64,000 bases of DNA from Desulfoscipio geothermicus (GTDB lineage Bacteria > Bacillota > Desulfotomaculia > Desulfotomaculales > Desulfallaceae): contig JAENZP010000002.1 in the NCBI GenBank assembly GCA_016841205.1, positions 1-64,000 on the forward strand. The letters run 5' to 3'. The notes under the pieces were generated by a model. It did not search any database and was not told where the DNA came from. It was given only the letters and a program-made list of their open reading frames with translations. This document shows, piece after piece, positions 1 to 64,000 of the stretch (the first letter of the stretch is position 1; each line of letters starts with the position of its first letter). The translations under genes and the position numbers were made by a program.

Positions 1-310
1 GACCGGAATTGTATTGTAGCACTTTGTGTCTGTCTGTGTCAAAGGCAATTTGTGGATTGCCTTGGCAGCTTGTCCACTTTTACTAGTTTTGTACTCGTTT
101 AGTTTATTACACCGCTATTATTGCGGCGACATTTGTAATAATATCACTTAATATATTATTTTGCAACAGGTATTTTATACATCTAACAAAATATGTTGTA
201 CTGATTTTTGTATATTACATAACATTCATCATGTACGGAAATAGGTTTGATAAATTAAGACAGGTAGGCGTTACCGGTCTTTATAATGCCCCATACAATT
301 ACGGTGCTTA
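1..310. other. Non-coding left edge
   Basis: No convincing gene is visible here; the sequence is AT-rich with stops in all frames. The only clear structure is a short perfect hairpin at 42-63 (AAGGCAAT, 6-nt loop, ATTGCCTT) without a T-run, so its role is unknown. The MFS gene on the minus strand ends at 311 and reads into this stretch, so the hairpin could lie in its 3' UTR. Confidence 0.5.
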
Positions 311-1522
311 TTAACAGCAGGAAGCAGCATAATCGTCTCCGTGCTTCCGAGACCCCTTCTTGCCGTGCAATATATAGTATAAAAAGATGCACGCCAATAC
401 CAAAGCAGCCAGTGCCAGATACATGCCGCGAAAGCCAACTATAGAAATGATATATCCCAGCATGAAAGGACCAATCCCTACCCCTCCATCCAGGCAGATA
501 AAAAAGGTTGACGTAGCAAGCCCAATGCGATGCCGGGGTGATTCCTTTATCGCAATGGCTTGGCAGCAAGATACCATAGTCCCATAGCCAAGGCCGATTA
601 TCGCTCCGGCTAACAGCAATGTAAAACTATGCTGAGTTTGACTAAGTAATACCAGACCCAGCGCAAAGATTATTAATGCCGGATAAATAACCGGATTCGC
701 CCCTTTAATATCAAATAACCGGCCGGTGAACGGCCTGGAAATTAATATAAATACAGCATAGATAAGAAAAAAGAAACTAGCCGCATCAATTAAATTAATT
801 TCCCTAGTATAAGAAGTGAGAAATGACATAACGCTGGAGTATGAAAAGCCCATGAAAGCGATTATGATAGAAATAGGAACAGCCTTGACTTCAAGAAAAT
901 CTTTTAATTGAAAACCCTTCACAGCTTCAAGCTGTTTTTTGTTTATCCTGGCTTCTGGTATATGTGAAAATAAAGATATGATTATGCTAATTACAGAAAA
1001 GAAGTTACAGGCCACAAATACCATCGTAAATCCTGCATATTGGCTGATAAAAACACCTATGAAGGGTCCAATGGCTGTACCCAGAGTAGCGCTCATGGAA
1101 TAGTAACTTGTTCCTTCTCCCAGGCGCTTCCGCGGAATAATGTCCATTACAGCTGTGGCCATTGCTGTTGTACTAATGCCAAATGCCGCCCCGTGGATAA
1201 ATCGCACCAACAAGAGCAAGTTCAGGTTTTCAACTGGAAAATAGGACAGCGTCGAAATCAAAAATAAGGATAACCCTCCGAAAAGCAACCTTTTACGTCC
1301 AATTGCCTCAATGTATTTGCCTGCAAAAAGACGGAAAACCAGCGCACCGATGATGAATATACTGGAAGCAAGACCTGCCCTGCTTTGTGAAGCATTAAAT
1401 TCTTCAATTGCATAAACGGCTATATTAGTCATCAATAAGTAAAAGGTTAGACCAACAAAAAAATTCGCTGCCGAAATAATAATAAAATCTTTCGTCCATA
1501 GTTTTGGCTCTGCTGTATCCAT
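311..1522 (-). CDS. Major facilitator superfamily transporter
   Basis: A 403-residue integral membrane protein predicted to move a small solute or drug across the cytoplasmic membrane. The sequence is almost entirely hydrophobic segments separated by short charged loops, consistent with the usual twelve helices of MFS_1. Motif-A-like patches are seen after helix 2 (RLFAGKYIEAIGRKR) and in the second half (SRPFTGRLFDIKGAN). I chose the ATG at 1522 (MDTAEPK) because GGAGGT lies upstream; the longer frame to 1588 has no ribosome binding site. It stands alone downstream of the histidine kinase on the same strand. Substrate cannot be told from the sequence; resemblance is closest to the multidrug/YwoG-like efflux type. 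Confidence 0.85.
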   Translation of the reverse strand: MDTAEPKLWTKDFIIISAANFFVGLTFYLLMTNIAVYAIEEFNASQSRAGLASSIFIIGALVFRLFAGKYIEAIGRKRLLFGGLSLFLISTLSYFPVENLNLLLLVRFIHGAAFGISTTAMATAVMDIIPRKRLGEGTSYYSMSATLGTAIGPFIGVFISQYAGFTMVFVACNFFSVISIIISLFSHIPEARINKKQLEAVKGFQLKDFLEVKAVPISIIIAFMGFSYSSVMSFLTSYTREINLIDAASFFFLIYAVFILISRPFTGRLFDIKGANPVIYPALIIFALGLVLLSQTQHSFTLLLAGAIIGLGYGTMVSCCQAIAIKESPRHRIGLATSTFFICLDGGVGIGPFMLGYIISIVGFRGMYLALAALVLACIFLYYILHGKKGSRKHGDDYAASCC

Positions 1523-1567
1523 TCCACCTACCTCCAAACACATTTTATACTTATATAAAATAGTGTC

Positions 1568-1604
1568 AACAGGCAGCAACAGTGACACTTCTTTGCTGCC
1601 TGTT
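1568..1604. promoter_or_regulatory. 12-bp inverted repeat between kinase and MFS gene
   Basis: AACAGGCAGCAA at 1568-1579 is perfectly repeated in inverse at 1593-1604 with a 13-nt spacer. A second, mutually exclusive pairing (GTGTCA/TGACAC, 1563-1588) overlaps it. It lies 45 bp after the kinase stop and just upstream of the MFS gene, so it may end the kinase transcript or serve as an operator or attenuator for the transporter. There is no long T-run, so plain termination is uncertain. Confidence 0.45.
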
Positions 1605-1648
1605 CATAAATCAGGTTTGTGGAATTCAGGTTAAACAGGAAAATGCCT

Positions 1649-3916
1649 TTATACGCACTTAAATCGCACAAAAAAAGTTGTCCCTTGGGGGCTTGTTTGC
1701 ACATTAATGGTTGCCTTATGCCTAGCGGCAATGCTGTAGCAAACTGCCATCCCCAGGCCTGTCCCGTTATCTTTAGTGGTAAAAAAAGGTGTGCCCAGTT
1801 TATTAAGTACTTCAGGTTCCATACCTCTTCCCTGATCTTGTACCGCCAAAACTACCGCTTCGTCATCCAGGAAAGTCCTTATGGTCAGACATCCCCCGGC
1901 AGACATTGCTTCCAACCCGTTGCGAACAAAGTTCAGCATCAGTTGATTAATTTCTTTCTTGTCCAAAAAAAGATCGGGAATATCCCCCAGCTCAATTTGA
2001 ACGTATTTATCGGCAAGCATAGCATCTGCCTGAACTAGCGGAAATAGGGCTTCAATTATGGAGTTGAGGCTTTGCACCTCCAGATTTACAGCTTTGTTTT
2101 TAGCCAGTGCGAGATATTCTGAAATAATTGAATTAGCCATATCAAGTTCATTAATCATCATATCCAGATATTCCCTGGATTGAGCAAACTCTTTTTTACC
2201 CCTAAATAATTGTAAGAAGCCGCGCACGGTAGTCATGGGATTTCTAACCTCATGGGCGATACCGGCCGCCATCTCTCCGACCAGGTTCAACCGGTCCAGA
2301 CGGGCCATTTCCTGTTCTAATTGTTTGCGTTCGGTGATGTCACGAACTACAACTTGCACCGCCGGTTTTCCTGACAAGGTCAATGGAACTACCGCTGCCT
2401 CCACATCCCGAACTGTCTCATCATTCCGAATCCACCTCATTTCAATAAATGGCGTGGTTCTCCCCTTTTCCAGCGCCTGCCATGCCTGTTCATTGGCTAT
2501 TTTTCGATAATCCTGGTGGACATATTCCAGCAGCGGCTTCCCAATCATGTCTCCTAGGCTATTTAACCCGGTAAGCTTTGCAGCCGTATTATTTACAAAA
2601 ACAATCTTGCCTTCACTAAGCACGGCAATCGCTTCAGGTGACAGATCAACCATTCCACGGTAGCGCTCCTCGCTCTCCCGCAACGTCTGCTCCGCCCACT
2701 TATGTTCCAGTGCATTAGCAACAATTTCCCCCACTATTTTGAGCAACGCAATAATTTCCCCCGACCAATTTTTCTCTGCCCGTACTGCTTGAAAGCCAAG
2801 AAAACCCAAAAGCAACTTACCATAAATTAGCGGAACCGCCACCATTGATTTAACATTCTGATCCAGCAGGAGTTCTCTTTCTGCGTATGCCTCGGGCGGC
2901 AGGTCGATAACTCTAAAACAAGATATGTTTTCCAAACGGTAGAGTTTCCCCATCAACCACGGAAGATCATCGATGGATATTCCCTGTAATTTCACCATTT
3001 GCGGCTCGATTCCGTCAGCGCACCACTCATAGATATTATTGAGTTTTGTCCTTTTTTCTGAAAATAATATAACGTAGCAACGATCCATATTGGCAAACTG
3101 TCCAATTTCCCCTAAAGCATTTTCTATACCAATATCAATTTCACTTGGCGCAAGGTTAATAAATTTTGTTGATATAGTAGTGATGAGTTTTTCAAATTCA
3201 AATCTATACTTTAATTCCTGTTCCGCCCGCTTGCGCTCTATAATTTCCTGCCGCAATTCGGCAGTGCGCTCTTTTACCAATTCGTCGAGGTGATCGTGTT
3301 GTTTCTTCAATGCATTATCCAACTGCTTGCGTTCAGTGATATCCCAAAGTGAAACCACTCTTTTTTTGGTCCACGGAATCATGGCCACAGTCACTAAGAC
3401 ATCTTTGACTTTGCCTTGTTTATCAATGAGCCGCAGCTCATAGTTACTTGGCACAGCGTTTGGATAAATCATTCGTACACGATGATACTCCTTTAGTTTT
3501 TCCAAATCATCTTCAATAACAAGTTCAATCAAGCTTTTTTTACCTTCCAATTCCTTTTTGGTATATCCAAAGAGTTTTTCAAATTCCGCGTTAGCCAGGG
3601 ATATTATGGTATCTTCCTCAACGATCATTGTAGCGCTGCCGGTGGTTTCAAAAACAGTACGGTATTTGTCTTCCGATTCCCGAAGAGCTTTTTCCGACCG
3701 TTCACGAACCTGCAAATCACGGTGCAAGATAAAATACAACAGAAAGCTGGTGATGGCAATAAAAAACCAGCCCCTGTATGTGTACACTCGCATCATCTGC
3801 TCTTGATTGTCTGCCAGCAAGTGAATCAGGTAATCTGATAATGTTAGCCATAATACGCCAAAAATAGCGTAAATAATACTTATACGCAAAGCAAACTGTA
3901 AATATGGGTTTTTCAT
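1649..3916 (-). CDS. Orphan membrane sensor histidine kinase (PAS-GAF-PAS-HisKA-HATPase)
   Basis: A 755-residue sensor kinase. Two N-terminal membrane helices (about residues 7-30 and 45-64) enclose a short external loop. They are followed by a PAS domain, a coiled coil (HLDELVKERTAELRQ), a GAF domain, a second PAS domain, the HisKA phospho-acceptor motif (GIAHEVRNPMTT, His is the phosphorylation site) and a HATPase domain with N-box (NFVRNGLEAM), DQGRGM and GTGLGM boxes. The ATG at 3916 is preceded by an AGGGGGG run; the frame start at 3955 lacks one. No response regulator is adjacent, which fits the sporulation kinases that feed Spo0F/Spo0A in clostridial-type spore formers. That role is inference; the signal sensed is unknown. 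Confidence 0.88.
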   Translation of the reverse strand: MKNPYLQFALRISIIYAIFGVLWLTLSDYLIHLLADNQEQMMRVYTYRGWFFIAITSFLLYFILHRDLQVRERSEKALRESEDKYRTVFETTGSATMIVEEDTIISLANAEFEKLFGYTKKELEGKKSLIELVIEDDLEKLKEYHRVRMIYPNAVPSNYELRLIDKQGKVKDVLVTVAMIPWTKKRVVSLWDITERKQLDNALKKQHDHLDELVKERTAELRQEIIERKRAEQELKYRFEFEKLITTISTKFINLAPSEIDIGIENALGEIGQFANMDRCYVILFSEKRTKLNNIYEWCADGIEPQMVKLQGISIDDLPWLMGKLYRLENISCFRVIDLPPEAYAERELLLDQNVKSMVAVPLIYGKLLLGFLGFQAVRAEKNWSGEIIALLKIVGEIVANALEHKWAEQTLRESEERYRGMVDLSPEAIAVLSEGKIVFVNNTAAKLTGLNSLGDMIGKPLLEYVHQDYRKIANEQAWQALEKGRTTPFIEMRWIRNDETVRDVEAAVVPLTLSGKPAVQVVVRDITERKQLEQEMARLDRLNLVGEMAAGIAHEVRNPMTTVRGFLQLFRGKKEFAQSREYLDMMINELDMANSIISEYLALAKNKAVNLEVQSLNSIIEALFPLVQADAMLADKYVQIELGDIPDLFLDKKEINQLMLNFVRNGLEAMSAGGCLTIRTFLDDEAVVLAVQDQGRGMEPEVLNKLGTPFFTTKDNGTGLGMAVCYSIAARHKATINVQTSPQGTTFFVRFKCV

Positions 3917-4041
3917 ATTCGCGTTTTCCCCCCTGATACTTGGGTAATTAAACATACTTGTCTTCGTTACCTTCGGGAATTTTATCGAATTTTGTAAATT
4001 GATAAAAAAATTTTAGTTTTATTTTTCTTGATAGACATCTA

Positions 4042-4048
4042 TTCGACA
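4042..4048 (-). promoter_or_regulatory. Possible Spo0A box
   Basis: TGTCGAA on the minus strand, 126 bp upstream of the kinase start. It matches the core of the 0A box known from Bacillus and Clostridium. A single heptamer occurs by chance fairly often, so this is only suggestive. Confidence 0.25.
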
Positions 4049-4091
4049 TTTATTGTCTAGTTAACATTCATTGTAAAATTGCAGCAAAAAT

Positions 4092-4130
4092 AAACCCGCC
4101 GTATTTAGTTAACATTACGGCGGGTTTTTT
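4092..4130. terminator. Bidirectional intrinsic terminator
   Basis: Perfect 12-bp stem (AAACCCGCCGTA / TACGGCGGGTTT) with a 12-nt loop. T-rich sequence follows on the plus strand and an AT-rich tail on the minus strand. It sits 10 bp after the stop of the LysM/BsuPI gene and should end that transcript before the kinase promoter. Confidence 0.85.
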
Positions 4131-4139
4131 ATAAAACGG

Positions 4140-5234
4140 TTAATTGAGGCAGGTCAATTCCACATCGTCTATCTTTACCTTATTTGCATTGCCGGACCGG
4201 GGCCGAAAAACGAACCGCAGTTGGAGGCCTTTTGTACTCGCAGGCAGCAGACCGGTTTCAAAGGAATACTGCCGGTAAGCATTGTCGGGCAACCGTTCGG
4301 GTTTAAAAACCTGACCTACCCGGCCAATTTGGCGGCCTTGCTGGTCCAGGGAGTTTACGGTAACCTCCAGGTCAAAGTTACTATTATTTCCTGTACGTGC
4401 AGCTTCCATCGCCCAAAAAGCAATCCGGTAAGACCGGCGGGGCGCAGCGCCAATAATTTGAGCAAGCAGCGCCTGATCTATAGGCCGTGCGCCTAACTCG
4501 GCCGCATACCTGCCGGAACGCTCCAGGTTTGTCCTGATAACGTTTTGGGCCGACCACCCTGCCGGTGTGTTGTTATCAGTCCACATATCCAGGCTGGGAT
4601 TAATCAACATATTGGACTTAGAGCAGGTGTCACTGCCCGAAATGATCATATTTTGAGCATTAGATTTGAGTACCTCCAGCCCCGTATCTACAAATTGATT
4701 CCTTAACTCCCGCGACAGGTCATGCGCTCTAAGTATATATGGACCGGGCTTCACATGATAGCCCTCCCGGTCGCATAAATCCCAATCACCGTTATAAGTA
4801 CGGCATTCTCCCGGCTGTAGCAGCATGCTTCGACCGCCGTGGCCATAATGATTTTTTTCAGACAAGCGCCAGATATCTCTTCCACCATGGAAGCATTTAA
4901 AATCAAATAAGCGGGCGTCATCATAACGAAGTCTTTTTGGTTCATTAGATAAGTTGCAATAACTGAATATGATGGACACATTTTCCCCGGGGCGGAAATG
5001 TTTGCGCCCAGTTCGTATGTCATAACGTATACCATCGTAATACTTATGCCGTCCCCATTCTTTGGGGTAGTCGTAATAGTCGTATTCATATTCTGGGATA
5101 TATACCCGCCGACCTGGTTGGATATCGTCAAAATTAAAATAATCATTGGCCTTATAAAGCACCCGCTCAGAAATACCATACCGGCCGGCTATCCGGGCCG
5201 GGGTATCGCCGTCTTTGATTAAATGAACAGGCAA
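4140..5234 (-). CDS. LysM - BsuPI - carbohydrate-binding-like protein
   Basis: A 364-residue protein with three visible parts. Residues 3-48 are a LysM module (HLIKDGDTPARIAGRYGIS ... VYIPE). Residues about 65-165 resemble the BsuPI intracellular proteinase inhibitor fold (beta-rich, LQPGECRTYNGDWD, GPYILRAHD). Residues about 205-364 look like a CBM_4_9-type jelly-roll (NPSLDMW ... PAGW ... KIDDVEL). No signal peptide is present although LysM and CBM modules normally work outside the cell; spore-coat or forespore location is one explanation. The linker is unusually rich in Tyr and Asp (EYEYDYYDY). Start chosen at the ATG behind AAGGAGGGGAAAG. The protein ends next to a strong terminator and appears monocistronic. 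Confidence 0.7.
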   Translation of the reverse strand: MPVHLIKDGDTPARIAGRYGISERVLYKANDYFNFDDIQPGRRVYIPEYEYDYYDYPKEWGRHKYYDGIRYDIRTGRKHFRPGENVSIIFSYCNLSNEPKRLRYDDARLFDFKCFHGGRDIWRLSEKNHYGHGGRSMLLQPGECRTYNGDWDLCDREGYHVKPGPYILRAHDLSRELRNQFVDTGLEVLKSNAQNMIISGSDTCSKSNMLINPSLDMWTDNNTPAGWSAQNVIRTNLERSGRYAAELGARPIDQALLAQIIGAAPRRSYRIAFWAMEAARTGNNSNFDLEVTVNSLDQQGRQIGRVGQVFKPERLPDNAYRQYSFETGLLPASTKGLQLRFVFRPRSGNANKVKIDDVELTCLN

Positions 5235-5404
5235 GACTTTCCCCTCCTTATAACTACCTAGTTATAATATTTTATGTAAAATAGCGCAAAAAGTGCTTAT
5301 TATCCGTTATCGGCGCTTATGCTTTCATGTTAACCGCTCCAGGGAACTTTTTCCTCGACGCTCACGTCAGCATATAAAAAGCACGTGATAAGGGGGGATT
5401 GATT

Positions 5405-7510
5405 ATGTCGTTACGAAAGACTGGGTACAGCTTGACGGCTGTGCTGCTAGCAATGATCGCTTTGCTGTCGGGGTTCTCCGCCGGAGCGGATCAATCAGCG
5501 GCTGCAGAGCCGGCCACATTTAAAAGCTATAATGAGTTGGTGGATTATATTGAGCAATATACCCTGCTGGCCCGGCAATTTAACGTAATAAGCAATGAAT
5601 CAAGCATTGAAGATTTCGCAATGCCGGTAGGATCTGCGGCCGCTTCTGAAGCCATGAAAAAAAATGCGGTCAATCAAAATACCGCCCAGGACACCGGTAA
5701 AGTCGATTACTCCGGCACCAATAACCAGGTACAAGGGGTGGACGAAGCAGATAAGGTTAAAACAGATGGTGAATACCTATATGTAATTAGCGAACAAAAG
5801 CTTTCTATTATTAAAGCCCAACCGGCCGCAGAGGCTAAGAAGCTATCCACAATATTTTTTACAGGCCGGCCCGTAGAAGTTCTCATTAACGCTGACACGC
5901 TGGTGGTTTTCGGTAACGGCCCGGAAGACAACCTGATGTTCATGCATAAATATAGAGTGACCAACAGGGAAAAGCCCGTGCTGGTCAAGGAAGTAAAGAG
6001 CAGCGGCTATTACCTCACCTCACGAATGATCGGCTCCAACGTGTACGCAGTTATACATGCCCCCGTTTACCGCTACGAACCGGTTAGCGGGCAAAATAAA
6101 GTAGTATTGCCCAAGCTAATCACCGACGGGCAAGAGCGCACCATTGCCGCCTCAAGCATCCACTATTTTAACTGCCCGGACTATAATTACAACTATACAT
6201 TGATATTATCCTTAAGCGTACAGGATACGGCCGACCAAGTGCAGAGCAAAACATTTTTAACCGGTACTTCCCAGACCGTGTTTGTATCCGCCGAAAACCT
6301 GTACCTGACCGGCGATAAAAGACCTGATTATGCTATTTACACCCAAAAACTACTGGACGGACTGGCCGCCCTCGTACCGGCTGATATCGCTAATAAAATA
6401 AAAGCCGTGCGCGACTCGGAACAGGGTTATACGGAAAAGACCCAGCAGGCCGAAAGTATCCTGGAAGAATATTTAAACACCCTAGACTACCAACAAGCAG
6501 CGGCTCTGGAAGAAAAAATAGGGCAAGTCATGGACAAATTCCAGCGGGATCTGAACCGGGAGCGGAACAAAACTGTCATCCATAAAATATCACTAATAGG
6601 CAGCCAGGTAAAATACCACAGCCAGGGCGAAGTAAATGGGCGGGTATTGAACCAGTTCTCTATGGATGAGCATAACGGTTATTTTCGCATCGCCACCACC
6701 TCGGAGGGGTTTTTGTCCACCACATCGCCCGCTACCCGGAACAATATTTATGTGCTGGATGATAAAATGAAAGTGACCGGACAGCTGCTGGGCTTGGCCC
6801 CGTCAGAAAGAATTTATTCGGCACGGTTCATGGGCGACCGGGCTTACCTGGTAACCTTCCGGCAAACCGACCCGTTGTTTGTGGTTGACCTGGCCAACCC
6901 GCAGCAGCCCAAATTGCTGGGCCAGCTTAAAATACCGGGATATTCGGATTACCTGCAGCCCTACGATGATAACCATTTAATTGGCATTGGCCGGGAGATA
7001 TCCACTACACAAATACCACAGCCCCTTACTGAGCAGAGTATGATTATTCCCCCTCCCACCCGCGGGCAGGGCGTAAAAATTGCCCTGTTTGACGTGACCA
7101 ACCCGGCATCTCCCAGGGAAATAGCCAAGTATGTGATAGACCGGGATGATTCCGATTCAGCAGCACGCCACGACCACCGGGCGGTATTGTTCAGCAAGGA
7201 AAAAAACCTGCTGGTTATACCGGTTAGCTACGGATCTTTCTACCGCATCCTGCCAATGGAGGCCAAAGGCATTATGCCCTACCGCCCCGCATGGCAGGGG
7301 GCTTATGTATTTAACATCTCCCTCGATAAGAGCAACGGCATAAAGCTTCGTGGTAAGCTGGACCACCAGATCAACGAAAATGGCGAAAGCTACTTTGACA
7401 CCATCAGCCGCTCGCTGTTTATAGAGGATGTACTGTACACCATATCCGACCGGCATTTAAAAATGTATAAATTAGAAAACCTGAAGGAAATTAAGAAAAT
7501 ATCGTTATAG
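5405..7510 (+). CDS. Secreted beta-propeller domain protein
   Basis: About 701 residues with an N-terminal signal peptide (basic start, hydrophobic stretch TAVLLAMIALLSGFSAGA). The body matches the Beta_propel family of secreted C-terminal beta-propeller proteins, recognisable by QGVDEADKVKTDGEYLYVIS, the repeated blade pattern (YLVTFRQTDPLFVVDLANPQQPKLLG) and PGYSDYLQPYDDNHLIGIGRE. The family is widespread in Firmicutes and archaea with no settled function; extracellular binding or a surface enzyme is likely. The ATG at 5405 has GGGGGG seven bases upstream; an in-frame TTG two codons earlier is the alternative. It is followed by its own terminator. Confidence 0.82.
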   Translation: MSLRKTGYSLTAVLLAMIALLSGFSAGADQSAAAEPATFKSYNELVDYIEQYTLLARQFNVISNESSIEDFAMPVGSAAASEAMKKNAVNQNTAQDTGKVDYSGTNNQVQGVDEADKVKTDGEYLYVISEQKLSIIKAQPAAEAKKLSTIFFTGRPVEVLINADTLVVFGNGPEDNLMFMHKYRVTNREKPVLVKEVKSSGYYLTSRMIGSNVYAVIHAPVYRYEPVSGQNKVVLPKLITDGQERTIAASSIHYFNCPDYNYNYTLILSLSVQDTADQVQSKTFLTGTSQTVFVSAENLYLTGDKRPDYAIYTQKLLDGLAALVPADIANKIKAVRDSEQGYTEKTQQAESILEEYLNTLDYQQAAALEEKIGQVMDKFQRDLNRERNKTVIHKISLIGSQVKYHSQGEVNGRVLNQFSMDEHNGYFRIATTSEGFLSTTSPATRNNIYVLDDKMKVTGQLLGLAPSERIYSARFMGDRAYLVTFRQTDPLFVVDLANPQQPKLLGQLKIPGYSDYLQPYDDNHLIGIGREISTTQIPQPLTEQSMIIPPPTRGQGVKIALFDVTNPASPREIAKYVIDRDDSDSAARHDHRAVLFSKEKNLLVIPVSYGSFYRILPMEAKGIMPYRPAWQGAYVFNISLDKSNGIKLRGKLDHQINENGESYFDTISRSLFIEDVLYTISDRHLKMYKLENLKEIKKISL

Positions 7511-7547
7511 ATCAGCGGAAGTAAATTATATTCCAGTGGAGCTTCTT

Positions 7548-7585
7548 AACTCTTGAAGTTGTTACCGGCAGCTTCAAGAGTTTTT
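7548..7585 (+). terminator. Terminator after beta-propeller gene
   Basis: Perfect 11-bp stem AACTCTTGAAG / CTTCAAGAGTT with a 13-nt loop and a following T-run, 37 bp after the stop codon. Confidence 0.85.
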
Positions 7586-7717
7586 AATTCTTACCTTCGT
7601 CTCTTGCGAAAACGAAAATTTACGCCACCCCTACCCAGCTGTTGAAAAAAATGCTAAAAAAGAGTAATATCATGTAGGTAAAGAACCAATGATAGATGCC
7701 CAGAAAGGATATACAGC

Positions 7718-9490
7718 ATGAATAAGAACATGATTCGCAATTTAGCCATTATTGCTCACGTTGACCACGGTAAAACAACCCTGGTGGACGGTATGCTCAA
7801 GCAAAGCGGCGTTTTCCACGCAAAGCAGGTCGTAGAGGAACGCGTTATGGACCGCAACGATTTAGAGCGGGAGCGGGGCATCACCATTATGGCAAAGAAT
7901 ACAGCTGTGCAATACGGCCTATACAAGCTTAATATCGTGGACACCCCAGGCCACGCCGACTTTGGCGGCGAAGTAGAGCGCATTGTCCAGATGGTAGACG
8001 GGGTACTGCTATTGGTGGACGCCTTTGAAGGCCCCATGCCGCAGACCCGCTTTGTATTGCGCAAAGCACTGGAGGCCGGCCTGGCTCCCATTGTAGTAAT
8101 TAATAAAATTGACCGGCTGCATGCCCGTCCCGCTGAAGTTATTGATGAAGTATTGGATTTATTTATTGAGCTTGAGGCTAGCGACGCACAACTGGAATTC
8201 CCGGTAATCTATACCAACGCCCGTACCGGCACAGCCACTTTAGACACCGGTACCCCCGGGTCGGACTTAAAACCGTTATTTGACATGATCGTAGAAAGGA
8301 TCCCTGCGCCAAAGGGAGAGCCTGAAGCCCCACTGCAGTTAGGCGTCACCTTGATTGATTACGATACGTACGTTGGACGACAGGCTGTAGGACGCATTCA
8401 AAACGGCACCATTAAACTCAAGCAGGATGTGGCCATACTCAAAGCCGGCGGTGAAATGCAGCGCCAGCGTGTCACCGGGCTGTTTGTTTTTAGCGGGCTT
8501 AAAAAAATACCCGTGGAGAAAGCCACTACAGGTGACATTGTAGTGGTAACGGGCCTTGAAGACATTAATGTGGGCAACACCATTGCCGACCCGGAAAACC
8601 CGGTGCCGCTGAATTTTGTAAGTATTGACGAGCCAACTGTTGCTATAGCCTTCCACGTCAACAAGAGCCCCTTTGCCGGTCGGGAGGGCACTTACGTCAC
8701 CTCTCGCAAACTGGGTGAAAGGCTGTTTCGGGAACTGGAATCGGACGTCAGCTTGCGCGTGTCTGCCTCTGACACACCGGATACATTTTTGGTATCCGGC
8801 CGCGGAGAATTGCACCTGTCCATTCTGATAGAAAATCTGCGCCGGGAAGGCTACGAGTTTGAGATATCCCGCCCACAGGTTGTAGAGCGAATCATCGACG
8901 GGGTAAGAAGCGAACCGATTGAGGAATTAACTTTGGAAATACCGGAAGAATATGTAGGCATCGTCATGGAGCGCTTGGGGCCCCGCAAAAGCGTAATCAT
9001 TAACATGCAGCACAAGGATAACGGACAGGTACGCCTCATTTTTCACATACCCACCCGGGGCTTGTTCGGCTACCGCTCCGAATATATGACCGACACAAAA
9101 GGACTGGGTATTATGCACCATGGTTATCACCATTACGCACCCTATCAGGGTGAAATTTACACGCGCTCCAGAGGCTCGCTGGTGGCCTTTGAAAACGGCG
9201 ATTCCACCGCGTACGGGCTGGAAAACGCCCAGGAGCGGGGCGAACTGTTTATCGGCCCCGGAGTGCCGGTTTACCGGGGTATGATCGTAGGTGAGCACTC
9301 CAGGCCGGGGGACTTGGTCATTAATGCCTGTAAGAAGAAACAGCTATCCAATATGCGCAGTTCCACCTCCGAGGTTTCAACCAAGCTAACTCCTCACCGT
9401 TTAATGAGCCTGGAGCAATGCATGGAATTTATTGCTGACGATGAGCTGCTAGAGGTAACCCCCAAATCACTGCGTATGCGCAAACAATAG
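7718..9490 (+). CDS. typA: Ribosome-associated GTPase TypA/BipA
   Basis: A 590-residue translational GTPase that binds the ribosome and helps assembly and stress adaptation. G-domain motifs are all present: AHVDHGKTT (P-loop), RGITI (switch I), DTPGHADF (switch II) and NKIDR. These are followed by EF-Tu-like domain 2, EF-G-like domains III and V ([22 protein letters not shown]) and the TypA-specific C-terminus ending [14 protein letters not shown]. Length is a little short of the usual 600-615 but nothing essential is missing. Start ATG follows AGAAAGGA. The gene has its own promoter region after the preceding terminator. A REP hairpin begins 26 bp after its stop. Confidence 0.97.
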
Positions 9491-9496
9491 TAAGAT

Positions 9497-9587
9497 GGGG
9501 TCAGCCAACCAAGACGGGGTCAGACCTTGACAATTGACACGAAGTTCAGTGTCAATTGTCAAGGTCTGACCCCGTTTACCTGACCCC
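9497..9587. repeat. REP-like hairpin, full 58-bp element with outer partial copies
   Basis: The core 9516-9573 is two perfectly inverted 25-bp arms (GGGGTCAGACCTTGAC... / ...GTCAAGGTCTGACCCC) around an 8-nt loop. The arms carry the variant CAATTG where other copies have CATTTG, changed in both arms so pairing is kept. Extra GGGGTCAG (9497) and CTGACCCC (9580) flank the core symmetrically. It lies between convergent typA and the 9576 gene and overlaps the latter's stop, so it may also act as a bidirectional terminator. Confidence 0.9.
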
Positions 9588-10304
9588 CTTTGTAATCGTA
9601 TCCTGACAATATCGAACGGCCTCAGCGCCCATTTGCATAAAAGCAATAAACTCCTCCGTAGACAGCCCAATATCAGCCGGCTGCGGGCGTACATCCTCCA
9701 CTAACAGGGTAAGTGCCCGTGGATCCTGGGCCAGCTCACTAATAACCGCCTCCACCAGTTCCCGGTCGGCCAGGGCAAGGGGAATTTCCGACACCCGGTG
9801 TCCCCCCCCGGGACCGCACAGACAGCGCACCCAGGCTGCTGCAGCAGCACCAAGGGCATCCTCCATAAGTGCCTCCAACATGGCAGTGCTTTCCCACACC
9901 CGGCTGCCGGACTGCGTATGCATAACCACCTGAGACTTTTTTCCAACCGATTGTTTTTTCACCTGCAGGAGTCCGTCCAATAACCACTTTAAATCATTAA
10001 ACTCGCTTACATCCGGTAGCCAACGGGCTAAATCGCTGTACAACAAATTAAGGGCAGCGCCAAATTCCTCCCTGTCCAGTAAATGTTCCAACAGCTTGTC
10101 CCGGTCGAAACAAGCACTAATAGCCGCCGCCTGTTTTTTTAAGGGCAACCGGGACAGCAATAGCAAGATTTCAGCCCTTTCCTCCAAATCACCGGGAGCC
10201 TCCACTCGCCCGGCCCATTGCTTGGTTAACCAAGGCTTTTCAGTAAACTGCCGTTCATCAATCCGCGACCCATCAATCGGTTGATATTCATCCTTAGCAG
10301 GCAT
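9576..10304 (-). CDS. Hypothetical protein
   Basis: A 242-residue, mostly helical soluble protein that I do not recognise. It has no signal peptide or membrane segment. Leu-rich helices (ILLLLSRLPLKKQAAAISACFDR) and a middle part with WVRCLCGPGGGHR are the only landmarks. The ATG at 10304 has GGAAGGAAG upstream; the frame start at 10388 lies inside the upstream gene and is unlikely. It follows the 92-aa membrane gene by 29 bp and is probably cotranscribed. Its last codons (GVR-stop) are written by the edge of the adjacent REP element, so the original C-terminus may have been different. Confidence 0.6.
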   Translation of the reverse strand: MPAKDEYQPIDGSRIDERQFTEKPWLTKQWAGRVEAPGDLEERAEILLLLSRLPLKKQAAAISACFDRDKLLEHLLDREEFGAALNLLYSDLARWLPDVSEFNDLKWLLDGLLQVKKQSVGKKSQVVMHTQSGSRVWESTAMLEALMEDALGAAAAAWVRCLCGPGGGHRVSEIPLALADRELVEAVISELAQDPRALTLLVEDVRPQPADIGLSTEEFIAFMQMGAEAVRYCQDTITKGVR

Positions 10305-10333
10305 ATAAAACTTCCTTCCTGGCTGCTTTCTAT

Positions 10334-10612
10334 TTAAACAAATGCACGGGCCAGACTGCCCAGCAAGTATAATATGGCTAGAGCGCAAACGCCATAACCA
10401 ATCAGTTGTTCTGATATGGTTTCTTCTTTTTCCAGGTAGTACATAACCTTATCTATAAAGCTTCTAGACCTTAAATTGCTGTCAGCCTTTGTATTTAGAA
10501 CTAAGTTTGCTCTGAAATTAATTTCCGACTCTGTTTTCAGCTCATTAGTCATTTCAGATACTATGGCCAGTGACCGCCCATAGGTTTGCTGTACGGCTGC
10601 ATTTGCCTGCAT
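10334..10612 (-). CDS. Small hypothetical membrane protein
   Basis: A 92-residue protein not assigned to a family. An amphipathic, charged N-terminal two thirds is followed by a single hydrophobic helix (LIGYGVCALAILYLLGSLARAFV), suggesting a tail-anchored cytoplasmic protein. GGGGGGACT precedes the ATG at a good distance. It is the first gene of a probable two-gene unit with the 9576-10304 gene. Confidence 0.6.
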   Translation of the reverse strand: MQANAAVQQTYGRSLAIVSEMTNELKTESEINFRANLVLNTKADSNLRSRSFIDKVMYYLEKEETISEQLIGYGVCALAILYLLGSLARAFV

Positions 10613-10747
10613 AATAGTCCCCCCGGCTAATATTTAAGAACAGCTGTTTGCATTTATTATAAGCCCGGGGCTCCATAACGTCAATAGCGGCAATTTACAA
10701 AAACATATATTTCTTGACCCGGTTCATCGTGAGCTCAGTGAGAAACC

Positions 10748-10796
10748 GGGGTCAGACCTTGACATTTATAAATGTCAAATGTCAAGGTCTGACCCC
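10748..10796. repeat. REP-like element, 49-bp variant
   Basis: Two inverted copies of the 24-bp sequence, but the centre is altered: the left arm is shortened to GACATTT and runs through TATAAATGTC into the right arm, so the usual 8-nt loop is gone. Upstream, GACCCGGTT at 10715 pairs with AACCGGGGTC overlapping the left end. The right arm supplies the last six codons and the stop of the DUF523 gene. Confidence 0.85.
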
Positions 10797-11242
10797 TTCC
10801 AATAGTTTTCCTCCGAGTATACCCGGACACCCTCCCTGAGCAGCGCTGCAGCAGTACAGCCACAACCGGGAATTCCGCGGTTTTTAAATGTACCGTCATA
10901 AATCATCGTGCTGCCGCAGGAAGGACTGCGCTCTTTTAAAATAGCAACGCGCGTACCGTTTTTTCTGGCCACTGCCAGCACCTTGGCAGCCCCCCGCATA
11001 AATGCGACTGTCGTTTCAGCACCCCGGTTGGTTAACACTTGGGCCTTACCATCCAGCACGTCAAAACCGTTACCACCTACTATTTCATTGGGTTCCCTGG
11101 GTACGGGCAAGCCGCCCAGCACCTCCGGGCAAACAGGTATAGCCTTACCCTCCTCCACCAGTTTCCGCAAGGCGGGGTAATCGAATCCATCACCGGTATA
11201 CCGACACTTTTTCCCGGCCAGACAGGCACTGATAATTAACAT
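10775..11242 (-). CDS. DUF523 family protein (YbbK-like)
   Basis: A 155-residue cytoplasmic protein of the DUF523 family, whose biochemical role is not established. Typical landmarks are ISACLAGKKCRY, PVCPEVLGGLPVPREPNEI and LKERSPSCGS, with conserved cysteines that suggest metal or thiol chemistry. The ATG at 11242 is preceded by AAAGGTGGT; the in-frame start at 11281 is less well supported. The C-terminal residues GSDLDI and the TGA are encoded by the right arm of the adjacent REP-like element, so the element has replaced or extended the original end. Confidence 0.82.
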   Translation of the reverse strand: MLIISACLAGKKCRYTGDGFDYPALRKLVEEGKAIPVCPEVLGGLPVPREPNEIVGGNGFDVLDGKAQVLTNRGAETTVAFMRGAAKVLAVARKNGTRVAILKERSPSCGSTMIYDGTFKNRGIPGCGCTAAALLREGVRVYSEENYWKGSDLDI

Positions 11243-11311
11243 CGGGTACTTCACCACCTTTCTTACTTCATCACCTGGCATGCTGCTGTAAAAAATGCAT
11301 TTAGTGTCTAT

Positions 11312-11560
11312 TCAATTTGGCATTCTAGCAGCCAGCATTATTTTTTCCCGCCTGGAGAGCTTTTTTATGGCCATTTCTCTCTGCAGCGAACTGCTTTTAT
11401 CCGGCAGAACCTCATAGTACACTAGTTCTACCGGCAAGCGAGATCTGGTATACTTACTGCCCTGCCCCAGGTTGTGCTTCTGCAGCCGCCTGACCAGGTC
11501 TGTCGTATAGCCGGTATAATAAGTACCGTCAGCACAAATTAGTATATAAACATAATACAT
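11312..11560 (-). CDS. GIY-YIG domain protein (UPF0213, YhbQ/YazA-like)
   Basis: An 82-residue single-domain GIY-YIG nuclease-fold protein. The signature is YVYILICADGTYYTGYTTDLVRR with the following KHNLGQGSKYTRSRLPVELVYYE typical of UPF0213. Members have been linked to DNA repair-type structure-specific cutting, but the role is not firmly known. Start chosen at ATG 11560, which aligns with the family; an upstream in-frame start at 11602 would add 14 unmatched residues. It is divergent from the 11735 gene. Confidence 0.85.
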   Translation of the reverse strand: MYYVYILICADGTYYTGYTTDLVRRLQKHNLGQGSKYTRSRLPVELVYYEVLPDKSSSLQREMAIKKLSRREKIMLAARMPN

Positions 11561-11693
11561 TATAGCACCTATTACTGGCTGCCTTTCGTTGCCCTCCAAC
11601 ACATCTTGGCAGCAGTGCTTCCGATAAAAATTGCCCTTGTTGATTAAATTATCAGCAGGGTTTGATATTTAATACTAGATATTTATTTCCATG

Positions 11694-11722
11694 TATGGTA
11701 ATATATTACAAATAATACCATA
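11694..11722. promoter_or_regulatory. Inverted repeat at the ribosome binding site of the 11735 gene
   Basis: TATGGTA at 11694-11700 and TACCATA at 11716-11722, 15-nt spacer, ending directly at the AGGAG ribosome binding site. It could be an operator in the divergent promoter region or a weak hairpin at the start of the message. Confidence 0.35.
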
Positions 11723-11734
11723 GGAGATGGCAAA

Positions 11735-12037
11735 ATGATCGACATGGTGGAAGAATATACTGAATATGATATTTCACCCCTTACGCCCGCCTTAAATGAA
11801 TTCAGTGAATATGTCCGGCAAGTACTGGTAGGCGTCAACCACACCGAGCTAAGCAACCGCATAGTACTGGAAGCTACCATATACGGCAACTTGATACAGA
11901 CTTTGGATAAATATGGACTACGCACGTTCGGCCTAGCCACAGCCATAAAAAAATATTACAGCTATTTTTTGGTGGAGGTATTACTTAATAACCCTGAGCC
12001 CAAAAAAATATTAGAGGTAAAAATACCCATTCTCTAA
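11735..12037 (+). CDS. Hypothetical protein
   Basis: A 100-residue acidic, helical protein with no family I can name. It starts with MIDMVEEYTEYD, has no signal peptide or membrane helix and ends KILEVKIPIL. The ribosome binding site (AGGAG, 8 bases before ATG) is strong, and codon use resembles the neighbours, so I consider it real. It is transcribed alone, away from the GIY-YIG gene. Confidence 0.65.
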   Translation: MIDMVEEYTEYDISPLTPALNEFSEYVRQVLVGVNHTELSNRIVLEATIYGNLIQTLDKYGLRTFGLATAIKKYYSYFLVEVLLNNPEPKKILEVKIPIL

Positions 12038-12117
12038 ATCTGCCTGTTAACGGAATAGTTAGTGCTGGACAAACAACTGCCTCAATAATTTCCATCACAA
12101 ACACGATATCATAGAAA

Positions 12118-12143
12118 TATAACTATTTCAATAAATAGTTATA
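12118..12143. other. Perfect 11-bp hairpin
   Basis: TATAACTATTT, loop CAAT, AAATAGTTATA. It lies 80 bp after the 11735 gene and is AT-only except for one pair, so it is a weak terminator at best or a cruciform or operator site. Confidence 0.45.
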
Positions 12144-12211
12144 CCCGTTAATTTATCCGGAAATTTCAGAACACAATGCTCGCAATTTACATTTCAGTAA
12201 GGAAGAAAGTA

Positions 12212-12248
12212 AAAAAGCCCCCCCCGTCCGTTCTCAGGTAGGCTTTTT
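12212..12248. terminator. Probable terminator between convergent genes
   Basis: AAAAAGCC at 12212-12219 pairs with GGCTTTTT at 12241-12248. The A-run/T-run flanks work on both strands. It sits between the convergent 11735 and 12320 genes. Confidence 0.5.
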
Positions 12249-12319
12249 AAAGAGACTTAGTATTAATTAGATAGTTATTATACTAGCTTGACCCATCTAA
12301 ATTTGGTTATGTTTATTAT

Positions 12320-12997
12320 TTAAGAGGGTATGATCCTTGCAAAACCCAAGAGGTGATCTTGCCAATACGGACCATAAACCGAAGCTACGGCAACCCCCTT
12401 ACTGGAAGTGGCACTTATAAACTTGTTACCGCCCAGATAAATGCCAATGTGCGATATGTAACTACCTGTTTTAAAAGCCACTAAATCACCAGGCTTAGCT
12501 TCATTTGCCGGTATGACTTTTCCAATATTATACTGGTCAGCGGCAGTATGGGGCAAATCAATGTTAAAGTGAGCAAATATGTATTTGGTATAGCCCGAGC
12601 AATCGAAACCCCTGGGCGACCCGCCTGCCGCAACATAAGGCACCCCGATGAAGGAGTATGAGTAATTAAGAATCTCTTCGATACGATCGCTACTTCTTGA
12701 TACCGCTTCGACCGGGTTTGCCTGGTTCAACGAGCTTGACCCGGTGGTTGGTTTAGCCTGTACGGTACAACTCGCATCCGTTCCGATCAATAATTCTTGC
12801 CCCGAATGGATCATATCGGAACCAAGGTTATTTAACGACATAATATTTTCAACTGTAGTGCCATACATTTTGGAAATTTTCCAAAGGGTATCACCCTGGT
12901 TGACTGTATAATGAGCATTGGCCGAGGCTATACCGGGTAACACAAAAAAAGATACTCCAATCGCAATTGTAGTAACAAATACTTTTGCCTTGAACAT
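12320..12997 (-). CDS. LysM - NlpC/P60 cell-wall endopeptidase
   Basis: A 225-residue secreted peptidoglycan hydrolase. Signal peptide: MFKAKVFVTTIAIGVSFFVLPGIASA. LysM at about residues 28-72 (HYTVNQGDTLWKISKMYG) holds it to the wall. The NlpC/P60 catalytic domain at about 105-225 has the nucleophile in RGFDCSGYTKY and the histidine in GSYISHIGIYLG. Such enzymes cut between D-Glu and the diamino acid of stem peptides. The gene is preceded by a clear c-di-AMP riboswitch, a known pairing for wall hydrolases in Firmicutes. Start ATG follows GTGAGG closely. Confidence 0.95.
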   Translation of the reverse strand: MFKAKVFVTTIAIGVSFFVLPGIASANAHYTVNQGDTLWKISKMYGTTVENIMSLNNLGSDMIHSGQELLIGTDASCTVQAKPTTGSSSLNQANPVEAVSRSSDRIEEILNYSYSFIGVPYVAAGGSPRGFDCSGYTKYIFAHFNIDLPHTAADQYNIGKVIPANEAKPGDLVAFKTGSYISHIGIYLGGNKFISATSSKGVAVASVYGPYWQDHLLGFARIIPS

Positions 12998-13011
12998 GTT
13001 GCCTCACTTTC

Positions 13012-13120
13012 ACACCTACGAGGTTAGCTGACGGGTTAGGACCAAAGTGATAGCCCTATGCAAATTACATTTCACCCCAAAAGTGGTTCCCCCGCTTCCC
13101 TAAAGGGAATTCGGTGACAA
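13012..13120 (-). promoter_or_regulatory. c-di-AMP riboswitch (ydaO-yuaA type)
   Basis: Read on the minus strand, the leader carries the conserved blocks of the ydaO/yuaA RNA in order: GGGGGAACCA, GGGGTGAAATG, then CCCGTCAGCTAACCTCGTAGG near the 3' end, just before the NlpC/P60 start. In known examples c-di-AMP binding turns expression off. A separate terminator stem before the start is not obvious. Confidence 0.93.
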
Positions 13121-13158
13121 ATTTTTACTGCGTCTACCTTATTTAGGCTTACTATGTA

Positions 13159-13187
13159 AGTTTATGTATTTTCTTTTGATTAGTCAA
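13159..13187 (-). promoter_or_regulatory. Candidate sigma-A promoter for the riboswitch transcript
   Basis: On the minus strand TTGACT (13187-13182) is followed after 17 bases by TAAACT (13164-13159). The implied start is about 35 bases upstream of the riboswitch. Confidence 0.45.
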
Positions 13188-13301
13188 ATAGAAGAAAAGT
13201 CATTTTGACGAAATATCTCTATATAGTTACCTCACGAAACCTTATTTAGCTTATTAAACAGTTAATAGTCGAAAATATTAAATCAGCGCATCTACGCTTA
13301 T

Positions 13302-13844
13302 CTAAAGACCAAAGTCCGTAGCAGTAAACACAGACTCTACCCGAACACCCATCTCTTCCAAGGTTTGTGTACCACCTTCCAGCCTATCCACCAGAACAAT
13401 GGCCTTGACTACCTCACAACCGATTTCCCGCACAACTTGCACCGCTTGGATTATCGATCCTCCGGTAGTTAAGACATCATCAACAATAACTACCCGCTGA
13501 CCGGGCTTAAGGGGCGGTCCCTCTATTTGCTGTTTGGTGCCGTGTTTTTTAGCTTCTTTGCGCACAATAAATAAAGACAGGTCAAGACCCCGCCGGTAAG
13601 CCTCCGGCCCCAGGGCCCCCACAATGGGATCGGCTCCCATAGTCAAACCACCCACAGCTTCCACATTTTCATTTTGGAGCGTATCACAGATGATCTGAGC
13701 AATTAAATAAGCTCCCTGGGGATTCAGAGAAACCTTCCGGCCATCGAAATAATAATGGCTGGTTTTGCCGGAAGAAAGCACCACCGGCCGGCGTTCAAAA
13801 GCCTGGCTATCCAATAATTCCTTTAGCGCCTGACGATTATCCAT
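13302..13844 (-). CDS. pyrE: Orotate phosphoribosyltransferase
   Basis: A 180-residue enzyme that joins orotate to PRPP to give OMP in pyrimidine synthesis. It has the PRPP-binding signature VVIVDDVLTTGGSI and the substrate loop with RKEAKKHGTKQQIEG. Length is normal for the family. ATG at 13844 has GGAGGTG seven bases upstream. It follows the DUF763 gene by 16 bp and is probably cotranscribed with it; no other pyr genes are nearby, and no PyrR-type attenuator is evident. Confidence 0.95.
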   Translation of the reverse strand: MDNRQALKELLDSQAFERRPVVLSSGKTSHYYFDGRKVSLNPQGAYLIAQIICDTLQNENVEAVGGLTMGADPIVGALGPEAYRRGLDLSLFIVRKEAKKHGTKQQIEGPPLKPGQRVVIVDDVLTTGGSIIQAVQVVREIGCEVVKAIVLVDRLEGGTQTLEEMGVRVESVFTATDFGL

Positions 13845-13860
13845 ATCGCACACCTCCAAT

Positions 13861-14961
13861 TTAATGGGTAAAGCCCTTTTGCAAACGAGCCAAGCGGGCA
13901 AGAGCGTTCATTTTATCCCTTTCACCAACCCGCACCCGCCGCAGGGCGGTTTCCAACATCTCTATGGAAAGGTCGTAATTGTATCTGTCCACCGGGAAGG
14001 GATGACCATCTTTACCCCCGTGGGCAAAAGAATAGCGCACCGGATCCCGTAAGCTGGCCCGCACCCCGTATACCACTTCGCCCACTAAGGCAAAGGCTCG
14101 CACGGTAGCCGGCCCGACCCCCCGGGCAGCCAGCAGCTGCTCATAATTTTCCGGAGTCAGCTCATACAAGCAACGCAAGGTCTTTTCGATACGGCCGGCC
14201 TGGGGCACCGGGTGAGCAGCCGGTAAATCTAACCTGGCCAACTGCTCCCGGGGCAGAGAAGCAATCTTTTTCAATGAAGTGATAATTTTTTCCGGCTTCT
14301 CTCTGGTCTGAAAAACCGATACATTGCGGGCCTGGCTACTTTCCCTGGCCACCATATTTAAAACATTTAGCCCGTTTTGGCCGCAAACAGCGGCATGCGG
14401 CTCCTCTACATAGCTATGCAAATCATCGCTCAGCCAGTGATAACGCCTGGCCCAGCCATTTTGGCCATCCATGCCCTGCTGGACCACCGCCCAGCTGCCG
14501 TCACCGGTAAACATAAAAAAATGCTGGTAAATTTGGTAACCATCTTGCACAGCTGCAGAATCCACCTTAGCACACATCCGGCTGGCATACTGCAAATTGG
14601 TCACATTGTCCGGCAGTGCATAGCGGTCGGTATATTCGGCTATTTCAAGGGGCGTTTTACGGGAAGTCATAGCCTTGCCACCGGCAAAGAATACACCGGC
14701 ATCCCTTTGCCGCTCAGCCATACCTTGCTTCAGGGCACCACAGAGCACCGTGGTCAACCCCGAAGAATGCCAGTCAAAGCCCACTACACAGCCAAAGGCC
14801 TGAAACCAAAAAGGATCAGCCATACGGCGCAGCACTTCCCGCGGCCCGAATTCCTCAACTACCGCCTCCACAATGGCCGCACTGAGGCGCACCATCCGGT
14901 CAAAAAGCCACCGGGGGCAATGATGCCCGTGCAAAGGTAAATTAGCTATACCGGTACGCAT
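13861..14961 (-). CDS. DUF763 family protein
   Basis: A 366-residue protein of the DUF763 family, found in archaea and some anaerobic bacteria and of unknown function. Recognisable parts are RTGIANLPLHGHHCPRWLF at the N-terminus, DWHSSGLTTVLCGALKQGM, and a helix-hairpin-helix-like stretch (YEQLLAARGVGPATVRAFALVGEVVYG). The HhH region suggests contact with DNA or RNA, which is inference. The start codon follows AAGGGGGTGACAA. It precedes pyrE in an apparent two-gene operon. Confidence 0.85.
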   Translation of the reverse strand: MRTGIANLPLHGHHCPRWLFDRMVRLSAAIVEAVVEEFGPREVLRRMADPFWFQAFGCVVGFDWHSSGLTTVLCGALKQGMAERQRDAGVFFAGGKAMTSRKTPLEIAEYTDRYALPDNVTNLQYASRMCAKVDSAAVQDGYQIYQHFFMFTGDGSWAVVQQGMDGQNGWARRYHWLSDDLHSYVEEPHAAVCGQNGLNVLNMVARESSQARNVSVFQTREKPEKIITSLKKIASLPREQLARLDLPAAHPVPQAGRIEKTLRCLYELTPENYEQLLAARGVGPATVRAFALVGEVVYGVRASLRDPVRYSFAHGGKDGHPFPVDRYNYDLSIEMLETALRRVRVGERDKMNALARLARLQKGFTH

Positions 14962-15007
14962 TTGTCACCCCCTTGAACGGGTGATTGCAATCATTTTAGC
15001 ATTAACA

Positions 15008-15313
15008 TTATTCTTGCATATCCACAAAAATAGCTTCTTCGTTAGGATCATACCTTGCATCAAAATTTCCTTTTTTACCTTCGAGATCAAAAAACCTAAA
15101 GATACCCCGAGCACCAATCTTATTTTTATTAAGCAATAGCCCACCTTCATCCACCGCTTTAATCCTTAATTGCTGGGTTTCCCTGTCGTAAGCCACCTCA
15201 ACCCGGTTACTACCAAGCTTACCAACCAGTTTCACTCCCAATCTAATATGATGTTTAGTAAAGGCAACCACATCTTCTTTGGATGACCTTGGTTTATAAA
15301 CTTCAAACGCCAA
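15008..15313 (-). CDS. Hypothetical protein with TTG start
   Basis: A 101-residue soluble, basic, beta-rich protein of unknown family. The start is the TTG at 15313 (TTG GCG TTT), with a perfect AGGAGG eight bases upstream; there is no ATG alternative in the right place. It has no signal peptide. The charged core (GRLGSNRVEVAYDRETQQLRIKA-like pattern) suggests a small nucleic-acid or protein binding fold, but that is only a guess. Confidence 0.6.
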   Translation of the reverse strand: MAFEVYKPRSSKEDVVAFTKHHIRLGVKLVGKLGSNRVEVAYDRETQQLRIKAVDEGGLLLNKNKIGARGIFRFFDLEGKKGNFDARYDPNEEAIFVDMQE

Positions 15314-15747
15314 AGTAAATACCTCCTAAAATATACTTTTATTATATTTATTGCCCCTAATGTGTATTTATAATCTTAATATATTCCTGTATTAAATATT
15401 AACATAGAAACAACAATACATAAAACACATTTCATTAAATTTTATCATTACAGATTAGCACAAAAATACAAAGATCCTGCACAACGCAGAATCTTTGCAT
15501 TTAACATTAATGTCAGCCATAATACTACAGTCCGGCTAACATAGATTACGCTATTAGAATTAATTATAGGAAGTATAACTGGTAAATAAAAAAATTATTT
15601 ACTATCGCGCATATATCTCATGATAATGAAAAAAATATTGCTATAACAGATCAACCGGACCGGACAGCGGATTATTTAAGGTGTTTAATCTACGCTAAGC
15701 TATCTAAAACTAAAAAAAACCGGCCTTGTTATGGCCGGTTTGGTTCA
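15314..15747. other. AT-rich intergenic region
   Basis: 434 bp with no credible reading frame. It contains the SASP terminator near 15712-15740 and a hairpin at 15469-15497 (CAAAGATcCTGC / GCAGaATCTTTG). The latter lies 156 bp upstream of the 15313 TTG start and could be a leader structure or a second terminator. Confidence 0.5.
15712..15740 (-). terminator. Terminator of the SASP gene
   Basis: Perfect 8-bp stem AACCGGCC / GGCCGGTT with a 7-nt loop; on the minus strand it runs into T8. It starts 8 bp after the SASP stop codon. Confidence 0.92.
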
Positions 15748-16002
15748 CTAGGGAGTAGTCTGCTGGTTGGTCACCTGCGGAGTAGGGGGTTGTTGTCCTT
15801 GAGCCAGGCTTTGCTCATAAGCGGCAACCATTTTCTTTACCATGTTACCGCCGACTGCTCCATTCATCCTTGAAGGCAGATCACCAAGGTAGCCCTGGTA
15901 GTTTTGAATGCCTAATTCCGCCGCGGTTTCATATTTAAATTGATCCATTGCATTAGCTGCCTGCGGTATCAGTTTTCTGTTGGTTTTTTGTCCTTGTGCC
16001 AA
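15748..16002 (-). CDS. Small acid-soluble spore protein, alpha/beta type
   Basis: An 84-residue alpha/beta-type SASP, a DNA-coating protein made in the forespore that protects spore DNA. The family core is intact: ELGIQNYQGYLGDLPSRMNG followed by AVGGNMVKKMV. The Gln-rich C-terminal tail is typical. The start is TTG (TTG GCA CAA), with AAGGAGG eight bases upstream. It is monocistronic with its own strong terminator and would be expected under SigG; no promoter was pinned down. It shows the organism forms endospores. Confidence 0.96.
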   Translation of the reverse strand: MAQGQKTNRKLIPQAANAMDQFKYETAAELGIQNYQGYLGDLPSRMNGAVGGNMVKKMVAAYEQSLAQGQQPPTPQVTNQQTTP

Positions 16003-16175
16003 AAGAAAAACCTCCTTGTTAATTATTTTTATTTTCTGTTGATGTTTTTATAATGCCCTTTATAACAACGAGTATGTGTGACACTATTTAGTGGTAAAGG
16101 AACAAAAAAACCCGATTGCTACTATGCACCCTGGTTATATTTTATTAAAAAACTTATATGTAGATAAATATGTAG

Positions 16176-16214
16176 AAAAAAACAAAACCCCGTGATAACA
16201 TAATCACGGGGTTT
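16176..16214 (-). terminator. Terminator of the tRNA operon
   Basis: Perfect 12-bp stem AAACCCCGTGAT / ATCACGGGGTTT with a 6-nt loop, followed on the minus strand by TTTTGTTTTTTT, starting 3 bp after tRNA-Lys. Confidence 0.93.
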
Positions 16215-16217
16215 ACC

Positions 16218-16293
16218 TGGTGACCCATCCGCGACTCGAACGCGGGACACCCTGATTAAAAGTCAGGTGCTCTACCAACTGAGCTAATAGGTC
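16218..16293 (-). tRNA. tRNA-Lys (TTT)
   Basis: Complete cloverleaf on the minus strand: acceptor GACCTAT/ATGGGTC, D-arm GCTC AGTTGGTA GAGC, anticodon stem CCTGA/TCAGG with loop CTTTTAA (anticodon TTT), T-arm CCGCG TTCGAGT CGCGG, and encoded CCA. It is the last of three tRNAs transcribed together. Confidence 0.96.
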
Positions 16294-16318
16294 ATAAGCA
16301 ACCGCAATGCGGTTGCTT

Positions 16319-16393
16319 TGGCTGAGGCGGCTGGATTCGAACCAACGAATGACGGGACCAAAGCCCGTTGCCTTACCACTTGGCTACGCCCCA
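16319..16393 (-). tRNA. tRNA-Gln (TTG)
   Basis: Acceptor TGGGGCG/CGCCTCA (one G-T pair), anticodon loop CTTTGGT (anticodon TTG) on stem CGGG/CCCG, T-loop TTCGAAT, and encoded CCA. It is the middle gene of the His-Gln-Lys cluster. Confidence 0.96.
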
Positions 16394-16399
16394 AAAAAC

Positions 16400-16477
16400 T
16401 GGGGTGGATGATGGGATTTGAACCCACGACCCCCAGAGCCACAATCTGGTACTCTAACCAGCTGAGCTACATCCACC
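16400..16477 (-). tRNA. tRNA-His (GTG)
   Basis: Acceptor GTGGATG/CATCCAC with the extra G(-1) facing C73 that is the histidine identity mark, anticodon loop TTGTGGC (anticodon GTG) on stem CCAGA/TCTGG, T-loop TTCAAAT, and encoded CCA. It is the first gene of the cluster. Confidence 0.96.
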
Positions 16478-16572
16478 ACATTATTTTTACGTTTCTTCTT
16501 CAACGCAAGAACAATCTTATCATAATCACTATTTCAAGTCAAGAAACGTTTTTTTGTAATATTATCCTTTTG

Positions 16573-17079
16573 CTAAAAATGCCGTACTTCCAATTCCTGC
16601 TTCAATGCATGTTTTAACTTGTTATAAGTTGCCTCCAAAGCCTCGGAAATTACCCGCACATCACTTAGCACAGGCATGAAGTTAGTGTCGCCGCCCCAGC
16701 GGGGTACAATATGCACATGCAGATGGCCCGGTATACCGGCTCCCGCTACTTTACCCAGGTTAATCCCCACATTGAAGCCATCGGGTTTATAAGCTCGGCG
16801 CTGCACCCTGACCATAAGCTGGGTAATAGTAAACAATTCCAGCATCTCATCAGAAGTAAGGTCATCAATATCACCCACGTGCCGTTTGGGTACCACCATT
16901 AAATGACCATTGTTATAGGGGTAAATATTCAGCAGTACAAACACCTTTTCACCGCGATAAAGTACATTATTTTCCTCGTCTTTATCAACACCCGCATTTA
17001 ATTTTTCACAGAAAATACACTCTTCGCCGGGTTCTTTACCTACATAAACGCCACGCCATGGTGCCCAAAGCCTGTCCAC
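16573..17079 (-). CDS. HIT-domain nucleotide hydrolase/phosphorylase
   Basis: A 168-residue histidine-triad protein of the MDRLWAPWR group, related to Ap4A phosphorylases. The triad is GHLHVHIVP; the N-terminal CIFC motif is the zinc-binding pair seen in this group, and YPYNNGHLMVVPKRH is the nucleotide-binding part. It acts on dinucleoside polyphosphates or adenylated compounds; the exact substrate is unknown. The start is GTG at 17079, which aligns with the family's conserved MDRLWAPW. It lies just upstream of the tRNA cluster on the same strand. Confidence 0.92.
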   Translation of the reverse strand: MDRLWAPWRGVYVGKEPGEECIFCEKLNAGVDKDEENNVLYRGEKVFVLLNIYPYNNGHLMVVPKRHVGDIDDLTSDEMLELFTITQLMVRVQRRAYKPDGFNVGINLGKVAGAGIPGHLHVHIVPRWGGDTNFMPVLSDVRVISEALEATYNKLKHALKQELEVRHF

Positions 17080-17155
17080 ACCCCATGCCCCCTGTGCTTT
17101 TTATTTTAATCTATAGCTATATACTTCTTTTATTTAAAGGGCAAGTCCTGCCGGG

Positions 17156-17836
17156 CTAGGTTCTTTGCCACACTTCCAGCTGTGGGTAATATTTATAGGA
17201 CTGGCCATTACCCTTGCCAAAATAATTAAAAGCAACCAGGCAGCCTTTACTGTTAAATTGCATTTCACCCGAAGCATCCCAATGCGGGCAAGTCAATTCA
17301 TTATAAAATACGATTTGTCGCAGGCTGGGGTTACCTTCTAGAAATTCAATGAATTTATTCAATACTCCTAAAGCACGAGCCTGGTCGTCTGCGTGGTCCC
17401 AAACCCCGTATTTTCCCTCTCCCAACAAACTACGCAACAATTGAGGGTGATACAGCACTATATGATTAAAAAGCTCGATTGGCGTGATATTTAATCCAGA
17501 CCGCCAGCTCTGCAGATTCCAAAGCTTAATACGCATTCTTTTTAATGTTGCCAGAAGGGGCAATCGTTCTACTATCACCGACTTGCAATTCTCTCGCAAA
17601 ACATCAATACCATATTCTATTTGCAGGCGCTGAGCTTTTTGACCCACCAAATCAACAGCCTGAACATCGGGCTTGTCCCCAAAATACGAAAACCTTTTTC
17701 CGGCAACCAACTCGCACATTATTTTTTGAGGAATCTCCATGAGTATGTCATCAAGTATTATTCGCTCAATCATATCAAACCCAAAATCACAGCCCATCTC
17801 CAAATTGTCTTCGGTTACCCCTGCAATGTAATACAA
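17156..17836 (-). CDS. Hypothetical protein
   Basis: A 226-residue soluble protein that I cannot place in a family. It is rich in aromatic residues and has no signal or membrane segment; notable segments are GEGKYGVWDHADDQARALG and a C-terminal FNYFGKGNGQSYKYYPQLEVW. I prefer the TTG at 17836 because GGAGGTG sits 6 bases before it; the GTG at 17845 would overlap that ribosome binding site. It follows a good ribosome binding site and has normal codon use, so it is likely real. It stands alone between the HIT gene and the ferredoxin. Confidence 0.6.
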   Translation of the reverse strand: MYYIAGVTEDNLEMGCDFGFDMIERIILDDILMEIPQKIMCELVAGKRFSYFGDKPDVQAVDLVGQKAQRLQIEYGIDVLRENCKSVIVERLPLLATLKRMRIKLWNLQSWRSGLNITPIELFNHIVLYHPQLLRSLLGEGKYGVWDHADDQARALGVLNKFIEFLEGNPSLRQIVFYNELTCPHWDASGEMQFNSKGCLVAFNYFGKGNGQSYKYYPQLEVWQRT

Positions 17837-17963
17837 GCTGTTCACCTCCCATTAATATGATAAATGTTTTTGCAGTGCGTAACAACGATTTATAATGTCG
17901 CTTCATGACTTCATTTAACGACGGCCCTGACAAAATCTGCTCTGTCAAGTGAATAATTCTGAC

Positions 17964-18002
17964 AAAAAAACTAAGCTCATATCCAGTCGGATATGAGCTT
18001 AG
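17964..18002 (-). terminator. Terminator of the ferredoxin gene
   Basis: Perfect 14-bp stem (CTAAGCTCATATCC / GGATATGAGCTTAG) with a 4-nt loop, followed on the minus strand by T7, 23 bp after the ferredoxin stop. Confidence 0.95.
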
Positions 18003-18025
18003 TATATGACCATATAGTGTTTGTA

Positions 18026-18214
18026 TTATACTTCAGTAACGGAAACAGCTTCGTTCTGGCAAACGCTTACGCAGGTCTCACAGCCCAAGCAATCATTGGG
18101 GTCGCCGGCAACAGTAGCTTTATCGCCATCCATGGCCAAAATTTCAGCCGGGCAGTTATCTGCGCATTCGCCACAACCTTGGCATTTATCTTGGTCAATT
18201 TGCACCATAAACAT
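18026..18214 (-). CDS. 2[4Fe-4S] ferredoxin
   Basis: A 62-residue bacterial-type ferredoxin and low-potential electron carrier. Two CxxCxxCxxxC clusters are complete: CQGCGECADNCP and CLGCETCVSVCQ. GGGAGG lies 8 bases before the ATG. It is monocistronic with a strong terminator, as usual for abundantly made ferredoxins in anaerobes. Confidence 0.96.
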   Translation of the reverse strand: MFMVQIDQDKCQGCGECADNCPAEILAMDGDKATVAGDPNDCLGCETCVSVCQNEAVSVTEV

Positions 18215-18370
18215 GTTATGAACCTCCCTCTGTCATATAAATTTCGTGGGATTATCCCCTAATTGACCGGTTAATCAACCGGCCAAACATAATTGTACAA
18301 AACCATAACCGTCACGTCTATAGTAAAATTATACAAAGTACATAAAATAATTTGCATATCATGTGTTGCT

Positions 18371-18892
18371 TTACCCGTCTAATGTAAACTCCCACGCACA
18401 GTAGCAGCCTTCCTCGGGCTCATCCGGCGGGCAACAAATACACCGGGTATTAATGCGCGGATCAATAGCACGGGCAAAGCCGCTGTATTCCACCAGACCC
18501 GCCGACTTGCATGGAAAAAGCGGCATTTTTTTCTTTTCCCGTGCTGCCTGCACCCGGCAGGCGTTCATGCGAAAAACCAGCTTATTATCCGCCTGGCGAA
18601 TAAGTTCCTGTTTATTTAGAAAAGCGTACAGTCGAAACTGCAAAGCCATCTCCAGCGCATCCAGACCGTCCTGCTCCGGTAGATTAAGAAATTGCTTAAT
18701 CCGTTGGGCCTCAAGTGCAGTAAATTTTTCCCAAACCGCAATATCGGCTTCAATGGCTTCATCCATACCGTATTTTTTTTCCACGGCCTGGAACCACAAC
18801 CCGTCGAGTGCCAGCCAGCGTTTACTTAAATCGGTTACAAAAGCAATGAGCTGCTCCATGGGCAGACCATGGATATCTTTAATTAGCGGCAA
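18371..18892 (-). CDS. DUF6125-like cytosolic protein
   Basis: A 173-residue cytoplasmic protein resembling the DUF6125 group found in anaerobes. Landmarks are KRWLALDGLWFQAVEKKYGMDEAIEADIAVWEKFT and a Cys-rich C-terminus (CICCPPDEPEEGCYCAWEF, with a further Cys in FPCKSAG) that may hold a metal. Function is unknown. The start is taken as the TTG at 18892, eight bases after GGAGG; the TTG at 18907 overlaps that site. It lies 26 bp downstream of the uridine-kinase-like gene and is probably cotranscribed. Confidence 0.65.
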   Translation of the reverse strand: MPLIKDIHGLPMEQLIAFVTDLSKRWLALDGLWFQAVEKKYGMDEAIEADIAVWEKFTALEAQRIKQFLNLPEQDGLDALEMALQFRLYAFLNKQELIRQADNKLVFRMNACRVQAAREKKKMPLFPCKSAGLVEYSGFARAIDPRINTRCICCPPDEPEEGCYCAWEFTLDG

Positions 18893-18918
18893 AACACATT
18901 CCTCCAAGCATTCTACTG

Positions 18919-20307
18919 CTAGTAGCTGAAATATATACTATCTCCAACAAATTCCCTTAAAATAGAATTTAAAGGAACTTTGTCTACATCCACAGGCTCA
19001 AAAAACGACAATAGGTTCATGAGGCGCTCTTTAGTATCATAAAAAGGACTATCATCACGAATTTTATTTAATGTAGTCTCGGCAAATGGGCGCAAGGCGT
19101 TCACTTCATAGAGTAAATTCGAATTAAACATGACATCTGCGTCTTCCTGAAAGGGGAAGATATTTTTATCTTCCCCTTTGCGCACATTAGTCCACAGACT
19201 TAAAGTCTCTTCAGGATGGGATCCTCTGTATCGATCATCTCTTACCAATCTTCGAAGCATTCTAACTTCAGTGGTGGGCATTCTGTTGACTAAGTCGAAA
19301 TTAAGCCCGCCAAGCGCACTGACATAGACTTTGAAAAGGAGATTCCTGTTAATGGTGGGCACCAGCTTGGGGTTTAAGGCATGAATTCCTTCAATGATGA
19401 GGATTTCCGAAGGTCCCACATGCATGGTTTTTGTCTTCTTGGCCCGGCGGCTTTGAATAAAATCATGTATGGGAGTCTCAATGGTTTCTCCATTAATCAG
19501 TTGGACAAGCTGTTCCTGCAAAAGTGGCAGGTCCAGAGCCTCCAAACAATCAAAATCATATTTGCCATTTTCATCACGCGGAATTTGTTCCCTGCTTAAA
19601 TAGTAGTCATCCAAAGAAAGCGAAACTGTCTTCAAGCCATTTACCTGCAACTGGGTGGAAATCCTTTGAGCAAAAGATGTTTTACCTGATGATGAAGGCC
19701 CGGCAATAAGCAGCACACGCAAAGCGCGACGTTGTTGAAGTATCATATCCGCAATATCAGAGATTATCTTTTCATGCACGGCCTCTGCGAGACAAAGTAG
19801 TTTCAGGCTTTGGCCGGAGTTGATGTAATTATTTACATCAGAAGTGAACTCAATACCGATATTACTCAACCAGCGTTGGCTCTTTTCATAGGCGGACGCT
19901 AACATAAAAGGCGGTTCAATAGGCTTATTGTTTCTTCCGCTGGGATCACCAAAATCTATAATAAAACCGTAGGAATATGGAGTAATCGTAAATGGATCGG
20001 CCAAAGCAGTGGTAGTGTGAGCAGGGTAGATTATTTTAATCAGCATGTCGCCTACTTGATAGTGATAATAACCATCTTTACGTTCAATAAATTGGATCGG
20101 GCTATCCTGCTCAACCCATTCCCTAAGTTTTATTTCAATTTGTTTTACTTCTCTTACCGATAGCTGAGAACCAACCAGGTTACAAAAAACCCCTTCACCT
20201 ATCGAATAAGAATTTTTAAAAGCGTCATCGGGAAACAGATCATGCACGACTTTAGAGATTCCCAATTTAATAGTTTGGGTGCCTTTACGAAAATGGGTTT
20301 CGATCAT
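18919..20307 (-). CDS. Uridine kinase-like nucleoside kinase
   Basis: A 462-residue protein whose C-terminal half (about 190-400) is a phosphoribulokinase/uridine kinase domain: P-loop GPSSSGKTS, SLDDYYLSREQIPRD, and ILIIEGIHALN. The N-terminal 180 residues are an extra domain seen in the longer Firmicute/Thermotoga uridine kinase relatives, here without a clear TGS or threonyl-tRNA-synthetase-like motif. It probably phosphorylates uridine/cytidine or a related nucleoside, but the substrate is inferred only from the kinase fold. GAAGGTGAAC precedes the ATG. It heads a short unit with the DUF6125-like gene. Confidence 0.85.
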   Translation of the reverse strand: MIETHFRKGTQTIKLGISKVVHDLFPDDAFKNSYSIGEGVFCNLVGSQLSVREVKQIEIKLREWVEQDSPIQFIERKDGYYHYQVGDMLIKIIYPAHTTTALADPFTITPYSYGFIIDFGDPSGRNNKPIEPPFMLASAYEKSQRWLSNIGIEFTSDVNNYINSGQSLKLLCLAEAVHEKIISDIADMILQQRRALRVLLIAGPSSSGKTSFAQRISTQLQVNGLKTVSLSLDDYYLSREQIPRDENGKYDFDCLEALDLPLLQEQLVQLINGETIETPIHDFIQSRRAKKTKTMHVGPSEILIIEGIHALNPKLVPTINRNLLFKVYVSALGGLNFDLVNRMPTTEVRMLRRLVRDDRYRGSHPEETLSLWTNVRKGEDKNIFPFQEDADVMFNSNLLYEVNALRPFAETTLNKIRDDSPFYDTKERLMNLLSFFEPVDVDKVPLNSILREFVGDSIYFSY

Positions 20308-20428
20308 ATGTTCACCTTCATTCGGAGTTATTTGGCTATATAGAATTTCAACACAATTTTGATTATTCCTTGCAGGTATTCATTAAAATTACGCTTTGGA
20401 GTATAAAACTTAAGTTATGCCAAAGAAC

Positions 20429-21736
20429 CTACAATTTAGCAACCCACCCTTTACCGGAGAGCTTTGTCCCTATCGTTAGTGTATTGATAAAGACAGAACG
20501 GAATAAATCCCCCACCAGCGCTTTTTTAACCGGGGGCAGTTTTAAAATTCCCCCCAGCACACCCCGCATTACCCGGTGGGTAACGGCGCCGGGGTTATCA
20601 AATATATAATTTTGCAGACTTCCCCTCTCCAGACAGGACAATATATTACGCTCAAAGGTAGTTTCAGGAGGCAGCACTATGGGCCTGCGTTTTTTTAGCT
20701 GTAGTGCCCCCTGTGCACATTGCGCGGCGCATACCCCACACCCCAGGCAGATAGCTTCATCCACCCGGGCAAGCTTTCCCTCCCCCGATGCCGATAAACC
20801 AACCAAATTGATACCTTTTACCGGGCAGGCTACAGCACACATGCCGCAACCCACGCATTTTTTAGCATCCACGGCGGCGATAAAGCTGGAAGTTTTGATA
20901 AAGCCGGTATACCCGAACTTGTTGATACCCTGGAGCAAATTGCAGCAGCAAGAGCAACAGCAGCAAATAAAGGTGACATTCTTTTGCACATTGTCGGCGC
21001 AAAACACCAGGCCCAGTTCTTTACAGCGGGTCAGGTTTTCCAGCACTCGGTCGCGGCTGACCTTCGCGGCCATTTGATGTCTAATCAGGTAATCAGCTGC
21101 ATAGCCAAATGAAGTACAGGTGTCCAGTGGGGTAGAACAGGTTTTTTGACCACTATGCAGTTTCTCGTGCCGGCAGGCACAGGTACCTATTGCATACTGT
21201 TCATGGCTATCCACAATGGCCTCGGCTTTTTCATAAGGTAAAATCTCCACCACATCTTCCGGAGCCACTGCATCTATGTACGGTATAGCCCTGGCTAAGG
21301 ATATTTGCTGCCCGTCACCGGCGTTAGCCCGGTAAAAGTCGTCGTTACCCGACAGATAAGCGTAAAACAGATCGGCTGAAATCTTGGGGTTGCAATTACC
21401 GCCACTGCGCATCATGGTAAACTCGAATATACCCACCATGAGAGGGGAAGGCATGTAATAATACTGTCCCTCATGATAAAGATCCAGCACCAGCCCCTTT
21501 TCCGCCAAACCTGTCAGACTGCCCTGCAGCTTTGCCGGATCAGCACCGGTTATGCCGGCGATTCTAGCCACACTGGAAAGCATGTAGGGCATCTGCACAA
21601 CCAGGTCCGCATCCTGTTCTGAGTACAGTTCCTTGAGCACCTTGTGCAATGCCTCATTCCACGGAGACTTCACGGTAAGGTTATCAATTTTTTCACCCAG
21701 TCTGCGGTATATATCTTTGCCCGCCATGTGCCCCAT
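20429..21736 (-). CDS. 4Fe-4S protein with Cys-rich CCCC motif
   Basis: A 435-residue cytoplasmic iron-sulfur protein. The N-terminal part is helical and winged-helix-like (residues about 30-110). A central Cys-rich part contains GTCACRHEKL and FICCCCSCCCN. Two ferredoxin clusters follow: CVGCGMCAVACP and CLGCGVCAAQCA. Proteins with this layout occur in sulfate reducers and other anaerobes without known function; electron transfer or a special cluster on the CCCC segment is likely. The start is uncertain: ATG 21736 has AAAGGA ten bases before it, while the longer ATG at 21754 has no ribosome binding site and directly follows a REP copy. It seems monocistronic. Confidence 0.72.
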   Translation of the reverse strand: MGHMAGKDIYRRLGEKIDNLTVKSPWNEALHKVLKELYSEQDADLVVQMPYMLSSVARIAGITGADPAKLQGSLTGLAEKGLVLDLYHEGQYYYMPSPLMVGIFEFTMMRSGGNCNPKISADLFYAYLSGNDDFYRANAGDGQQISLARAIPYIDAVAPEDVVEILPYEKAEAIVDSHEQYAIGTCACRHEKLHSGQKTCSTPLDTCTSFGYAADYLIRHQMAAKVSRDRVLENLTRCKELGLVFCADNVQKNVTFICCCCSCCCNLLQGINKFGYTGFIKTSSFIAAVDAKKCVGCGMCAVACPVKGINLVGLSASGEGKLARVDEAICLGCGVCAAQCAQGALQLKKRRPIVLPPETTFERNILSCLERGSLQNYIFDNPGAVTHRVMRGVLGGILKLPPVKKALVGDLFRSVFINTLTIGTKLSGKGWVAKL

Positions 21737-21767
21737 GCCCAGGTATCCTTTCATGTTTTTTGTTTTT

Positions 21768-21847
21768 GGGGTCAGACCTTGACATTTGACAAATCCTTAT
21801 ACTTATCTGAAAAGTTCGCTAATTAACCCATGCATTCCTGCAAGTTT
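21768..21847 (+). repeat. REP half-element with associated tail, copy A
   Basis: Single copy of the 24-bp repeat (21768-21791) followed by a 56-bp tail that contains AAAAGTTCGCTAATTAA, CATGCA and TCCTGCAAGT. The same repeat plus tail recurs immediately afterwards, giving a direct tandem of about 80 bp. No inverted partner is present. Confidence 0.8.
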
Positions 21848-21930
21848 GGGGTCAGATCTTGACATTTGACAACTTAAACTGAACTTAAACTAAAAAGTTC
21901 GCTAATTAATTCATGCACTCCTACAAGTAA
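21848..21930 (+). repeat. REP half-element with associated tail, copy B
   Basis: Second direct copy. The repeat core carries one change (GATCTTG for GACCTTG), and the tail again has AAAAGTTCGCTAATTAA, then CATGCACTCCTACAAGT. The middle of the tail has diverged (AACTTAAACTGAACTTAAAC), so the duplication is not very recent. Confidence 0.78.
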
Positions 21931-22296
21931 TTGTTACCGCTCATTCAAAATAAAGTGCACAACCGCAAGGCATGCACGCACTCCTAGTCTAAATAGAGGA
22001 GGCATGAGGGCCAGGTTAAATTATTTTTCCCCAACCGACGTTACTACGCTAGTTGCCAGGGCTCTTCGAGCTGAATATGATAAACTATTATTATTACAGT
22101 AAAAGATAAATTTAGTATTACTATTTGAATAACAAATAAAAATGTGGTTAAGTGATAACTTAATATGAAAAACATCTTTGGAAGAGGAAAAGCTATTCGA
22201 AAGCGTCCCTCAAATAATACCGCTAACCATATCATTTAACCACTAATACAATGTGTAAAGTCAATGTAAAATCTTTTTAAACCGAGAGGTAACAAA
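21931..22296. other. Intergenic region before the HAD gene
   Basis: About 365 bp with no gene I can support. A 63-codon minus-strand frame at 22044-22235 has no ribosome binding site and a composition of AT-rich noise. The HAD gene promoter must lie here but no clear -35/-10 pair stands out. Confidence 0.4.
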
Positions 22297-22926
22297 ATGG
22301 TAAAATACGTTATTTTCGACTTCGATGGCACCATTGTGGATTCACGCTACCTTGCCGTGGAATTGCTAAATGAACTTGCCCCCAAGTATAAGCTCAAGAA
22401 AATAAAGGAAAGCGATTATGATCACCTGCGCTCGCTATCCATCCCCCAGCGATGTAAGTTCATTAATCTGCCTTTTTACAAGTTACCCCGGCTCAAGCTG
22501 GAATTAACTAATAAATACCGGCGGGCCACTTCCTCTTTGCCAATAATCGATGGCATCAAGGAAGTACTTGGTCAACTTAAGGCCGGAGGGCTGGCGCTAG
22601 GCATTATTTCATCTAACTCGGCGGATAACATTAACGCTTTTTTAACGCACAACAAAATCAGCTACTTCAATAATATCATCTCATCCGGCAGCCTGTTTGG
22701 CAAGGATAAAGCCATTAAGGATTTTTTAACCCGACAAGCTTTGCATAGCCAAGAGGTAATTTATGTGGGAGATGAATGCCGGGACATCATCGCCTGCAAA
22801 AAGAACAAGGTGCGCGTTATCGCCGTCACCTGGGGCTATGATAATGAGGAATTGCTCGCCGGCTGTCATCCCGATGCGCTCATTCGCCACCCGGTGGAAC
22901 TGGGTAAAATTATTCCCCGAAAATAA
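22297..22926 (+). CDS. HAD-superfamily hydrolase (phosphoglycolate phosphatase-like)
   Basis: A 209-residue HAD phosphatase. Motif I is FDFDGTIVDS (Asp nucleophile and acid), motif II GIISSN, motif III Lys in GKDKAIKDFL and motif IV VGDECRDIIACKK. A helical cap lies between motifs I and II, as in the Gph/PpaX group. Its substrate cannot be fixed; phosphoglycolate or pyrophosphate are usual for the group. GAGAGGT precedes the ATG. It is a single-gene unit with a GC-rich hairpin directly after the stop. Confidence 0.88.
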   Translation: MVKYVIFDFDGTIVDSRYLAVELLNELAPKYKLKKIKESDYDHLRSLSIPQRCKFINLPFYKLPRLKLELTNKYRRATSSLPIIDGIKEVLGQLKAGGLALGIISSNSADNINAFLTHNKISYFNNIISSGSLFGKDKAIKDFLTRQALHSQEVIYVGDECRDIIACKKNKVRVIAVTWGYDNEELLAGCHPDALIRHPVELGKIIPRK

Positions 22927-22929
22927 GCA

Positions 22930-22949
22930 GCACGGGTTACAGCCCGTGC
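22930..22949 (+). terminator. Hairpin after the HAD gene
   Basis: GCACGGG and CCCGTGC with a 6-nt loop, beginning 3 bp after the stop codon. There is no T-run, so it may protect the 3' end rather than terminate by itself. Confidence 0.5.
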
Positions 22950-22984
22950 GCAATATCAAACCAACATAATGAATTTTATTTAAT

Positions 22985-23644
22985 TTAAAAATCCTTTCCC
23001 TGATAGGCTCTTAAAGACAGAGCCAGGGATACCGCCATTATAACCAGTGTTAAAACTATAATATAGGTAAATATCTGCAGATCGGTTTGGGAATTAATAA
23101 ATTTGGCGGCAATTTTTACCCAGCTAGTATCCTTTTGCACGTAAATGAATTTTACCACACTCGTCAGGCCGAAGAAGAATACAAAAAACAAAATGAGGTT
23201 CAAGAATCTGGACTTGATATAGCCAAACTTAAAGTAAAAGGGGAAATAAATGCTGTTTATAAAACCTATGGCCAATAGCCCCCCGGCAAAACCTTCCGAA
23301 GAAACCGGATAAATTTTTACTGGTAAGCCCGTTAAAGCTAACAGCGTTGTTATTACCCAATAGGCTACAGTGCCTGTGACAACATATACAATAACGGATA
23401 AATATTTAGCCAGTACAATACTTGATCTTTTAATAGGTAAGCTGTTAAGCATTACATCAGCTTTGTTTTTATCATCGTAAGCACAAGAGGTTACCACCAG
23501 CATATACGTAATGGCGGTCAAGGCCGTTGGGTACATCACAAATCCGGCCCCTTGCATGGCTATGACAAAAAAAACAATGTACGCAAAACTTAAGAGAATA
23601 ATTTTCTTCTGAATTAGTATGTCTTTTAAAATCAAATTATACAT
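22985..23644 (-). CDS. ABC-2 type permease
   Basis: A 219-residue membrane protein with about six helices, the permease partner of the overlapping ATPase gene. It matches the ABC-2 permease found in GntR-linked (YtrA-type) operons: MYNLILKDILIQKKI at the start, then SCAYDDKNKADVMLNSLPIKRSSIVLAKY. It starts at ATG 23644, inside the last codons of the ATPase gene, behind AAGGGGG, which points to translational coupling. The substrate is unknown; related systems are induced by wall-active antibiotics. Confidence 0.85.
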   Translation of the reverse strand: MYNLILKDILIQKKIILLSFAYIVFFVIAMQGAGFVMYPTALTAITYMLVVTSCAYDDKNKADVMLNSLPIKRSSIVLAKYLSVIVYVVTGTVAYWVITTLLALTGLPVKIYPVSSEGFAGGLLAIGFINSIYFPFYFKFGYIKSRFLNLILFFVFFFGLTSVVKFIYVQKDTSWVKIAAKFINSQTDLQIFTYIIVLTLVIMAVSLALSLRAYQGKDF

Positions 23645-24503
23645 GTTGCCACCCCCTTGTATAAAAGAGCATAATATCCTCCAGAGCCGGTTTTTCCATG
23701 AGCACATGAGCGCCAAATAGTGCCTTGGCCTTTAGCCGGTCAGCAACCAACCCTTCAAAGCCAAACTGGTTTTCTTTAATACCAATGAATTCCTTTCTTA
23801 TGTCGTTATCCAGCAGGTCCTTACTCCCTTTGACCAAAGCGTGCTGATCCAGTAGCTGATCTTTGGCGATACTTAAAATGATCTGACCGTCATTAATGAA
23901 GGTGATAAAATCAGCTATTTTATCTAAATCTGAAGTTATGTGAGTGGAAAAGAAAACGCCTTTGTTTTCATCTTGAATCACATAAGTTAATATTTCCAGC
24001 AGCTCGTTTCTAACCACGGGATCAAGACCCGCGGTGGGTTCATCCATGATGAGCAGGTCGGCATGGTGGGATAGGGCCACCGCCAAAGAAAACTTCATTT
24101 TCATACCCTTTGACAGATCCTTAATCTTTTTTTGGGGCGGTAAATTAAAATTCGACAGGTATTTGATAAAAGCACTGTCGTCCCAGTTTGTATATAACGG
24201 GGCAATTATTTTTTTCATCTCTCGTATGGTTAACTCTTCGTAAAAGTAATTTTCTTCAAATACAAAGCCGATCTTATTTTTGATAGCCATTTCGTGCTTT
24301 AAATTGTCCAACCCGAAAACTTTAATTACCCCGCTATCTTTTTTAAGCAGGTTTAAAATAAGTTTTATCGTAGTGCTTTTACCGGCACCGTTAGGGCCAA
24401 TGAAGCCCATAATATAGCCCTTTTCCATAGTAAAACTTATGTCTTTTAAGCTAAAGTCTTTAAAGTTCTTTCTGAGCTTTGTAACTTCCAAAATTGGCTC
24501 CAA
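23637..24503 (-). CDS. ABC transporter ATP-binding protein
   Basis: A 288-residue ABC ATPase. Walker A GPNGAGKST, Q-loop region GFVFEENYF, signature LSKGMKMKFSLAVAL and Walker B LLIMDEPTAGLD are all intact, with the H-loop in FSTHITSD. The start is TTG at 24503 behind GGGGGAG. It lies 3 bp after the GntR regulator and overlaps the permease, so regulator, ATPase and permease form one operon. Confidence 0.92.
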   Translation of the reverse strand: MEPILEVTKLRKNFKDFSLKDISFTMEKGYIMGFIGPNGAGKSTTIKLILNLLKKDSGVIKVFGLDNLKHEMAIKNKIGFVFEENYFYEELTIREMKKIIAPLYTNWDDSAFIKYLSNFNLPPQKKIKDLSKGMKMKFSLAVALSHHADLLIMDEPTAGLDPVVRNELLEILTYVIQDENKGVFFSTHITSDLDKIADFITFINDGQIILSIAKDQLLDQHALVKGSKDLLDNDIRKEFIGIKENQFGFEGLVADRLKAKALFGAHVLMEKPALEDIMLFYTRGWQHV

Positions 24504-24506
24504 TTT

Positions 24507-24881
24507 CTACTCCCCCTCGTAAAACAGTTTGAGCATTTGTTGTAATTGCTCAAAGGATAAATGCATAGATTTAGCGGCCACCACTGCTTCCAGCAGTTTT
24601 TCTTCCACTATTTGCAGCCTTTTTTCACGGAGCAGCTCTTTGTTTTCCGCTGCTACATAAGAACCCTTACCCGGCACGGTAACAATAAAACCTTCCTTTT
24701 CCAGCTCGTCATAGGCCCGCTTGGTGGTAATAACACTGATTTGTAATTCTTTGGCTAGATTTCTGATTGATGGTAAAGGGTCGGCATCCACCAGTTCACC
24801 TTTCATAATTTCTTCTTTGATTTGAGAAACGATCTGCTCATAAATAGGTAAACTGGAGGAGTTGGAAATAATAATATGCAT
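24507..24881 (-). CDS. GntR-family regulator (YtrA type)
   Basis: A 124-residue transcription factor: N-terminal winged helix (LPIYEQIVSQIKEEIMKGEL ... LPSIRNLAKELQISVITTKRAYDELEKEGFI) and a short YtrA-type C-terminal helical tail without ligand domain. Such regulators repress the ABC operon they head. ATG 24881 has AAGGGATG upstream; the frame start at 24905 is unsupported. A perfect palindrome upstream (24916-24934) is the likely operator. Confidence 0.92.
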   Translation of the reverse strand: MHIIISNSSSLPIYEQIVSQIKEEIMKGELVDADPLPSIRNLAKELQISVITTKRAYDELEKEGFIVTVPGKGSYVAAENKELLREKRLQIVEEKLLEAVVAAKSMHLSFEQLQQMLKLFYEGE

Positions 24882-24915
24882 GGTAAGACATCCCTTCAAT
24901 ACCACTGATCATTCC

Positions 24916-24934
24916 GTATATACACAATATATAC
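24916..24934. promoter_or_regulatory. GntR operator candidate
   Basis: GTATATA, 5-nt spacer CACAA, TATATAC: a perfect inverted repeat 35 bp upstream of the gntR start, with the size and position expected for autoregulation by a YtrA-type repressor. Confidence 0.7.
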
Positions 24935-25000
24935 AGTAATAACAGCTTTGTCAATAGTACATGAAAGATTTCATTGCATGTTAAAGAGTACGGGCAACAT

Positions 25001-25045
25001 AAAAAGGCTAAGCTATCACATAAAGTCGACAGCTTAGTCTTTTTC
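25001..25045 (-). terminator. Terminator after pepF
   Basis: AAAAAGGCTAAGCT pairs with AGCTTAGTCTTTTT around a loop, with A and T tails on either strand. It lies 95 bp beyond the pepF stop and upstream of the GntR operon, insulating the two. Confidence 0.75.
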
Positions 25046-25139
25046 TAAGACCTGTATTATAATTGCATAGCGCATTTCTTGATGTTCATCTTTAAAAAAG
25101 AGGTAGCCAATGATGATAGAAATATGTTAACGTCTCCAA

Positions 25140-26957
25140 CTAATCCATTACCCTTCCAAGGGTCAGGTCCTCCAATTCCTCCACCAGGCGGGAAAACACA
25201 TCCAGACATTCTTGTACCGCCTTCGGTGTGGTCATATCCACCCCGGCCGACTTCAACAAATTCAAAGGGTAGTCGGAGCCTCCTTTATGCAAAAACTCGA
25301 CATAGCTGTTTACCGCAGGGCCGCCTTCTTCGGTAATGCGGCGCGAAAGAGCGGTCGCCGCCGAAAAACCGGTGGCATATTTATACACGTAAAATGCAGT
25401 GTAAAAATGTGGAATACGGGCCCATTCCATGTCTATTTCCCTATCCACCACTACCTCCGGTCCATAGTAATCCAGGTTCAGCTGGTGGTAAATACCGCAA
25501 AGAAGTTCAGGAGTTAGCGCTTCCCCTGCCTCAACCCGCTCATGAGTTATCTTTTCGAACTCAGCAAACATGGTTTGCCTATACACAGTACCCCGGAATT
25601 GTTCCAGGTAATGATTAAGCAGATACATTTTCTTATCCCGATCATTAACTTTTTGCAGCAGGTATTGCACCAATAAAGACTCATTAACTGTAGAGGCTAC
25701 TTCAGCGGTAAATATTTTATAATGGGCGTACACGTAGGGCTGTGTTGCAAAAGAGTAGTAAGAATGCATAGCGTGACCCATCTCATGCGCCAGGGTAAAC
25801 ACATTATCCAAGTTATCCTGATGGTTCAGCAGCACATAGGGATGCGTGCCGTACGGACCCCAGGAGTAAGCGCCGCTGGTTTTACCCTTGTTTTCGTATA
25901 CATCCACCCAACCGCTGTTGATACCCTGGACTATTGTATTCACATAAGCATCGCCCAGCTGAGCCAGGCCATCCCGCACCATATCCACCCCTTCCGGATA
26001 GGTAATCTTCCAATCCACATCTTTAACTACAGGGGTATAAATATCGTACATATGCAATTCGCTGAGCCCCAGCAATTTTTTGCGCAGACGCATATAGCGG
26101 TAAAAAGGTTCCAGATTGTTACGCACCGTCCGGATCAGCTCATTATATACCTCCACAGGTACATTATCAGAAAAAAGAGAGGCTTCTAGAGCCGAGGGAA
26201 ACCTGCGTGCCCGGGCGTAAAACACATCTTTTTTGATACTTGAGCCCAGAGTGGCAGCCAGCGTGTTGCGAAACCGGCTGTAAGATCCATACAGGGAAGT
26301 AAATGCGTCCTGGCGCACCCGGCGGTCCTTGCTTTCCATAAACTGCAGGTAGCGGCCATGAGTAAGTTCTACCTCGTGACCCTCTTCATCCTTCACCGGC
26401 TCAAAGGTTAAGTCAGCGTTATTGAACATTTTAAAAATGTTGGCGGAAGCTTGGGTTACTTCCTCCGCCCGGGCAATCAGCTGCTCTTCCTCCGTGGACA
26501 AAACGTGCGGCTTTTGACGAACCAGCTCCTCCAGTACAAACCGGTATAGCCCCAGGCCGGCTTCCTCTTGCAGAAACTGCTTAAAAGTTTCTTCCGGCAA
26601 AGTTAATATTTCAGGCACCATAAAAGAAACTGCTGCCTGTACATGGGCGCCCAGGCTTTCCGCCCGGTCTGACAGGGCCTGGTAAACGGAATTGGTGTTA
26701 TCTTCATCTCGCCGCATGCAGGCGTAATTATATATTTTCTCATTAAGTGCTTCCAGCTGGTCCTGCAGTTGAAAAGCCTCCAGCATTGTCCGGGCCGACG
26801 CACCCAACTTGCCCTTGAAGGACTCCACCCGGGCAGCCAGGTCCAAAGCCTGGCGGTAGTCCTGTTCCCAGGCTTCGTCACCGGGATAAATATCTTCCAG
26901 CCGCCATTTATACTGGTCGGGAATTTCCTTCCGGGTGGGTAAATTACCTTTGTTCAT
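25140..26957 (-). CDS. pepF: Oligoendopeptidase F (M3B metallopeptidase)
   Basis: A 605-residue cytoplasmic zinc peptidase that degrades oligopeptides. The zinc site is LAHEMGHAMHS (HExxH) with the downstream glutamate in the ASTVNESLL stretch. The preceding PYVLLNHQDNLDNVFT and the C-terminal IPHFYTAFYVYKYATG are typical of the family. The real start is ATG 26957 with GAGGAGG upstream. The frame remains open to 27077, but those 40 extra codons run through a REP copy (VKCQGLTP) and have no ribosome binding site. The REP copy lies only 22 bp before the start, between promoter and gene. Confidence 0.94.
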   Translation of the reverse strand: MNKGNLPTRKEIPDQYKWRLEDIYPGDEAWEQDYRQALDLAARVESFKGKLGASARTMLEAFQLQDQLEALNEKIYNYACMRRDEDNTNSVYQALSDRAESLGAHVQAAVSFMVPEILTLPEETFKQFLQEEAGLGLYRFVLEELVRQKPHVLSTEEEQLIARAEEVTQASANIFKMFNNADLTFEPVKDEEGHEVELTHGRYLQFMESKDRRVRQDAFTSLYGSYSRFRNTLAATLGSSIKKDVFYARARRFPSALEASLFSDNVPVEVYNELIRTVRNNLEPFYRYMRLRKKLLGLSELHMYDIYTPVVKDVDWKITYPEGVDMVRDGLAQLGDAYVNTIVQGINSGWVDVYENKGKTSGAYSWGPYGTHPYVLLNHQDNLDNVFTLAHEMGHAMHSYYSFATQPYVYAHYKIFTAEVASTVNESLLVQYLLQKVNDRDKKMYLLNHYLEQFRGTVYRQTMFAEFEKITHERVEAGEALTPELLCGIYHQLNLDYYGPEVVVDREIDMEWARIPHFYTAFYVYKYATGFSAATALSRRITEEGGPAVNSYVEFLHKGGSDYPLNLLKSAGVDMTTPKAVQECLDVFSRLVEELEDLTLGRVMD

Positions 26958-26979
26958 CACTAATCCTCCTCGTTTATAA

Positions 26980-27003
26980 GGGGTCAGACCTTGACATTTG
27001 ACA
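26980..27003 (+). repeat. REP half-element, left end of the transposase unit
   Basis: Single 24-bp copy in GGGGTCAG orientation, 54 bp upstream of the transposase ATG. It is a perfect inverse of the copy at 27992-28015. It also sits in the pepF leader. Confidence 0.92.
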
Positions 27004-27057
27004 TTATCCCGATTATAATACCACATAATAGAAAAAAGTGGAAGGGAATGTGCCGGT

Positions 27058-28011
27058 ATGGCCCGCCCGTTACGCATTCAATACCCTGGCGCTTTTTATC
27101 ATGTCACGGCTAGGGGGAATGAAAAAAAAGCTATATTTAAAAGCAACAGTGACAGGTTACAATTTATCCAATATTTAGAGCTGTCATACGAACGGTATGA
27201 TGCCATTATACATGCCTATTGCTTGTTGGATAATCATTATCACCTTTTGCTGGAGACACCGCAAGGAAATTTATCACAAATTATCCAATACATCAACGGG
27301 TCTTATTCTTCCTATTTTAATACCAGACACAAGAGGGCTGGCCACTTGTTTCAGGGCAGATTCAAAGCAATTTTGGTTCAGAAAGACGTCTATGCACAGG
27401 AACTCTCTAGGTACATCGACCTTAATCCCGTGCGCGCCGGGCTGGTTACGCTCCCTTTTGATTATCGTTGGTCCTCTTGCCATTTCTACGTAGGCCGCAA
27501 TGATAAACCCGACTGGCTGCAAACTGACTTTATTTTAGGCTGTTACGGAAATAAAGAGAAATTAGCTCAAACCAATTATTATAATTTTGTTCAGGATGGA
27601 CTACAAACAAACATCAACAATCCTCTAAAAGAAACCTTAGCCTCAACTATCTTGGGCACCCCTGAATTTATTGATAATATACTAAAAAATATTGATGAGC
27701 AGGATATTAACGACACTGACCTGCCGGCGGTAAGACAAATCGTGGCAAAACCTTCTCTAAATAAGATTAAACATACTGTTGAGTCCGTAATCGGTAAGAG
27801 CCATCCGTTATATAGTAAATTTTCTATCCATATTAGTCACCAGCATAGTGGTTTGTCCTTAAATGAAATAGGCACTTATTTTGGCAAAAATGGATCTACC
27901 ATATGTCAGTCCAGCCGAAGGTTTAAACAAGAAATAGTCAAGAGCCAGAAACTCAAGAAAATTCTCGATGACATATTAGCAGAGTTAAAGTTGTCAAATG
28001 TCAAGGTCTGA
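27058..28011 (+). CDS. REP-associated tyrosine transposase with DnaA-C-like domain
   Basis: A 317-residue Y1/HUH-type transposase (Transposase_17/TnpA_REP family) expected to nick single-stranded repeat DNA through a tyrosine. The start MARPLRIQYPGAFYHVTARGNEKK and the HUH-equivalent LLDNHYHLLLETP are diagnostic; RYIDLNPVRAGLV and YRWSSCHFY follow. The last third (GLSLNEIGTYFGKNGSTICQSSRRFK) resembles the DnaA C-terminal helix-turn-helix, as in many Firmicute relatives, and probably recognises the repeat. The ATG is preceded by GGAAGGGA. The final residues LSNVKV and TGA lie in the right REP copy. The frame is intact, so it may still be active. Confidence 0.93.
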   Translation: MARPLRIQYPGAFYHVTARGNEKKAIFKSNSDRLQFIQYLELSYERYDAIIHAYCLLDNHYHLLLETPQGNLSQIIQYINGSYSSYFNTRHKRAGHLFQGRFKAILVQKDVYAQELSRYIDLNPVRAGLVTLPFDYRWSSCHFYVGRNDKPDWLQTDFILGCYGNKEKLAQTNYYNFVQDGLQTNINNPLKETLASTILGTPEFIDNILKNIDEQDINDTDLPAVRQIVAKPSLNKIKHTVESVIGKSHPLYSKFSIHISHQHSGLSLNEIGTYFGKNGSTICQSSRRFKQEIVKSQKLKKILDDILAELKLSNVKV

Positions 28012-28015
28012 CCCC
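27992..28015 (-). repeat. REP half-element, right end of the transposase unit
   Basis: 24-bp copy in inverse orientation to 26980-27003, identical base for base. It encodes the last residues and stop of the transposase. Confidence 0.92.
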
Positions 28016-28033
28016 AATTTACCTCTTTGGTGG

Positions 28034-29443
28034 TTATGACGAAACATCATTGCGGGAAAATGTCAAATGTGAAGGTCTGACCCCCAGTTGGCGGGCGACT
28101 CCTAAAAGGCGGCGGTAAAGCCCTCTGGTTTCAGGGAACTCCGGGTTGAAGAAAAGGCCTGGGTGAAAAAGCAGGCTGATGGCTCCGCCTATACGGCTAA
28201 TATGGGCCAGCAGGCGGTGAAAAACCTTAACCGGGTCCCGGGGATATTGATTGATTAGCGTACTTTCAATTATGGTCAGGGGAACTTCCCAGAGGGACAA
28301 AGCCCGGCAAGATAAGTGGTCATATGGTTGAAAAGGCCCGGCAATCCCACAGCGGTAACCAATGCAATCCGGATAACCAACGCTTTCGTCACAATACATA
28401 CCCATAGAAGCAAGAAAAGAAAATGATTTTTCCGGATCAAAACGCAGGTAATGCGCCCGGCCGGATACAATTGGCGTAGTCAAATAGGCACTTAATTCGG
28501 TTAGTTGGCTATTAAACCGTTCCGCGTCAAGCAAGGTATCGAAGTTATAATGAATGCCAACCGACCATTCGGAGGGGATTTGTCTTAACGCTTCAGGTAT
28601 TAAGGCTGACCCGCTTCTGGCCCCGAAACGGCCACCAGTACCGTTTAAGAAATAAAAAGATGAAGTGTAACCAAACATTTTTTCTACATCTGCCATCCCA
28701 GCTATATTTTCTAAATAAAAAGCTTTAGGATAAATGGCATTGCGCAGCATCCACCATAAATTAATTACACGAGGAGCTTTAAAGCTAAGTAAAGGTTGAA
28801 AAATCCTTAGAAACCGTACCGACTGTGTCCATATATCATTGCCGCGCAAAAGGTCATTGTCGTGGGAAAGAATAAGCATAGGCGGTTGTACTAAATCCTC
28901 CAAATCAAACCGAGGGTAGTTTAGTTTATAAAGGCCGGAGCAGGCGGCCACGAGGGCAGCTACGCCTTCATTAAAAGCCGGTACTGCCAATAAATTGGCT
29001 TTTTCCCTGGGACTCATTGAACTAATAAACCTCCCGTGGACATCCCGCAGGGGGTTTTCTCTTTCCTCACGCAAGCTAAGTAAATCAAACAGGTTGGCAA
29101 AAATATTCCAGGCCGGAATAAGTGTCCCGTGATCATGCCGGTACCAAATAGGGGCTTCCTTACTTGGCAAGCAGTTCCAGCCTTCTCCCTGAGGCCGGGG
29201 TAAAGGGTTCCAAAGAGTTAATTCCGTACCATTGAAAGGCACCTTATACGGGGCTTGTGGGTTAACAGAAGTATTAATATCAATTGGTATGGCAATTACC
29301 GGATTGTTAATATGAACAGCTTCTGCATAAGGGAGAAAACGAACCTCCGCTGTTTTCAGCATATCAACAGCTTCCCGGGTAAAAAAACGCCTCGTATGCT
29401 GAAGTATTTGCTGCCATAAATAATTAGCCTCGACAAGTTTCAT
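28034..29443 (-). CDS. Polysaccharide deacetylase-like protein
   Basis: A 469-residue protein resembling the large, divergent polysaccharide deacetylase-like group found in exopolysaccharide loci. Recognisable pieces are LILSHDNDLLRG (first Asp motif), SVGIHYNFDTLLDAERFNSQL (the HxxF/Y segment), GRAHYLRFDPEKSFSFLASMGMYCDESVGYPDCIGYRCG and the late SLLFHPGLF. It would remove acetyl groups from, or otherwise edit, a sugar chain; activity is inferred. ATG 29443 overlaps the stop of the upstream GNAT gene (TGATG), so they are coupled. The last codons run through a REP-like copy in which a TGA has become TCA. Confidence 0.72.
   Translation of the reverse strand: MKLVEANYLWQQILQHTRRFFTREAVDMLKTAEVRFLPYAEAVHINNPVIAIPIDINTSVNPQAPYKVPFNGTELTLWNPLPRPQGEGWNCLPSKEAPIWYRHDHGTLIPAWNIFANLFDLLSLREERENPLRDVHGRFISSMSPREKANLLAVPAFNEGVAALVAACSGLYKLNYPRFDLEDLVQPPMLILSHDNDLLRGNDIWTQSVRFLRIFQPLLSFKAPRVINLWWMLRNAIYPKAFYLENIAGMADVEKMFGYTSSFYFLNGTGGRFGARSGSALIPEALRQIPSEWSVGIHYNFDTLLDAERFNSQLTELSAYLTTPIVSGRAHYLRFDPEKSFSFLASMGMYCDESVGYPDCIGYRCGIAGPFQPYDHLSCRALSLWEVPLTIIESTLINQYPRDPVKVFHRLLAHISRIGGAISLLFHPGLFFNPEFPETRGLYRRLLGVARQLGVRPSHLTFSRNDVSS
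28061..28084 (-). repeat. REP half-element with one base change, inside a coding end
   Basis: 23 of 24 bases match; the one change (GTGAAGG for GTCAAGG on the plus strand) converts the in-frame TGA of the canonical repeat into TCA, letting the deacetylase-like gene read through as GVRPSHLT. It has the same orientation as the 27992 copy, 46 bp away. Confidence 0.85.
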
Positions 29444-30555
29444 CACCCCAACACCCCTTCAGTGTAAATTCTATTAATGTACCAGTTATCAATTGATCTT
29501 AATGAGGGTCGGGCAGCAGAGCCCTGCAGGTAATGAAGCACCATCCACTCTCCGCGAGGAATAAAATAAAATCCCACTTTACGCGCCGCCCGAGCAACTA
29601 AATCATCAAAAGGGTGGCGGTTCACTTTCCATGCCCTAACGCCCAGTGCACCCATTTTACGCAATCTTACCACCGCGTCTTTCAGTAAAACCGCCACCAC
29701 CGTTTCCATGTCTAACGGGTTAAGCTCGTTGGAGGCCGCTATTATATCCACAATATGCCCTACCGAATTATCGTCCAGAGAATAGGCCACCCAACCTAAA
29801 AGCCGGTCATCCAGATAAGCCGCCCGCACAGTGGCGCGGATGTGGAGGTTTTCAAATATTCGCCAACTTAAAAACCCGGCATCCCTTAAAATAGTTGTAC
29901 CTCCCCACTGTCTAACAAATGTCCGGCATAAATCTACACATTCATCAGGAGGAGTGGATAACGTCTTTAAACAAATATTTTGGGCCAAAGAATTATTTAT
30001 TCTAACCCCGGTACTGTATAAAGAGGCGGCTGAAAAAACACCGGACAGCTTACATAAAATTTTTATTCCTATAATCTTTACCTTGGATAAGGTGTTATTT
30101 TTCAGCAATACGTTAACTGCATCCGCATGCATTGGGAAAAACAATTGACCTATGTTGGTATGTGCTTCAAAGCCTGCCTGCAGGTTAGCTTTTATGGCAG
30201 GAGTGAATCCCCAGACTACCAAAGTCCCCTGGCTCTCCATATAAGCAAAAATCTTTTCAAACATTGCCGGGTATATTCCTTTACCTCTAATATCCGGGTC
30301 CAATAAGGCCTCCTCGGATTTACCGGTTAAGAATTCCCCGTCATGATCAATCATGCGTATGGGGATTTGTGCCAGCGTACCTAAAATCTTGTTATCTTTT
30401 TCTGCCACCACAAAAGGTATCTCTGGCAGCCCGGAATGCAAAAATTCCCACTTCCATTGAGTGTCCGTCCGGTCCTTCCCATAAAAATTATTGTGAAAAT
30501 CATTACAAGCATTGCCATCCTCAACATTGATAAAACGAATAACGATTGCTTCCAT
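29443..30555 (-). CDS. GNAT-family acetyltransferase
   Basis: A 370-residue protein with an N-terminal GNAT fold (about residues 1-150): FVVAEKDNKILGTLAQIPI, then the acetyl-CoA loop LLDPDIRGKGIYPAMFEKIF and VVWGFTPAIKANLQAGFE. A second GNAT-like half follows (RAAYLDDRLLGWVAYSL ... VVAVLLKDAVVRLRKMGALGVRAW). Proteins of this type in polysaccharide loci transfer acyl groups to sugars or lipid-linked intermediates. ATG 30555 is used; the start at 30570 has no ribosome binding site. It overlaps and is coupled to the deacetylase-like gene, so the pair may add and remove acyl groups on the same polymer (inference). Confidence 0.8.
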   Translation of the reverse strand: MEAIVIRFINVEDGNACNDFHNNFYGKDRTDTQWKWEFLHSGLPEIPFVVAEKDNKILGTLAQIPIRMIDHDGEFLTGKSEEALLDPDIRGKGIYPAMFEKIFAYMESQGTLVVWGFTPAIKANLQAGFEAHTNIGQLFFPMHADAVNVLLKNNTLSKVKIIGIKILCKLSGVFSAASLYSTGVRINNSLAQNICLKTLSTPPDECVDLCRTFVRQWGGTTILRDAGFLSWRIFENLHIRATVRAAYLDDRLLGWVAYSLDDNSVGHIVDIIAASNELNPLDMETVVAVLLKDAVVRLRKMGALGVRAWKVNRHPFDDLVARAARKVGFYFIPRGEWMVLHYLQGSAARPSLRSIDNWYINRIYTEGVLG

Positions 30556-30724
30556 AGCAATAAACCCCATTATTTAAAATTTACTGTTAGACTACGCAAA
30601 ATCTCAATATTTGGTTACTGCTCATAATATTTCTTTTTTTTTAAATTTAAGACTTATACAGTAACTCACGGGTCCGGGGATGCGTATTATGCTACATACG
30701 TAAATGAGATTAAGAGGTGAAAGC

Positions 30725-31851
30725 ATGAAAAAAAAGTCTTTATAATGAGCTGTTTGCACTCCTGTAATGACGTCCGGGTATCAGTTAAACAGGCAGCATC
30801 ACTGGCCAAAATATATGATGTGCAATTACATGCCGTAGGAAATTTTAAATTTACCAAAAAAAATGGAGTTAAATTATACGGCTTACCAAAATACCAAAAG
30901 ATTTATTTGCGACCGATCAATTGGTGCCGTCTTCTGGTACGCGCTTTAAAGGCCAAAGCAAGCATCTATCATTTTCATGACCCTGAATTGATTCCTGTTG
31001 GGCTGATCTTAAGAATCCTGGGCCATAAAGTAATTTATGATGTGCATGAAGATTACGCCGACGCAATAATGCATAAAACCTGGTTACCCGGGTGGGCTAG
31101 AAAATTAACTTCCCAAGTATTTAATTTTATTGAAAAAAGAAGCGCATCATTTTTTAGTGCCGTTGTGTTGGCTGAATCAGGTTACCGGGATAGCTTTAAA
31201 AACGTTACAACAATTAAAGAATATATCCTTAATTACCCCCTTGATTCTATAAACAAAATAGAGCGCCCCACGCCTAATCAGGCACCCATCAACCTGATTT
31301 ATGCGGGCACCATTAGTGACATCAGAGGGGCCGTGGAAATGGTCGAGGCACTGCGTATTTTACGCAGTGAAGCAATCAACGTGCACCTGTACCTGGTAGG
31401 ACCAATAAATCAACCAAGTTTACAAGTAAAGCTGGATGAACTTGCTGATGTCTACGGGTTGCATGACCACATAACCATAACGGGTCTGGTTCCGCATGCC
31501 CGGGTTTTTGAGTATTACCGGTTAGCCGATATCGGTTTGGGCCTGCTCTATCCGGTTGATAATCATCTCAAGTCGCTGGTCACAAAAATATTTGAATACA
31601 TGGCTGTTAGTTTACCAATGGTTGTATCCGATTTTCCTAACTGGAAACAACTGCTTGCAGAAGTAAAAGCGGGAGTAACGGCCAACCCGCTTGATCCCAC
31701 GGACATTGCAGCGCAAATCAAATATTTAATTAATAACCCTCAAATCCGCGTCAGCATGGGGCATGCGGGGCGTCAAGCATATGAGAAAAGGTTTAATTGG
31801 TCAACCGAAGAAAAAAAGTTGCTGGGTTTATATGAAAAATTACTTGGCTAA
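30725..31851 (+). CDS. Glycosyltransferase family 4, with a possible frameshift at codon 4
   Basis: A GT-B glycosyltransferase of about 375 residues. The C-terminal half has INLIYAGTISDIRGAVEMVEAL, HDHITITGLVPHARVFEYYRLADIGLGLL and KIFEYMAVSLPMVVSDF. The well-placed AGAGGTG leads to ATG 30725, followed by eight A residues; as written this reads MKKKSL-stop. Adding one A would give MKKKVFIMSCLHSCNDV and join the main frame, which otherwise opens at ATG 30745 overlapping that stop (TAATG). Either the tract is miscalled, translation re-starts at 30745, or slippage on A8 controls the gene. It is the first gene of the plus-strand unit continuing into the ligase fusion. Confidence 0.82.
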
Positions 31852-31878
31852 ATGTAATTGGGAAAAAGGTGAGAGTTA

Positions 31879-34455
31879 ATGCAAGAGGTTTATTTAAAAT
31901 ACTGGCCGCATGGTGTCTTATTTTCCATACTTACCTTGCTGCTGGGGATACTAGGCGCGGTTTTTAATAGCTGGATGCCTCTTTTTATGCTATTGGGTTT
32001 AACCCTTATTGCCATAATTGTCTGGCGTCCGCTGGCAGGCTTTTGTATAATGATTTTCTTTATTCCGCTGGAAGATTTAACAGTTGTTGTCCCCTCATTT
32101 ACTTTAATTAAGTTAATCGGGATAGTTACCTTTTGGGGCTGGTTAATGCATTTAATTATGGCTAAAAAATTTTTTAAGCTAAATAACTTTATTGTTATTT
32201 TAGTTGTATATCAGCTTTGGTGCCTCTTATCCGTTTTATGGGCTATAGAGCCCCAACAAAGTATGCAGCGCATAATTTCACTAGTACAATTACTGGCCAT
32301 GATCATTCTAGGTTATAACCTGGTGGACAAAAGGAAAGATTTGCATTTTATTTTAGGAAGTTATTTATTGGGGGCATTTATCGCAGCGGTGCTAGGCATA
32401 TATAACGGCTATCTCCATGATTTCACCACCAGGACAGTGATCTGTAACCTACAAGACCCCAACTTATATGCCAGGCTGTTATGTCTAGGGTCGATTTTTG
32501 GCGGTTACTTCGCTTTTACAGCCAAAAATAAAACTATAAGGCTAGCCAGCCTTTCAATATGTGCCGTCTTGTTCCTGGCGATATTGCTTTCAGGTTCCCG
32601 GGGAGCCTGGTTGGCTTTATTCTTGACTTTGCTAGTTGGTGTCATTATTTGCGGCAAGCATATTATTAGTGCTTTTAACAAACGAGTTTTTGTAGTTAGT
32701 TTAATAATTGGCTTAATCATCACCGGATGGCTGGGTTCCCATGTTGTTAAAGAAATGCCGGTGATATTCCAGCGCGCCCAAAGCATTAACGACCTTTCAG
32801 AAGATAGAGCAGCAGGGCGGTTTGACATATGGTTGGTCGGACTGGAAATATGCAAAGATAATTTTGTGCATGGAATTGGACTGGATAATTTCCCCTACGC
32901 TTACACTCAGTATCTCCCAGCTACCGAAGGGGTGTCCGGGATTGGCTTAAATAAAGGCCCGCATAATATTTACCTGGCCGCATTGGCTGAATTGGGGTTA
33001 CCGGGATTAATTCTGCTATTAGCCCTGTTTATGTCTATGTGGCGTTTGGGCGGGCAAACTGAAAATCTGGCAGATTTAGTTACCTGCAGGCTTATTACAG
33101 TCTTTCTGGCCCTTGCCGGCTTAACATGTATGGACCATCATGCTAAGTTCTTTTACTTGGCTATGTTAATTCCCAGTATTGTGGCCCAGTTTGGCATATT
33201 AAACGGCCACCAGCCTTCCGGCAGCTCGTGTAAAACGATATTTTTGTCACCATTATTCCCGAACAAATTCAGTCAGAATAGCGCCATTTTTGCCTTTAAA
33301 ATCGTACAAAATCTGCAAGCTGCCGGGGTATATGTAAAAGTGATTGCCCCGGTAGCGTATAGCCCCGTGCTGCTATGGTTTAATGAAAAATGGCGCAACA
33401 TGGGGCGGATTCCCTGGAAGGAAACCATTAACGGAGTGGAAATATTTCACCCTCGCTTCCTATGCCTGCCCGGAGGTAAGCATGACGACTGGAATATGCG
33501 ATTAATGTACTGGTCCCTATTGCCATCAATAAGCATTTTTAATGAGACTGCCCGGTTTAAAATAATCCATTCCTATGGCTTGCTGCCCACCGGCTACGTT
33601 GGCCAACTAATATCAGAAAAACTGGGCATATCCTCCGTATGTACGGCCATAGGTTCAGATATTAATATGGTCGACCAGAAGCCTGCCAGTGTATTTGACA
33701 AAGCCAGGTATACATTAAAAAATACTCAGGTAGTGGTAGCGGTTGGCCAGGAATTAGCGCAGCAAGCTGTAAAATTATGCGAAAATACCCGGGCAATTAA
33801 AGTGATCTACGAAGGCGTAGATGATAGCATGTTTGACACCACTCACATCAGCCTCGAACTAGCCAAAAATAAATTAGGCTTCAAATCAAATGACCGGATT
33901 ATTCTTTATGTAGGCAGATTAATCCGTCAAAAGGGAGTATATGAGCTTATTGATGCCTTTACCAAGGTTAGCAAGAAATATCCTTCCGCGCGCCTGGTTT
34001 TGATAGGTAGCGGCCAGGATAAGGAAGCTTTAACCTCAATGGTTGAAGCCAGGGGACTGCAGTCCAAAGTGATCTTTGCGGGCCAGGTTTTCCATGCTGA
34101 ACTTGTCTGGTGGTATGCGGCGTGTGAAATCAGCGTTCTGTTAAGCTACCATGAAGGAGTGCCCAATGTAATTAAGGAAGCCATGAGCTGCGGCAGGCCT
34201 ATCGTAGCTACAAAAGCGGTAGGTATTGCGGAGCTGGTGAGAAACGGTGATAACGGTATTTTAGTTGAACCCCGCAACAGTGACGAAGCGGCGGAGGCTA
34301 TGGGTAAATTGCTTGATGACCCCGATATGGCTATGCGCATGGGCAATTATGGGCGCCATTTAATAAAAAGCGGTTGGGCCGGGTGGGAGCAAACTGCCCA
34401 TAGCTACAAGAAAGTATATCTTCAATTGATTGAAGATAATCACAAATTGTTGTAG
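31879..34455 (+). CDS. O-antigen ligase fused to GT4 glycosyltransferase
   Basis: An 858-residue two-part protein. Residues 1-440 are a polytopic O-antigen ligase/Wzy-type domain with about a dozen helices and the long external loop (SGSRGAWLALFLTLLVG; LGLDNFPYAYTQYLP ... GLNKGPHNIYLAALAELGLPG). Residues about 447-858 are a cytoplasmic GT4 transferase (KTIFLSPLFPNKFSQNSAIF, IILYVGRLIRQKGVYELIDAF, EGVPNVIKEAMSCGRPIVATKAVG with the E-x7-E pair). Such genes are normally separate. No internal stop or frameshift is seen at the joint near 33230, so a single polypeptide is predicted. It lies 27 bp behind the preceding glycosyltransferase and should act in polymerising or attaching the exopolysaccharide. 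Confidence 0.88.
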   Translation: MQEVYLKYWPHGVLFSILTLLLGILGAVFNSWMPLFMLLGLTLIAIIVWRPLAGFCIMIFFIPLEDLTVVVPSFTLIKLIGIVTFWGWLMHLIMAKKFFKLNNFIVILVVYQLWCLLSVLWAIEPQQSMQRIISLVQLLAMIILGYNLVDKRKDLHFILGSYLLGAFIAAVLGIYNGYLHDFTTRTVICNLQDPNLYARLLCLGSIFGGYFAFTAKNKTIRLASLSICAVLFLAILLSGSRGAWLALFLTLLVGVIICGKHIISAFNKRVFVVSLIIGLIITGWLGSHVVKEMPVIFQRAQSINDLSEDRAAGRFDIWLVGLEICKDNFVHGIGLDNFPYAYTQYLPATEGVSGIGLNKGPHNIYLAALAELGLPGLILLLALFMSMWRLGGQTENLADLVTCRLITVFLALAGLTCMDHHAKFFYLAMLIPSIVAQFGILNGHQPSGSSCKTIFLSPLFPNKFSQNSAIFAFKIVQNLQAAGVYVKVIAPVAYSPVLLWFNEKWRNMGRIPWKETINGVEIFHPRFLCLPGGKHDDWNMRLMYWSLLPSISIFNETARFKIIHSYGLLPTGYVGQLISEKLGISSVCTAIGSDINMVDQKPASVFDKARYTLKNTQVVVAVGQELAQQAVKLCENTRAIKVIYEGVDDSMFDTTHISLELAKNKLGFKSNDRIILYVGRLIRQKGVYELIDAFTKVSKKYPSARLVLIGSGQDKEALTSMVEARGLQSKVIFAGQVFHAELVWWYAACEISVLLSYHEGVPNVIKEAMSCGRPIVATKAVGIAELVRNGDNGILVEPRNSDEAAEAMGKLLDDPDMAMRMGNYGRHLIKSGWAGWEQTAHSYKKVYLQLIEDNHKLL

Positions 34456-34470
34456 TGTCATAGATAAATA

Positions 34471-34512
34471 CAAGGAACGCATTCTTAAGGGTTCCTATAC
34501 TCGCGTTCTTTG
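34471..34512 (+). terminator. Possible terminator after the ligase fusion
   Basis: CAAGGAACGC pairs with GCGTTCTTTG (one G-T pair) around a 22-nt loop that can itself pair partly (GGAAC/GTTCC). It lies 16 bp after the stop; the tail is A-rich rather than T-rich. Confidence 0.4.
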
Positions 34513-34587
34513 TAAAAATATTAAACTTACGATGTAACTTAGGAAAATATTGGCTGCGCAAAATTTAAAGGATTTTGTAGGTAACTA

Positions 34588-34630
34588 TAGAATGTCCTCC
34601 TTAAATGACATAAATAAGGAGGACATTCTA
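34588..34630 (+). promoter_or_regulatory. Hairpin that hides the ribosome binding site of the 34635 gene
   Basis: A perfect 16-bp stem: TAGAATGTCCTCCTTA at 34588-34603 and TAAGGAGGACATTCTA at 34615-34630, with an 11-nt loop. The right arm contains AAGGAGG, the only ribosome binding site for the ATG at 34635, and the left arm holds the complementary CCTCCTT. The message would be closed unless the stem is opened by ribosomes, a protein, a small RNA or temperature. Confidence 0.75.
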
Positions 34631-34634
34631 GAAA

Positions 34635-37505
34635 ATGAATATTTTTAAAAAATTTTGTATAACAATAGTTGTTTCACTGCTGTTTCTAATACCCGTGCAG
34701 TATGTTTATGCCGCGCTCAGCGCTAGCACTTTAAAGAATTTATTTGATCAGGTAGACAATCAAACTAAATGGAGATCTATTAGTAATGCTCCGGACGGTT
34801 ATGAGATATCCTATAATGATTCTTATGTTATGCGAGCTTATATTTTAATGTATCAGACCACAGGGGACAAACAATACCTGGATAAATATATTAGTTTTGC
34901 CGATAGCGTATTGGCGCGCAGGGATAGCGTAGTAGGCAAGACTGATTTTCGCGGTTTAAAGCTGCCGGGCTGGAGCAGTAATCATTTTGATCCTAATACA
35001 ACTATGCATTACGCTATGGCAACCGGCATGATTGCTACGCCGCTGGCCGAATTTGCCACGCTGGTGAAAAGTGATGCTGCTTTAGCTAACTATAGAACTA
35101 AAGCCAACACCTATTTGCAGGCGGCCAAGGATGCTGTGGCCATTCACAATAAGCCGGCTAACTCTCAATACATCTATCGCGATAATAACTGGATTGAAGA
35201 TAGTACCACTTTGCATTTAAAAACACCTGTTAATATGAATATGGCTTATGGCAGTGCCCTGCTGGCCATTTACGAAGCCACGGGTGATACGGCCTACCTG
35301 GACAAGGGGAAAAAAATAGCCAACTATTTTAAGCAGAACCTTACTATAAACCCGGCCACCAACGGTTATTATTGGAAATACTTTCCTGGAGATTCCTCAT
35401 ACGGAAACGTTATTGAAGATATACCCCACGCTCTTTTTGCTGCTGAGTTTGTTTATCTAGCCTATCATAACGGAATTTTTAATGCTACGGACATGCAAAG
35501 GTTCGCTAATACCGCTACAAAGACCCTGGCTAAAAGTGACGGTTCAATTGCCGAACGTTTAGACGGCAGCGGTGTTAGCACACAACCCGGGAAATTTCTG
35601 CACTGGTTATGTTTTGAGCCCTGGGCACCATCTTTATTGGATACAAGCTATAACATCGTGAAAAGCAGGACTTCCACTTATCCGATGGAACTTGCCGGGA
35701 TAGCCATGTTAAATTATTTTAATTCCCCTCGGAATACCTCTACTACACCAACCTCAGATACACAGCGACCGGTGGTTACAGTTACTACCCCGGCTAGTGG
35801 CAGCCAATTGAAAGACACGGCGGTCTTCCAGGTCTCGGCCAGTGATAATGTCGGTGTGGATGGCCTGGTTCTGGGCTACGGACCTAGCGCCCAAGGCCCG
35901 TGGACGGAGGTGGCCGGCGCTGCTAATTTAATTAGCGGCTCCAAGACAAACGGGAATTGGCAGCTAAGCTGGGATGTTTCCGCTCTGGAGGACGGCACCT
36001 ACTATGTGTTAGTACGGGCCACTGATGCTGCCGGAAATATGGGCTTCTCAACTGCGGCTAGCTATGAAATTAAGAATATTGTTCCGGATACACAGCGACC
36101 GGTGGTTACAGTTACTGCCCCGACTAGTGGCAGTGAATTGAAAGACACGGCGGTCTTCCAGGTATCGGCCAGTGATAATGTCGGTGTGGACAGCCTGGTC
36201 CTGGGCTATGGTACCAGCGCTTCCGGACCGTGGACGGAGGTGGCCGGCGCTGCTAATTTAGTTAGCGGCACCAAGGAAGACGGGAATTGGCAGCTAAGCT
36301 GGGATGTTTCCGGCCTGGAAGACGGCACCTATTATGTAAAGGCCCGGGCCACTGATGCTGCCGGGAATATGGGCTTCTCAACTGCGGCTAGCTATGAAAT
36401 TAAAAATATTGTTCCGGATACACAACGGCCGGTGGTTAAAATGACTGCCCCGACTAGTGGCAGTGAATTGAAAGACACGGCGGTCTTCCAGGTATCGGCC
36501 AGTGATAATGTCGGTGTGGACAGCCTGGTCCTGGGCTATGGTACCAGCGCTTCCGGACCGTGGACGGAGGTGGCCGGCGCTGCTAATTTAGTTAGCGGCA
36601 CCAAGGAAGACGGGAATTGGCAGCTAAGCTGGGATGTTTCCGGCCTGGAAGACGGCACCTATTATGTAAAGGCCCGGGCCACTGATGCTGCCGGGAATAT
36701 GGGCTTCTCAACTGCGGCTAGCTATGAAATTAAAAATATTGTTCCGGATACACAACGGCCGGTGGTTAAAATGACTGCCCCGACTAGTGGCAGTGAATTG
36801 AAAGACACGGCGGTCTTCCAGGTATCGGCCAGTGATAATGTCGGTGTGGACAGCCTGGTCCTGGGCTATGGTACCAGCGCTTCCGGACCGTGGACGGAGG
36901 TGGCCGGCGCTGCTAATTTAGTTAGCGGCACCAAGGAAGACGGGAATTGGCAGCTAAGCTGGGATGTTTCCGGCCTGGAAGACGGCACCTATTATGTAAA
37001 GGCCCGGGCCACTGATGCTGCCGGGAATATGGGCTTCTCAACTGCGGCTAGCTATGTAGTTAAGAACCAGGCTTCGCTTCCTGCGGGTAACTTAATCGAA
37101 AATGGCGACTTTAGCTCTAACCTGCAAGGCTGGTCCAACAAAAATAACTCAGCTAAAATTAGCCGCGACTCCAGCGGTAACCCGGCTTTAACTAATACAG
37201 CTAACTATGATTTCTTCCAGGAAATCAACCTTCAGTCCGGCAATTATAAAATAAACGCCCGGACACACGCGGGTACATCCCAAAAAGCAGCCATGATTGT
37301 AATTGTGTTTTATCAAGCTGACGGCAGCCATACAACAGCTTACGCCTTCAAGCACCAACATACCGGTAAGACCTGGGAACCCATGCAAGAAATGAATATA
37401 CATGTGCCGGCCACGGTAGTCAAGGCCAGGATTTTCTTAACCGTTGAACCGGGTGATAGCGGTTACCACCACTTTGATGATGTAACATTAACAGCAGTCA
37501 GGTAA
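34635..37505 (+). CDS. Secreted multidomain protein: helical barrel, four Ig-like repeats, carbohydrate-binding domain
   Basis: A 956-residue exported protein. Signal peptide about residues 1-31 (FCITIVVSLLFLIPVQYVYA). Residues about 35-365 form a helical repeat domain like alpha/alpha-barrel glycan lyases or epimerases (YVMRAYILMYQTTGDKQYLDKYI; MNMAYGSALLAIYEATGDTAYLDKG). Residues 373-812 are four Ig-like modules of exactly 110 residues each beginning DTQRPVV. The C-terminus (about 818-956) is a jelly-roll domain (NLIENGDFSSNLQGWS ... GYHHFDDVTLT) shared with the 37543 gene. It probably acts on or binds the exopolysaccharide made by the locus. Expression seems controlled by the hairpin over its ribosome binding site. 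Confidence 0.8.
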   Translation: MNIFKKFCITIVVSLLFLIPVQYVYAALSASTLKNLFDQVDNQTKWRSISNAPDGYEISYNDSYVMRAYILMYQTTGDKQYLDKYISFADSVLARRDSVVGKTDFRGLKLPGWSSNHFDPNTTMHYAMATGMIATPLAEFATLVKSDAALANYRTKANTYLQAAKDAVAIHNKPANSQYIYRDNNWIEDSTTLHLKTPVNMNMAYGSALLAIYEATGDTAYLDKGKKIANYFKQNLTINPATNGYYWKYFPGDSSYGNVIEDIPHALFAAEFVYLAYHNGIFNATDMQRFANTATKTLAKSDGSIAERLDGSGVSTQPGKFLHWLCFEPWAPSLLDTSYNIVKSRTSTYPMELAGIAMLNYFNSPRNTSTTPTSDTQRPVVTVTTPASGSQLKDTAVFQVSASDNVGVDGLVLGYGPSAQGPWTEVAGAANLISGSKTNGNWQLSWDVSALEDGTYYVLVRATDAAGNMGFSTAASYEIKNIVPDTQRPVVTVTAPTSGSELKDTAVFQVSASDNVGVDSLVLGYGTSASGPWTEVAGAANLVSGTKEDGNWQLSWDVSGLEDGTYYVKARATDAAGNMGFSTAASYEIKNIVPDTQRPVVKMTAPTSGSELKDTAVFQVSASDNVGVDSLVLGYGTSASGPWTEVAGAANLVSGTKEDGNWQLSWDVSGLEDGTYYVKARATDAAGNMGFSTAASYEIKNIVPDTQRPVVKMTAPTSGSELKDTAVFQVSASDNVGVDSLVLGYGTSASGPWTEVAGAANLVSGTKEDGNWQLSWDVSGLEDGTYYVKARATDAAGNMGFSTAASYVVKNQASLPAGNLIENGDFSSNLQGWSNKNNSAKISRDSSGNPALTNTANYDFFQEINLQSGNYKINARTHAGTSQKAAMIVIVFYQADGSHTTAYAFKHQHTGKTWEPMQEMNIHVPATVVKARIFLTVEPGDSGYHHFDDVTLTAVR
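35751..37070 (+). repeat. Four tandem 330-bp coding repeats
   Basis: Unit starts at 35751, 36081, 36411 and 36741, each exactly 330 bp. Units 3 and 4 appear identical at the DNA level, unit 2 differs from them by only a few bases, and unit 1 is clearly diverged. This pattern indicates recent unequal duplication of the 3' units. Confidence 0.93.
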
Positions 37506-37512
37506 TATAACT

Positions 37513-37540
37513 AAAGGGGGCGTTGGTAAACGCCCCCTTT
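37513..37540. terminator. Bidirectional terminator between convergent genes
   Basis: Perfect 12-bp stem AAAGGGGGCGTT / AACGCCCCCTTT with a 4-nt loop, flanked by T's on the plus strand. It serves both the 34635 gene and the minus-strand 37543 gene. Confidence 0.92.
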
Positions 37541-37542
37541 TA

Positions 37543-38769
37543 CTAGTCTTGAGGTATATACAATATTTGACCGACTTCAAGACTGTTAGGATTAGTAATA
37601 TTGTTTGCATCAATTAATTCATCCAGGTCAACTCCTAATTGATTGGCTATAGCTGAAGCTGTATCACCAGATTTTACTATATACTCAGTATGGTTACCCA
37701 GGGAGCCACGTGAATTTTCAGTCTGGGCCTGGGTTAAATCTTTTAATTCATCGTCTGTAGCTAATTTCATAGATATATCGTCAAAGTCACAGGCTACAGG
37801 AATGGAGTCATCATTGGCCAGCAGGTAAACTCTAGCCTGGTAAATACCGGCAGGTATTTTGATCACTTCGGTTACATTATTCCATACATTGTTCGCGTAG
37901 GTACGCACAATATTATAGAATTCCGGAATCCTCTGACCTTGCTCATCTAAAAAAACTACCTTAATGCGGGTAGCTACCCGGGTATCCGGTGTTCTTGTTC
38001 TAGCACTAATCATGTAAGCCTGTTCAGGCTCAACCTCGAGCTGCTGGTAAACATCCCAGTTATACCCGTTCCTTAAAAATTTATTATTTTCTTCTTCTTT
38101 AACTGAAGAAGCTTCTCCAATCCAGCCAAAAAGCCCCAGCTCAAAATCTCCGTTGGTTATTACTTCATTTTGGTCTGTTTGCAGATATTTACGATCACCT
38201 ATCTCGCCGACTCTGGTAATTTTAATATTGTCAAAGTAATGGTAGCCTTTAGGATCATACGTTAAAAAGTATATTTTTGTTATCGCGGCTTTATCGGGTA
38301 TAGCGATATATTGTTGGGGAATATCCTCCCAACCGGCACCGGTATGGGTATGTCTGATATCGTAATATTGAGGCAGCATGTTTCCATTTACATCATGAAA
38401 GGTAAAGACTATCCTGGCCGGTCCCTCCGCAGTTCCTCTTTTGGTTTGGACATTTATTTGATAGGTGGTGTGGGGAAGTAAATTCATTTCCTGCCTGATT
38501 TCCCAGCTGGCATTGTTCATTATGCAATGATTGCCACTTTCCTCCTCTTGCACTGCATAACTATTGTTCCAACCTAGAGCGCCCTTTTCAAAGTCTCCGT
38601 TGATAATCACAGGTTCTTCTAAAAAAACGGGATTATTGGACTTTTCTTCACTTGCAGTTTCACCAGAATTTTTAGCGGGATTTAAATCCAGTTTGTTATA
38701 AATAAAACAAAGGACTACTAGAGCAAAAATTGCGGTTAAAACTATTGCCACTATTTTTTTACCGTTTAT
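37543..38769 (-). CDS. Membrane-anchored double carbohydrate-binding-like protein with LysM
   Basis: About 408 residues: an N-terminal anchor (AIVLTAIFALVVLCFIY), two jelly-roll domains (IINGDFEKGALGWNN ... GYHYFDNIKIT and VITNGDFELGLFGWIG ... ACDFDDISMKL) and a C-terminal LysM (YIVKSGDTASAIANQLGVD ... YIPQD). Both jelly rolls resemble the C-terminus of the 34635 protein, so the two may bind the same polymer at the cell surface. The start is odd: GGAGGAG lies 6 bases before an ATA at 38769 that would give xNGKKIVAIVLT, a normal basic-then-hydrophobic anchor. The first standard start, GTG 38751, is 24 bases from the ribosome binding site and loses the basic residues. Confidence 0.75.
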   Translation of the reverse strand: MNGKKIVAIVLTAIFALVVLCFIYNKLDLNPAKNSGETASEEKSNNPVFLEEPVIINGDFEKGALGWNNSYAVQEEESGNHCIMNNASWEIRQEMNLLPHTTYQINVQTKRGTAEGPARIVFTFHDVNGNMLPQYYDIRHTHTGAGWEDIPQQYIAIPDKAAITKIYFLTYDPKGYHYFDNIKITRVGEIGDRKYLQTDQNEVITNGDFELGLFGWIGEASSVKEEENNKFLRNGYNWDVYQQLEVEPEQAYMISARTRTPDTRVATRIKVVFLDEQGQRIPEFYNIVRTYANNVWNNVTEVIKIPAGIYQARVYLLANDDSIPVACDFDDISMKLATDDELKDLTQAQTENSRGSLGNHTEYIVKSGDTASAIANQLGVDLDELIDANNITNPNSLEVGQILYIPQD

Positions 38770-38864
38770 TTTTTTCTCCTCCTTTTGAATTATAATGTTA
38801 AACCGGAACGGATATTTTACACTATGCTTTACCCGGTAGTAATGACATTAAAGACTAATATGCA

Positions 38865-40385
38865 TTAAATGGCATTGTTGATCTTGGACTTGAGCAAGCG
38901 TTTAACAACCATATTTAAATTCCTAAAATCTTGAGCATAACAAATAATATTTATAAGGAGCGTCACAATAGTTGCAATGAATGTGATTTCACACGCGTAG
39001 ATGCACCATTCTCCAAAGGTATCAATACTCATGACAGGCAGCAACTTGGCGCAAATAATAATGAAGATAATCGCAAAAATATTTACTGCACATCTATTAA
39101 CAAACTGCCATATACTTCTCTGCAACACATGCCTGGAAAGATACATCGCGTACTGGATCGTTCTAAAAAACATAGCGCATAGAGCCGCTATGGCAACACC
39201 TACCAAACCATATAGATTAACTAATAAAACAGATAATATAATATTAATTAATGCTTCAATGAAAGCGCCATTTCTGGTTTGTTTAAAATGTCCCGCAGCC
39301 AGTGTTACAACATGATAGGGAAGCCTGATACAATATATGCCTTCACCTAATGTTAAAATATAGGCAAAGGCCGGCCTATAATAATTCGCATCAGTTATAC
39401 CGCTTATATATAATGAAATAAACGGCAGCACCAATAAGCCGACACTGGTGAACAAGATAGTAGTAAGGGTAAATGAAATAAACTCATATAAACGAAAATT
39501 ACTGCTTAATGCCGCTGTTTCGTTTTTAGCCAGCATATTGCCAAAACCGGCTTCTAAACCGGCTGAGAAAGTAGTCATTATTTTCTCTATAGCGGAAACT
39601 ACCATAAAGTACACTGAATATACGGATACTTCCTTAACACTGGTGAACAAAGTCAGTACTACAACAGCCGTATGTGTATGCAAAAAAAAGGCTAAATGGT
39701 GTCCAAGTCCATCCCACCTTTGCTTGATAGCCATATTATCAGCCGCACATTGCTTAATTATTTTGTATTGCCTGTTGACATAGATATTCAGCACAATCGG
39801 TCTAGCTATAAATATAAGGGCGCTGCCCAGCATGACAACATGGATACCGGCTCCCCATTTAAGCAACATAACTACTAAAACTGTGTTCATAATTGTCGCC
39901 AATATTTGCAGCGAGGAGGTTACATACCCTTTTTGATCCGCCTGAAGTAAAATTTGATAAGTGATGCCGAAATAATATTGTACAAAGGTACTGGTACCGA
40001 TAATCAACACCAGTATAAAAGTAAACAGCCAGGCAAAATCCCTCCCCACTAAAAACGGGAATAACCCCGCAACAAGTAGGGAGTACCCAATAAAAATTAA
40101 TGCTATAACCTTAAAAAGATTTTCCGTCGCTTTAACGATAGCGCTGACGGCAGCTAAATTATCATTGGCTAACGGCTTATACAAGGCCGCTCTAATTACA
40201 CCGCCCACACCAAACTCAAGCAGCGTAATATAGCCTAAAAACTGCCTTATCGAATACACTAACCCGTTAACGCTTGAACCAAAAGCCCCGATAAGCAGTC
40301 TTGGAATGATAAAACCACAGATAATGGTAACTAACTGCAATGCTAAGGAAGCCACAGTATTGTATAACGCTTTTCTGCTGCGCAT
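38865..40385 (-). CDS. Polysaccharide flippase (Wzx/MATE-like)
   Basis: A 506-residue integral membrane protein with about 14 helices, of the oligosaccharide flippase family that moves lipid-linked sugar units across the membrane. Typical features are the N-terminal ALYNTVASLALQLVTIICGFIIPRLLIGAFGSSVNGLVYSIRQFLGYI and repeated VGVAIAAL-like segments. It follows the GT2 gene by 14 bp on the same strand. Together with the ligase fusion it indicates a Wzx/Wzy-type export route. Confidence 0.88.
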   Translation of the reverse strand: MRSRKALYNTVASLALQLVTIICGFIIPRLLIGAFGSSVNGLVYSIRQFLGYITLLEFGVGGVIRAALYKPLANDNLAAVSAIVKATENLFKVIALIFIGYSLLVAGLFPFLVGRDFAWLFTFILVLIIGTSTFVQYYFGITYQILLQADQKGYVTSSLQILATIMNTVLVVMLLKWGAGIHVVMLGSALIFIARPIVLNIYVNRQYKIIKQCAADNMAIKQRWDGLGHHLAFFLHTHTAVVVLTLFTSVKEVSVYSVYFMVVSAIEKIMTTFSAGLEAGFGNMLAKNETAALSSNFRLYEFISFTLTTILFTSVGLLVLPFISLYISGITDANYYRPAFAYILTLGEGIYCIRLPYHVVTLAAGHFKQTRNGAFIEALINIILSVLLVNLYGLVGVAIAALCAMFFRTIQYAMYLSRHVLQRSIWQFVNRCAVNIFAIIFIIICAKLLPVMSIDTFGEWCIYACEITFIATIVTLLINIICYAQDFRNLNMVVKRLLKSKINNAI

Positions 40386-40399
40386 GTTTTATTCTTCCT

Positions 40400-41296
40400 T
40401 TACTTATGGAAAAGCCGGAACTTGACCATATAAACCAAGTAAGCCAGATTACGCCTAACCGCCAAGGGCGCCAGTTTAACGGCTTGCCAATAAACCGCTA
40501 TGGCTTTTTTTCTGTCACCCAGTTGAAGATAATAAGGAGTGAGCATAATAAGCCGGATACTTTTAGCCTGCTTGTGCGTATTTAAGTAGCCCGCATATTT
40601 TTGGTTAATGGCCTGTATCCCTTGGATTTTGCTTTCGCAATTAGTGGTAATTCTCTCGCCGCCATGAACATAATAATTAACCAGCGGCTCATTAACATAA
40701 TCAACCCGGTACTTTAGGACTATTCTCAGCCACATTTCATGGTCTTGTGACGATCGCATCCCGGGATCAAACAGCCCGCATTCTGCAAAACACTGCCGTC
40801 TAACCAGCACAAACGAAGTCGAACCAATAAAGTTGCCTAATATTAAAGCATCAAAAACCTGGCCAACCCAATAGCGCCCCTCAGCCAACCTGGCCGTTGG
40901 CGCTGTGGCATCAACCTTTTGATATCTGCAATAGACAATACCGATCCCGGCATCGGACATCTTAGCTATTTGCTTGTGCAGTTTTTCCGGCAACCATTCA
41001 TCGTCATCATCCAAAAAAGCGATAAACTTACCCTTGGATGCCTTAATGCCGGTGTTTCTTGCCGTGCCGCCGCCCAGATTTTGCCCATGCTTAATATAGC
41101 TTAGGCGGCTATCCTGCAACCCTATTATCGCCTGCTCAACCGCTTCCCGCTCTGCAAAATCAGCCGGACTGTCATCGACAACGATGATCTCTAAATTTTT
41201 GTATGACTGGTTAATTACGCTGTCTAAAGCTCTCTTGACCATTGCCGGTTGACGTTTGCAGGTGGGAACAATTACACTGACCAAAGGTTCTTCCAT
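40400..41296 (-). CDS. Glycosyltransferase family 2
   Basis: A 298-residue GT-A glycosyltransferase: VSVIVPTCKR, NLEIIVVDDSPADF, GGGTARNTGIKASKGKFIAFLDDDDEW (metal-binding DDD) and SSQDHEMWLRI (catalytic region ED/HE). The C-terminal 60 residues include a TPR-like stretch. It transfers an unknown sugar from a nucleotide donor during repeat-unit assembly. AAAGG precedes the ATG. It forms a unit with the flippase. Confidence 0.92.
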   Translation of the reverse strand: MEEPLVSVIVPTCKRQPAMVKRALDSVINQSYKNLEIIVVDDSPADFAEREAVEQAIIGLQDSRLSYIKHGQNLGGGTARNTGIKASKGKFIAFLDDDDEWLPEKLHKQIAKMSDAGIGIVYCRYQKVDATAPTARLAEGRYWVGQVFDALILGNFIGSTSFVLVRRQCFAECGLFDPGMRSSQDHEMWLRIVLKYRVDYVNEPLVNYYVHGGERITTNCESKIQGIQAINQKYAGYLNTHKQAKSIRLIMLTPYYLQLGDRKKAIAVYWQAVKLAPLAVRRNLAYLVYMVKFRLFHK

Positions 41297-41414
41297 TATA
41301 TGCTAGCCTTTCTTGGGATTATAAATTAAGGCATTCATTATTTGCCCGAGTTATAATACGTTATAATAAAAGTGAATGTTACATTTACGAATGCCCCATC
41401 CTGTGGTAAGATAA

Positions 41415-41434
41415 AAGCTGACCTTAGTCAGCTT
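41415..41434 (+). promoter_or_regulatory. Leader hairpin before the queuosine-precursor transporter
   Basis: AAGCTGAC, loop CTTA, GTCAGCTT, followed by a T-rich patch at 41446-41454. It could be an attenuator terminator, but no preQ1 aptamer consensus could be fitted upstream. A REP copy separates it from the gene. Confidence 0.4.
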
Positions 41435-41454
41435 CGAAGCAGGCTTTTTATTGT

Positions 41455-41478
41455 TGTCAAATGTCAAGGTCTGACCCC
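41455..41478 (-). repeat. REP half-element in the transporter leader
   Basis: Exact 24-bp copy in TGTCAAATG orientation, between the leader hairpin and the ribosome binding site of the transporter gene. It keeps the upstream frame open (VVKCQGLTP), which creates a misleading longer reading frame. Confidence 0.92.
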
Positions 41479-41524
41479 ATTCCGGTCGCGGCCACCCGGA
41501 TTAACAAAACAGGAGGCGGTTTTT

Positions 41525-42199
41525 TTGCGTTTATTCCCCATCATCATGGCTTTATTTGTTACTGTTCTAATGGTTTCAAACACTGTGGCAGTTAAAATTA
41601 CCCATCTTGGACCTTTTTATTTTGACGGCGCGACAATTCTTTTTCCCTTAGCATATATATTTGGGGATATATTGACCGAGGTTTATGGCTATAAGCGAAG
41701 CAGAATTGTTGTCTGGACCGGTTTTTTGGCTTGTATAATTATGTCGTTGATTTATTGGTTGGTCGGTATACTACCCGCCGCTGATGATTGGCATCAGCAA
41801 GATGCTTACCTGGCCATTTTAGGCCAAACACCAAGGATAGTAGCGGCAAGTTTGATTGCCTACCTGGGCGGTGAATTTGTTAATGCCTTTATCCTGGCTA
41901 AAATGAAAATTGCCACCGAAGGGCGGCTTCTTTGGACAAGGACTATTGGCTCAACAATAGTTGGCCAGGCGGTAGACACAGTAATATTCGTCTGCATAGC
42001 CTTTTCAGGAGTAATACCGGCCAACCTTTTAATGTACATGATAGTATCCAACTATATCTTTAAAACGTCGTTTGAAATTCTAGCTACTCCCTTTACCTAT
42101 GCCGCAGTCGGGTTGGTTAAGAAAGTAGAATCCGTTGATTACTACGACAGGGATACTGATTTCAATCCCTTTAGATTCTCCATTAAAGACATGGCCTAG
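41525..42199 (+). CDS. Queuosine precursor transporter (VUT/YhhQ family)
   Basis: A 224-residue membrane protein with about six helices of the QPTR (YhhQ) family, which imports preQ0/preQ1 or queuine-related bases. Signatures: VANTVAVKI-like VSNTVAVKITHLGPFYFDGATILFPLAYIFGDILTEVYGYKRSR and DTVIFVCIAFSG. The start is TTG 41525, with a perfect AGGAGG eight bases before it. The frame continues upstream to 41372, but only through the REP copy and without a ribosome binding site. It is a single gene followed by a bidirectional terminator. Confidence 0.9.
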   Translation: MRLFPIIMALFVTVLMVSNTVAVKITHLGPFYFDGATILFPLAYIFGDILTEVYGYKRSRIVVWTGFLACIIMSLIYWLVGILPAADDWHQQDAYLAILGQTPRIVAASLIAYLGGEFVNAFILAKMKIATEGRLLWTRTIGSTIVGQAVDTVIFVCIAFSGVIPANLLMYMIVSNYIFKTSFEILATPFTYAAVGLVKKVESVDYYDRDTDFNPFRFSIKDMA

Positions 42200-42226
42200 G
42201 GCCACAGCTTCACCCCTCTAAAACGT

Positions 42227-42281
42227 CAAAAAGCCGCAAACCCCTTAAAATCAAAGGGGCTTGCGGCCATTCAGTTTTTTG
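42227..42281. terminator. Bidirectional terminator
   Basis: GCCGCAA-CCCCTT pairs with AAGGGG-TTGCGGC around a short loop. T-runs lie on both outer sides (TTTTTT on plus; TTTTTGACG on minus). It serves the convergent transporter and deaminase genes. Confidence 0.9.
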
Positions 42282-42302
42282 CTTGAAACCTTGTATCCCT
42301 GT

Positions 42303-44066
42303 CTAGAGAAACCTGGGGGGATACAGGGTTTTTCCTGTTTTGACATCAATGATCCCGTCGGCTGTAATCCGGGGTCCGGGCAGAAAATCACTGACCAGAA
42401 ATAACAAGGTAAATAAAAGGTCATGATATGGATAACCGCATACCCGGGCCCTCTCTTCAAGTTCATCGACCTTTTCCAGCAATACCTCAAAGGTCTCCGC
42501 GCTCATAATCCCGCCGTATAACAAGGGCATTTTAAACATATACTCCTTACCATCAACGAGCGCGATACCCCCTCCCATATCCACCACCTCAGCAGCTGCC
42601 GCTGCCATAGCCGACCGGCTCCGGCCCAGGACCAGCAGGTCATGTGACGTTGTACATGTGGCGGCCAGAGCTTCCATCTGCCCGATGCCCTCAACAAACC
42701 CGTTGGCCACCCATTTACCCCACCGGTCAATCAAAGCACAGTAAAGCAGGCCCTCCTTACGTTCTAAAAAACCGTTCCGAGACTCCAGCGTCATTTCCTT
42801 TAACCGGGTGATTGCCGCTGATTTAAATTCAATAACGGGAAAGACGGTTGAACTGGCCGACGGAACACCAAACAAGTGGGGATCGCCGACCAGCCGGCGG
42901 GGAGGTAATTGTGTTTGCAGGCCTAAAGAAAGCCAGTCGGGTGTTTGCAAGGGTGCACAAACTTTTCCGTCTGCAGCAACCACCTGCCCCCCGGCGATAA
43001 CCAGACGGGGTTTAAAGTTTTGCAGATCCGGTAAAAGAAGTATGTCCGCATACCTCCCGGGGGCAATACCCCCGATTTCCCTGTCCAGCCCAAGATAGGT
43101 GGCCGCATTAATAGTGGCCATCTGGATGGCTGCAACCGGTTCCAGCCCGGCCTCGACCGCCTTTCTCACCATCCCTTCAATCCAGCCCTCCCGCGCTAAA
43201 AACCCCGGGGTTGAACCGTCTGTCGTAAAAAGCAGCCGTTGGGTCGGCAATTTATACTCTGTTATCGCCCTCAGCAGCTCAGGCAGGTCGGGTCTAAGCG
43301 AGCTATGGCGCAGGATAGTCCAAAAGCCCAGGCGAAGTCGATTTAGCACATCCCCGGCCGTAATCGCCTCATGACAGGACTCCTCACCAGCCGCGGCCAC
43401 CGCATTTAGCCGTTCGTAAGAGCAGCCGGGCGCATGCCCCTCAAAGCCCAGCCCTCGCTCCTCGGCCAGGCTAATTCTCTGGATAACGGACTCGTCCCCT
43501 TCCACCAGCTGTGTCCAGCGGGGAATTTCGGCCAGCTTAATGACGCGGGGTTCCTTAAAAACCTTGTCCAGGTTGGTAAGAGAAAACAATTCAGCTTCCT
43601 CAGGACTAGGGGATTGGGGCATGATCCGAGCCAGCCAATAGAGCCGGGCAGGCAGCTTTTCCAATGCTTTAATTAATTTGATAAAGCCGTCAGGCCCCAA
43701 GTAAACATAGAAAAACAGGTTATCACATACAAAAGTAGTGGTTCCGAGAGTCAGGTTAGCTTCGACCATACTGGCCGGCGTGTAAATTACCCACGGGTGA
43801 GTATGCACTTCAATAAAGCCCGGGCATAAATAGCACCCAAAAGCATTAATTATTTTGGTACGTTGGCCTACCATTTTACGACTATTGCCAACATAGGCTA
43901 TTCTCCCTTGAAAAACCGCTACATTGGCCGGATATACTTCACCGGTATAAACGTTGACCAGTGAACCGCCCTCTATATATAGATCCGCTGTCCCTTTTCC
44001 ACCGGCCACCGCCAAAATACCCTGAATTTCAGAAACTGTCCTGCCCAAAATCATCACTTGCATCAT
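42303..44066 (-). CDS. Adenine deaminase-related amidohydrolase (YerA-like)
   Basis: A 587-residue amidohydrolase of the adenine deaminase group. The metal motif is GFIEVHTHP; GLGFEGHAPGCSYERLNAVAAAG...CHEA and the C-terminal domain with TSHDLLVLG match the family layout. Compared with true adenine deaminase, the active-site block after the first motif reads SMVEANLTLGTTTFVCDNLFF and the later TTDGSTP replaces the usual TDD-type motif. This is the YerA-like pattern, and the substrate may differ from adenine. It overlaps the upstream CNNM/CorC gene by 4 bp (ATGA), so the two are cotranscribed. Confidence 0.8.
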   Translation of the reverse strand: MMQVMILGRTVSEIQGILAVAGGKGTADLYIEGGSLVNVYTGEVYPANVAVFQGRIAYVGNSRKMVGQRTKIINAFGCYLCPGFIEVHTHPWVIYTPASMVEANLTLGTTTFVCDNLFFYVYLGPDGFIKLIKALEKLPARLYWLARIMPQSPSPEEAELFSLTNLDKVFKEPRVIKLAEIPRWTQLVEGDESVIQRISLAEERGLGFEGHAPGCSYERLNAVAAAGEESCHEAITAGDVLNRLRLGFWTILRHSSLRPDLPELLRAITEYKLPTQRLLFTTDGSTPGFLAREGWIEGMVRKAVEAGLEPVAAIQMATINAATYLGLDREIGGIAPGRYADILLLPDLQNFKPRLVIAGGQVVAADGKVCAPLQTPDWLSLGLQTQLPPRRLVGDPHLFGVPSASSTVFPVIEFKSAAITRLKEMTLESRNGFLERKEGLLYCALIDRWGKWVANGFVEGIGQMEALAATCTTSHDLLVLGRSRSAMAAAAAEVVDMGGGIALVDGKEYMFKMPLLYGGIMSAETFEVLLEKVDELEERARVCGYPYHDLLFTLLFLVSDFLPGPRITADGIIDVKTGKTLYPPRFL

Positions 44067-45385
44067 CTTTCTATGCAGATTTTTACTTTTTCTATCCGTT
44101 TGTTTTTTACCTTTTCAATCTTAAATACAACATTCTTATGTTTCAAAGTATACTCTTTATCATCATCCGGAATAAATCCAAGCAGCATAATCAACAAGCC
44201 ACCCAAGGTATCATAGTCCTCTGAGTCCTCTTCCAGATCCAAGAATAATCGCTTGTTCAACTCTTCTACAGGCAAGCGGCCTTTTACCAAATAAGTATTG
44301 TTATCAATTTTTTTAATATCCGCATCTAAATCTTCAGTATCATCATCTTCGATTTTCCCCATGACTTCTTCGATTAAATCCACCATTGTGACAATTCCTG
44401 AAAAACCTCCATATTCATCAATTAAAATAGCCATTTGCTTTTTATGTCTTTGTAAATCTTTAAAAAGATCGTCGATATTCTTCCTTTCAGGCACAAAGTA
44501 TGCCGGCCGAAGAATGCTCCTGATATCCACATTGGTAAAACCTACCCTATGCGCTTCGATAATAAAGTCTGTCATGTGCAGAACACCAATAATATTGTCG
44601 CTATCCTCTTCAAAGACCGGAATTCTAGAGTGCTTTTCCTTTAGCAATTCGTCAACATATTCCGAAAGAGGATCGTTAATATCGATTAAATAGACCTCCG
44701 TCCTTGGTGTCATTACCTCTTCCGCCAATTTATTATCAAATTCGAAAATGCTATCGATCATATCCTTTTCTGTTTCGTTGATCGCGCCATGCTCTTGCCC
44801 GACTTCAACCAGTGATCTGATTTCTTCCCTGGATACTTTTTCTTCCAATGCATCATTGTTTAAACCCGTGATCCGGATTAATAAATTTGTAGAAATCGTA
44901 AGTAATTTCACAAACGGTGCTGTTAGTTTCAGGAAAAATAATACCGGCTTTACAGAAAAAAGAGCAATTGCTTCTGATTTTTTCAAGGCCAGCCTTTTGG
45001 GATACAATTCTCCCAATACAAGAGTGAAGTAGGATAAAATAAGCGTTACCAATATCAGTGCCAAATCCCGGCTGTAGGGAATATTTAAATAACTTAGCAA
45101 CAAACCGAGATCGCCGGAAATCCCTGTTGCCGCGTAAGCACTGGAGAAAAAACCGGCAAAAGTAATGCCTACTTGAATAGTTGACAAAAATTTTGTAGGT
45201 TCATTCATTAATTTTTGCAACAGGACAGCTTTCTTATTTCCTTCTTCTATTAAAAGCCTCAGCCTATTTTTATTTATAGATACAATTGCCATTTCCGCAG
45301 AAGCAAAAAAGGCATTGATTGTGGTAAGAATAGCAATGATCATTAGTTGCGAAATAATACGCGTAGAATCAGGATCTGTCACCAT
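44063..45385 (-). CDS. CNNM/CorC (hemolysin C-like) transport protein
   Basis: A 440-residue membrane protein with an N-terminal DUF21/CNNM helical domain (INAFFASAEMAIVSINKNRLRLLIEEGNKKA), two CBS domains (VMTPRTEVYLIDINDPLSEYVD; MAILIDEYGGFSGIVTMVDLIEEVMG) and the C-terminal CorC_HlyC domain (YLVKGRLPVEELNKRL). The family is linked to magnesium or cobalt efflux; the hemolysin name is historical. It starts at an ATG with AAAGGGAAAA upstream and overlaps the YerA-like gene. It is divergent from the class V aminotransferase. Confidence 0.9.
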   Translation of the reverse strand: MVTDPDSTRIISQLMIIAILTTINAFFASAEMAIVSINKNRLRLLIEEGNKKAVLLQKLMNEPTKFLSTIQVGITFAGFFSSAYAATGISGDLGLLLSYLNIPYSRDLALILVTLILSYFTLVLGELYPKRLALKKSEAIALFSVKPVLFFLKLTAPFVKLLTISTNLLIRITGLNNDALEEKVSREEIRSLVEVGQEHGAINETEKDMIDSIFEFDNKLAEEVMTPRTEVYLIDINDPLSEYVDELLKEKHSRIPVFEEDSDNIIGVLHMTDFIIEAHRVGFTNVDIRSILRPAYFVPERKNIDDLFKDLQRHKKQMAILIDEYGGFSGIVTMVDLIEEVMGKIEDDDTEDLDADIKKIDNNTYLVKGRLPVEELNKRLFLDLEEDSEDYDTLGGLLIMLLGFIPDDDKEYTLKHKNVVFKIEKVKNKRIEKVKICIER

Positions 45386-45554
45386 ATTTTTTCCCTTTCC
45401 ATTATTAGTAACCCATGAAATTTAGCATAACCCAAACTGGATTTTTTTTCAACCTAACTGTTACTCAAATGACATTATTGTATCCTTGTTCATACTATGT
45501 TGCAGCGACTATTTGTCTGTAAAAGTTTAATATACTTGAATGGAGATGATTTGT

Positions 45555-46889
45555 ATGCAATACAGCATATCGCAGCCCGACTTAAGAAACCTGGTTGTCG
45601 GCGTGAATACATCAGTGCCCTTAACCAACAATACATATGTAACAGCAGTTAACTTTGATAATGCGGCATCTACTCCACCCTTCTTTTCGGTTATGCAAGA
45701 AATTAATGATTTTGCCCCCTGGTATTCTTCCGTTCACCGGGGGACAGGTTATAAATCAATTCTATCTACTCAAGTTTATGAAAGTGGCAGGCAGGTAATC
45801 AAAGATTTTGTAAAAGCGGACCAAGACAAGGATGTAGTTATCTATACAAAGAATACCACGGAATCTATCAATATGCTGGCCTATCTATTGTGTGAAAATG
45901 ATAAAAACCAGGTTGTTCTTTCTACCTGGATGGAACACCTCGCCAATGACTTACCCTGGAGAGATAAATTTACGGTTGATTATGTGGAAATAGATACTTA
46001 CGGCAGGCTGCGTTTGGATGACCTGGAAAACAAACTGCAAAAATACAGCGGACGAGTCAAACTGGTAACTGTTACTGGAGCCTCGAATATAACAGGCTAT
46101 CTGAACCCTATTCATGAGATAGCTAAAATAGTTCATAAACACGGCGCCAAGGTCCTGATTGACGGCGCGCAATTAGTTCCTCATATAGCGGTCGATATGA
46201 AGCCTTTTGATTCACCGGAACATATCGATTACCTGGTTTTTTCCGCGCATAAAATGTATGCTCCGTTCGGAATGGGAGTACTTATCGGCCCCCAGGAATT
46301 TTTTGCACAGCGCGAACCGGTATACAAAGGCGGGGGAGATGTTAAACTTGTAACACACCAGTCCATATATTGGGAGGAACCCCCGGCAAAGGACGAAGCC
46401 GGTTCTCCAAATGTTATCGGGGTGGCCGCACTAACTGCGGCGATAAAAACCCTTCAAAGTATTGGCCTTGAGCGAATTGAAGCATATGAAAATGATTTAA
46501 CCGGCTACGCTATGGATAGATTGAGATACCTGCCCGATATTGAAATATATACGCACAGCCAAGTGGAAAAGAGAAAAGTAGGTATTATACCCTTTAACAT
46601 CAAAGGGGTATATCACGAATTGACAGCGAAAATACTTTCCGGTGAAGATGGGATTGCGGTAAGACACGGCTTGTTTTGCGCACATCCATACGCAGGAAGG
46701 CTATTGAACTTGACTCCTGAGGAGTTGGATTATTCCGCCAACAATCCCGATACACAATTTCCCGGTCTGGTACGGGCCAGCTTTGGTCTATATAACAACA
46801 GTTCGGAAGTGGATAGATTTATCATCGCCCTGCAGAAAATTATCGCCAATAAAAGTCACTATATAATGAAATATAGCGGCAACACCTGA
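45555..46889 (+). CDS. Class V aminotransferase (cysteine desulfurase-like)
   Basis: A 444-residue PLP enzyme. The PLP lysine is in DYLVFSAHKMYAPFGMG; NFDNAASTPP at the start and GASNITGYLNPI are typical of the SufS/Csd group. A cysteine in GLFCAHP lies where desulfurases have the catalytic cysteine, so sulfur transfer from cysteine or a related lyase activity is plausible. No suf or isc partner genes are adjacent. ATG 45555 has GGAG nine bases upstream and is preferred to ATG 45540. It is followed 98 bp later by a second PLP enzyme. Confidence 0.88.
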   Translation: MQYSISQPDLRNLVVGVNTSVPLTNNTYVTAVNFDNAASTPPFFSVMQEINDFAPWYSSVHRGTGYKSILSTQVYESGRQVIKDFVKADQDKDVVIYTKNTTESINMLAYLLCENDKNQVVLSTWMEHLANDLPWRDKFTVDYVEIDTYGRLRLDDLENKLQKYSGRVKLVTVTGASNITGYLNPIHEIAKIVHKHGAKVLIDGAQLVPHIAVDMKPFDSPEHIDYLVFSAHKMYAPFGMGVLIGPQEFFAQREPVYKGGGDVKLVTHQSIYWEEPPAKDEAGSPNVIGVAALTAAIKTLQSIGLERIEAYENDLTGYAMDRLRYLPDIEIYTHSQVEKRKVGIIPFNIKGVYHELTAKILSGEDGIAVRHGLFCAHPYAGRLLNLTPEELDYSANNPDTQFPGLVRASFGLYNNSSEVDRFIIALQKIIANKSHYIMKYSGNT

Positions 46890-46987
46890 TAGCCTGCCTA
46901 AAGCTTCGTATTATGCCCTAGTGCCATCAACTATATATTCCGCATATATCTGTTATACAAATTGATATGTGTGGAGTGATTTATACC

Positions 46988-48229
46988 ATGTCCAAACTGG
47001 CCGTCAATGGTGGTAAACCCATCCGTACGACTCCGTTCGCCGCCTGGCCTTATTTTTCGGAAGATGAAATATCAGCGGCATCCGCCGTGTTAAAATCCGG
47101 TCAAGTCAACTACTGGACCGGTCAGGAGGGGCGTTCTTTCGAAAATGAATTTGCCCGGTTTGCCGGGTGCAAGTACGCCGTCAGCCTGGCCAACGGCACG
47201 GTAGCCCTGGAACTTGCCCTTTACGCTCTGGGTATAGGCCCCGGAGATGAAGTTATCGTAACCAGCCGAACCTTCATTGCCTCGGCAAGCTGCGCGGTAA
47301 TGCGCGGCGCCATACCGGTGATGGCCGACGTTGACCCGGTAAGCCAGAATATAACCGCCCAAACCATTGCCGCGGCCCTGACCCCCGGGACCAGGGCCAT
47401 CATTGCGGTGCACCTGGCCGGATGGCCATGCGATATGGACCCTATCCTGGAACTGGCCAAAGAGAAAGGCCTGTTCGTTATTGAAGACTGCGCCCAGGCA
47501 CATGGAGCAAAATACAAAGGACACCCGGTGGGATCAATGGGCGATGTGGCAGCTTTCTCATTTTGCCAGGATAAGATTATGACCACCGGCGGCGAAGGCG
47601 GCATGCTGACGACAAGCAATAAAGATATATGGGAAAAAGCCTGGAGCTTTAAAGACCACGGCAAAAGCTATGATGCGGTATATAACCGCCGGCATCCGCC
47701 CGGCTTCCGCTGGCTGCATGAATCCTTCGGCACTAACTGGCGGTTAACGGAAATACAGTCGGCCATCGGGCGCGTAATGCTCAAAAAGCTGCCTGAATGG
47801 CTGGAAAAACGCCGGAACAATGCTGCTAAACTAAACAAGCGCTTATGTGAAATTCCCGCCTTAAGAGTTACCATCCCCCCTGCGGATATCGAACATGCCT
47901 ATTACAAGTATTATGTTTTTGTCCGGCCGGAAAGACTAAAGGTCGGGTGGAACAGGGACCGCGTTATGGATGCCATATGCGCGGAAGGAATACCTTGTCT
48001 CAGCGGCAGCTGCAGTGAAATCTACCTCGAAAAGGCATTTGAAAAGAAAGGGCTGAGCCCGTTCGAACGATTAAAGACCGCCAAAGAATTAGGTGAAACA
48101 TCCTTAATGTTCCTTGTACACCCAACCCTTTCCGAGGATGATATGGAGGATATTTGTTTAGCTATTGAAAAAGTGTTCCTTACGGCTCAATTACCGCCAC
48201 CTTCGACCAGCTGCCGCGCATCTTCGTAA
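46988..48229 (+). CDS. DegT/DnrJ/EryC1 sugar aminotransferase
   Basis: A 413-residue PLP-dependent aminotransferase of the DegT family, which installs amino groups on nucleotide-linked keto sugars. Family marks: YWTGQEGRSFENEFARFAGCKYAVSLANGTVALELAL, EDCAQAHGAKYKG, and the PLP lysine in SFCQDKIMTTGGEGG. The start ATG 46988 follows GGAGTGA; the frame also opens at 46967. The last 15 residues overlap the convergent YvrJ gene. With Gmd made nearby (54 kb) it could act on the GDP-4-keto-6-deoxymannose product, but it is not in that operon and the link is speculative. Confidence 0.88.
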   Translation: MSKLAVNGGKPIRTTPFAAWPYFSEDEISAASAVLKSGQVNYWTGQEGRSFENEFARFAGCKYAVSLANGTVALELALYALGIGPGDEVIVTSRTFIASASCAVMRGAIPVMADVDPVSQNITAQTIAAALTPGTRAIIAVHLAGWPCDMDPILELAKEKGLFVIEDCAQAHGAKYKGHPVGSMGDVAAFSFCQDKIMTTGGEGGMLTTSNKDIWEKAWSFKDHGKSYDAVYNRRHPPGFRWLHESFGTNWRLTEIQSAIGRVMLKKLPEWLEKRRNNAAKLNKRLCEIPALRVTIPPADIEHAYYKYYVFVRPERLKVGWNRDRVMDAICAEGIPCLSGSCSEIYLEKAFEKKGLSPFERLKTAKELGETSLMFLVHPTLSEDDMEDICLAIEKVFLTAQLPPPSTSCRASS

Positions 48230-48378
48230 TCAACGCCGCCCTGGCGGGCCACCACTATGGTAAGCAGAGTGATGGATTTCTGCAACTCCTTGATCAGCGG
48301 CTCCAGCCGCATCAAAAGATATCCGGCCACTACCATTGGAAACCCGTAATTTGCCGTCAGCTTCATTATTTCTTCCAT
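48187..48378 (-). CDS. YvrJ family protein
   Basis: A 63-residue small membrane protein of the YvrJ family: MEEIMKLTANYGFPMVVAGYLLMRLEPLIKEL, one helix near the N-terminus, then a charged tail. Function is unknown; in Bacillus the family member lies beside the sigma-O genes. AAAGGGGTG precedes the ATG. It belongs to a conserved cassette with DUF2922, DUF1659 and a sigma-like gene. Its 3' end overlaps the DegT aminotransferase by 43 bp. Confidence 0.85.
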   Translation of the reverse strand: MEEIMKLTANYGFPMVVAGYLLMRLEPLIKELQKSITLLTIVVARQGGVDYEDARQLVEGGGN

Positions 48379-48400
48379 AAAGATACACCCCTTTCTGTCA

Positions 48401-48424
48401 TGTCAAATGTCAAGGTCTGACCCC
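48401..48424 (-). repeat. REP half-element between YvrJ and DUF2922 genes
   Basis: Exact 24-bp copy in TGTCAAATG orientation, 22 bp upstream of the YvrJ start and just before a GC-rich hairpin. Confidence 0.92.
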
Positions 48425-48430
48425 CCATTT

Positions 48431-48468
48431 TTTTAAGCGGCGGGAACTCAAATCCCCGCCGCTTAAAA
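48431..48468 (-). terminator. GC-rich hairpin after DUF2922 gene
   Basis: Perfect 14-bp stem (TTTTAAGCGGCGGG / CCCGCCGCTTAAAA) with a 10-nt loop, 4 bp after the DUF2922 stop. The stem has its own A/T outer pairs and could terminate in either direction, lowering expression of YvrJ relative to DUF2922. Confidence 0.75.
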
Positions 48469-48471
48469 TGA

Positions 48472-48696
48472 CTATTGCTCGTAGAGAACATTAACAGTTT
48501 TATCGACGATTTGCGCGCTGTACTTGGCCACCAAATCACCGCCGCTGGTATTGAAAATGTTCTTGGCGATAATCTGGTCCATCGCGGCGACCACCTCCGC
48601 CTGGGTTAGGGCCTCTTTTGGGTTGTCCAGCGAAATAGTGGTCCTGGTTCCCGCCTGGTTAACAAAACTCATCTGTAAAGTTTGCGTATCTGCCAT
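48472..48696 (-). CDS. DUF2922 family protein
   Basis: A 74-residue protein of DUF2922 (TLQMSFVNQAGTRTTISLDNPKEALTQAEVVAAMDQII). Members are small, soluble and usually encoded beside DUF1659 and YvrJ. Function is unknown. A good AGGAGG precedes the start. It is the second small gene of the cassette. Confidence 0.88.
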   Translation of the reverse strand: MADTQTLQMSFVNQAGTRTTISLDNPKEALTQAEVVAAMDQIIAKNIFNTSGGDLVAKYSAQIVDKTVNVLYEQ

Positions 48697-48802
48697 ATTT
48701 AAGCACCTCCTTTCCCGGCTTGAATTTAATATCCTCCGGGCACACAGTTAATTCAGGCCTCTACCAACCGGCCGGCTGCCGGTAAATTTTAGCCTTGGCA
48801 GC

Positions 48803-49030
48803 CTAAACTGCTGCTTCCAACACAGCGCTGTCCACGCGCAGCACTGCCGTTAAGGTGTACCCTTGTAATTGGACCAGAGCCTGGGCCACGTCGAAGATGT
48901 CCTGATCTAAAGCATCGGTTTTAACGTTGCTCAAACTCTTGTTGCGGTAAACGGGATTACCGTCGCCGTCCAGCCCGGTTTGAAACTGCATCCGCAATAC
49001 TGTGCTGCTGGGTATTTTTTCAACCGCCAT
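48803..49030 (-). CDS. DUF1659 family protein
   Basis: A 75-residue protein of DUF1659 (LRMQFQTGLDGDGNPVYRNKSLSNVKTDALDQDIFDVAQALVQLQGYTL). Function is unknown. AGGAGGTG precedes the start. It lies 72 bp downstream of the sigma-like gene and begins the DUF1659-DUF2922-YvrJ series. Confidence 0.88.
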   Translation of the reverse strand: MAVEKIPSSTVLRMQFQTGLDGDGNPVYRNKSLSNVKTDALDQDIFDVAQALVQLQGYTLTAVLRVDSAVLEAAV

Positions 49031-49102
49031 TTATTTCACCTCCTCTCCGGTTTTGTTAAGGGCCTCTATATATAAGTCACGGGAAAAACAAAAGTTGCCC
49101 CC

Positions 49103-49651
49103 TTACTTGATGCTTTTTAAATGATTTTTTAGTTGATTAATGATTCGCGCCATTCGCTTGGTTACGGATGATTTGGTTACCCCATCCCGCCTGGCCACAT
49201 CTGCCATAGATAGGCCTCTGTAATAAATATCTCTAACCAGCTCTTGCTGCCGCGGCTCCAGACCAGCAATGGCCCGCTTTACAGACTCTCTTTCCAAGCT
49301 GCACAACACAGCGTCAAGCACATCATTATCCGCCTTGAGGGTTTCCCATTTATCATTTTGTTCGCTATAGCTGCAATGCCGGCGGGTCTCTGCTTGATTA
49401 TTGTTGTTCTCAAGGCGATTCTCACCTTCGTTGATGACTAGCCACATCCATGGCTCAAGCTCACCCGTTCCCGACAGCATGTCCTTTGTAATAACGGTCC
49501 TTTCATAGGTAGCTGTGTGCCCGGAGGGTATAGCGTCACAGTCGCTTAAGTCAAAAGTGGTTTTTTTCTTTCCTACCGAATAGGTCACCTTGCCTTCCTC
49601 AGTAATTTCAATCGTACTGATTCCACCGGCTGTTTTAAATTGTTTGAACAT
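49103..49651 (-). CDS. Sigma-70 region 4-containing regulator
   Basis: A 182-residue protein. The C-terminal third is a sigma region 4 helix-turn-helix: LEPRQQELVRDIYYRGLSMADVARRDGVTKSSVTKRMARIINQLKNHL. The N-terminal 90 residues are beta-rich and carry no recognisable region 2. It is therefore either a divergent sigma factor split in function, like Bacillus SigO/RsoA near YvrJ, or a DNA-binding protein with sigma-like helix-turn-helix. AAGGAGG precedes the ATG. Two terminator-like hairpins occupy its leader. Confidence 0.78.
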   Translation of the reverse strand: MFKQFKTAGGISTIEITEEGKVTYSVGKKKTTFDLSDCDAIPSGHTATYERTVITKDMLSGTGELEPWMWLVINEGENRLENNNNQAETRRHCSYSEQNDKWETLKADNDVLDAVLCSLERESVKRAIAGLEPRQQELVRDIYYRGLSMADVARRDGVTKSSVTKRMARIINQLKNHLKSIK

Positions 49652-49688
49652 TTCTTTGTCCTCCTTCGAAATTTGGTAAAATGGGCAT

Positions 49689-49729
49689 AAAAAAAAGGCA
49701 CTAACGCGCCTCCCGAGCGCATCAATGCC
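49689..49729 (-). terminator. Terminator in the leader of the sigma-like gene, inner
   Basis: On the minus strand a 13-bp stem (GGCATTGATGCGC with GCGCGTTAGTGCC, several G-U pairs) and 7-nt loop is followed by T8. It is 38 bp upstream of the sigma-like ATG, so it is placed as an attenuator. Confidence 0.8.
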
Positions 49730-49735
49730 TGGCAG

Positions 49736-49786
49736 AAAAAAAAGCCGTTCCTGTCGGGAACGTTAAAACTCCCGGCCGAAACGGCT
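49736..49786 (-). terminator. Terminator in the leader of the sigma-like gene, outer
   Basis: On the minus strand CGTTCC/GGAACG forms a tight stem followed by GC and T8. An alternative longer pairing AGCCGTT/AACGGCT encloses it. With the inner terminator it forms a tandem between the ArpU-like and sigma-like genes. Confidence 0.72.
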
Positions 49787-49796
49787 AATTTCCAAT

Positions 49797-49854
49797 GGGG
49801 TCAGACCTTGACATTTGACACTGAACTGCGTGTCAAATGTCAAGGTCTGACCCC
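49797..49854. repeat. REP-like hairpin, full 58-bp element
   Basis: Two perfect inverted 25-bp arms (GGGGTCAGACCTTGAC...GACAC) with loop TGAACTGC. It lies between the ArpU-like and sigma-like genes, next to the tandem terminators. The loop matches those of the 9516 and 55332 elements when they are read in inverse. Confidence 0.95.
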
Positions 49855-49938
49855 ATTAACCCTGGTCATACTTACCACTATATTGATTATATTTCCATTG
49901 CAATGCCATTACAATTTCGTTTGACTGTTAATTAACTT

Positions 49939-50508
49939 TCATTTGCCTCTCATATCACATAGCACAGGCCTTTCTTCAGCCACACAACTTCCATCTCCGC
50001 CCAACATCCAGATATCCCTTAGGGATGGCAGGATATATCCCCAAAGAACAACCCCCATTAGATTAATGGCTTTTTTCTTATAGCGGTAATAGGTTGATGG
50101 AGAAATATGATATTTCTTCCGGATTTGATCATCCGTCAATTTCTCCTTGTTAATGTAGCTGCTGGTTATGATGTTAAAATAAATCTCTCCATTGTCCGGA
50201 TGGGTCCTCAGCTTTATCAAGGCCTTGTCCACAATTTCCAGCATGCTTTTGGACTCCGCAACGTTCATAAGTCTATCTTCAATAACCTTCCTATCCCTGA
50301 TGCTGTCAAAATCATCTAGATCAAAGGATAAAAAGTCTACTAAATTTGCAATGCGTTTACTTCCAAGTTCATAGGCGGTTTCATTAACATCACAAATAGC
50401 GTCTTCCACCCGCCATACCACCTTTCGATATAGCATAAGAAGCAGCTTGGTCTTATGAAACTTATTATTATCTTTTTCCTTTATAATCAGGTTATATAAA
50501 GATTGCAT
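49939..50508 (-). CDS. ArpU/late-transcription-regulator-like protein
   Basis: A 189-residue protein. The C-terminal part (LTDDQIRKKYHISPSTYYRYKKKAINLMGVVLWGYILP) is a sigma-4-like helix-turn-helix as in phage ArpU-type late regulators; the N-terminal part is helical (FHKTKLLLMLYRKVVWRVEDAICDVNETAYELGSKRI). No other phage gene is seen in the window, so it is a lone relic or a domesticated regulator. ATG 50508 has GGGGGTG upstream and is preferred over 50541. Confidence 0.65.
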   Translation of the reverse strand: MQSLYNLIIKEKDNNKFHKTKLLLMLYRKVVWRVEDAICDVNETAYELGSKRIANLVDFLSFDLDDFDSIRDRKVIEDRLMNVAESKSMLEIVDKALIKLRTHPDNGEIYFNIITSSYINKEKLTDDQIRKKYHISPSTYYRYKKKAINLMGVVLWGYILPSLRDIWMLGGDGSCVAEERPVLCDMRGK

Positions 50509-50655
50509 CCATAACACCCCCTGTTTTTCCATTAACACCATCTCCTGGTATTATCATAATGGAACATATGTTTGGTGTCAATGTTTTTATTACGCAGCTC
50601 AAGGATGGTCTTTACTTTGACCATCCTTGACCTTTAGGGCAAAGCATTATCATGC

Positions 50656-52038
50656 TCAGTCATTGGTCCGGTTTGAATCCATAATATGAAAAATAGTTTT
50701 GGCTATATCGGTGTTGTCGATATACTTACCACGAACGGGATCGTTCTCATCCGCATATCTTTTAAATAACCCGGCAGCATCGCCTTTGGCAAAAAATGGC
50801 ACCAAGCTGTTTGTATGACTGCTACTATTCCACCGCATACCGGGTAAGTTGCCGGCACCATTGTTTATAAGATCTTTTGACGCAGGGTTGGTTCCGGGAC
50901 CGGTAAGGTAACCGGTCTCATGGTCACCGGTCACAATCAGTAGGGTTTCGCCCCAGTTGCTGTTTTGATTAACCCAGTCCACTACTGCTTCCACTGCCTT
51001 ATTAAAACTAATTTCTTCTTCAATCATGCGACCGGACTGGTTAGCGTGACCGGCCCGGTCAATTGCACCACCTTCAACCATCAGGAAGAAGCCGTCCCGG
51101 TCATTATCCAACACGTTCAGGGCGCCTCCGGTCATTTCAGCCAGGGTTGGCACATTTTCATTCATCGGAACCACATAAGGATCGGCTTTATCATTTCCAC
51201 TGCGAGACTGCTGGAGAGTTTGATAAACCTGGGGCACTCCAATAACCCTCTTAGGATTATCACCATTCATTAATTTTTCAAATTCGTCCTTGGTCTGAAT
51301 CAAAGTCCAGGGGTCGGCAATACCGTCACCATCAGCGTCCGCGCCGGCAGTTCCTGCCACCAATGCATCCCAGGTGTCCTGGCCGCCAACATAATTATAA
51401 GTATTAGCAGTATCTTGCTTCCGGCCATCGTTATCATACCAGGGGTTGCCTGCACCCATAATTACGTCGGTTGCGCTATCGTTTACCATTTCTTTAGCAA
51501 TATCTTCATAATCATGACGGGTAACGTTATGGGCTACAAAACCGGCCGGGGTGGCGTGACTGAATTCCACGCTTGTGACTACACCTGTAGCCTTACCCAG
51601 TTCTTCAGCCTGCTCAGCAGCATGCTCAACGGGATTACCGTCATTGTCCACGCCAATAGCTGTATTGTAAGTTTTTACCCCCGTAGACATGGCTGTGGCA
51701 GCGGCCGCGGAATCGGTAGCTCCTTTCTTTATATAGTTAGAATCTTTCCAGGCCAGATTGGGGTCATACGACCCAATAGAATAAGTGCTCATAGCGTATT
51801 TAGCCGGAAAATGCTCGTATACTTGACAGCCGGTCTTGCCATACTGATACATGCCGGCGGCATCGACCTGGTTATAACCACACCCGTCGCTAATCATTAC
51901 AATTATGTTTTTGGCCAAGGGTTTATCCGATATTACCAAGCCTTTTGCCAAAGCCGCATAGAGTATTACGGCAGTGAAAAGCAAAATGCCGAAAAGAACC
52001 GGGGAGATTATTATCTTTTTATGTTGATTGAATTCCAT
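50656..52038 (-). CDS. Alkaline phosphatase
   Basis: A 460-residue PhoA-family phosphomonoesterase with an N-terminal membrane anchor or signal (VLFGILLFTAVILYAALAKG). The metal and active-site motifs are complete: NIIVMISDGCGYNQ, TDSAAAATAMSTG (Ser nucleophile), FLMVEGGAIDRAGH and ETLLIVTGDHETGYL, with the late SSSHTNSLVPFF. It releases phosphate outside the cell. An inserted Asp-rich stretch (AGADADGDGIADP) looks like a calcium-binding loop. It starts at ATG behind AAAGGATT. It is monocistronic; no PhoB box was recognised. Confidence 0.93.
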   Translation of the reverse strand: MEFNQHKKIIISPVLFGILLFTAVILYAALAKGLVISDKPLAKNIIVMISDGCGYNQVDAAGMYQYGKTGCQVYEHFPAKYAMSTYSIGSYDPNLAWKDSNYIKKGATDSAAAATAMSTGVKTYNTAIGVDNDGNPVEHAAEQAEELGKATGVVTSVEFSHATPAGFVAHNVTRHDYEDIAKEMVNDSATDVIMGAGNPWYDNDGRKQDTANTYNYVGGQDTWDALVAGTAGADADGDGIADPWTLIQTKDEFEKLMNGDNPKRVIGVPQVYQTLQQSRSGNDKADPYVVPMNENVPTLAEMTGGALNVLDNDRDGFFLMVEGGAIDRAGHANQSGRMIEEEISFNKAVEAVVDWVNQNSNWGETLLIVTGDHETGYLTGPGTNPASKDLINNGAGNLPGMRWNSSSHTNSLVPFFAKGDAAGLFKRYADENDPVRGKYIDNTDIAKTIFHIMDSNRTND

Positions 52039-52220
52039 ACTTGGATAAATCCTTTCATTAACATTACGGGTTTACGGTGTTATTTGAAATATGATATGCT
52101 ATAAGATTTCAAAGATGCCATCTCGGCAGCCCTTTCCGATAAATCCATACGAATCATCTAGAAGAAACATTTATCTTTAACTTTGACTTTCTTTGACCTT
52201 GAGGATAAATTATTCACTCA

Positions 52221-52694
52221 TCAATATTTATTCTCTATTTTAATTTTGTTTTTCTTAACCAGCCTGCCGGCTACACAATACACCCCAATCCCAACAATCG
52301 CCCCGGCGCTATCAATAATTACATCCTTCACTCCCGGCCCTCTGCCGGGAACAAATATCTGATGCACTTCATCACTTGCAGCATAAAGAACACAAATCCC
52401 TATAGCTATAAGCACGCTCCGGTAACCTTTTACTCCATTTCTCCTCAGGGCGTTTGTTACCAGCACCCCAAGCACTAAATAGGCAAAGAAATGAGCATTC
52501 TTCCTTAAAATATGGTCAAGATCATCTATATTAAACTCTGCCTTTGGAGCAATTTTTTCTACTGTTTTTATAATAACCTTGGTTATTCCTTTACTTAACT
52601 GGTCGGATTGCTCTGCCACCTGGGAAGACATATTAAAAATGAGGGCCATCCAAAGAACCACAGCTGTCCAAGATAGAATTTTATTAAAAGTCAT
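52221..52694 (-). CDS. VanZ-like membrane protein
   Basis: A 157-residue VanZ family protein with four helices. Marks: WMALIFNMSSQ, LDHILRKNAHFFAYLVLGVLVTNAL and YAASDEVHQIFVPGRGPGVKDVIIDSAGAIVG. Relatives confer low-level teicoplanin resistance in enterococci, but most have unknown roles at the membrane. Start ATG 52694 follows AAAAGGA; a TTG at 52727 is possible. Confidence 0.88.
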   Translation of the reverse strand: MTFNKILSWTAVVLWMALIFNMSSQVAEQSDQLSKGITKVIIKTVEKIAPKAEFNIDDLDHILRKNAHFFAYLVLGVLVTNALRRNGVKGYRSVLIAIGICVLYAASDEVHQIFVPGRGPGVKDVIIDSAGAIVGIGVYCVAGRLVKKNKIKIENKY

Positions 52695-52933
52695 TTTGTA
52701 TAAATCCTTTTTTATTTCCTTCAACAAGAAATTATCCCTTTTCTAATTTATACAACAACTTATTCTTTGTAAATACCAAAAGCTAGTTTATACCATTATA
52801 TTAATATTTTTGCTAGAGCCTATTGCCATTTTACATAATCAAGGCCTGCGCTACATATAGTTAATGCTATTGAATAAAGGAATTGCAGGTTATGCTTTTC
52901 AAACTGAGAAGCAATCTCTTACCTCGAACATAG

Positions 52934-53047
52934 ATTATACCAGCGGACATTCCGAAAGATTTCTCTCCTCACGTTACTGATTGGCGAAAAAATAAATATG
53001 AAAGAATTCGTGGACAAGAGTTTTTGGACGACATAACTGGAAACTAA
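52934..53047 (+). pseudogene. Orphan C-terminal coding fragment
   Basis: A stop-bounded frame without a start codon reads IIPADIPKDFSPHVTDWRKN then KYERIRGQEFLDDITGN-stop, with protein-like composition. It looks like the tail of a lost gene, but I cannot name the family. It could be chance. Confidence 0.3.
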
Positions 53048-53057
53048 AATGTCTAAA

Positions 53058-53081
53058 TAGCCTGCTCCTTCGAATATATTC
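53058..53081. repeat. Shared motif near the gmd-rmd cassette, copy 1
   Basis: TAGCCTGCTCCTTCGAATAT followed by ATTC; repeated with one substitution and one deletion at 55301-55323. The two copies bracket the rmd-gmd genes. Confidence 0.6.
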
Positions 53082-53090
53082 CTTTACCTG

Positions 53091-53131
53091 AGCATATTGA
53101 TTTTCTGTTCGTCTATATCCACACAGGTAAC
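53091..53131 (-). pseudogene. Fragment of UDP-glucose dehydrogenase gene
   Basis: 41 bp matching 56655-56695 inside ugd at 39 positions. It encodes the same NAD-fold stretch (VTCVDIDEQKINML). No further similarity extends to either side, so this is a short recombination remnant. Confidence 0.75.
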
Positions 53132-53153
53132 TGCAGGTAACTGCAGGTAACTG
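53124..53153. repeat. Three tandem 10-bp repeats
   Basis: CAGGTAACTG three times in a row, growing out of the GGTAAC end of the ugd fragment and running into the REP copy. Confidence 0.85.
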
Positions 53154-53175
53154 TCAAATGTCAAGGTCTGACCCC
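53152..53175 (-). repeat. REP half-element downstream of rmd
   Basis: Exact 24-bp copy in TGTCAAATG orientation, 8 bp beyond the rmd stop, at the boundary to the debris region. Confidence 0.92.
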
Positions 53176-53183
53176 AGTACTGC

Positions 53184-55331
<2,148 letters not shown>

Positions 55332-55349
<18 letters not shown>

Positions 55350-55389
55350 TTGACACGTAGTTAAGTGTCAAATGTCAAGGTCTGACCCC
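55332..55389. repeat. REP-like hairpin, full 58-bp element
   Basis: Two perfect inverted 25-bp arms with loop GTAGTTAA, 7 bp beyond the stop of ugd and at the start of the epimerase fragment. It could act as a ugd terminator. Confidence 0.95.
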
Positions 55390-55396
55390 ATATCCC

Positions 55397-56803
55397 TTAA
55401 GCAATATACTGGCGGTGGTCCGGTTTGTGCGAGTTGCTTGACTTCAAGTCTTTATTTTCCACCACAGCCGCCCGGCCAATGGAGTAATACTCCACTCCCG
55501 CGTCCTGCATCTCAGCAATGCCGTGTATATTCCTGCCGTCATATACCAGCGGCGTGCGCATCAGTTTTGGATAGTCAACCGGCTGCACAGCTTTAATCTC
55601 GCTCCATTCGGTAAAGATAAAGCAGACATTGGCACCGGAAAGCGCTTCTTCCGGATTGTCTACATACTTGATGTTATACTCTTCCTCCGGGTACCTCTGC
55701 CTGAAATTATCACTGCCCACGGGGTCATAAGCATATACTATGGCTCCCCGCTGCAAGAGCAATGGAATATTGGCCAGAGACGGGGCCTCCCGCAAATCGT
55801 CCGTGCCGGGCTTGAAGGTCAGACCCAATACCGCCACTTTCAGGCCGTAAAAGGTAATCAGCCGGTTGGAAGCCTTCTTATATAGGAGTGTCTTCTGGTC
55901 ATTATTCACTTCAACGGCGGCGTGCACCGTGCGCAGGTTATAGCCGTGCTGCCTGGCCAGGTAATCCAGCGCTTTGGTATCCTTGGGGAAGCAGCTGCCG
56001 CCGTAGCCGATACCGGCGTTCAGAAATTTAGCGCCGATACGCTCATCAAAGGACATGCCCCTGGCCACGTCCTGGATATCCGCGCCTACCAGCTCGCAGA
56101 GGTTGGCAATGTCGTTCATATAGGATATTTTCAAAGCCAGGAAGTCATTGGCGGCGTATTTGATCATCTCCGCCGACCGCCTGCTTACCGATACAATGGG
56201 CAGGTTAAAGGGTTCGTATATTTTCATGAGCATTTCTTCAGCCCACCGGCTGTCCGTGCCGATGATAATTCTGGCCGCCTCCAGGGTATCCCGTACCGCC
56301 GTGCCCTGGGCCAGAAATTCGGGATTGCTGGCTACTTCTACTTTAACATCATGCACCAGGAAATCATGGATGAACTGCTCCACTTTGTCATTTGTGCCGA
56401 TAGGGACTGTTGATTTTACCACAACCAGGCAGTCCTTTTCGATGGTTTCCGCGATTTGCCTGGCCACGGTAGCTATGTAGGACAGGTTGGCGGAACCGTC
56501 GGGCTGCTCGGGGGTGCCGACACCAATGAAAACTGCATCGGCATCTTTGTAGGCTCTGGTGTGGTCGGTGGTATAGCTGAGCCTGCCGGCGGTGTAATTT
56601 TTCTGCATCAGTTCTTCCAAGCCTGCTTCATAGATGGGAGAAATACCGGCCTTAAGCATATTGATTTTTTGTTCGTCTATATCGACACAGGTAACCTGGT
56701 GGCCAACTTCGGCAAAGCATACGCCTGCAACCAGACCTACGTAGCCTGTGCCGGCTACTGAGATTTTGAAATTGTGGTTATTAGCCGGTTGATTAGTATC
56801 CAT
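55397..56803 (-). CDS. ugd: UDP-glucose 6-dehydrogenase
   Basis: A 468-residue enzyme that oxidises UDP-glucose to UDP-glucuronate. The NAD fold starts ISVAGTGYVGLVAGVCFAEVGH; STVPIGT, EFLAQGTAVRD and the catalytic Cys in GYGGSCFPKD are intact, as is LTFKPGTDDLREAPS in the C-terminal domain. The ATG is preceded by GCGAGGGACA. It is a single intact gene whose former downstream partner, an epimerase, survives only as a fragment. Confidence 0.95.
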   Translation of the reverse strand: MDTNQPANNHNFKISVAGTGYVGLVAGVCFAEVGHQVTCVDIDEQKINMLKAGISPIYEAGLEELMQKNYTAGRLSYTTDHTRAYKDADAVFIGVGTPEQPDGSANLSYIATVARQIAETIEKDCLVVVKSTVPIGTNDKVEQFIHDFLVHDVKVEVASNPEFLAQGTAVRDTLEAARIIIGTDSRWAEEMLMKIYEPFNLPIVSVSRRSAEMIKYAANDFLALKISYMNDIANLCELVGADIQDVARGMSFDERIGAKFLNAGIGYGGSCFPKDTKALDYLARQHGYNLRTVHAAVEVNNDQKTLLYKKASNRLITFYGLKVAVLGLTFKPGTDDLREAPSLANIPLLLQRGAIVYAYDPVGSDNFRQRYPEEEYNIKYVDNPEEALSGANVCFIFTEWSEIKAVQPVDYPKLMRTPLVYDGRNIHGIAEMQDAGVEYYSIGRAAVVENKDLKSSNSHKPDHRQYIA

Positions 56804-56916
56804 ATGCTTGTCCCTCGCTTTTGGTATATAGTATGTGGTTCCTAAACCATTTCTTATTTATTAACTCCGACTTGCCTGGCAATAATACACAAAAAGTGTG
56901 TATTGCGAGGTTAAAA

Positions 56917-57441
56917 ATGCGCGGTAAAATCATAATATTATTTATTGCTGTCCACCTGCCGCTGGTCCTGGGGATCTACCTGGGAACAGTTTTACCTGGT
57001 TACATAGAAACCCAAAAGGTCAAACAATGGCAAGCCAACTTTTTTTTAAATAATAATGAAATAATAGAAGTTCCTCAGCAGATGGAACAAAGAGAACTAG
57101 CCATCGCCCGAAAGTATCGGGCATTAATTATTGAGGTCGAAGATAACTACTACCAGGGGGTATCTAAACTTACCCGGTCCGCCTACCGAGAATACCAAGC
57201 TTTAAAAGCGAAAGACCCCAATTACTCCCCCTACTCCCTAGCCTCAAAATATTTGCCGCGTTTAAGGCTTCTGGAAAAAAATTGTGACCGGGATTTTTCC
57301 AGATATATGATACAAATGGAAAAAGAACTGCAAGCAAACTCCCTCCCTTTAGACCTAATTAAACAAGCCAGATACGCATATCAGTTAAAAAAACAGGATA
57401 TAAAAAAAGAGTTTTACAGCCGAGGGCAAAAACTTCGATAA
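56917..57441 (+). CDS. Hypothetical membrane-anchored helical protein
   Basis: A 174-residue protein with an N-terminal membrane helix (IIILFIAVHLPLVLGIYLGTVL) and a long charged, coiled-coil-like remainder (EQRELAIARKYRALIIEVEDNYYQGVSKLTRSAYREYQALK). No family recognised. ATG 56917 has GAGGT upstream; the frame start at 56821 is unsupported. It is divergent from ugd and convergent with the ABC genes, in the middle of the sugar-nucleotide cluster; a role in exopolysaccharide assembly is possible but unproven. Confidence 0.6.
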   Translation: MRGKIIILFIAVHLPLVLGIYLGTVLPGYIETQKVKQWQANFFLNNNEIIEVPQQMEQRELAIARKYRALIIEVEDNYYQGVSKLTRSAYREYQALKAKDPNYSPYSLASKYLPRLRLLEKNCDRDFSRYMIQMEKELQANSLPLDLIKQARYAYQLKKQDIKKEFYSRGQKLR

Positions 57442-57513
57442 CTAAGCCCAGGAAGGTTTATTTATATATCATATAATAACGGCTTTGCGAACTTTCATAC
57501 TATTATCCCCCAA

Positions 57514-58191
57514 TCACTTTAGTTCCTGGATTATCTGTCCATCCATCATTCTAATATTCCTGCCGCAACATTCCGCCACCCGTTGGTCGTGAGTAGCCAC
57601 CAGCACAGTTTTGCCCCTTTGGTTAAATGTCTTCAGCAGATCCATAATCTCCGCCCCAGTGGCCGAGTCCAAATTGCCCGTAGGTTCGTCGGCCAAGATC
57701 AGATCCGGGTCCAACAGAAGCGCCCGAGCAATGGCCACCCGCTGCTGCTCACCACCGGAAAGATCATCCGGCTTGCGTCTTTCCTTTCCCGCCAGGCCCA
57801 CCAGCCCGAGCAGTTCCATCGCGCGCTTCTTGTACCCGCTCCCTGAAGGGAAGGCGGGTGCCATTACATTCTTCAAAGCGCTTATAGTAGGAATCAAATA
57901 ATAAGACTGAAAAATAAAGCCGATCTTCTTCCGGCGAAATCTGCAAAGGAAAGCCTCGCCCTGTCCGGAAATTATTTTTCCTTCAAAAATAACCTCCCCG
58001 CCGTTGGGCTTGTCCAGAGCGCCCAAGAGGTTTAACAGGGTGGTTTTACCACACCCGGAAGGACCCATAAGCGCGATAAATTCACCCCTTCGAATCTCCA
58101 AGCTTTTCACGTCCAACACTTTAACCGCATGCTTATTCTTCCCGTAAACCCTGGTCAGGTTTTTCCCGGAGACCAACACATCCGGTTCCAA
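57514..58191 (-). CDS. ABC transporter ATP-binding protein (MacB/LolD type)
   Basis: A 225-residue ABC ATPase: Walker [11 protein letters not shown]-loop [12 protein letters not shown], signature [15 protein letters not shown], Walker [13 protein letters not shown] and H-loop VATHDQ. The LDSATG stretch is typical of the MacB/LolD group that works with FtsX-type permeases. The start is TTG 58191, 7 bases after GGAGGTG. The frame stays open to 58473 but overlaps the permease gene and is not protein-like there. It is cotranscribed with the permease. Confidence 0.9.
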
Positions 58192-58211
58192 TAATACGCA
58201 CCTCCATAGGG

Positions 58212-59399
58212 CTACACTCCCCGAAGTATCCGCACCGGCGCCACGCCCTTGGCACGCCAGGCCGGATATATCCCCCCCACTACCCCGATGAATATACCGG
58301 CCAGACCGACATAAAACGATGTCTGCCAGGTGAGGTTGGCAAAATCCAAAGCTATCAAATCCCTGGCCAAAACCAGGCCGGCGTAGCCCAAGGCCACCCC
58401 CAGAACGGCTCCAAGCAAGCTCATAACCAGAGACTCCACCATCACCAGGAAAATAATATTGGCCGGGGTCCAACCCAGCGCCTTCAGGATGCCGAACTCA
58501 CGCATGCGATTGATGACCGACAAAAGCATCACCACCATAATGGTAAGCGCCCCGGCTACCACGGCCACCACTGATACTGCGATGAGAAACCTGCCGAAGA
58601 TGTCCAATATGTCTTTAACCGGATTCAGCACTTCATTGGGCAGCACTACCTGAACTTCCGGCTTTTTGCCGGACAAATCATTCCGGATGGACTGCGCTGC
58701 AGATTCCAAATTATCGATTTTATCCACTGTTACATTAAAGGAAGATACTTTTCCATCCGGTATCCTGCCAATATCCCTGGCCAGGTGCTCAGATCCGCTG
58801 AAAGCACTGTCCAAGACCTCGTTGCCGGTCCGGTAAACACCCACAACCTTTAACTCCAGAACCTTCGCCTGTCCATTTTCCGGAACGATAAACCGGTAAA
58901 AATTTCCTATTTCATAAGGAGAATCAATAAAATTCATATACTTCTGAAGACCGGCCCCAATAATAATCTCTTTATCATCTTTAGGAGCGGCCCCTTCTAT
59001 AATTTTATTGTGAGGTATGCTGTTAACAGCTGATATATCTTCAGCTCCATATCCATACAAAGGCATGTTATATTCCACATTATAAGGGCGCATAATCGCC
59101 GATACCTGTGCATAGACCTTTTCCACGTGCGGTATGTTTTCTATGATTTCTATATAAGAAAAAGGTATCGGGGTTGTGCCCATACCCAGCAGCAAGCCAC
59201 CAAAGAGCGCATCCCTGCCGGAAATCATGATTCTATTTGAAAGATCGCCAAGGGTACGCTCAGCCCGGTTATCCATTCCTGCAACCAGAGACAAAAGGAA
59301 AGTCATTAGCGCGATACCAAAGGCTACTCCGAAAACGGCCAGCGTCACCACCGCTTTTTTACGAAAGGCGTTTTGAATTGAAAATAATAGCAAAGGCAT
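58212..59399 (-). CDS. FtsX-like ABC permease (MacB type)
   Basis: A 395-residue permease with one N-terminal helix (VVTLAVFGVAFGIALMTFLLSLVAG), a large external MacB_PCD domain (about 50-260) and three C-terminal helices (VVAVVAGALTIMVVMLLSVINRMREFGILKALGWTP ... GIFIGVVGGIYPAWRAKGVAPVRILRG). With the ATPase it forms a mechanotransmission-type complex rather than a classic importer. ATG 59399 follows GGGAG. It starts 2 bp after the PMM/PGM stop, so it shares a transcript with the sugar genes. Confidence 0.9.
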   Translation of the reverse strand: MPLLLFSIQNAFRKKAVVTLAVFGVAFGIALMTFLLSLVAGMDNRAERTLGDLSNRIMISGRDALFGGLLLGMGTTPIPFSYIEIIENIPHVEKVYAQVSAIMRPYNVEYNMPLYGYGAEDISAVNSIPHNKIIEGAAPKDDKEIIIGAGLQKYMNFIDSPYEIGNFYRFIVPENGQAKVLELKVVGVYRTGNEVLDSAFSGSEHLARDIGRIPDGKVSSFNVTVDKIDNLESAAQSIRNDLSGKKPEVQVVLPNEVLNPVKDILDIFGRFLIAVSVVAVVAGALTIMVVMLLSVINRMREFGILKALGWTPANIIFLVMVESLVMSLLGAVLGVALGYAGLVLARDLIALDFANLTWQTSFYVGLAGIFIGVVGGIYPAWRAKGVAPVRILRGV

Positions 59400-59400
59400 G

Positions 59401-60783
59401 CTAATACTCCCATTCAAAGTCTTCCACTTCAGGGAACTCAGTTAAGGCTCCTTTCATAATAGAGCAAATGCGCCGTACTCCTTCTTCAGTTTTTGCCTCG
59501 CAGCGGGCCACCAGCACAGGCTGTGTATTAGAAGCGCGCACCAGGCCCCAACCGTCGCCAAAGAGCACCCTTGCCCCGTCCACATCAACCACGGGATGTT
59601 CCCGCTTAAAACGCTTGGCCAGCCCGCTGACCACCTTAAATTTATCCCGGTCCAGGCAAGGAACTCTGGTTTCAGCCGTAGAGTAATACTTCGGTATGCC
59701 CGAGAGCATCTTTGATAGCGGCACATCTGAATTGGAGAGGACCCTAAGAAGGCGGCCGGCAGCGTAAAAGGCATCGTCAAAACCGTAAAACTCATCTGCA
59801 AAAAATATGTGCCCGGACATCTCCCCGGTAAAGACCGCTCCTACTTCCTTCATCTTGGCTTTAATTAATGAGTGACCCGTTTTATAAAAGAAAGGCTTTC
59901 CGCCGAGACGCTTCACTTCGTCCACAAGAGCCTGAGAACACTTCACTTCGATGATGGCCTCGGCTCCGGGATAACTTGGCATAATTTCCCGCCAGTAAAG
60001 ACACATCAGCATATCTCCCCAGATAATATTCCCAGTCTCATCAACCACCCCGATACGGTCCGCATCGCCATCAAAAGCAATGCCGAGATTAGCCCTCTCT
60101 TCCAGCACCGCTTTTCTCAATTCCGCCAGATTGGCCGCTTTTACCGGGTCCGGCTGGTGATTTGGAAAGCAGCCGTCGGATTCACAAAACAGCGGTATAA
60201 CCTTGCAGCCCCAGTTCTCCAATATTTTTTCAGCAAACAAGGCAGCCGTACCGTTACCACAGTCCACAGCAACCTTTAACTTTTGTGGACGAACCTGTAC
60301 TTTTTTCATCAACATATTTAAGTATGGGGTTATGGCGTCAACCATTTCAAGGCTTCCGGACCCAGCCGAAAACTCTCCGGCCAGCATCAATTCCCTGAGC
60401 TTCTGAATATCATCGCCATAAATGGTCCCGTCGCCCAGAGCCATCTTGAAACCGTTTTCATCCGGTGGATTGTGGCTGCCGGTAATCATTACCGCCGCGT
60501 CAACAGAAAAGTGGACTCTAGCATAGTAAAGCATCGGCGTAACCACCAAGCCTATATCGATCACATCGCAGCCCACATACATAAGCCCCTTTACCAGTGC
60601 GTCCCGCAAGCGTTCGGAACTGAGACGATTGTCCCTCCCCACCAGTACTTTATATGAACCCTTTTGCATAGCTACAGATCCAAAAGCTTTACCTAAAAGC
60701 ATTACAACCTCATCAGTAAGGTCCTGTTCAGCTACGCCCCGAATATCATACTGGCGAAAAATATGTTCATTAGCAGCTACCAT
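59401..60783 (-). CDS. Phosphomannomutase/phosphoglucomutase
   Basis: A 460-residue alpha-D-phosphohexomutase that interconverts hexose 6- and 1-phosphates. The phosphoserine loop is MITGSHNPP, the metal loop AFDGDADRIG, the sugar loop GEMSGHIFF, and the phosphate loop RASNTQPVL. With the two downstream-related ManC genes it should supply mannose 1-phosphate (AlgC/ManB type). ATG 60783 has GGAGG seven bases upstream. It is transcribed after manC and before the ABC pair. Confidence 0.94.
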   Translation of the reverse strand: MVAANEHIFRQYDIRGVAEQDLTDEVVMLLGKAFGSVAMQKGSYKVLVGRDNRLSSERLRDALVKGLMYVGCDVIDIGLVVTPMLYYARVHFSVDAAVMITGSHNPPDENGFKMALGDGTIYGDDIQKLRELMLAGEFSAGSGSLEMVDAITPYLNMLMKKVQVRPQKLKVAVDCGNGTAALFAEKILENWGCKVIPLFCESDGCFPNHQPDPVKAANLAELRKAVLEERANLGIAFDGDADRIGVVDETGNIIWGDMLMCLYWREIMPSYPGAEAIIEVKCSQALVDEVKRLGGKPFFYKTGHSLIKAKMKEVGAVFTGEMSGHIFFADEFYGFDDAFYAAGRLLRVLSNSDVPLSKMLSGIPKYYSTAETRVPCLDRDKFKVVSGLAKRFKREHPVVDVDGARVLFGDGWGLVRASNTQPVLVARCEAKTEEGVRRICSIMKGALTEFPEVEDFEWEY

Positions 60784-60805
60784 ATAAATTCCTCCGTGTT
60801 CGGTT

Positions 60806-61879
60806 TTACAACACTTCATCCAGGCCTTTGTCCTTTAAAGCCTGCACAACTTTCTTTATCTCCTGGGCGCGGTCTTTACGACAGACCAGGATACTATCGC
60901 GGTCGTTTATCACGATTAAATTCTCCACCCCTATAACCCCAACCGTCTTGCCAGGGGAATAAATGAAGGTATCACTTGTGTCCAGCATTACGCCCCGACC
61001 CTCGATGATATTTCCTCGCTCGTCCTTTTTAGCGTAACGCTCCAGGGCTATCCATGAGCCAATGTCATCCCAGCCGAAATCCCCCGGCATCACCAGAACT
61101 CTATCCGTCTTTTCCAGAATACCATAGTCCAACGAAATCCCGGGCAGCTTCGCATAGACTTCTTCCAGTATAGCCGTATATTGTCCCGTCCCCATGGCCT
61201 GCCCAATCTTATTCAGACCCTCGGCAAGTTGCGGGGTGTGTTTTTCAATTAGCCGGCGAATTAAATCCAGCCGCCAGATAAACATGCCGCTGTTCCACAG
61301 ATAATTACCGCAGGCGAGCAGCCTGACAGCCTTTGCCAGCTCAGGCTTCTCCAAAAACTGAAAAACCCGAAATACGGGCACCCCGGCAATAGTATCCAGC
61401 ATTTCACCCTGACAAATGTATCCGTAACCTTTCTCCGGCCTGCGGGGGGCAATACCAATGGTAACGATATCCTCTCCCGAACAGGCCGCCGCAACCGCGC
61501 TCTTAAGCACTTTCTGGAAGCATGTCACGTCGCTGATATAATGGTCAGCCGGCAGAACAATCATGACCTCCCGGGGGTCTTTACGCTCCAGGATCAAAGC
61601 GGCCAGCCCGACGGCAGCCGCGGTACCCTGCCCGAAGGGTTCGGTAATAATGTTTTCCTCCGGCAAATGCGGCAGTTGCTCCATGATGATATCTTTAAAA
61701 TCCGAACCCGCCACTATGTACGTACCGGATATTCCGACCAAGTCTTCCACTCGCTCCACAGTGAGCTGAAGCATGGTTTTATCGCCAACCAGCTTCAAAA
61801 ATTGCTTGGGAGCCACCAGCCTGCTGCGAGGCCAAAACCTCTCCCCCCGCCCACCGGCCATAATCACTGCAAAAGGCAT
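60806..61879 (-). CDS. manC: Mannose-1-phosphate guanylyltransferase
   Basis: A 357-residue nucleotidyltransferase making GDP-mannose from mannose 1-phosphate and GTP. Marks: VIMAGGRGERFWPRSR, PKQFLKL, VLPADHYI, FLEKPE, YLWNSGMFIW and FGWDDIGSW. It lacks the C-terminal isomerase cupin found in its neighbour. It lies 22 bp after the second ManC-type gene and 22 bp before PMM/PGM, forming a GDP-mannose operon. Confidence 0.94.
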   Translation of the reverse strand: MPFAVIMAGGRGERFWPRSRLVAPKQFLKLVGDKTMLQLTVERVEDLVGISGTYIVAGSDFKDIIMEQLPHLPEENIITEPFGQGTAAAVGLAALILERKDPREVMIVLPADHYISDVTCFQKVLKSAVAAACSGEDIVTIGIAPRRPEKGYGYICQGEMLDTIAGVPVFRVFQFLEKPELAKAVRLLACGNYLWNSGMFIWRLDLIRRLIEKHTPQLAEGLNKIGQAMGTGQYTAILEEVYAKLPGISLDYGILEKTDRVLVMPGDFGWDDIGSWIALERYAKKDERGNIIEGRGVMLDTSDTFIYSPGKTVGVIGVENLIVINDRDSILVCRKDRAQEIKKVVQALKDKGLDEVL

Positions 61880-61901
61880 GTCTTTTCCATTCCCCCCTTA
61901 A

Positions 61902-63317
61902 TCATCGAGCCGTGCTTAAGGCAATGAATTCATCGGCATCACCAGTTCCAGTCCGGCCGAAGTCATCATCAAACCTGACCACATCATCTTCCTCCAAATA
62001 CTGGCCAAGCTGTACCTCTATTACTTCCAGCAAAACTTTCCCCGGGTTTTCCAACCGATGCTTATACCCGGATTTAACAAAGGTACTCTCACCGCTGCGG
62101 ACAAAGTTTACTGAAGCGTCAACAGTCACCTTGGCCGTGCCTTTGACCACTACCCAATGCTCGCTGCGGTGGTAGTGCAATTGCAAACTTAGCTTCTTCT
62201 TAGGCAAAACACTAATCCGCTTTATCTTGTAAAAAAAACCTTCCTCCAAAATTGTATAGGATCCCCACGGCCTGTAAGTGGTTATATGATAATCCACCTT
62301 GGGATCGTTGTTTGACTTTAATTTATTAACTACATCTTTTACTCTCTCCGAGTATCCCTTTTTACATATAAGCAAGGCGTCTTTCTCATCTACGACGATT
62401 AAATCCTCAGCACCTATGACTGCAACCGCTTTATCTTTATTGGTGTATAACAGATTATTACCGGAGTTGATTAATGTAACATCATTAAAAGTTATGTTTC
62501 CGTTTTCATCGCCCGGGAACTTTTCATAAAAAGCATCAAAACTCCCAAGGTCACTCCATATGATATCCACTGGAATGACAGCCGTTCTGCCGGACTTCTC
62601 CATGATTCCATAATCAATTGAAATATTTATTGTATTATTGTAAACCTCATTAATATCCATTAGCTGAAAAGCGTTGTAAACCTCGAGACAATGCCGCCTG
62701 ACCTCTTCCAGGAAAACATCCGTTTTAAACATGAACATGCCGCTGTTCCACAGGTACCCCTTTTCTACATAAACTTTAGCAGTTTCCAAATCCGGTTTTT
62801 CTTTAAAATCCTCGATTGAATAGCCAAATGTCAAAGGCTCCTTGGGTCTGATATAACCATACCCCGTATGTGGTTTTTCCGGATGTATGCCAAAGGCAAT
62901 TATATGCTCACCCGCCAGCTGCTCACTCTGTTTTATAGCCCTGATTAGCCCATCATCGTCTTCTATCAGGTGGTCGGAAGGAAAGACCGCAACTATATCA
63001 TCGCCATTTTTCTGTATCTCAATTACCCCATAATATATTGCCGGCAAAGTATTTTTACCCGACGGTTCCAAAAGGATATGATCTTCATTAAATTTATAGC
63101 CAAGTTCCTCGATCTGCCCCAAAACCCAGAACTTATAATTCATGTTGGTTACAATATAAATTTCATGTAAGTTGACTAACTTAAGACACCTTTCAAATGA
63201 CATTTGAAATATAGATTTGTCCATATTCTTTAGTTTTAAGAATTGTTTGGGAAAGTTATCCCTACTTAGGGGCCACAACCTGGTTCCACTGCCACCGGCC
63301 AGTATAATTGTTTTCAT
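61902..63317 (-). CDS. Bifunctional mannose-1-phosphate guanylyltransferase/mannose-6-phosphate isomerase
   Basis: A 471-residue enzyme: N-terminal transferase (IILAGGSGTRLWPLSRDNFPKQFLKL, AVFPSDHLI, FKEKPDLETA, IWSDLGSFDAFYE) and C-terminal type II isomerase cupin (RPWGSYTILEEGFFYKIKRISV, KLSLQLHYHRSEHWVVVKGTAKV, ENPGKVLLEVIEVQLG). It would make GDP-mannose from fructose 6-phosphate together with the mutase. ATG 63317 sits close behind GAGGAGG; the frame start at 63338 overlaps the preceding gene. Confidence 0.94.
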   Translation of the reverse strand: MKTIILAGGSGTRLWPLSRDNFPKQFLKLKNMDKSIFQMSFERCLKLVNLHEIYIVTNMNYKFWVLGQIEELGYKFNEDHILLEPSGKNTLPAIYYGVIEIQKNGDDIVAVFPSDHLIEDDDGLIRAIKQSEQLAGEHIIAFGIHPEKPHTGYGYIRPKEPLTFGYSIEDFKEKPDLETAKVYVEKGYLWNSGMFMFKTDVFLEEVRRHCLEVYNAFQLMDINEVYNNTINISIDYGIMEKSGRTAVIPVDIIWSDLGSFDAFYEKFPGDENGNITFNDVTLINSGNNLLYTNKDKAVAVIGAEDLIVVDEKDALLICKKGYSERVKDVVNKLKSNNDPKVDYHITTYRPWGSYTILEEGFFYKIKRISVLPKKKLSLQLHYHRSEHWVVVKGTAKVTVDASVNFVRSGESTFVKSGYKHRLENPGKVLLEVIEVQLGQYLEEDDVVRFDDDFGRTGTGDADEFIALSTAR

Positions 63318-63324
63318 TGCCTCC

Positions 63325-64000
63325 TCAATTCCTTCCAATGCCAGAATGTACTATTTCATCATAATATTGTATTATTCTATCTATAATTAAGTTCTTGCTA
63401 TACTTCTCTAAAACATATTTACAATTCTCGCTTAACTCTACTCTTAGCTGACTATTATCATATAGTAATTTTATTTTTTCATTTAGAACTTTTATATTCC
63501 CTCTGGGGAAAACCAAGCCCGCATTGCCAACTACTTCAGGCGGAGCGCCGATATTTGAAACAATGCAGGGCAATCCATAACTGATTGCTTCCAGTAATGT
63601 CCTTCCAAATGGTTCATTCCAATGACCGGGGTGTACAAACACGCTGGATTGCCGGTAATATTTCCATACCTCGGAATGGGGAACCTTGCCGGTAAAAGTA
63701 ACATGATCGGCAACTCCTGTTTGAATCGTTAAATTTTCAAGGTCTGATCTTAATGGTCCATCACCAACTATCAATAATTTGCAATCCGGTCTCTGTGTTA
63801 TAAGTATAGAAAAAGCACTTATTAAATCTTGTACTCCTTTGTTTTCCGATAACGACCCAACGTATAATATGGTAAATGCCGTATCATTATTCATAAAAGA
63901 TTGATAGGCGCCTTCATAAATGTTTGGTATTACCCTTATCTTATTGCCTCTATACCCATTAGCCACGTAAATACTTTTTACGGCTTCACTTAAAGCAATA
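63325..64000 (-). CDS. Glycosyltransferase family 4 (partial, runs off the window)
   Basis: C-terminal 225 or so residues of a GT4 transferase; the frame stays open to the last base (ALSEAVKSIYVANGYRGNKIRVIPN is mid-protein sequence), so the start is outside. Marks: ILYVGSLSENKGVQDLISAF, LLIVGDGPLRSDLE, VTFTGKVPHSEVWKYYRQSSVFVHPGHWNEPFGRTLLEAISYGLPCIVSN with the E-x7-E pair. It ends 7 bp before the bifunctional ManC start and heads the visible GDP-mannose operon. Confidence 0.9.
   Translation of the reverse strand, partial: IALSEAVKSIYVANGYRGNKIRVIPNIYEGAYQSFMNNDTAFTILYVGSLSENKGVQDLISAFSILITQRPDCKLLIVGDGPLRSDLENLTIQTGVADHVTFTGKVPHSEVWKYYRQSSVFVHPGHWNEPFGRTLLEAISYGLPCIVSNIGAPPEVVGNAGLVFPRGNIKVLNEKIKLLYDNSQLRVELSENCKYVLEKYSKNLIIDRIIQYYDEIVHSGIGRN

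Follow-up and report, generated by a model that had tools for sequence, protein, structure and literature searches.

The window analyzed here is a 64,000-nt stretch of the Desulfoscipio geothermicus genome (assembly GCA_016841205.1, contig JAENZP010000002.1, positions 1 to 64,000, forward strand). It carries an intact ORF for a 317-aa HUH/Y1 transposase, which is bracketed by two inverted copies of the 24-mer GGGGTCAGACCTTGACATTTGACA that agree at every base, as the first-pass annotation of this DNA had described (Table 1). The final codons and the stop codon of the gene sit within the right-hand repeat. Within the 24-mer, the first box reads TTGACAT and the second is counted as TTGACA. The outer copy matches the left end at 94% over 32 nt and overlaps the 3' end of an ORF on the minus strand (28034-29446). 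Genome-wide, the enzyme is represented by this one gene and one relative with 38% identity.

Table 1. Transposase locus and dispersed repeat copies in the window
Feature	Position	Strand	Remark
58-bp head-to-head doublet	9516-9573		AATTGACA variant in both arms
49-bp doublet	10748-10796		Left arm with one box only
Single copy	21768-21791	+	
Single copy	21848-21871	+	1 mismatch
Left terminal repeat	26980-27003	+	GGGGTCAG core, ACC, two tandem boxes
Boxes of left terminal repeat	26991-26997, 26998-27004	+	TTGACAT, TTGACAT
TIRYT gene	27058-28011	+	317 aa; HUH/Y1 nuclease domain, DnaA domain IV-like tail
HUH motif H60-Y61-H62	27235-27243	+	H60 and H62 invariant in 21/21 aligned sequences
Presumed catalytic Y119 in Y-xxx-NP	27412-27414	+	Y119, N123, and P124 invariant in 21/21
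Residues 232-315, predicted DnaA domain IV fold	27751-28002	+	Model, structure match (Z 13.2), and profile
Codon of residue 284 (Gln in the window protein)	27907-27909	+	Putative specificity residue in relatives, by covariation
Right terminal repeat	27992-28015	-	Exact inverse of left copy
Outer copy	28061-28084	-	1 mismatch; just beyond right repeat
Single copy	41455-41478	-	
Single copy	48401-48424	-	Absent from the syntenic place in the second species (G010)
58-bp doublet	49797-49854		Orthologous copy in the second species (G010)
Single copy	53152-53175	-	
58-bp doublet	55332-55389		Flanks complementary for 5 further bases

The HUH-type motif is intact, with HYH at residues 60 to 62 and Y119-xxx-NP downstream. 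The protein scored 79.3 bits against the NCBIfam model REP_Tyr_transpos (cut-off, 80) and 15.1 bits against an IS200 model, short of its cut-off of 55; no PHROGs family matched. A profile built from 21 long enzymes of this kind matched the TnpA_REP structure 4er8 over positions 47 to 143 (E = 0.003). The same profile matched DnaA chains (E = 1.1e-5) and the DnaA-DNA complexes 3pvp (2.3e-4) and 1j1v (0.0017). Pfam Bac_DnaA_C scored 16.5 bits on the window protein, below the cut-off of 31.5, and reached an E value of 0.1 or better in 9 of the 21 long members.

We also modeled the structure from a two-sequence alignment (pLDDT, 45 overall). The model was confident at residues ∼231 to 313, where blocks of ten between 231 and 310 had pLDDT values of 71 to 92, and was poor for residues 1 to 230, so the HUH fold is assigned from sequence. 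The modeled tail superimposed on 3pvp_A with a Z score of 13.2 (rmsd, 1.6; 84 residues) and on 1j1v_A with a Z score of 12.4, versus 5.0 for the best non-DnaA entry when the Foldseek matches were structurally realigned. The top five Foldseek rows were all DnaA (E values of 0.013 to 0.33), and no Foldseek match reached 0.001. Although Z scores up to ∼13 can arise by chance for helical models with this aligner, we accept the predicted DnaA domain IV fold of the C terminus because the structure agrees with the sequence profile. The analysis supports the DnaA-C-like DNA-binding tail suggested at first pass.

The repeat is dispersed well beyond the gene. With up to 3 mismatches allowed, the window holds 16 copies, versus none in 100 dinucleotide shuffles. 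Three belong to the transposase locus and the other 13 fall at 8 places, or 9 if 21768 and 21848 are counted separately; the first-pass annotation was right about dispersal and slightly high in its count of ten other loci. Seven of the 12 repeat intervals in the window lie outside any ORF of a crude ORF set. A genome-wide search, which had been proposed as a check, located the 22-mer core at 70 places (≤3 mismatches), and its reversed control yielded none. Two other kinds of repetition also occur in the window: four 300-nt direct repeats with 330-nt spacing (35757-37046), the other three being 87 to 89% like the first, and a pair of 41-nt repeats that are 95% alike (53091-53131 and 56655-56695).

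Among 16 genomes of the family, the repeat occupied 70 places in the window's genome (G000), 75 in a second species of the same genus (G010), and 1 in a third genome (G003), and was absent from the other 13, five congeners included. Close homologues of the enzyme were likewise confined to G000 (100% identity) and G010 (84%), with all remaining matches in family genomes at ≤46%. Within the family, the claim that enzyme and repeats belong together is thus supported. The kind of enzyme is more widespread: 57 of the 113 genomes of the class encode a relative at an E value of 1e-30 or better, and it is therefore not rare in the clade. We collected 122 loci of enzyme relatives with their flanks, the window included, and dropped one with too little flank. 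Across the remaining 121, the 24-mer was part of the best flanking repeat only in the window and at its orthologue L033; the refuting conditions named at first pass were for the most part not borne out. In genome G104, the repeat pattern occurred at 31 places; among the seven listed, six read GGGGTCAGCCCTTGACATTGGACA, identical to the repeat that borders L185, the enzyme of this genome, and one was a single base off.

The first-pass annotation had also raised the case of a repeat equally common where the transposase is lacking. In the family this was not so, but a Nitrospinota metagenome-assembled genome (MAG; G016) has the pattern GGGGTCAGNNCTTGACATTTGACA at 24 places (≤2 mismatches) and 16 exact 24-mers across nine stretches, and its best enzyme relative has 41% identity and a different flanking repeat. 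This MAG speaks against a strict one-to-one tie between enzyme and repeat. The stretches have 50 to 57% GC, compared with 45% for the window, and the loops of their doublets are distinct and 14 to 24 nt long, so these repeats look native; the gene for the enzyme may have been lost, or the MAG may simply not include it. Doublets of the exact 24-mer with other loops were seen in L052, L053, L055, L056, L068, L077, L081, L087, and L088 of this MAG. The outer flanks AAATTT/CACCAC and GGGTAC/ATTCTG recur around them, and the unit there seems longer.

Comparison of the flanks revealed a shared architecture. Flanking inverted repeats scoring ≥16 were present at 84 of 119 retestable loci versus 17 of 708 re-paired flanks; none was found at L280 and L281. 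The 84 loci at or above this score, among the 121, included 49 with the core, representing 48 distinct repeats, 23 from enzymes of ≥310 codons and 25 from shorter enzymes. In the long group, the sequence after the core had a period of 7 (142/230 matches; null, 69.9; z = 11.1), and in the shorter group a period of 8 (126/225; z = 8.1). The two boxes of one repeat agreed at 104 of 140 bases, compared with 75.3 ± 4.3 after re-pairing (0/5,000), and agreement persisted in a set thinned to 11 dissimilar repeats (51/77 versus 36.3; 0/5,000). Exclusion of L050, L226, and L246, whose core is GGTGCCAG, left 20 long relatives for analysis of specificity. Their layout is the core GGGGTCAG, exact in 18 of 20, then NNC, a box, and a second box; L278 departs from it with GGTGTCAG-ACA. 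Other layouts were also seen. The 38% relative in the window's genome (L002) is flanked by GGTGCCAGGCACC plus AACTTATT and AACTTAT, of the 8-bp type, and enzymes of ∼250 to 260 codons (L213, L253-L261, and others) have self-complementary flanking repeats around GGGACG(G)TTC.

Box number varies between copies. Some arms have only one 7-bp box (L131:10317, L184:9219, L165:10801, and window 10748), and a third ATTTGACA box is present in two copies that stand singly (L126:9948 and L142:9662), indicating that the box is a modular unit. Among clusters of copies <120 nt apart, plain head-to-head doublets with GGGG outwards made up 20 of 46 in G000 and 20 of 53 in G010; there was no tail-to-tail pair in any cluster of either genome. 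The commonest doublet is 58 bp long, with the loop GNAGTTNA or a near form of it between CAC and GTG. It folds into one hairpin (-30.2 kcal/mol); the hairpin that doublets can form is 25 bp. Loops range from a few to some tens of bases and contain no remnant of the transposase gene. At L166:9115 in G010, a copy merges with a hairpin that belongs to another repeat family (GGGGACGGTTCTC type), with a third repeat type just upstream.

Sequence variants are often common to both arms of one doublet, with exceptions such as L152, L156, and L160. At 9516, both arms read AATTGACA, whereas both arms of the facing G010 doublet read ATTTGACA, so a change can affect both arms at once. Nineteen shared loci have one arrangement in both species; at 17 of them, 17 of 600 arm bases differed, a figure lowered by preselection of copies at ≤5 mismatches, while the aligned flanks were 88.6% identical. 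The bases directly outside doublets were complementary for ≥3 positions in 13 of 40 cases (1.9 expected) and for ≥5 in 6 of 40 (0.32 expected), counting some orthologous pairs among the 40; neither level was reached in 20,000 re-pairings. This inverted complementarity extends up to 11 bases, with examples at L148:17668, L157:9418, L165:10801, and window 55332. Possible sources are template switching at the hairpin and the insertion of elements into palindromes.

We then compared variable residues of the long enzymes with variable bases of their repeats. Residue 284, in the recognition helix, and repeat position 14, which is box base 3, ranked first of 2,951 variable pairs (mutual information, 1.55 bits; z = 7.0). 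The pairs follow a simple rule: R or K with G, M with C, Q with A, and L or F with T. Examples among relatives are Lys with TTGACAT (L265), Met with TTCACAT (L267), Leu with TTTAGTT (L277), and Gln with TTAACTT (L270). The rule fits 29 of 40 box bases in the 20 repeats (null, 10.3; 0/20,000), the same 20 sequences in which it was first spotted; 18 of these repeats have one box or both in agreement with it. Leave-one-out prediction was correct for 15.5 of 20, versus 6 for the commonest base, and no family-wise permutation over all pairs (0/1,000) equaled the excess at residue 284. This residue would correspond to His439 of DnaA and Arg22 of LacI.

When mapped on a tree built from the N-terminal part, the two traits do not cluster (11 changes versus 11.5 when shuffled, and 10 versus 11.3). 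Among ten nearest pairs that share no member, residue and base both differ in seven and both agree in two; in the tenth, the window protein and L185, the residue differs and the base is the same. Five of the seven doubly different pairs obey the rule fully at position 14, the exceptions involving L266 and L271. On the other side, enzymes whose C-terminal domains are more alike overall do not have significantly more similar boxes (Mantel r = 0.13, P = 0.20). Five loci found in Bacillota, Nitrospinota, and a Legionella plasmid belong to another helix-turn-helix (HTH) subgroup; each has R or K together with G at position 14 (5/5), which amounts to about one independent event in a single HTH subgroup; the rule had been set before their HTH was examined, with the repeats of L093 and L186 already known.

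The rule has exceptions. The window protein combines Gln284 with a G box, as does its orthologue L033, and L271 combines Gln with G/C; the window protein and L271 are the two failures among the 20. Families with 8-bp boxes follow it only partly, with K alongside TTAAACTT or a near form in L038, L049, L051, and L224, and further exceptions at L197 and L205. The covariation suggests that residue 284 largely sets box base 3 in the long relatives, and so ties such enzymes to their own repeats; the rule leaves the G in the window protein's own box unexplained. We rejected residue 77 and position 9 as a second code: the pair was not significant family-wise (486/1,000), and at test loci it held for H with G (18/19) and R with G (4/4) but not for Q with A (2/17). 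It correctly predicted Q in L224 and L212 and wrongly predicted H in L038, L049, and L051 (Q), and L317, outside the 20, pairs Q with G.

The transposase gene occupies the same locus in G000 and G010, with DNA 89 to 90% identical, indicating that it was inherited in place. In G010, the inner right repeat is separated from the outer copy by a gene for glutamine synthetase (L126:4386-6012; Pfam Gln-synt_C, E = 1.9e-130); the corresponding interval in G000 is ∼45 bp. For the dispersed elements, we could place both flanks of 51 of 99 in the other species (22/46 from G000 and 29/53 from G010; shared loci are counted from both sides). Forty-three were filled in both species. Four of the eight candidates were a repeat facing unrelated DNA of roughly similar length (window 48401, L125:9392, L135:18514, and L165:10801). 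The other four were uninformative: the placement of L160:9263 was offset by -1989, L125:8031 is part of a local duplication, the counterpart of L143:9422 is a 698-bp segment, and that of L165:15886 resembles, by eye, a decayed copy. None of the 51 placed elements had a clean empty site between these two species. Relatives of L265 (E = 1e-25) were found in 1 of 72,556 plasmid records, a hit that was added to the test loci, and 0 of 50,697 phage records; scans of IMG/VR recovered no locus with L265 as the query and, with query A2, one partial match that covered 20 residues where a contig ends.

Several readings of the locus can be set against these observations. The first-pass annotation had seen a complete REP/RAYT system. 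In a canonical system of that kind (a REPtron), the target of the enzyme would be a palindromic REP hairpin that has a GTAG-type foot. The inverted repeats at the flanks, the dispersed copies, and doublets forming REPIN-like hairpins would all suit such a system, as would the REP_Tyr_transpos score just under its cut-off. However, the GT[AG]G foot is absent from the repeats, which start with GGGGTCAG, and folding of a lone 24-mer yields no stable hairpin (-2.1 kcal/mol; z = -1.0). The terminal repeats at both gene ends instead fit GGGGWSAS, the consensus given in the main text of PMC3733652, and the tail resembles DnaA domain IV rather than the ∼20-residue extension that PMC8266576 describes in its text for group 2 enzymes such as that of E. 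coli. The canonical reading is largely refuted on these grounds, and we regard it as quite unlikely. The features of the locus are those of a TIRYT/TIRtron, the kind filed as TnpA_REP subclass 2.1, to which it probably belongs: an HUH motif with a single Tyr in Y-xxx-NP, GGGGWSAS terminal repeats, a Bac_DnaA_C-like HTH extension, and a low gene copy number.

Self-mobility offers another explanation, that of an ordinary insertion sequence whose deletion derivatives are the doublets. It would account for the terminal inverted repeats bounding the gene and for the doublets, which look like minimal miniature inverted-repeat transposable elements (MITEs) with a conserved loop, but it is unlikely given one gene and one 38% relative in the genome, the same gene position in two species, the weak IS200 score, short loops free of any trace of the gene, and the near absence of L265 relatives from plasmids, phages, and IMG/VR. 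Alternatively, the host might keep the repeats as terminators or as sites for gyrase or a nucleoid protein, with the enzyme a bystander between two copies. Orthologous arms do differ less than their flanks (17/600 versus ∼11%, in copies preselected by similarity), and most repeat intervals in the window overlap no ORF. Nevertheless, repeat sequence tracks the enzyme across genomes and the residue-base covariation links such enzymes to their repeats, making a bystander role very improbable.

We consider it probable that the locus is a TIRtron whose repeat has two modules, the core being read by the HUH domain and the boxes, as duplex DNA, by the DnaA domain IV-like tail. On this reading, a single-copy chromosomal HUH/Y1 gene has its recognition sequence on both sides, and further copies of that sequence are scattered as singles and head-to-head doublets. 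The 5' module, GGGGTCAG, would be read and nicked by the HUH domain, with the cut presumably adjoining GGGG. The two seven-base boxes of the 3' module would be bound as duplex by one C-terminal domain each, and the predicted target of the window enzyme is duplex TTGACATTTGACA. Docking on the duplex could place the nuclease on an adjoining opened single strand, for example at a replication fork, and doublets may be duplicated or mobilized in trans by an enzyme whose own gene keeps its place.

A broader proposal, to which we give somewhat less than even chances, is that TIRYTs form a separate class of HUH enzymes in which an origin-recognition domain directs the protein to double-stranded DNA. 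The terminal repeat would then be like a small rolling-circle origin, with a nick core and a pair of DnaA-type iterons; one recognition-helix residue could change the target; and enzyme and repeat families would diversify by matched single substitutions. The tandem boxes and the rule could explain why repeat families differ from enzyme to enzyme, and they suggest that an HUH nickase may have a duplex target predictable from its protein sequence.

The kind of element is itself already known. TIRYTs were named in 2013 by Di Nocera et al. (PMC3733652), and Quentin et al. in 2018 placed them as subclass 2.1 of TnpA_REP (PMC6006769); according to the text of the latter, subclass 2.1.2 matches RAYT group 1 of Bertels 2017 and has no REP-like sequence near its genes. 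Within the literature searched, the term TIRYT appeared only in these two papers, and no description of tandem boxes or of a residue-base rule was found (Bertels 2017 lay outside this scope). Apart from figures and supplements, the text of PMC3733652 does not contain "direct repeat," "heptamer," "iteron," or "DnaA," and that of PMC6006769 has no direct repeats or iterons. What appears to be new is the account of repeat recognition, with tandem boxes and the residue 284 rule, proposed from comparative sequence analysis. It bears on the role of the extra DnaA-like domain, which was left open in 2018: the text of PMC6006769 notes that the TIR consensus is unlike DnaA boxes and raises the possibilities that the domain does not recognize the target or that it recognizes a novel one.

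The window locus shares with the TIRYTs/TIRtrons of PMC3733652 a Y1 gene with GGGGWSAS terminal inverted repeats, dispersed copies, and dimers; it differs in the tandem boxes and the reader domain, which the main text there does not describe. Like TnpA_REP subclass 2.1.2, as presented in the text of PMC6006769, the enzyme is long, with a Bac_DnaA_C-like C-terminal extension and a patchy distribution across phyla, and the boxes lie 3' of the consensus considered there. It has the HUH domain in common with E. coli TnpA_REP (4er8), which, by the text of PMC8266576, reads a hairpin with a GTAG foot and has a short C-terminal extension and no DnaA domain. As in REPINs, the doublets form a single hairpin, with 20 plain doublets in each species. 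Finally, residues 232 to 315 are predicted to share their fold with DnaA domain IV bound to the DnaA box (3pvp and 1j1v). By eye, the 3' half of the DnaA box TTATNCACA resembles some of the boxes, such as TTTCACA, whereas the boxes described here are 7 bp long, tandem, and variable between systems.
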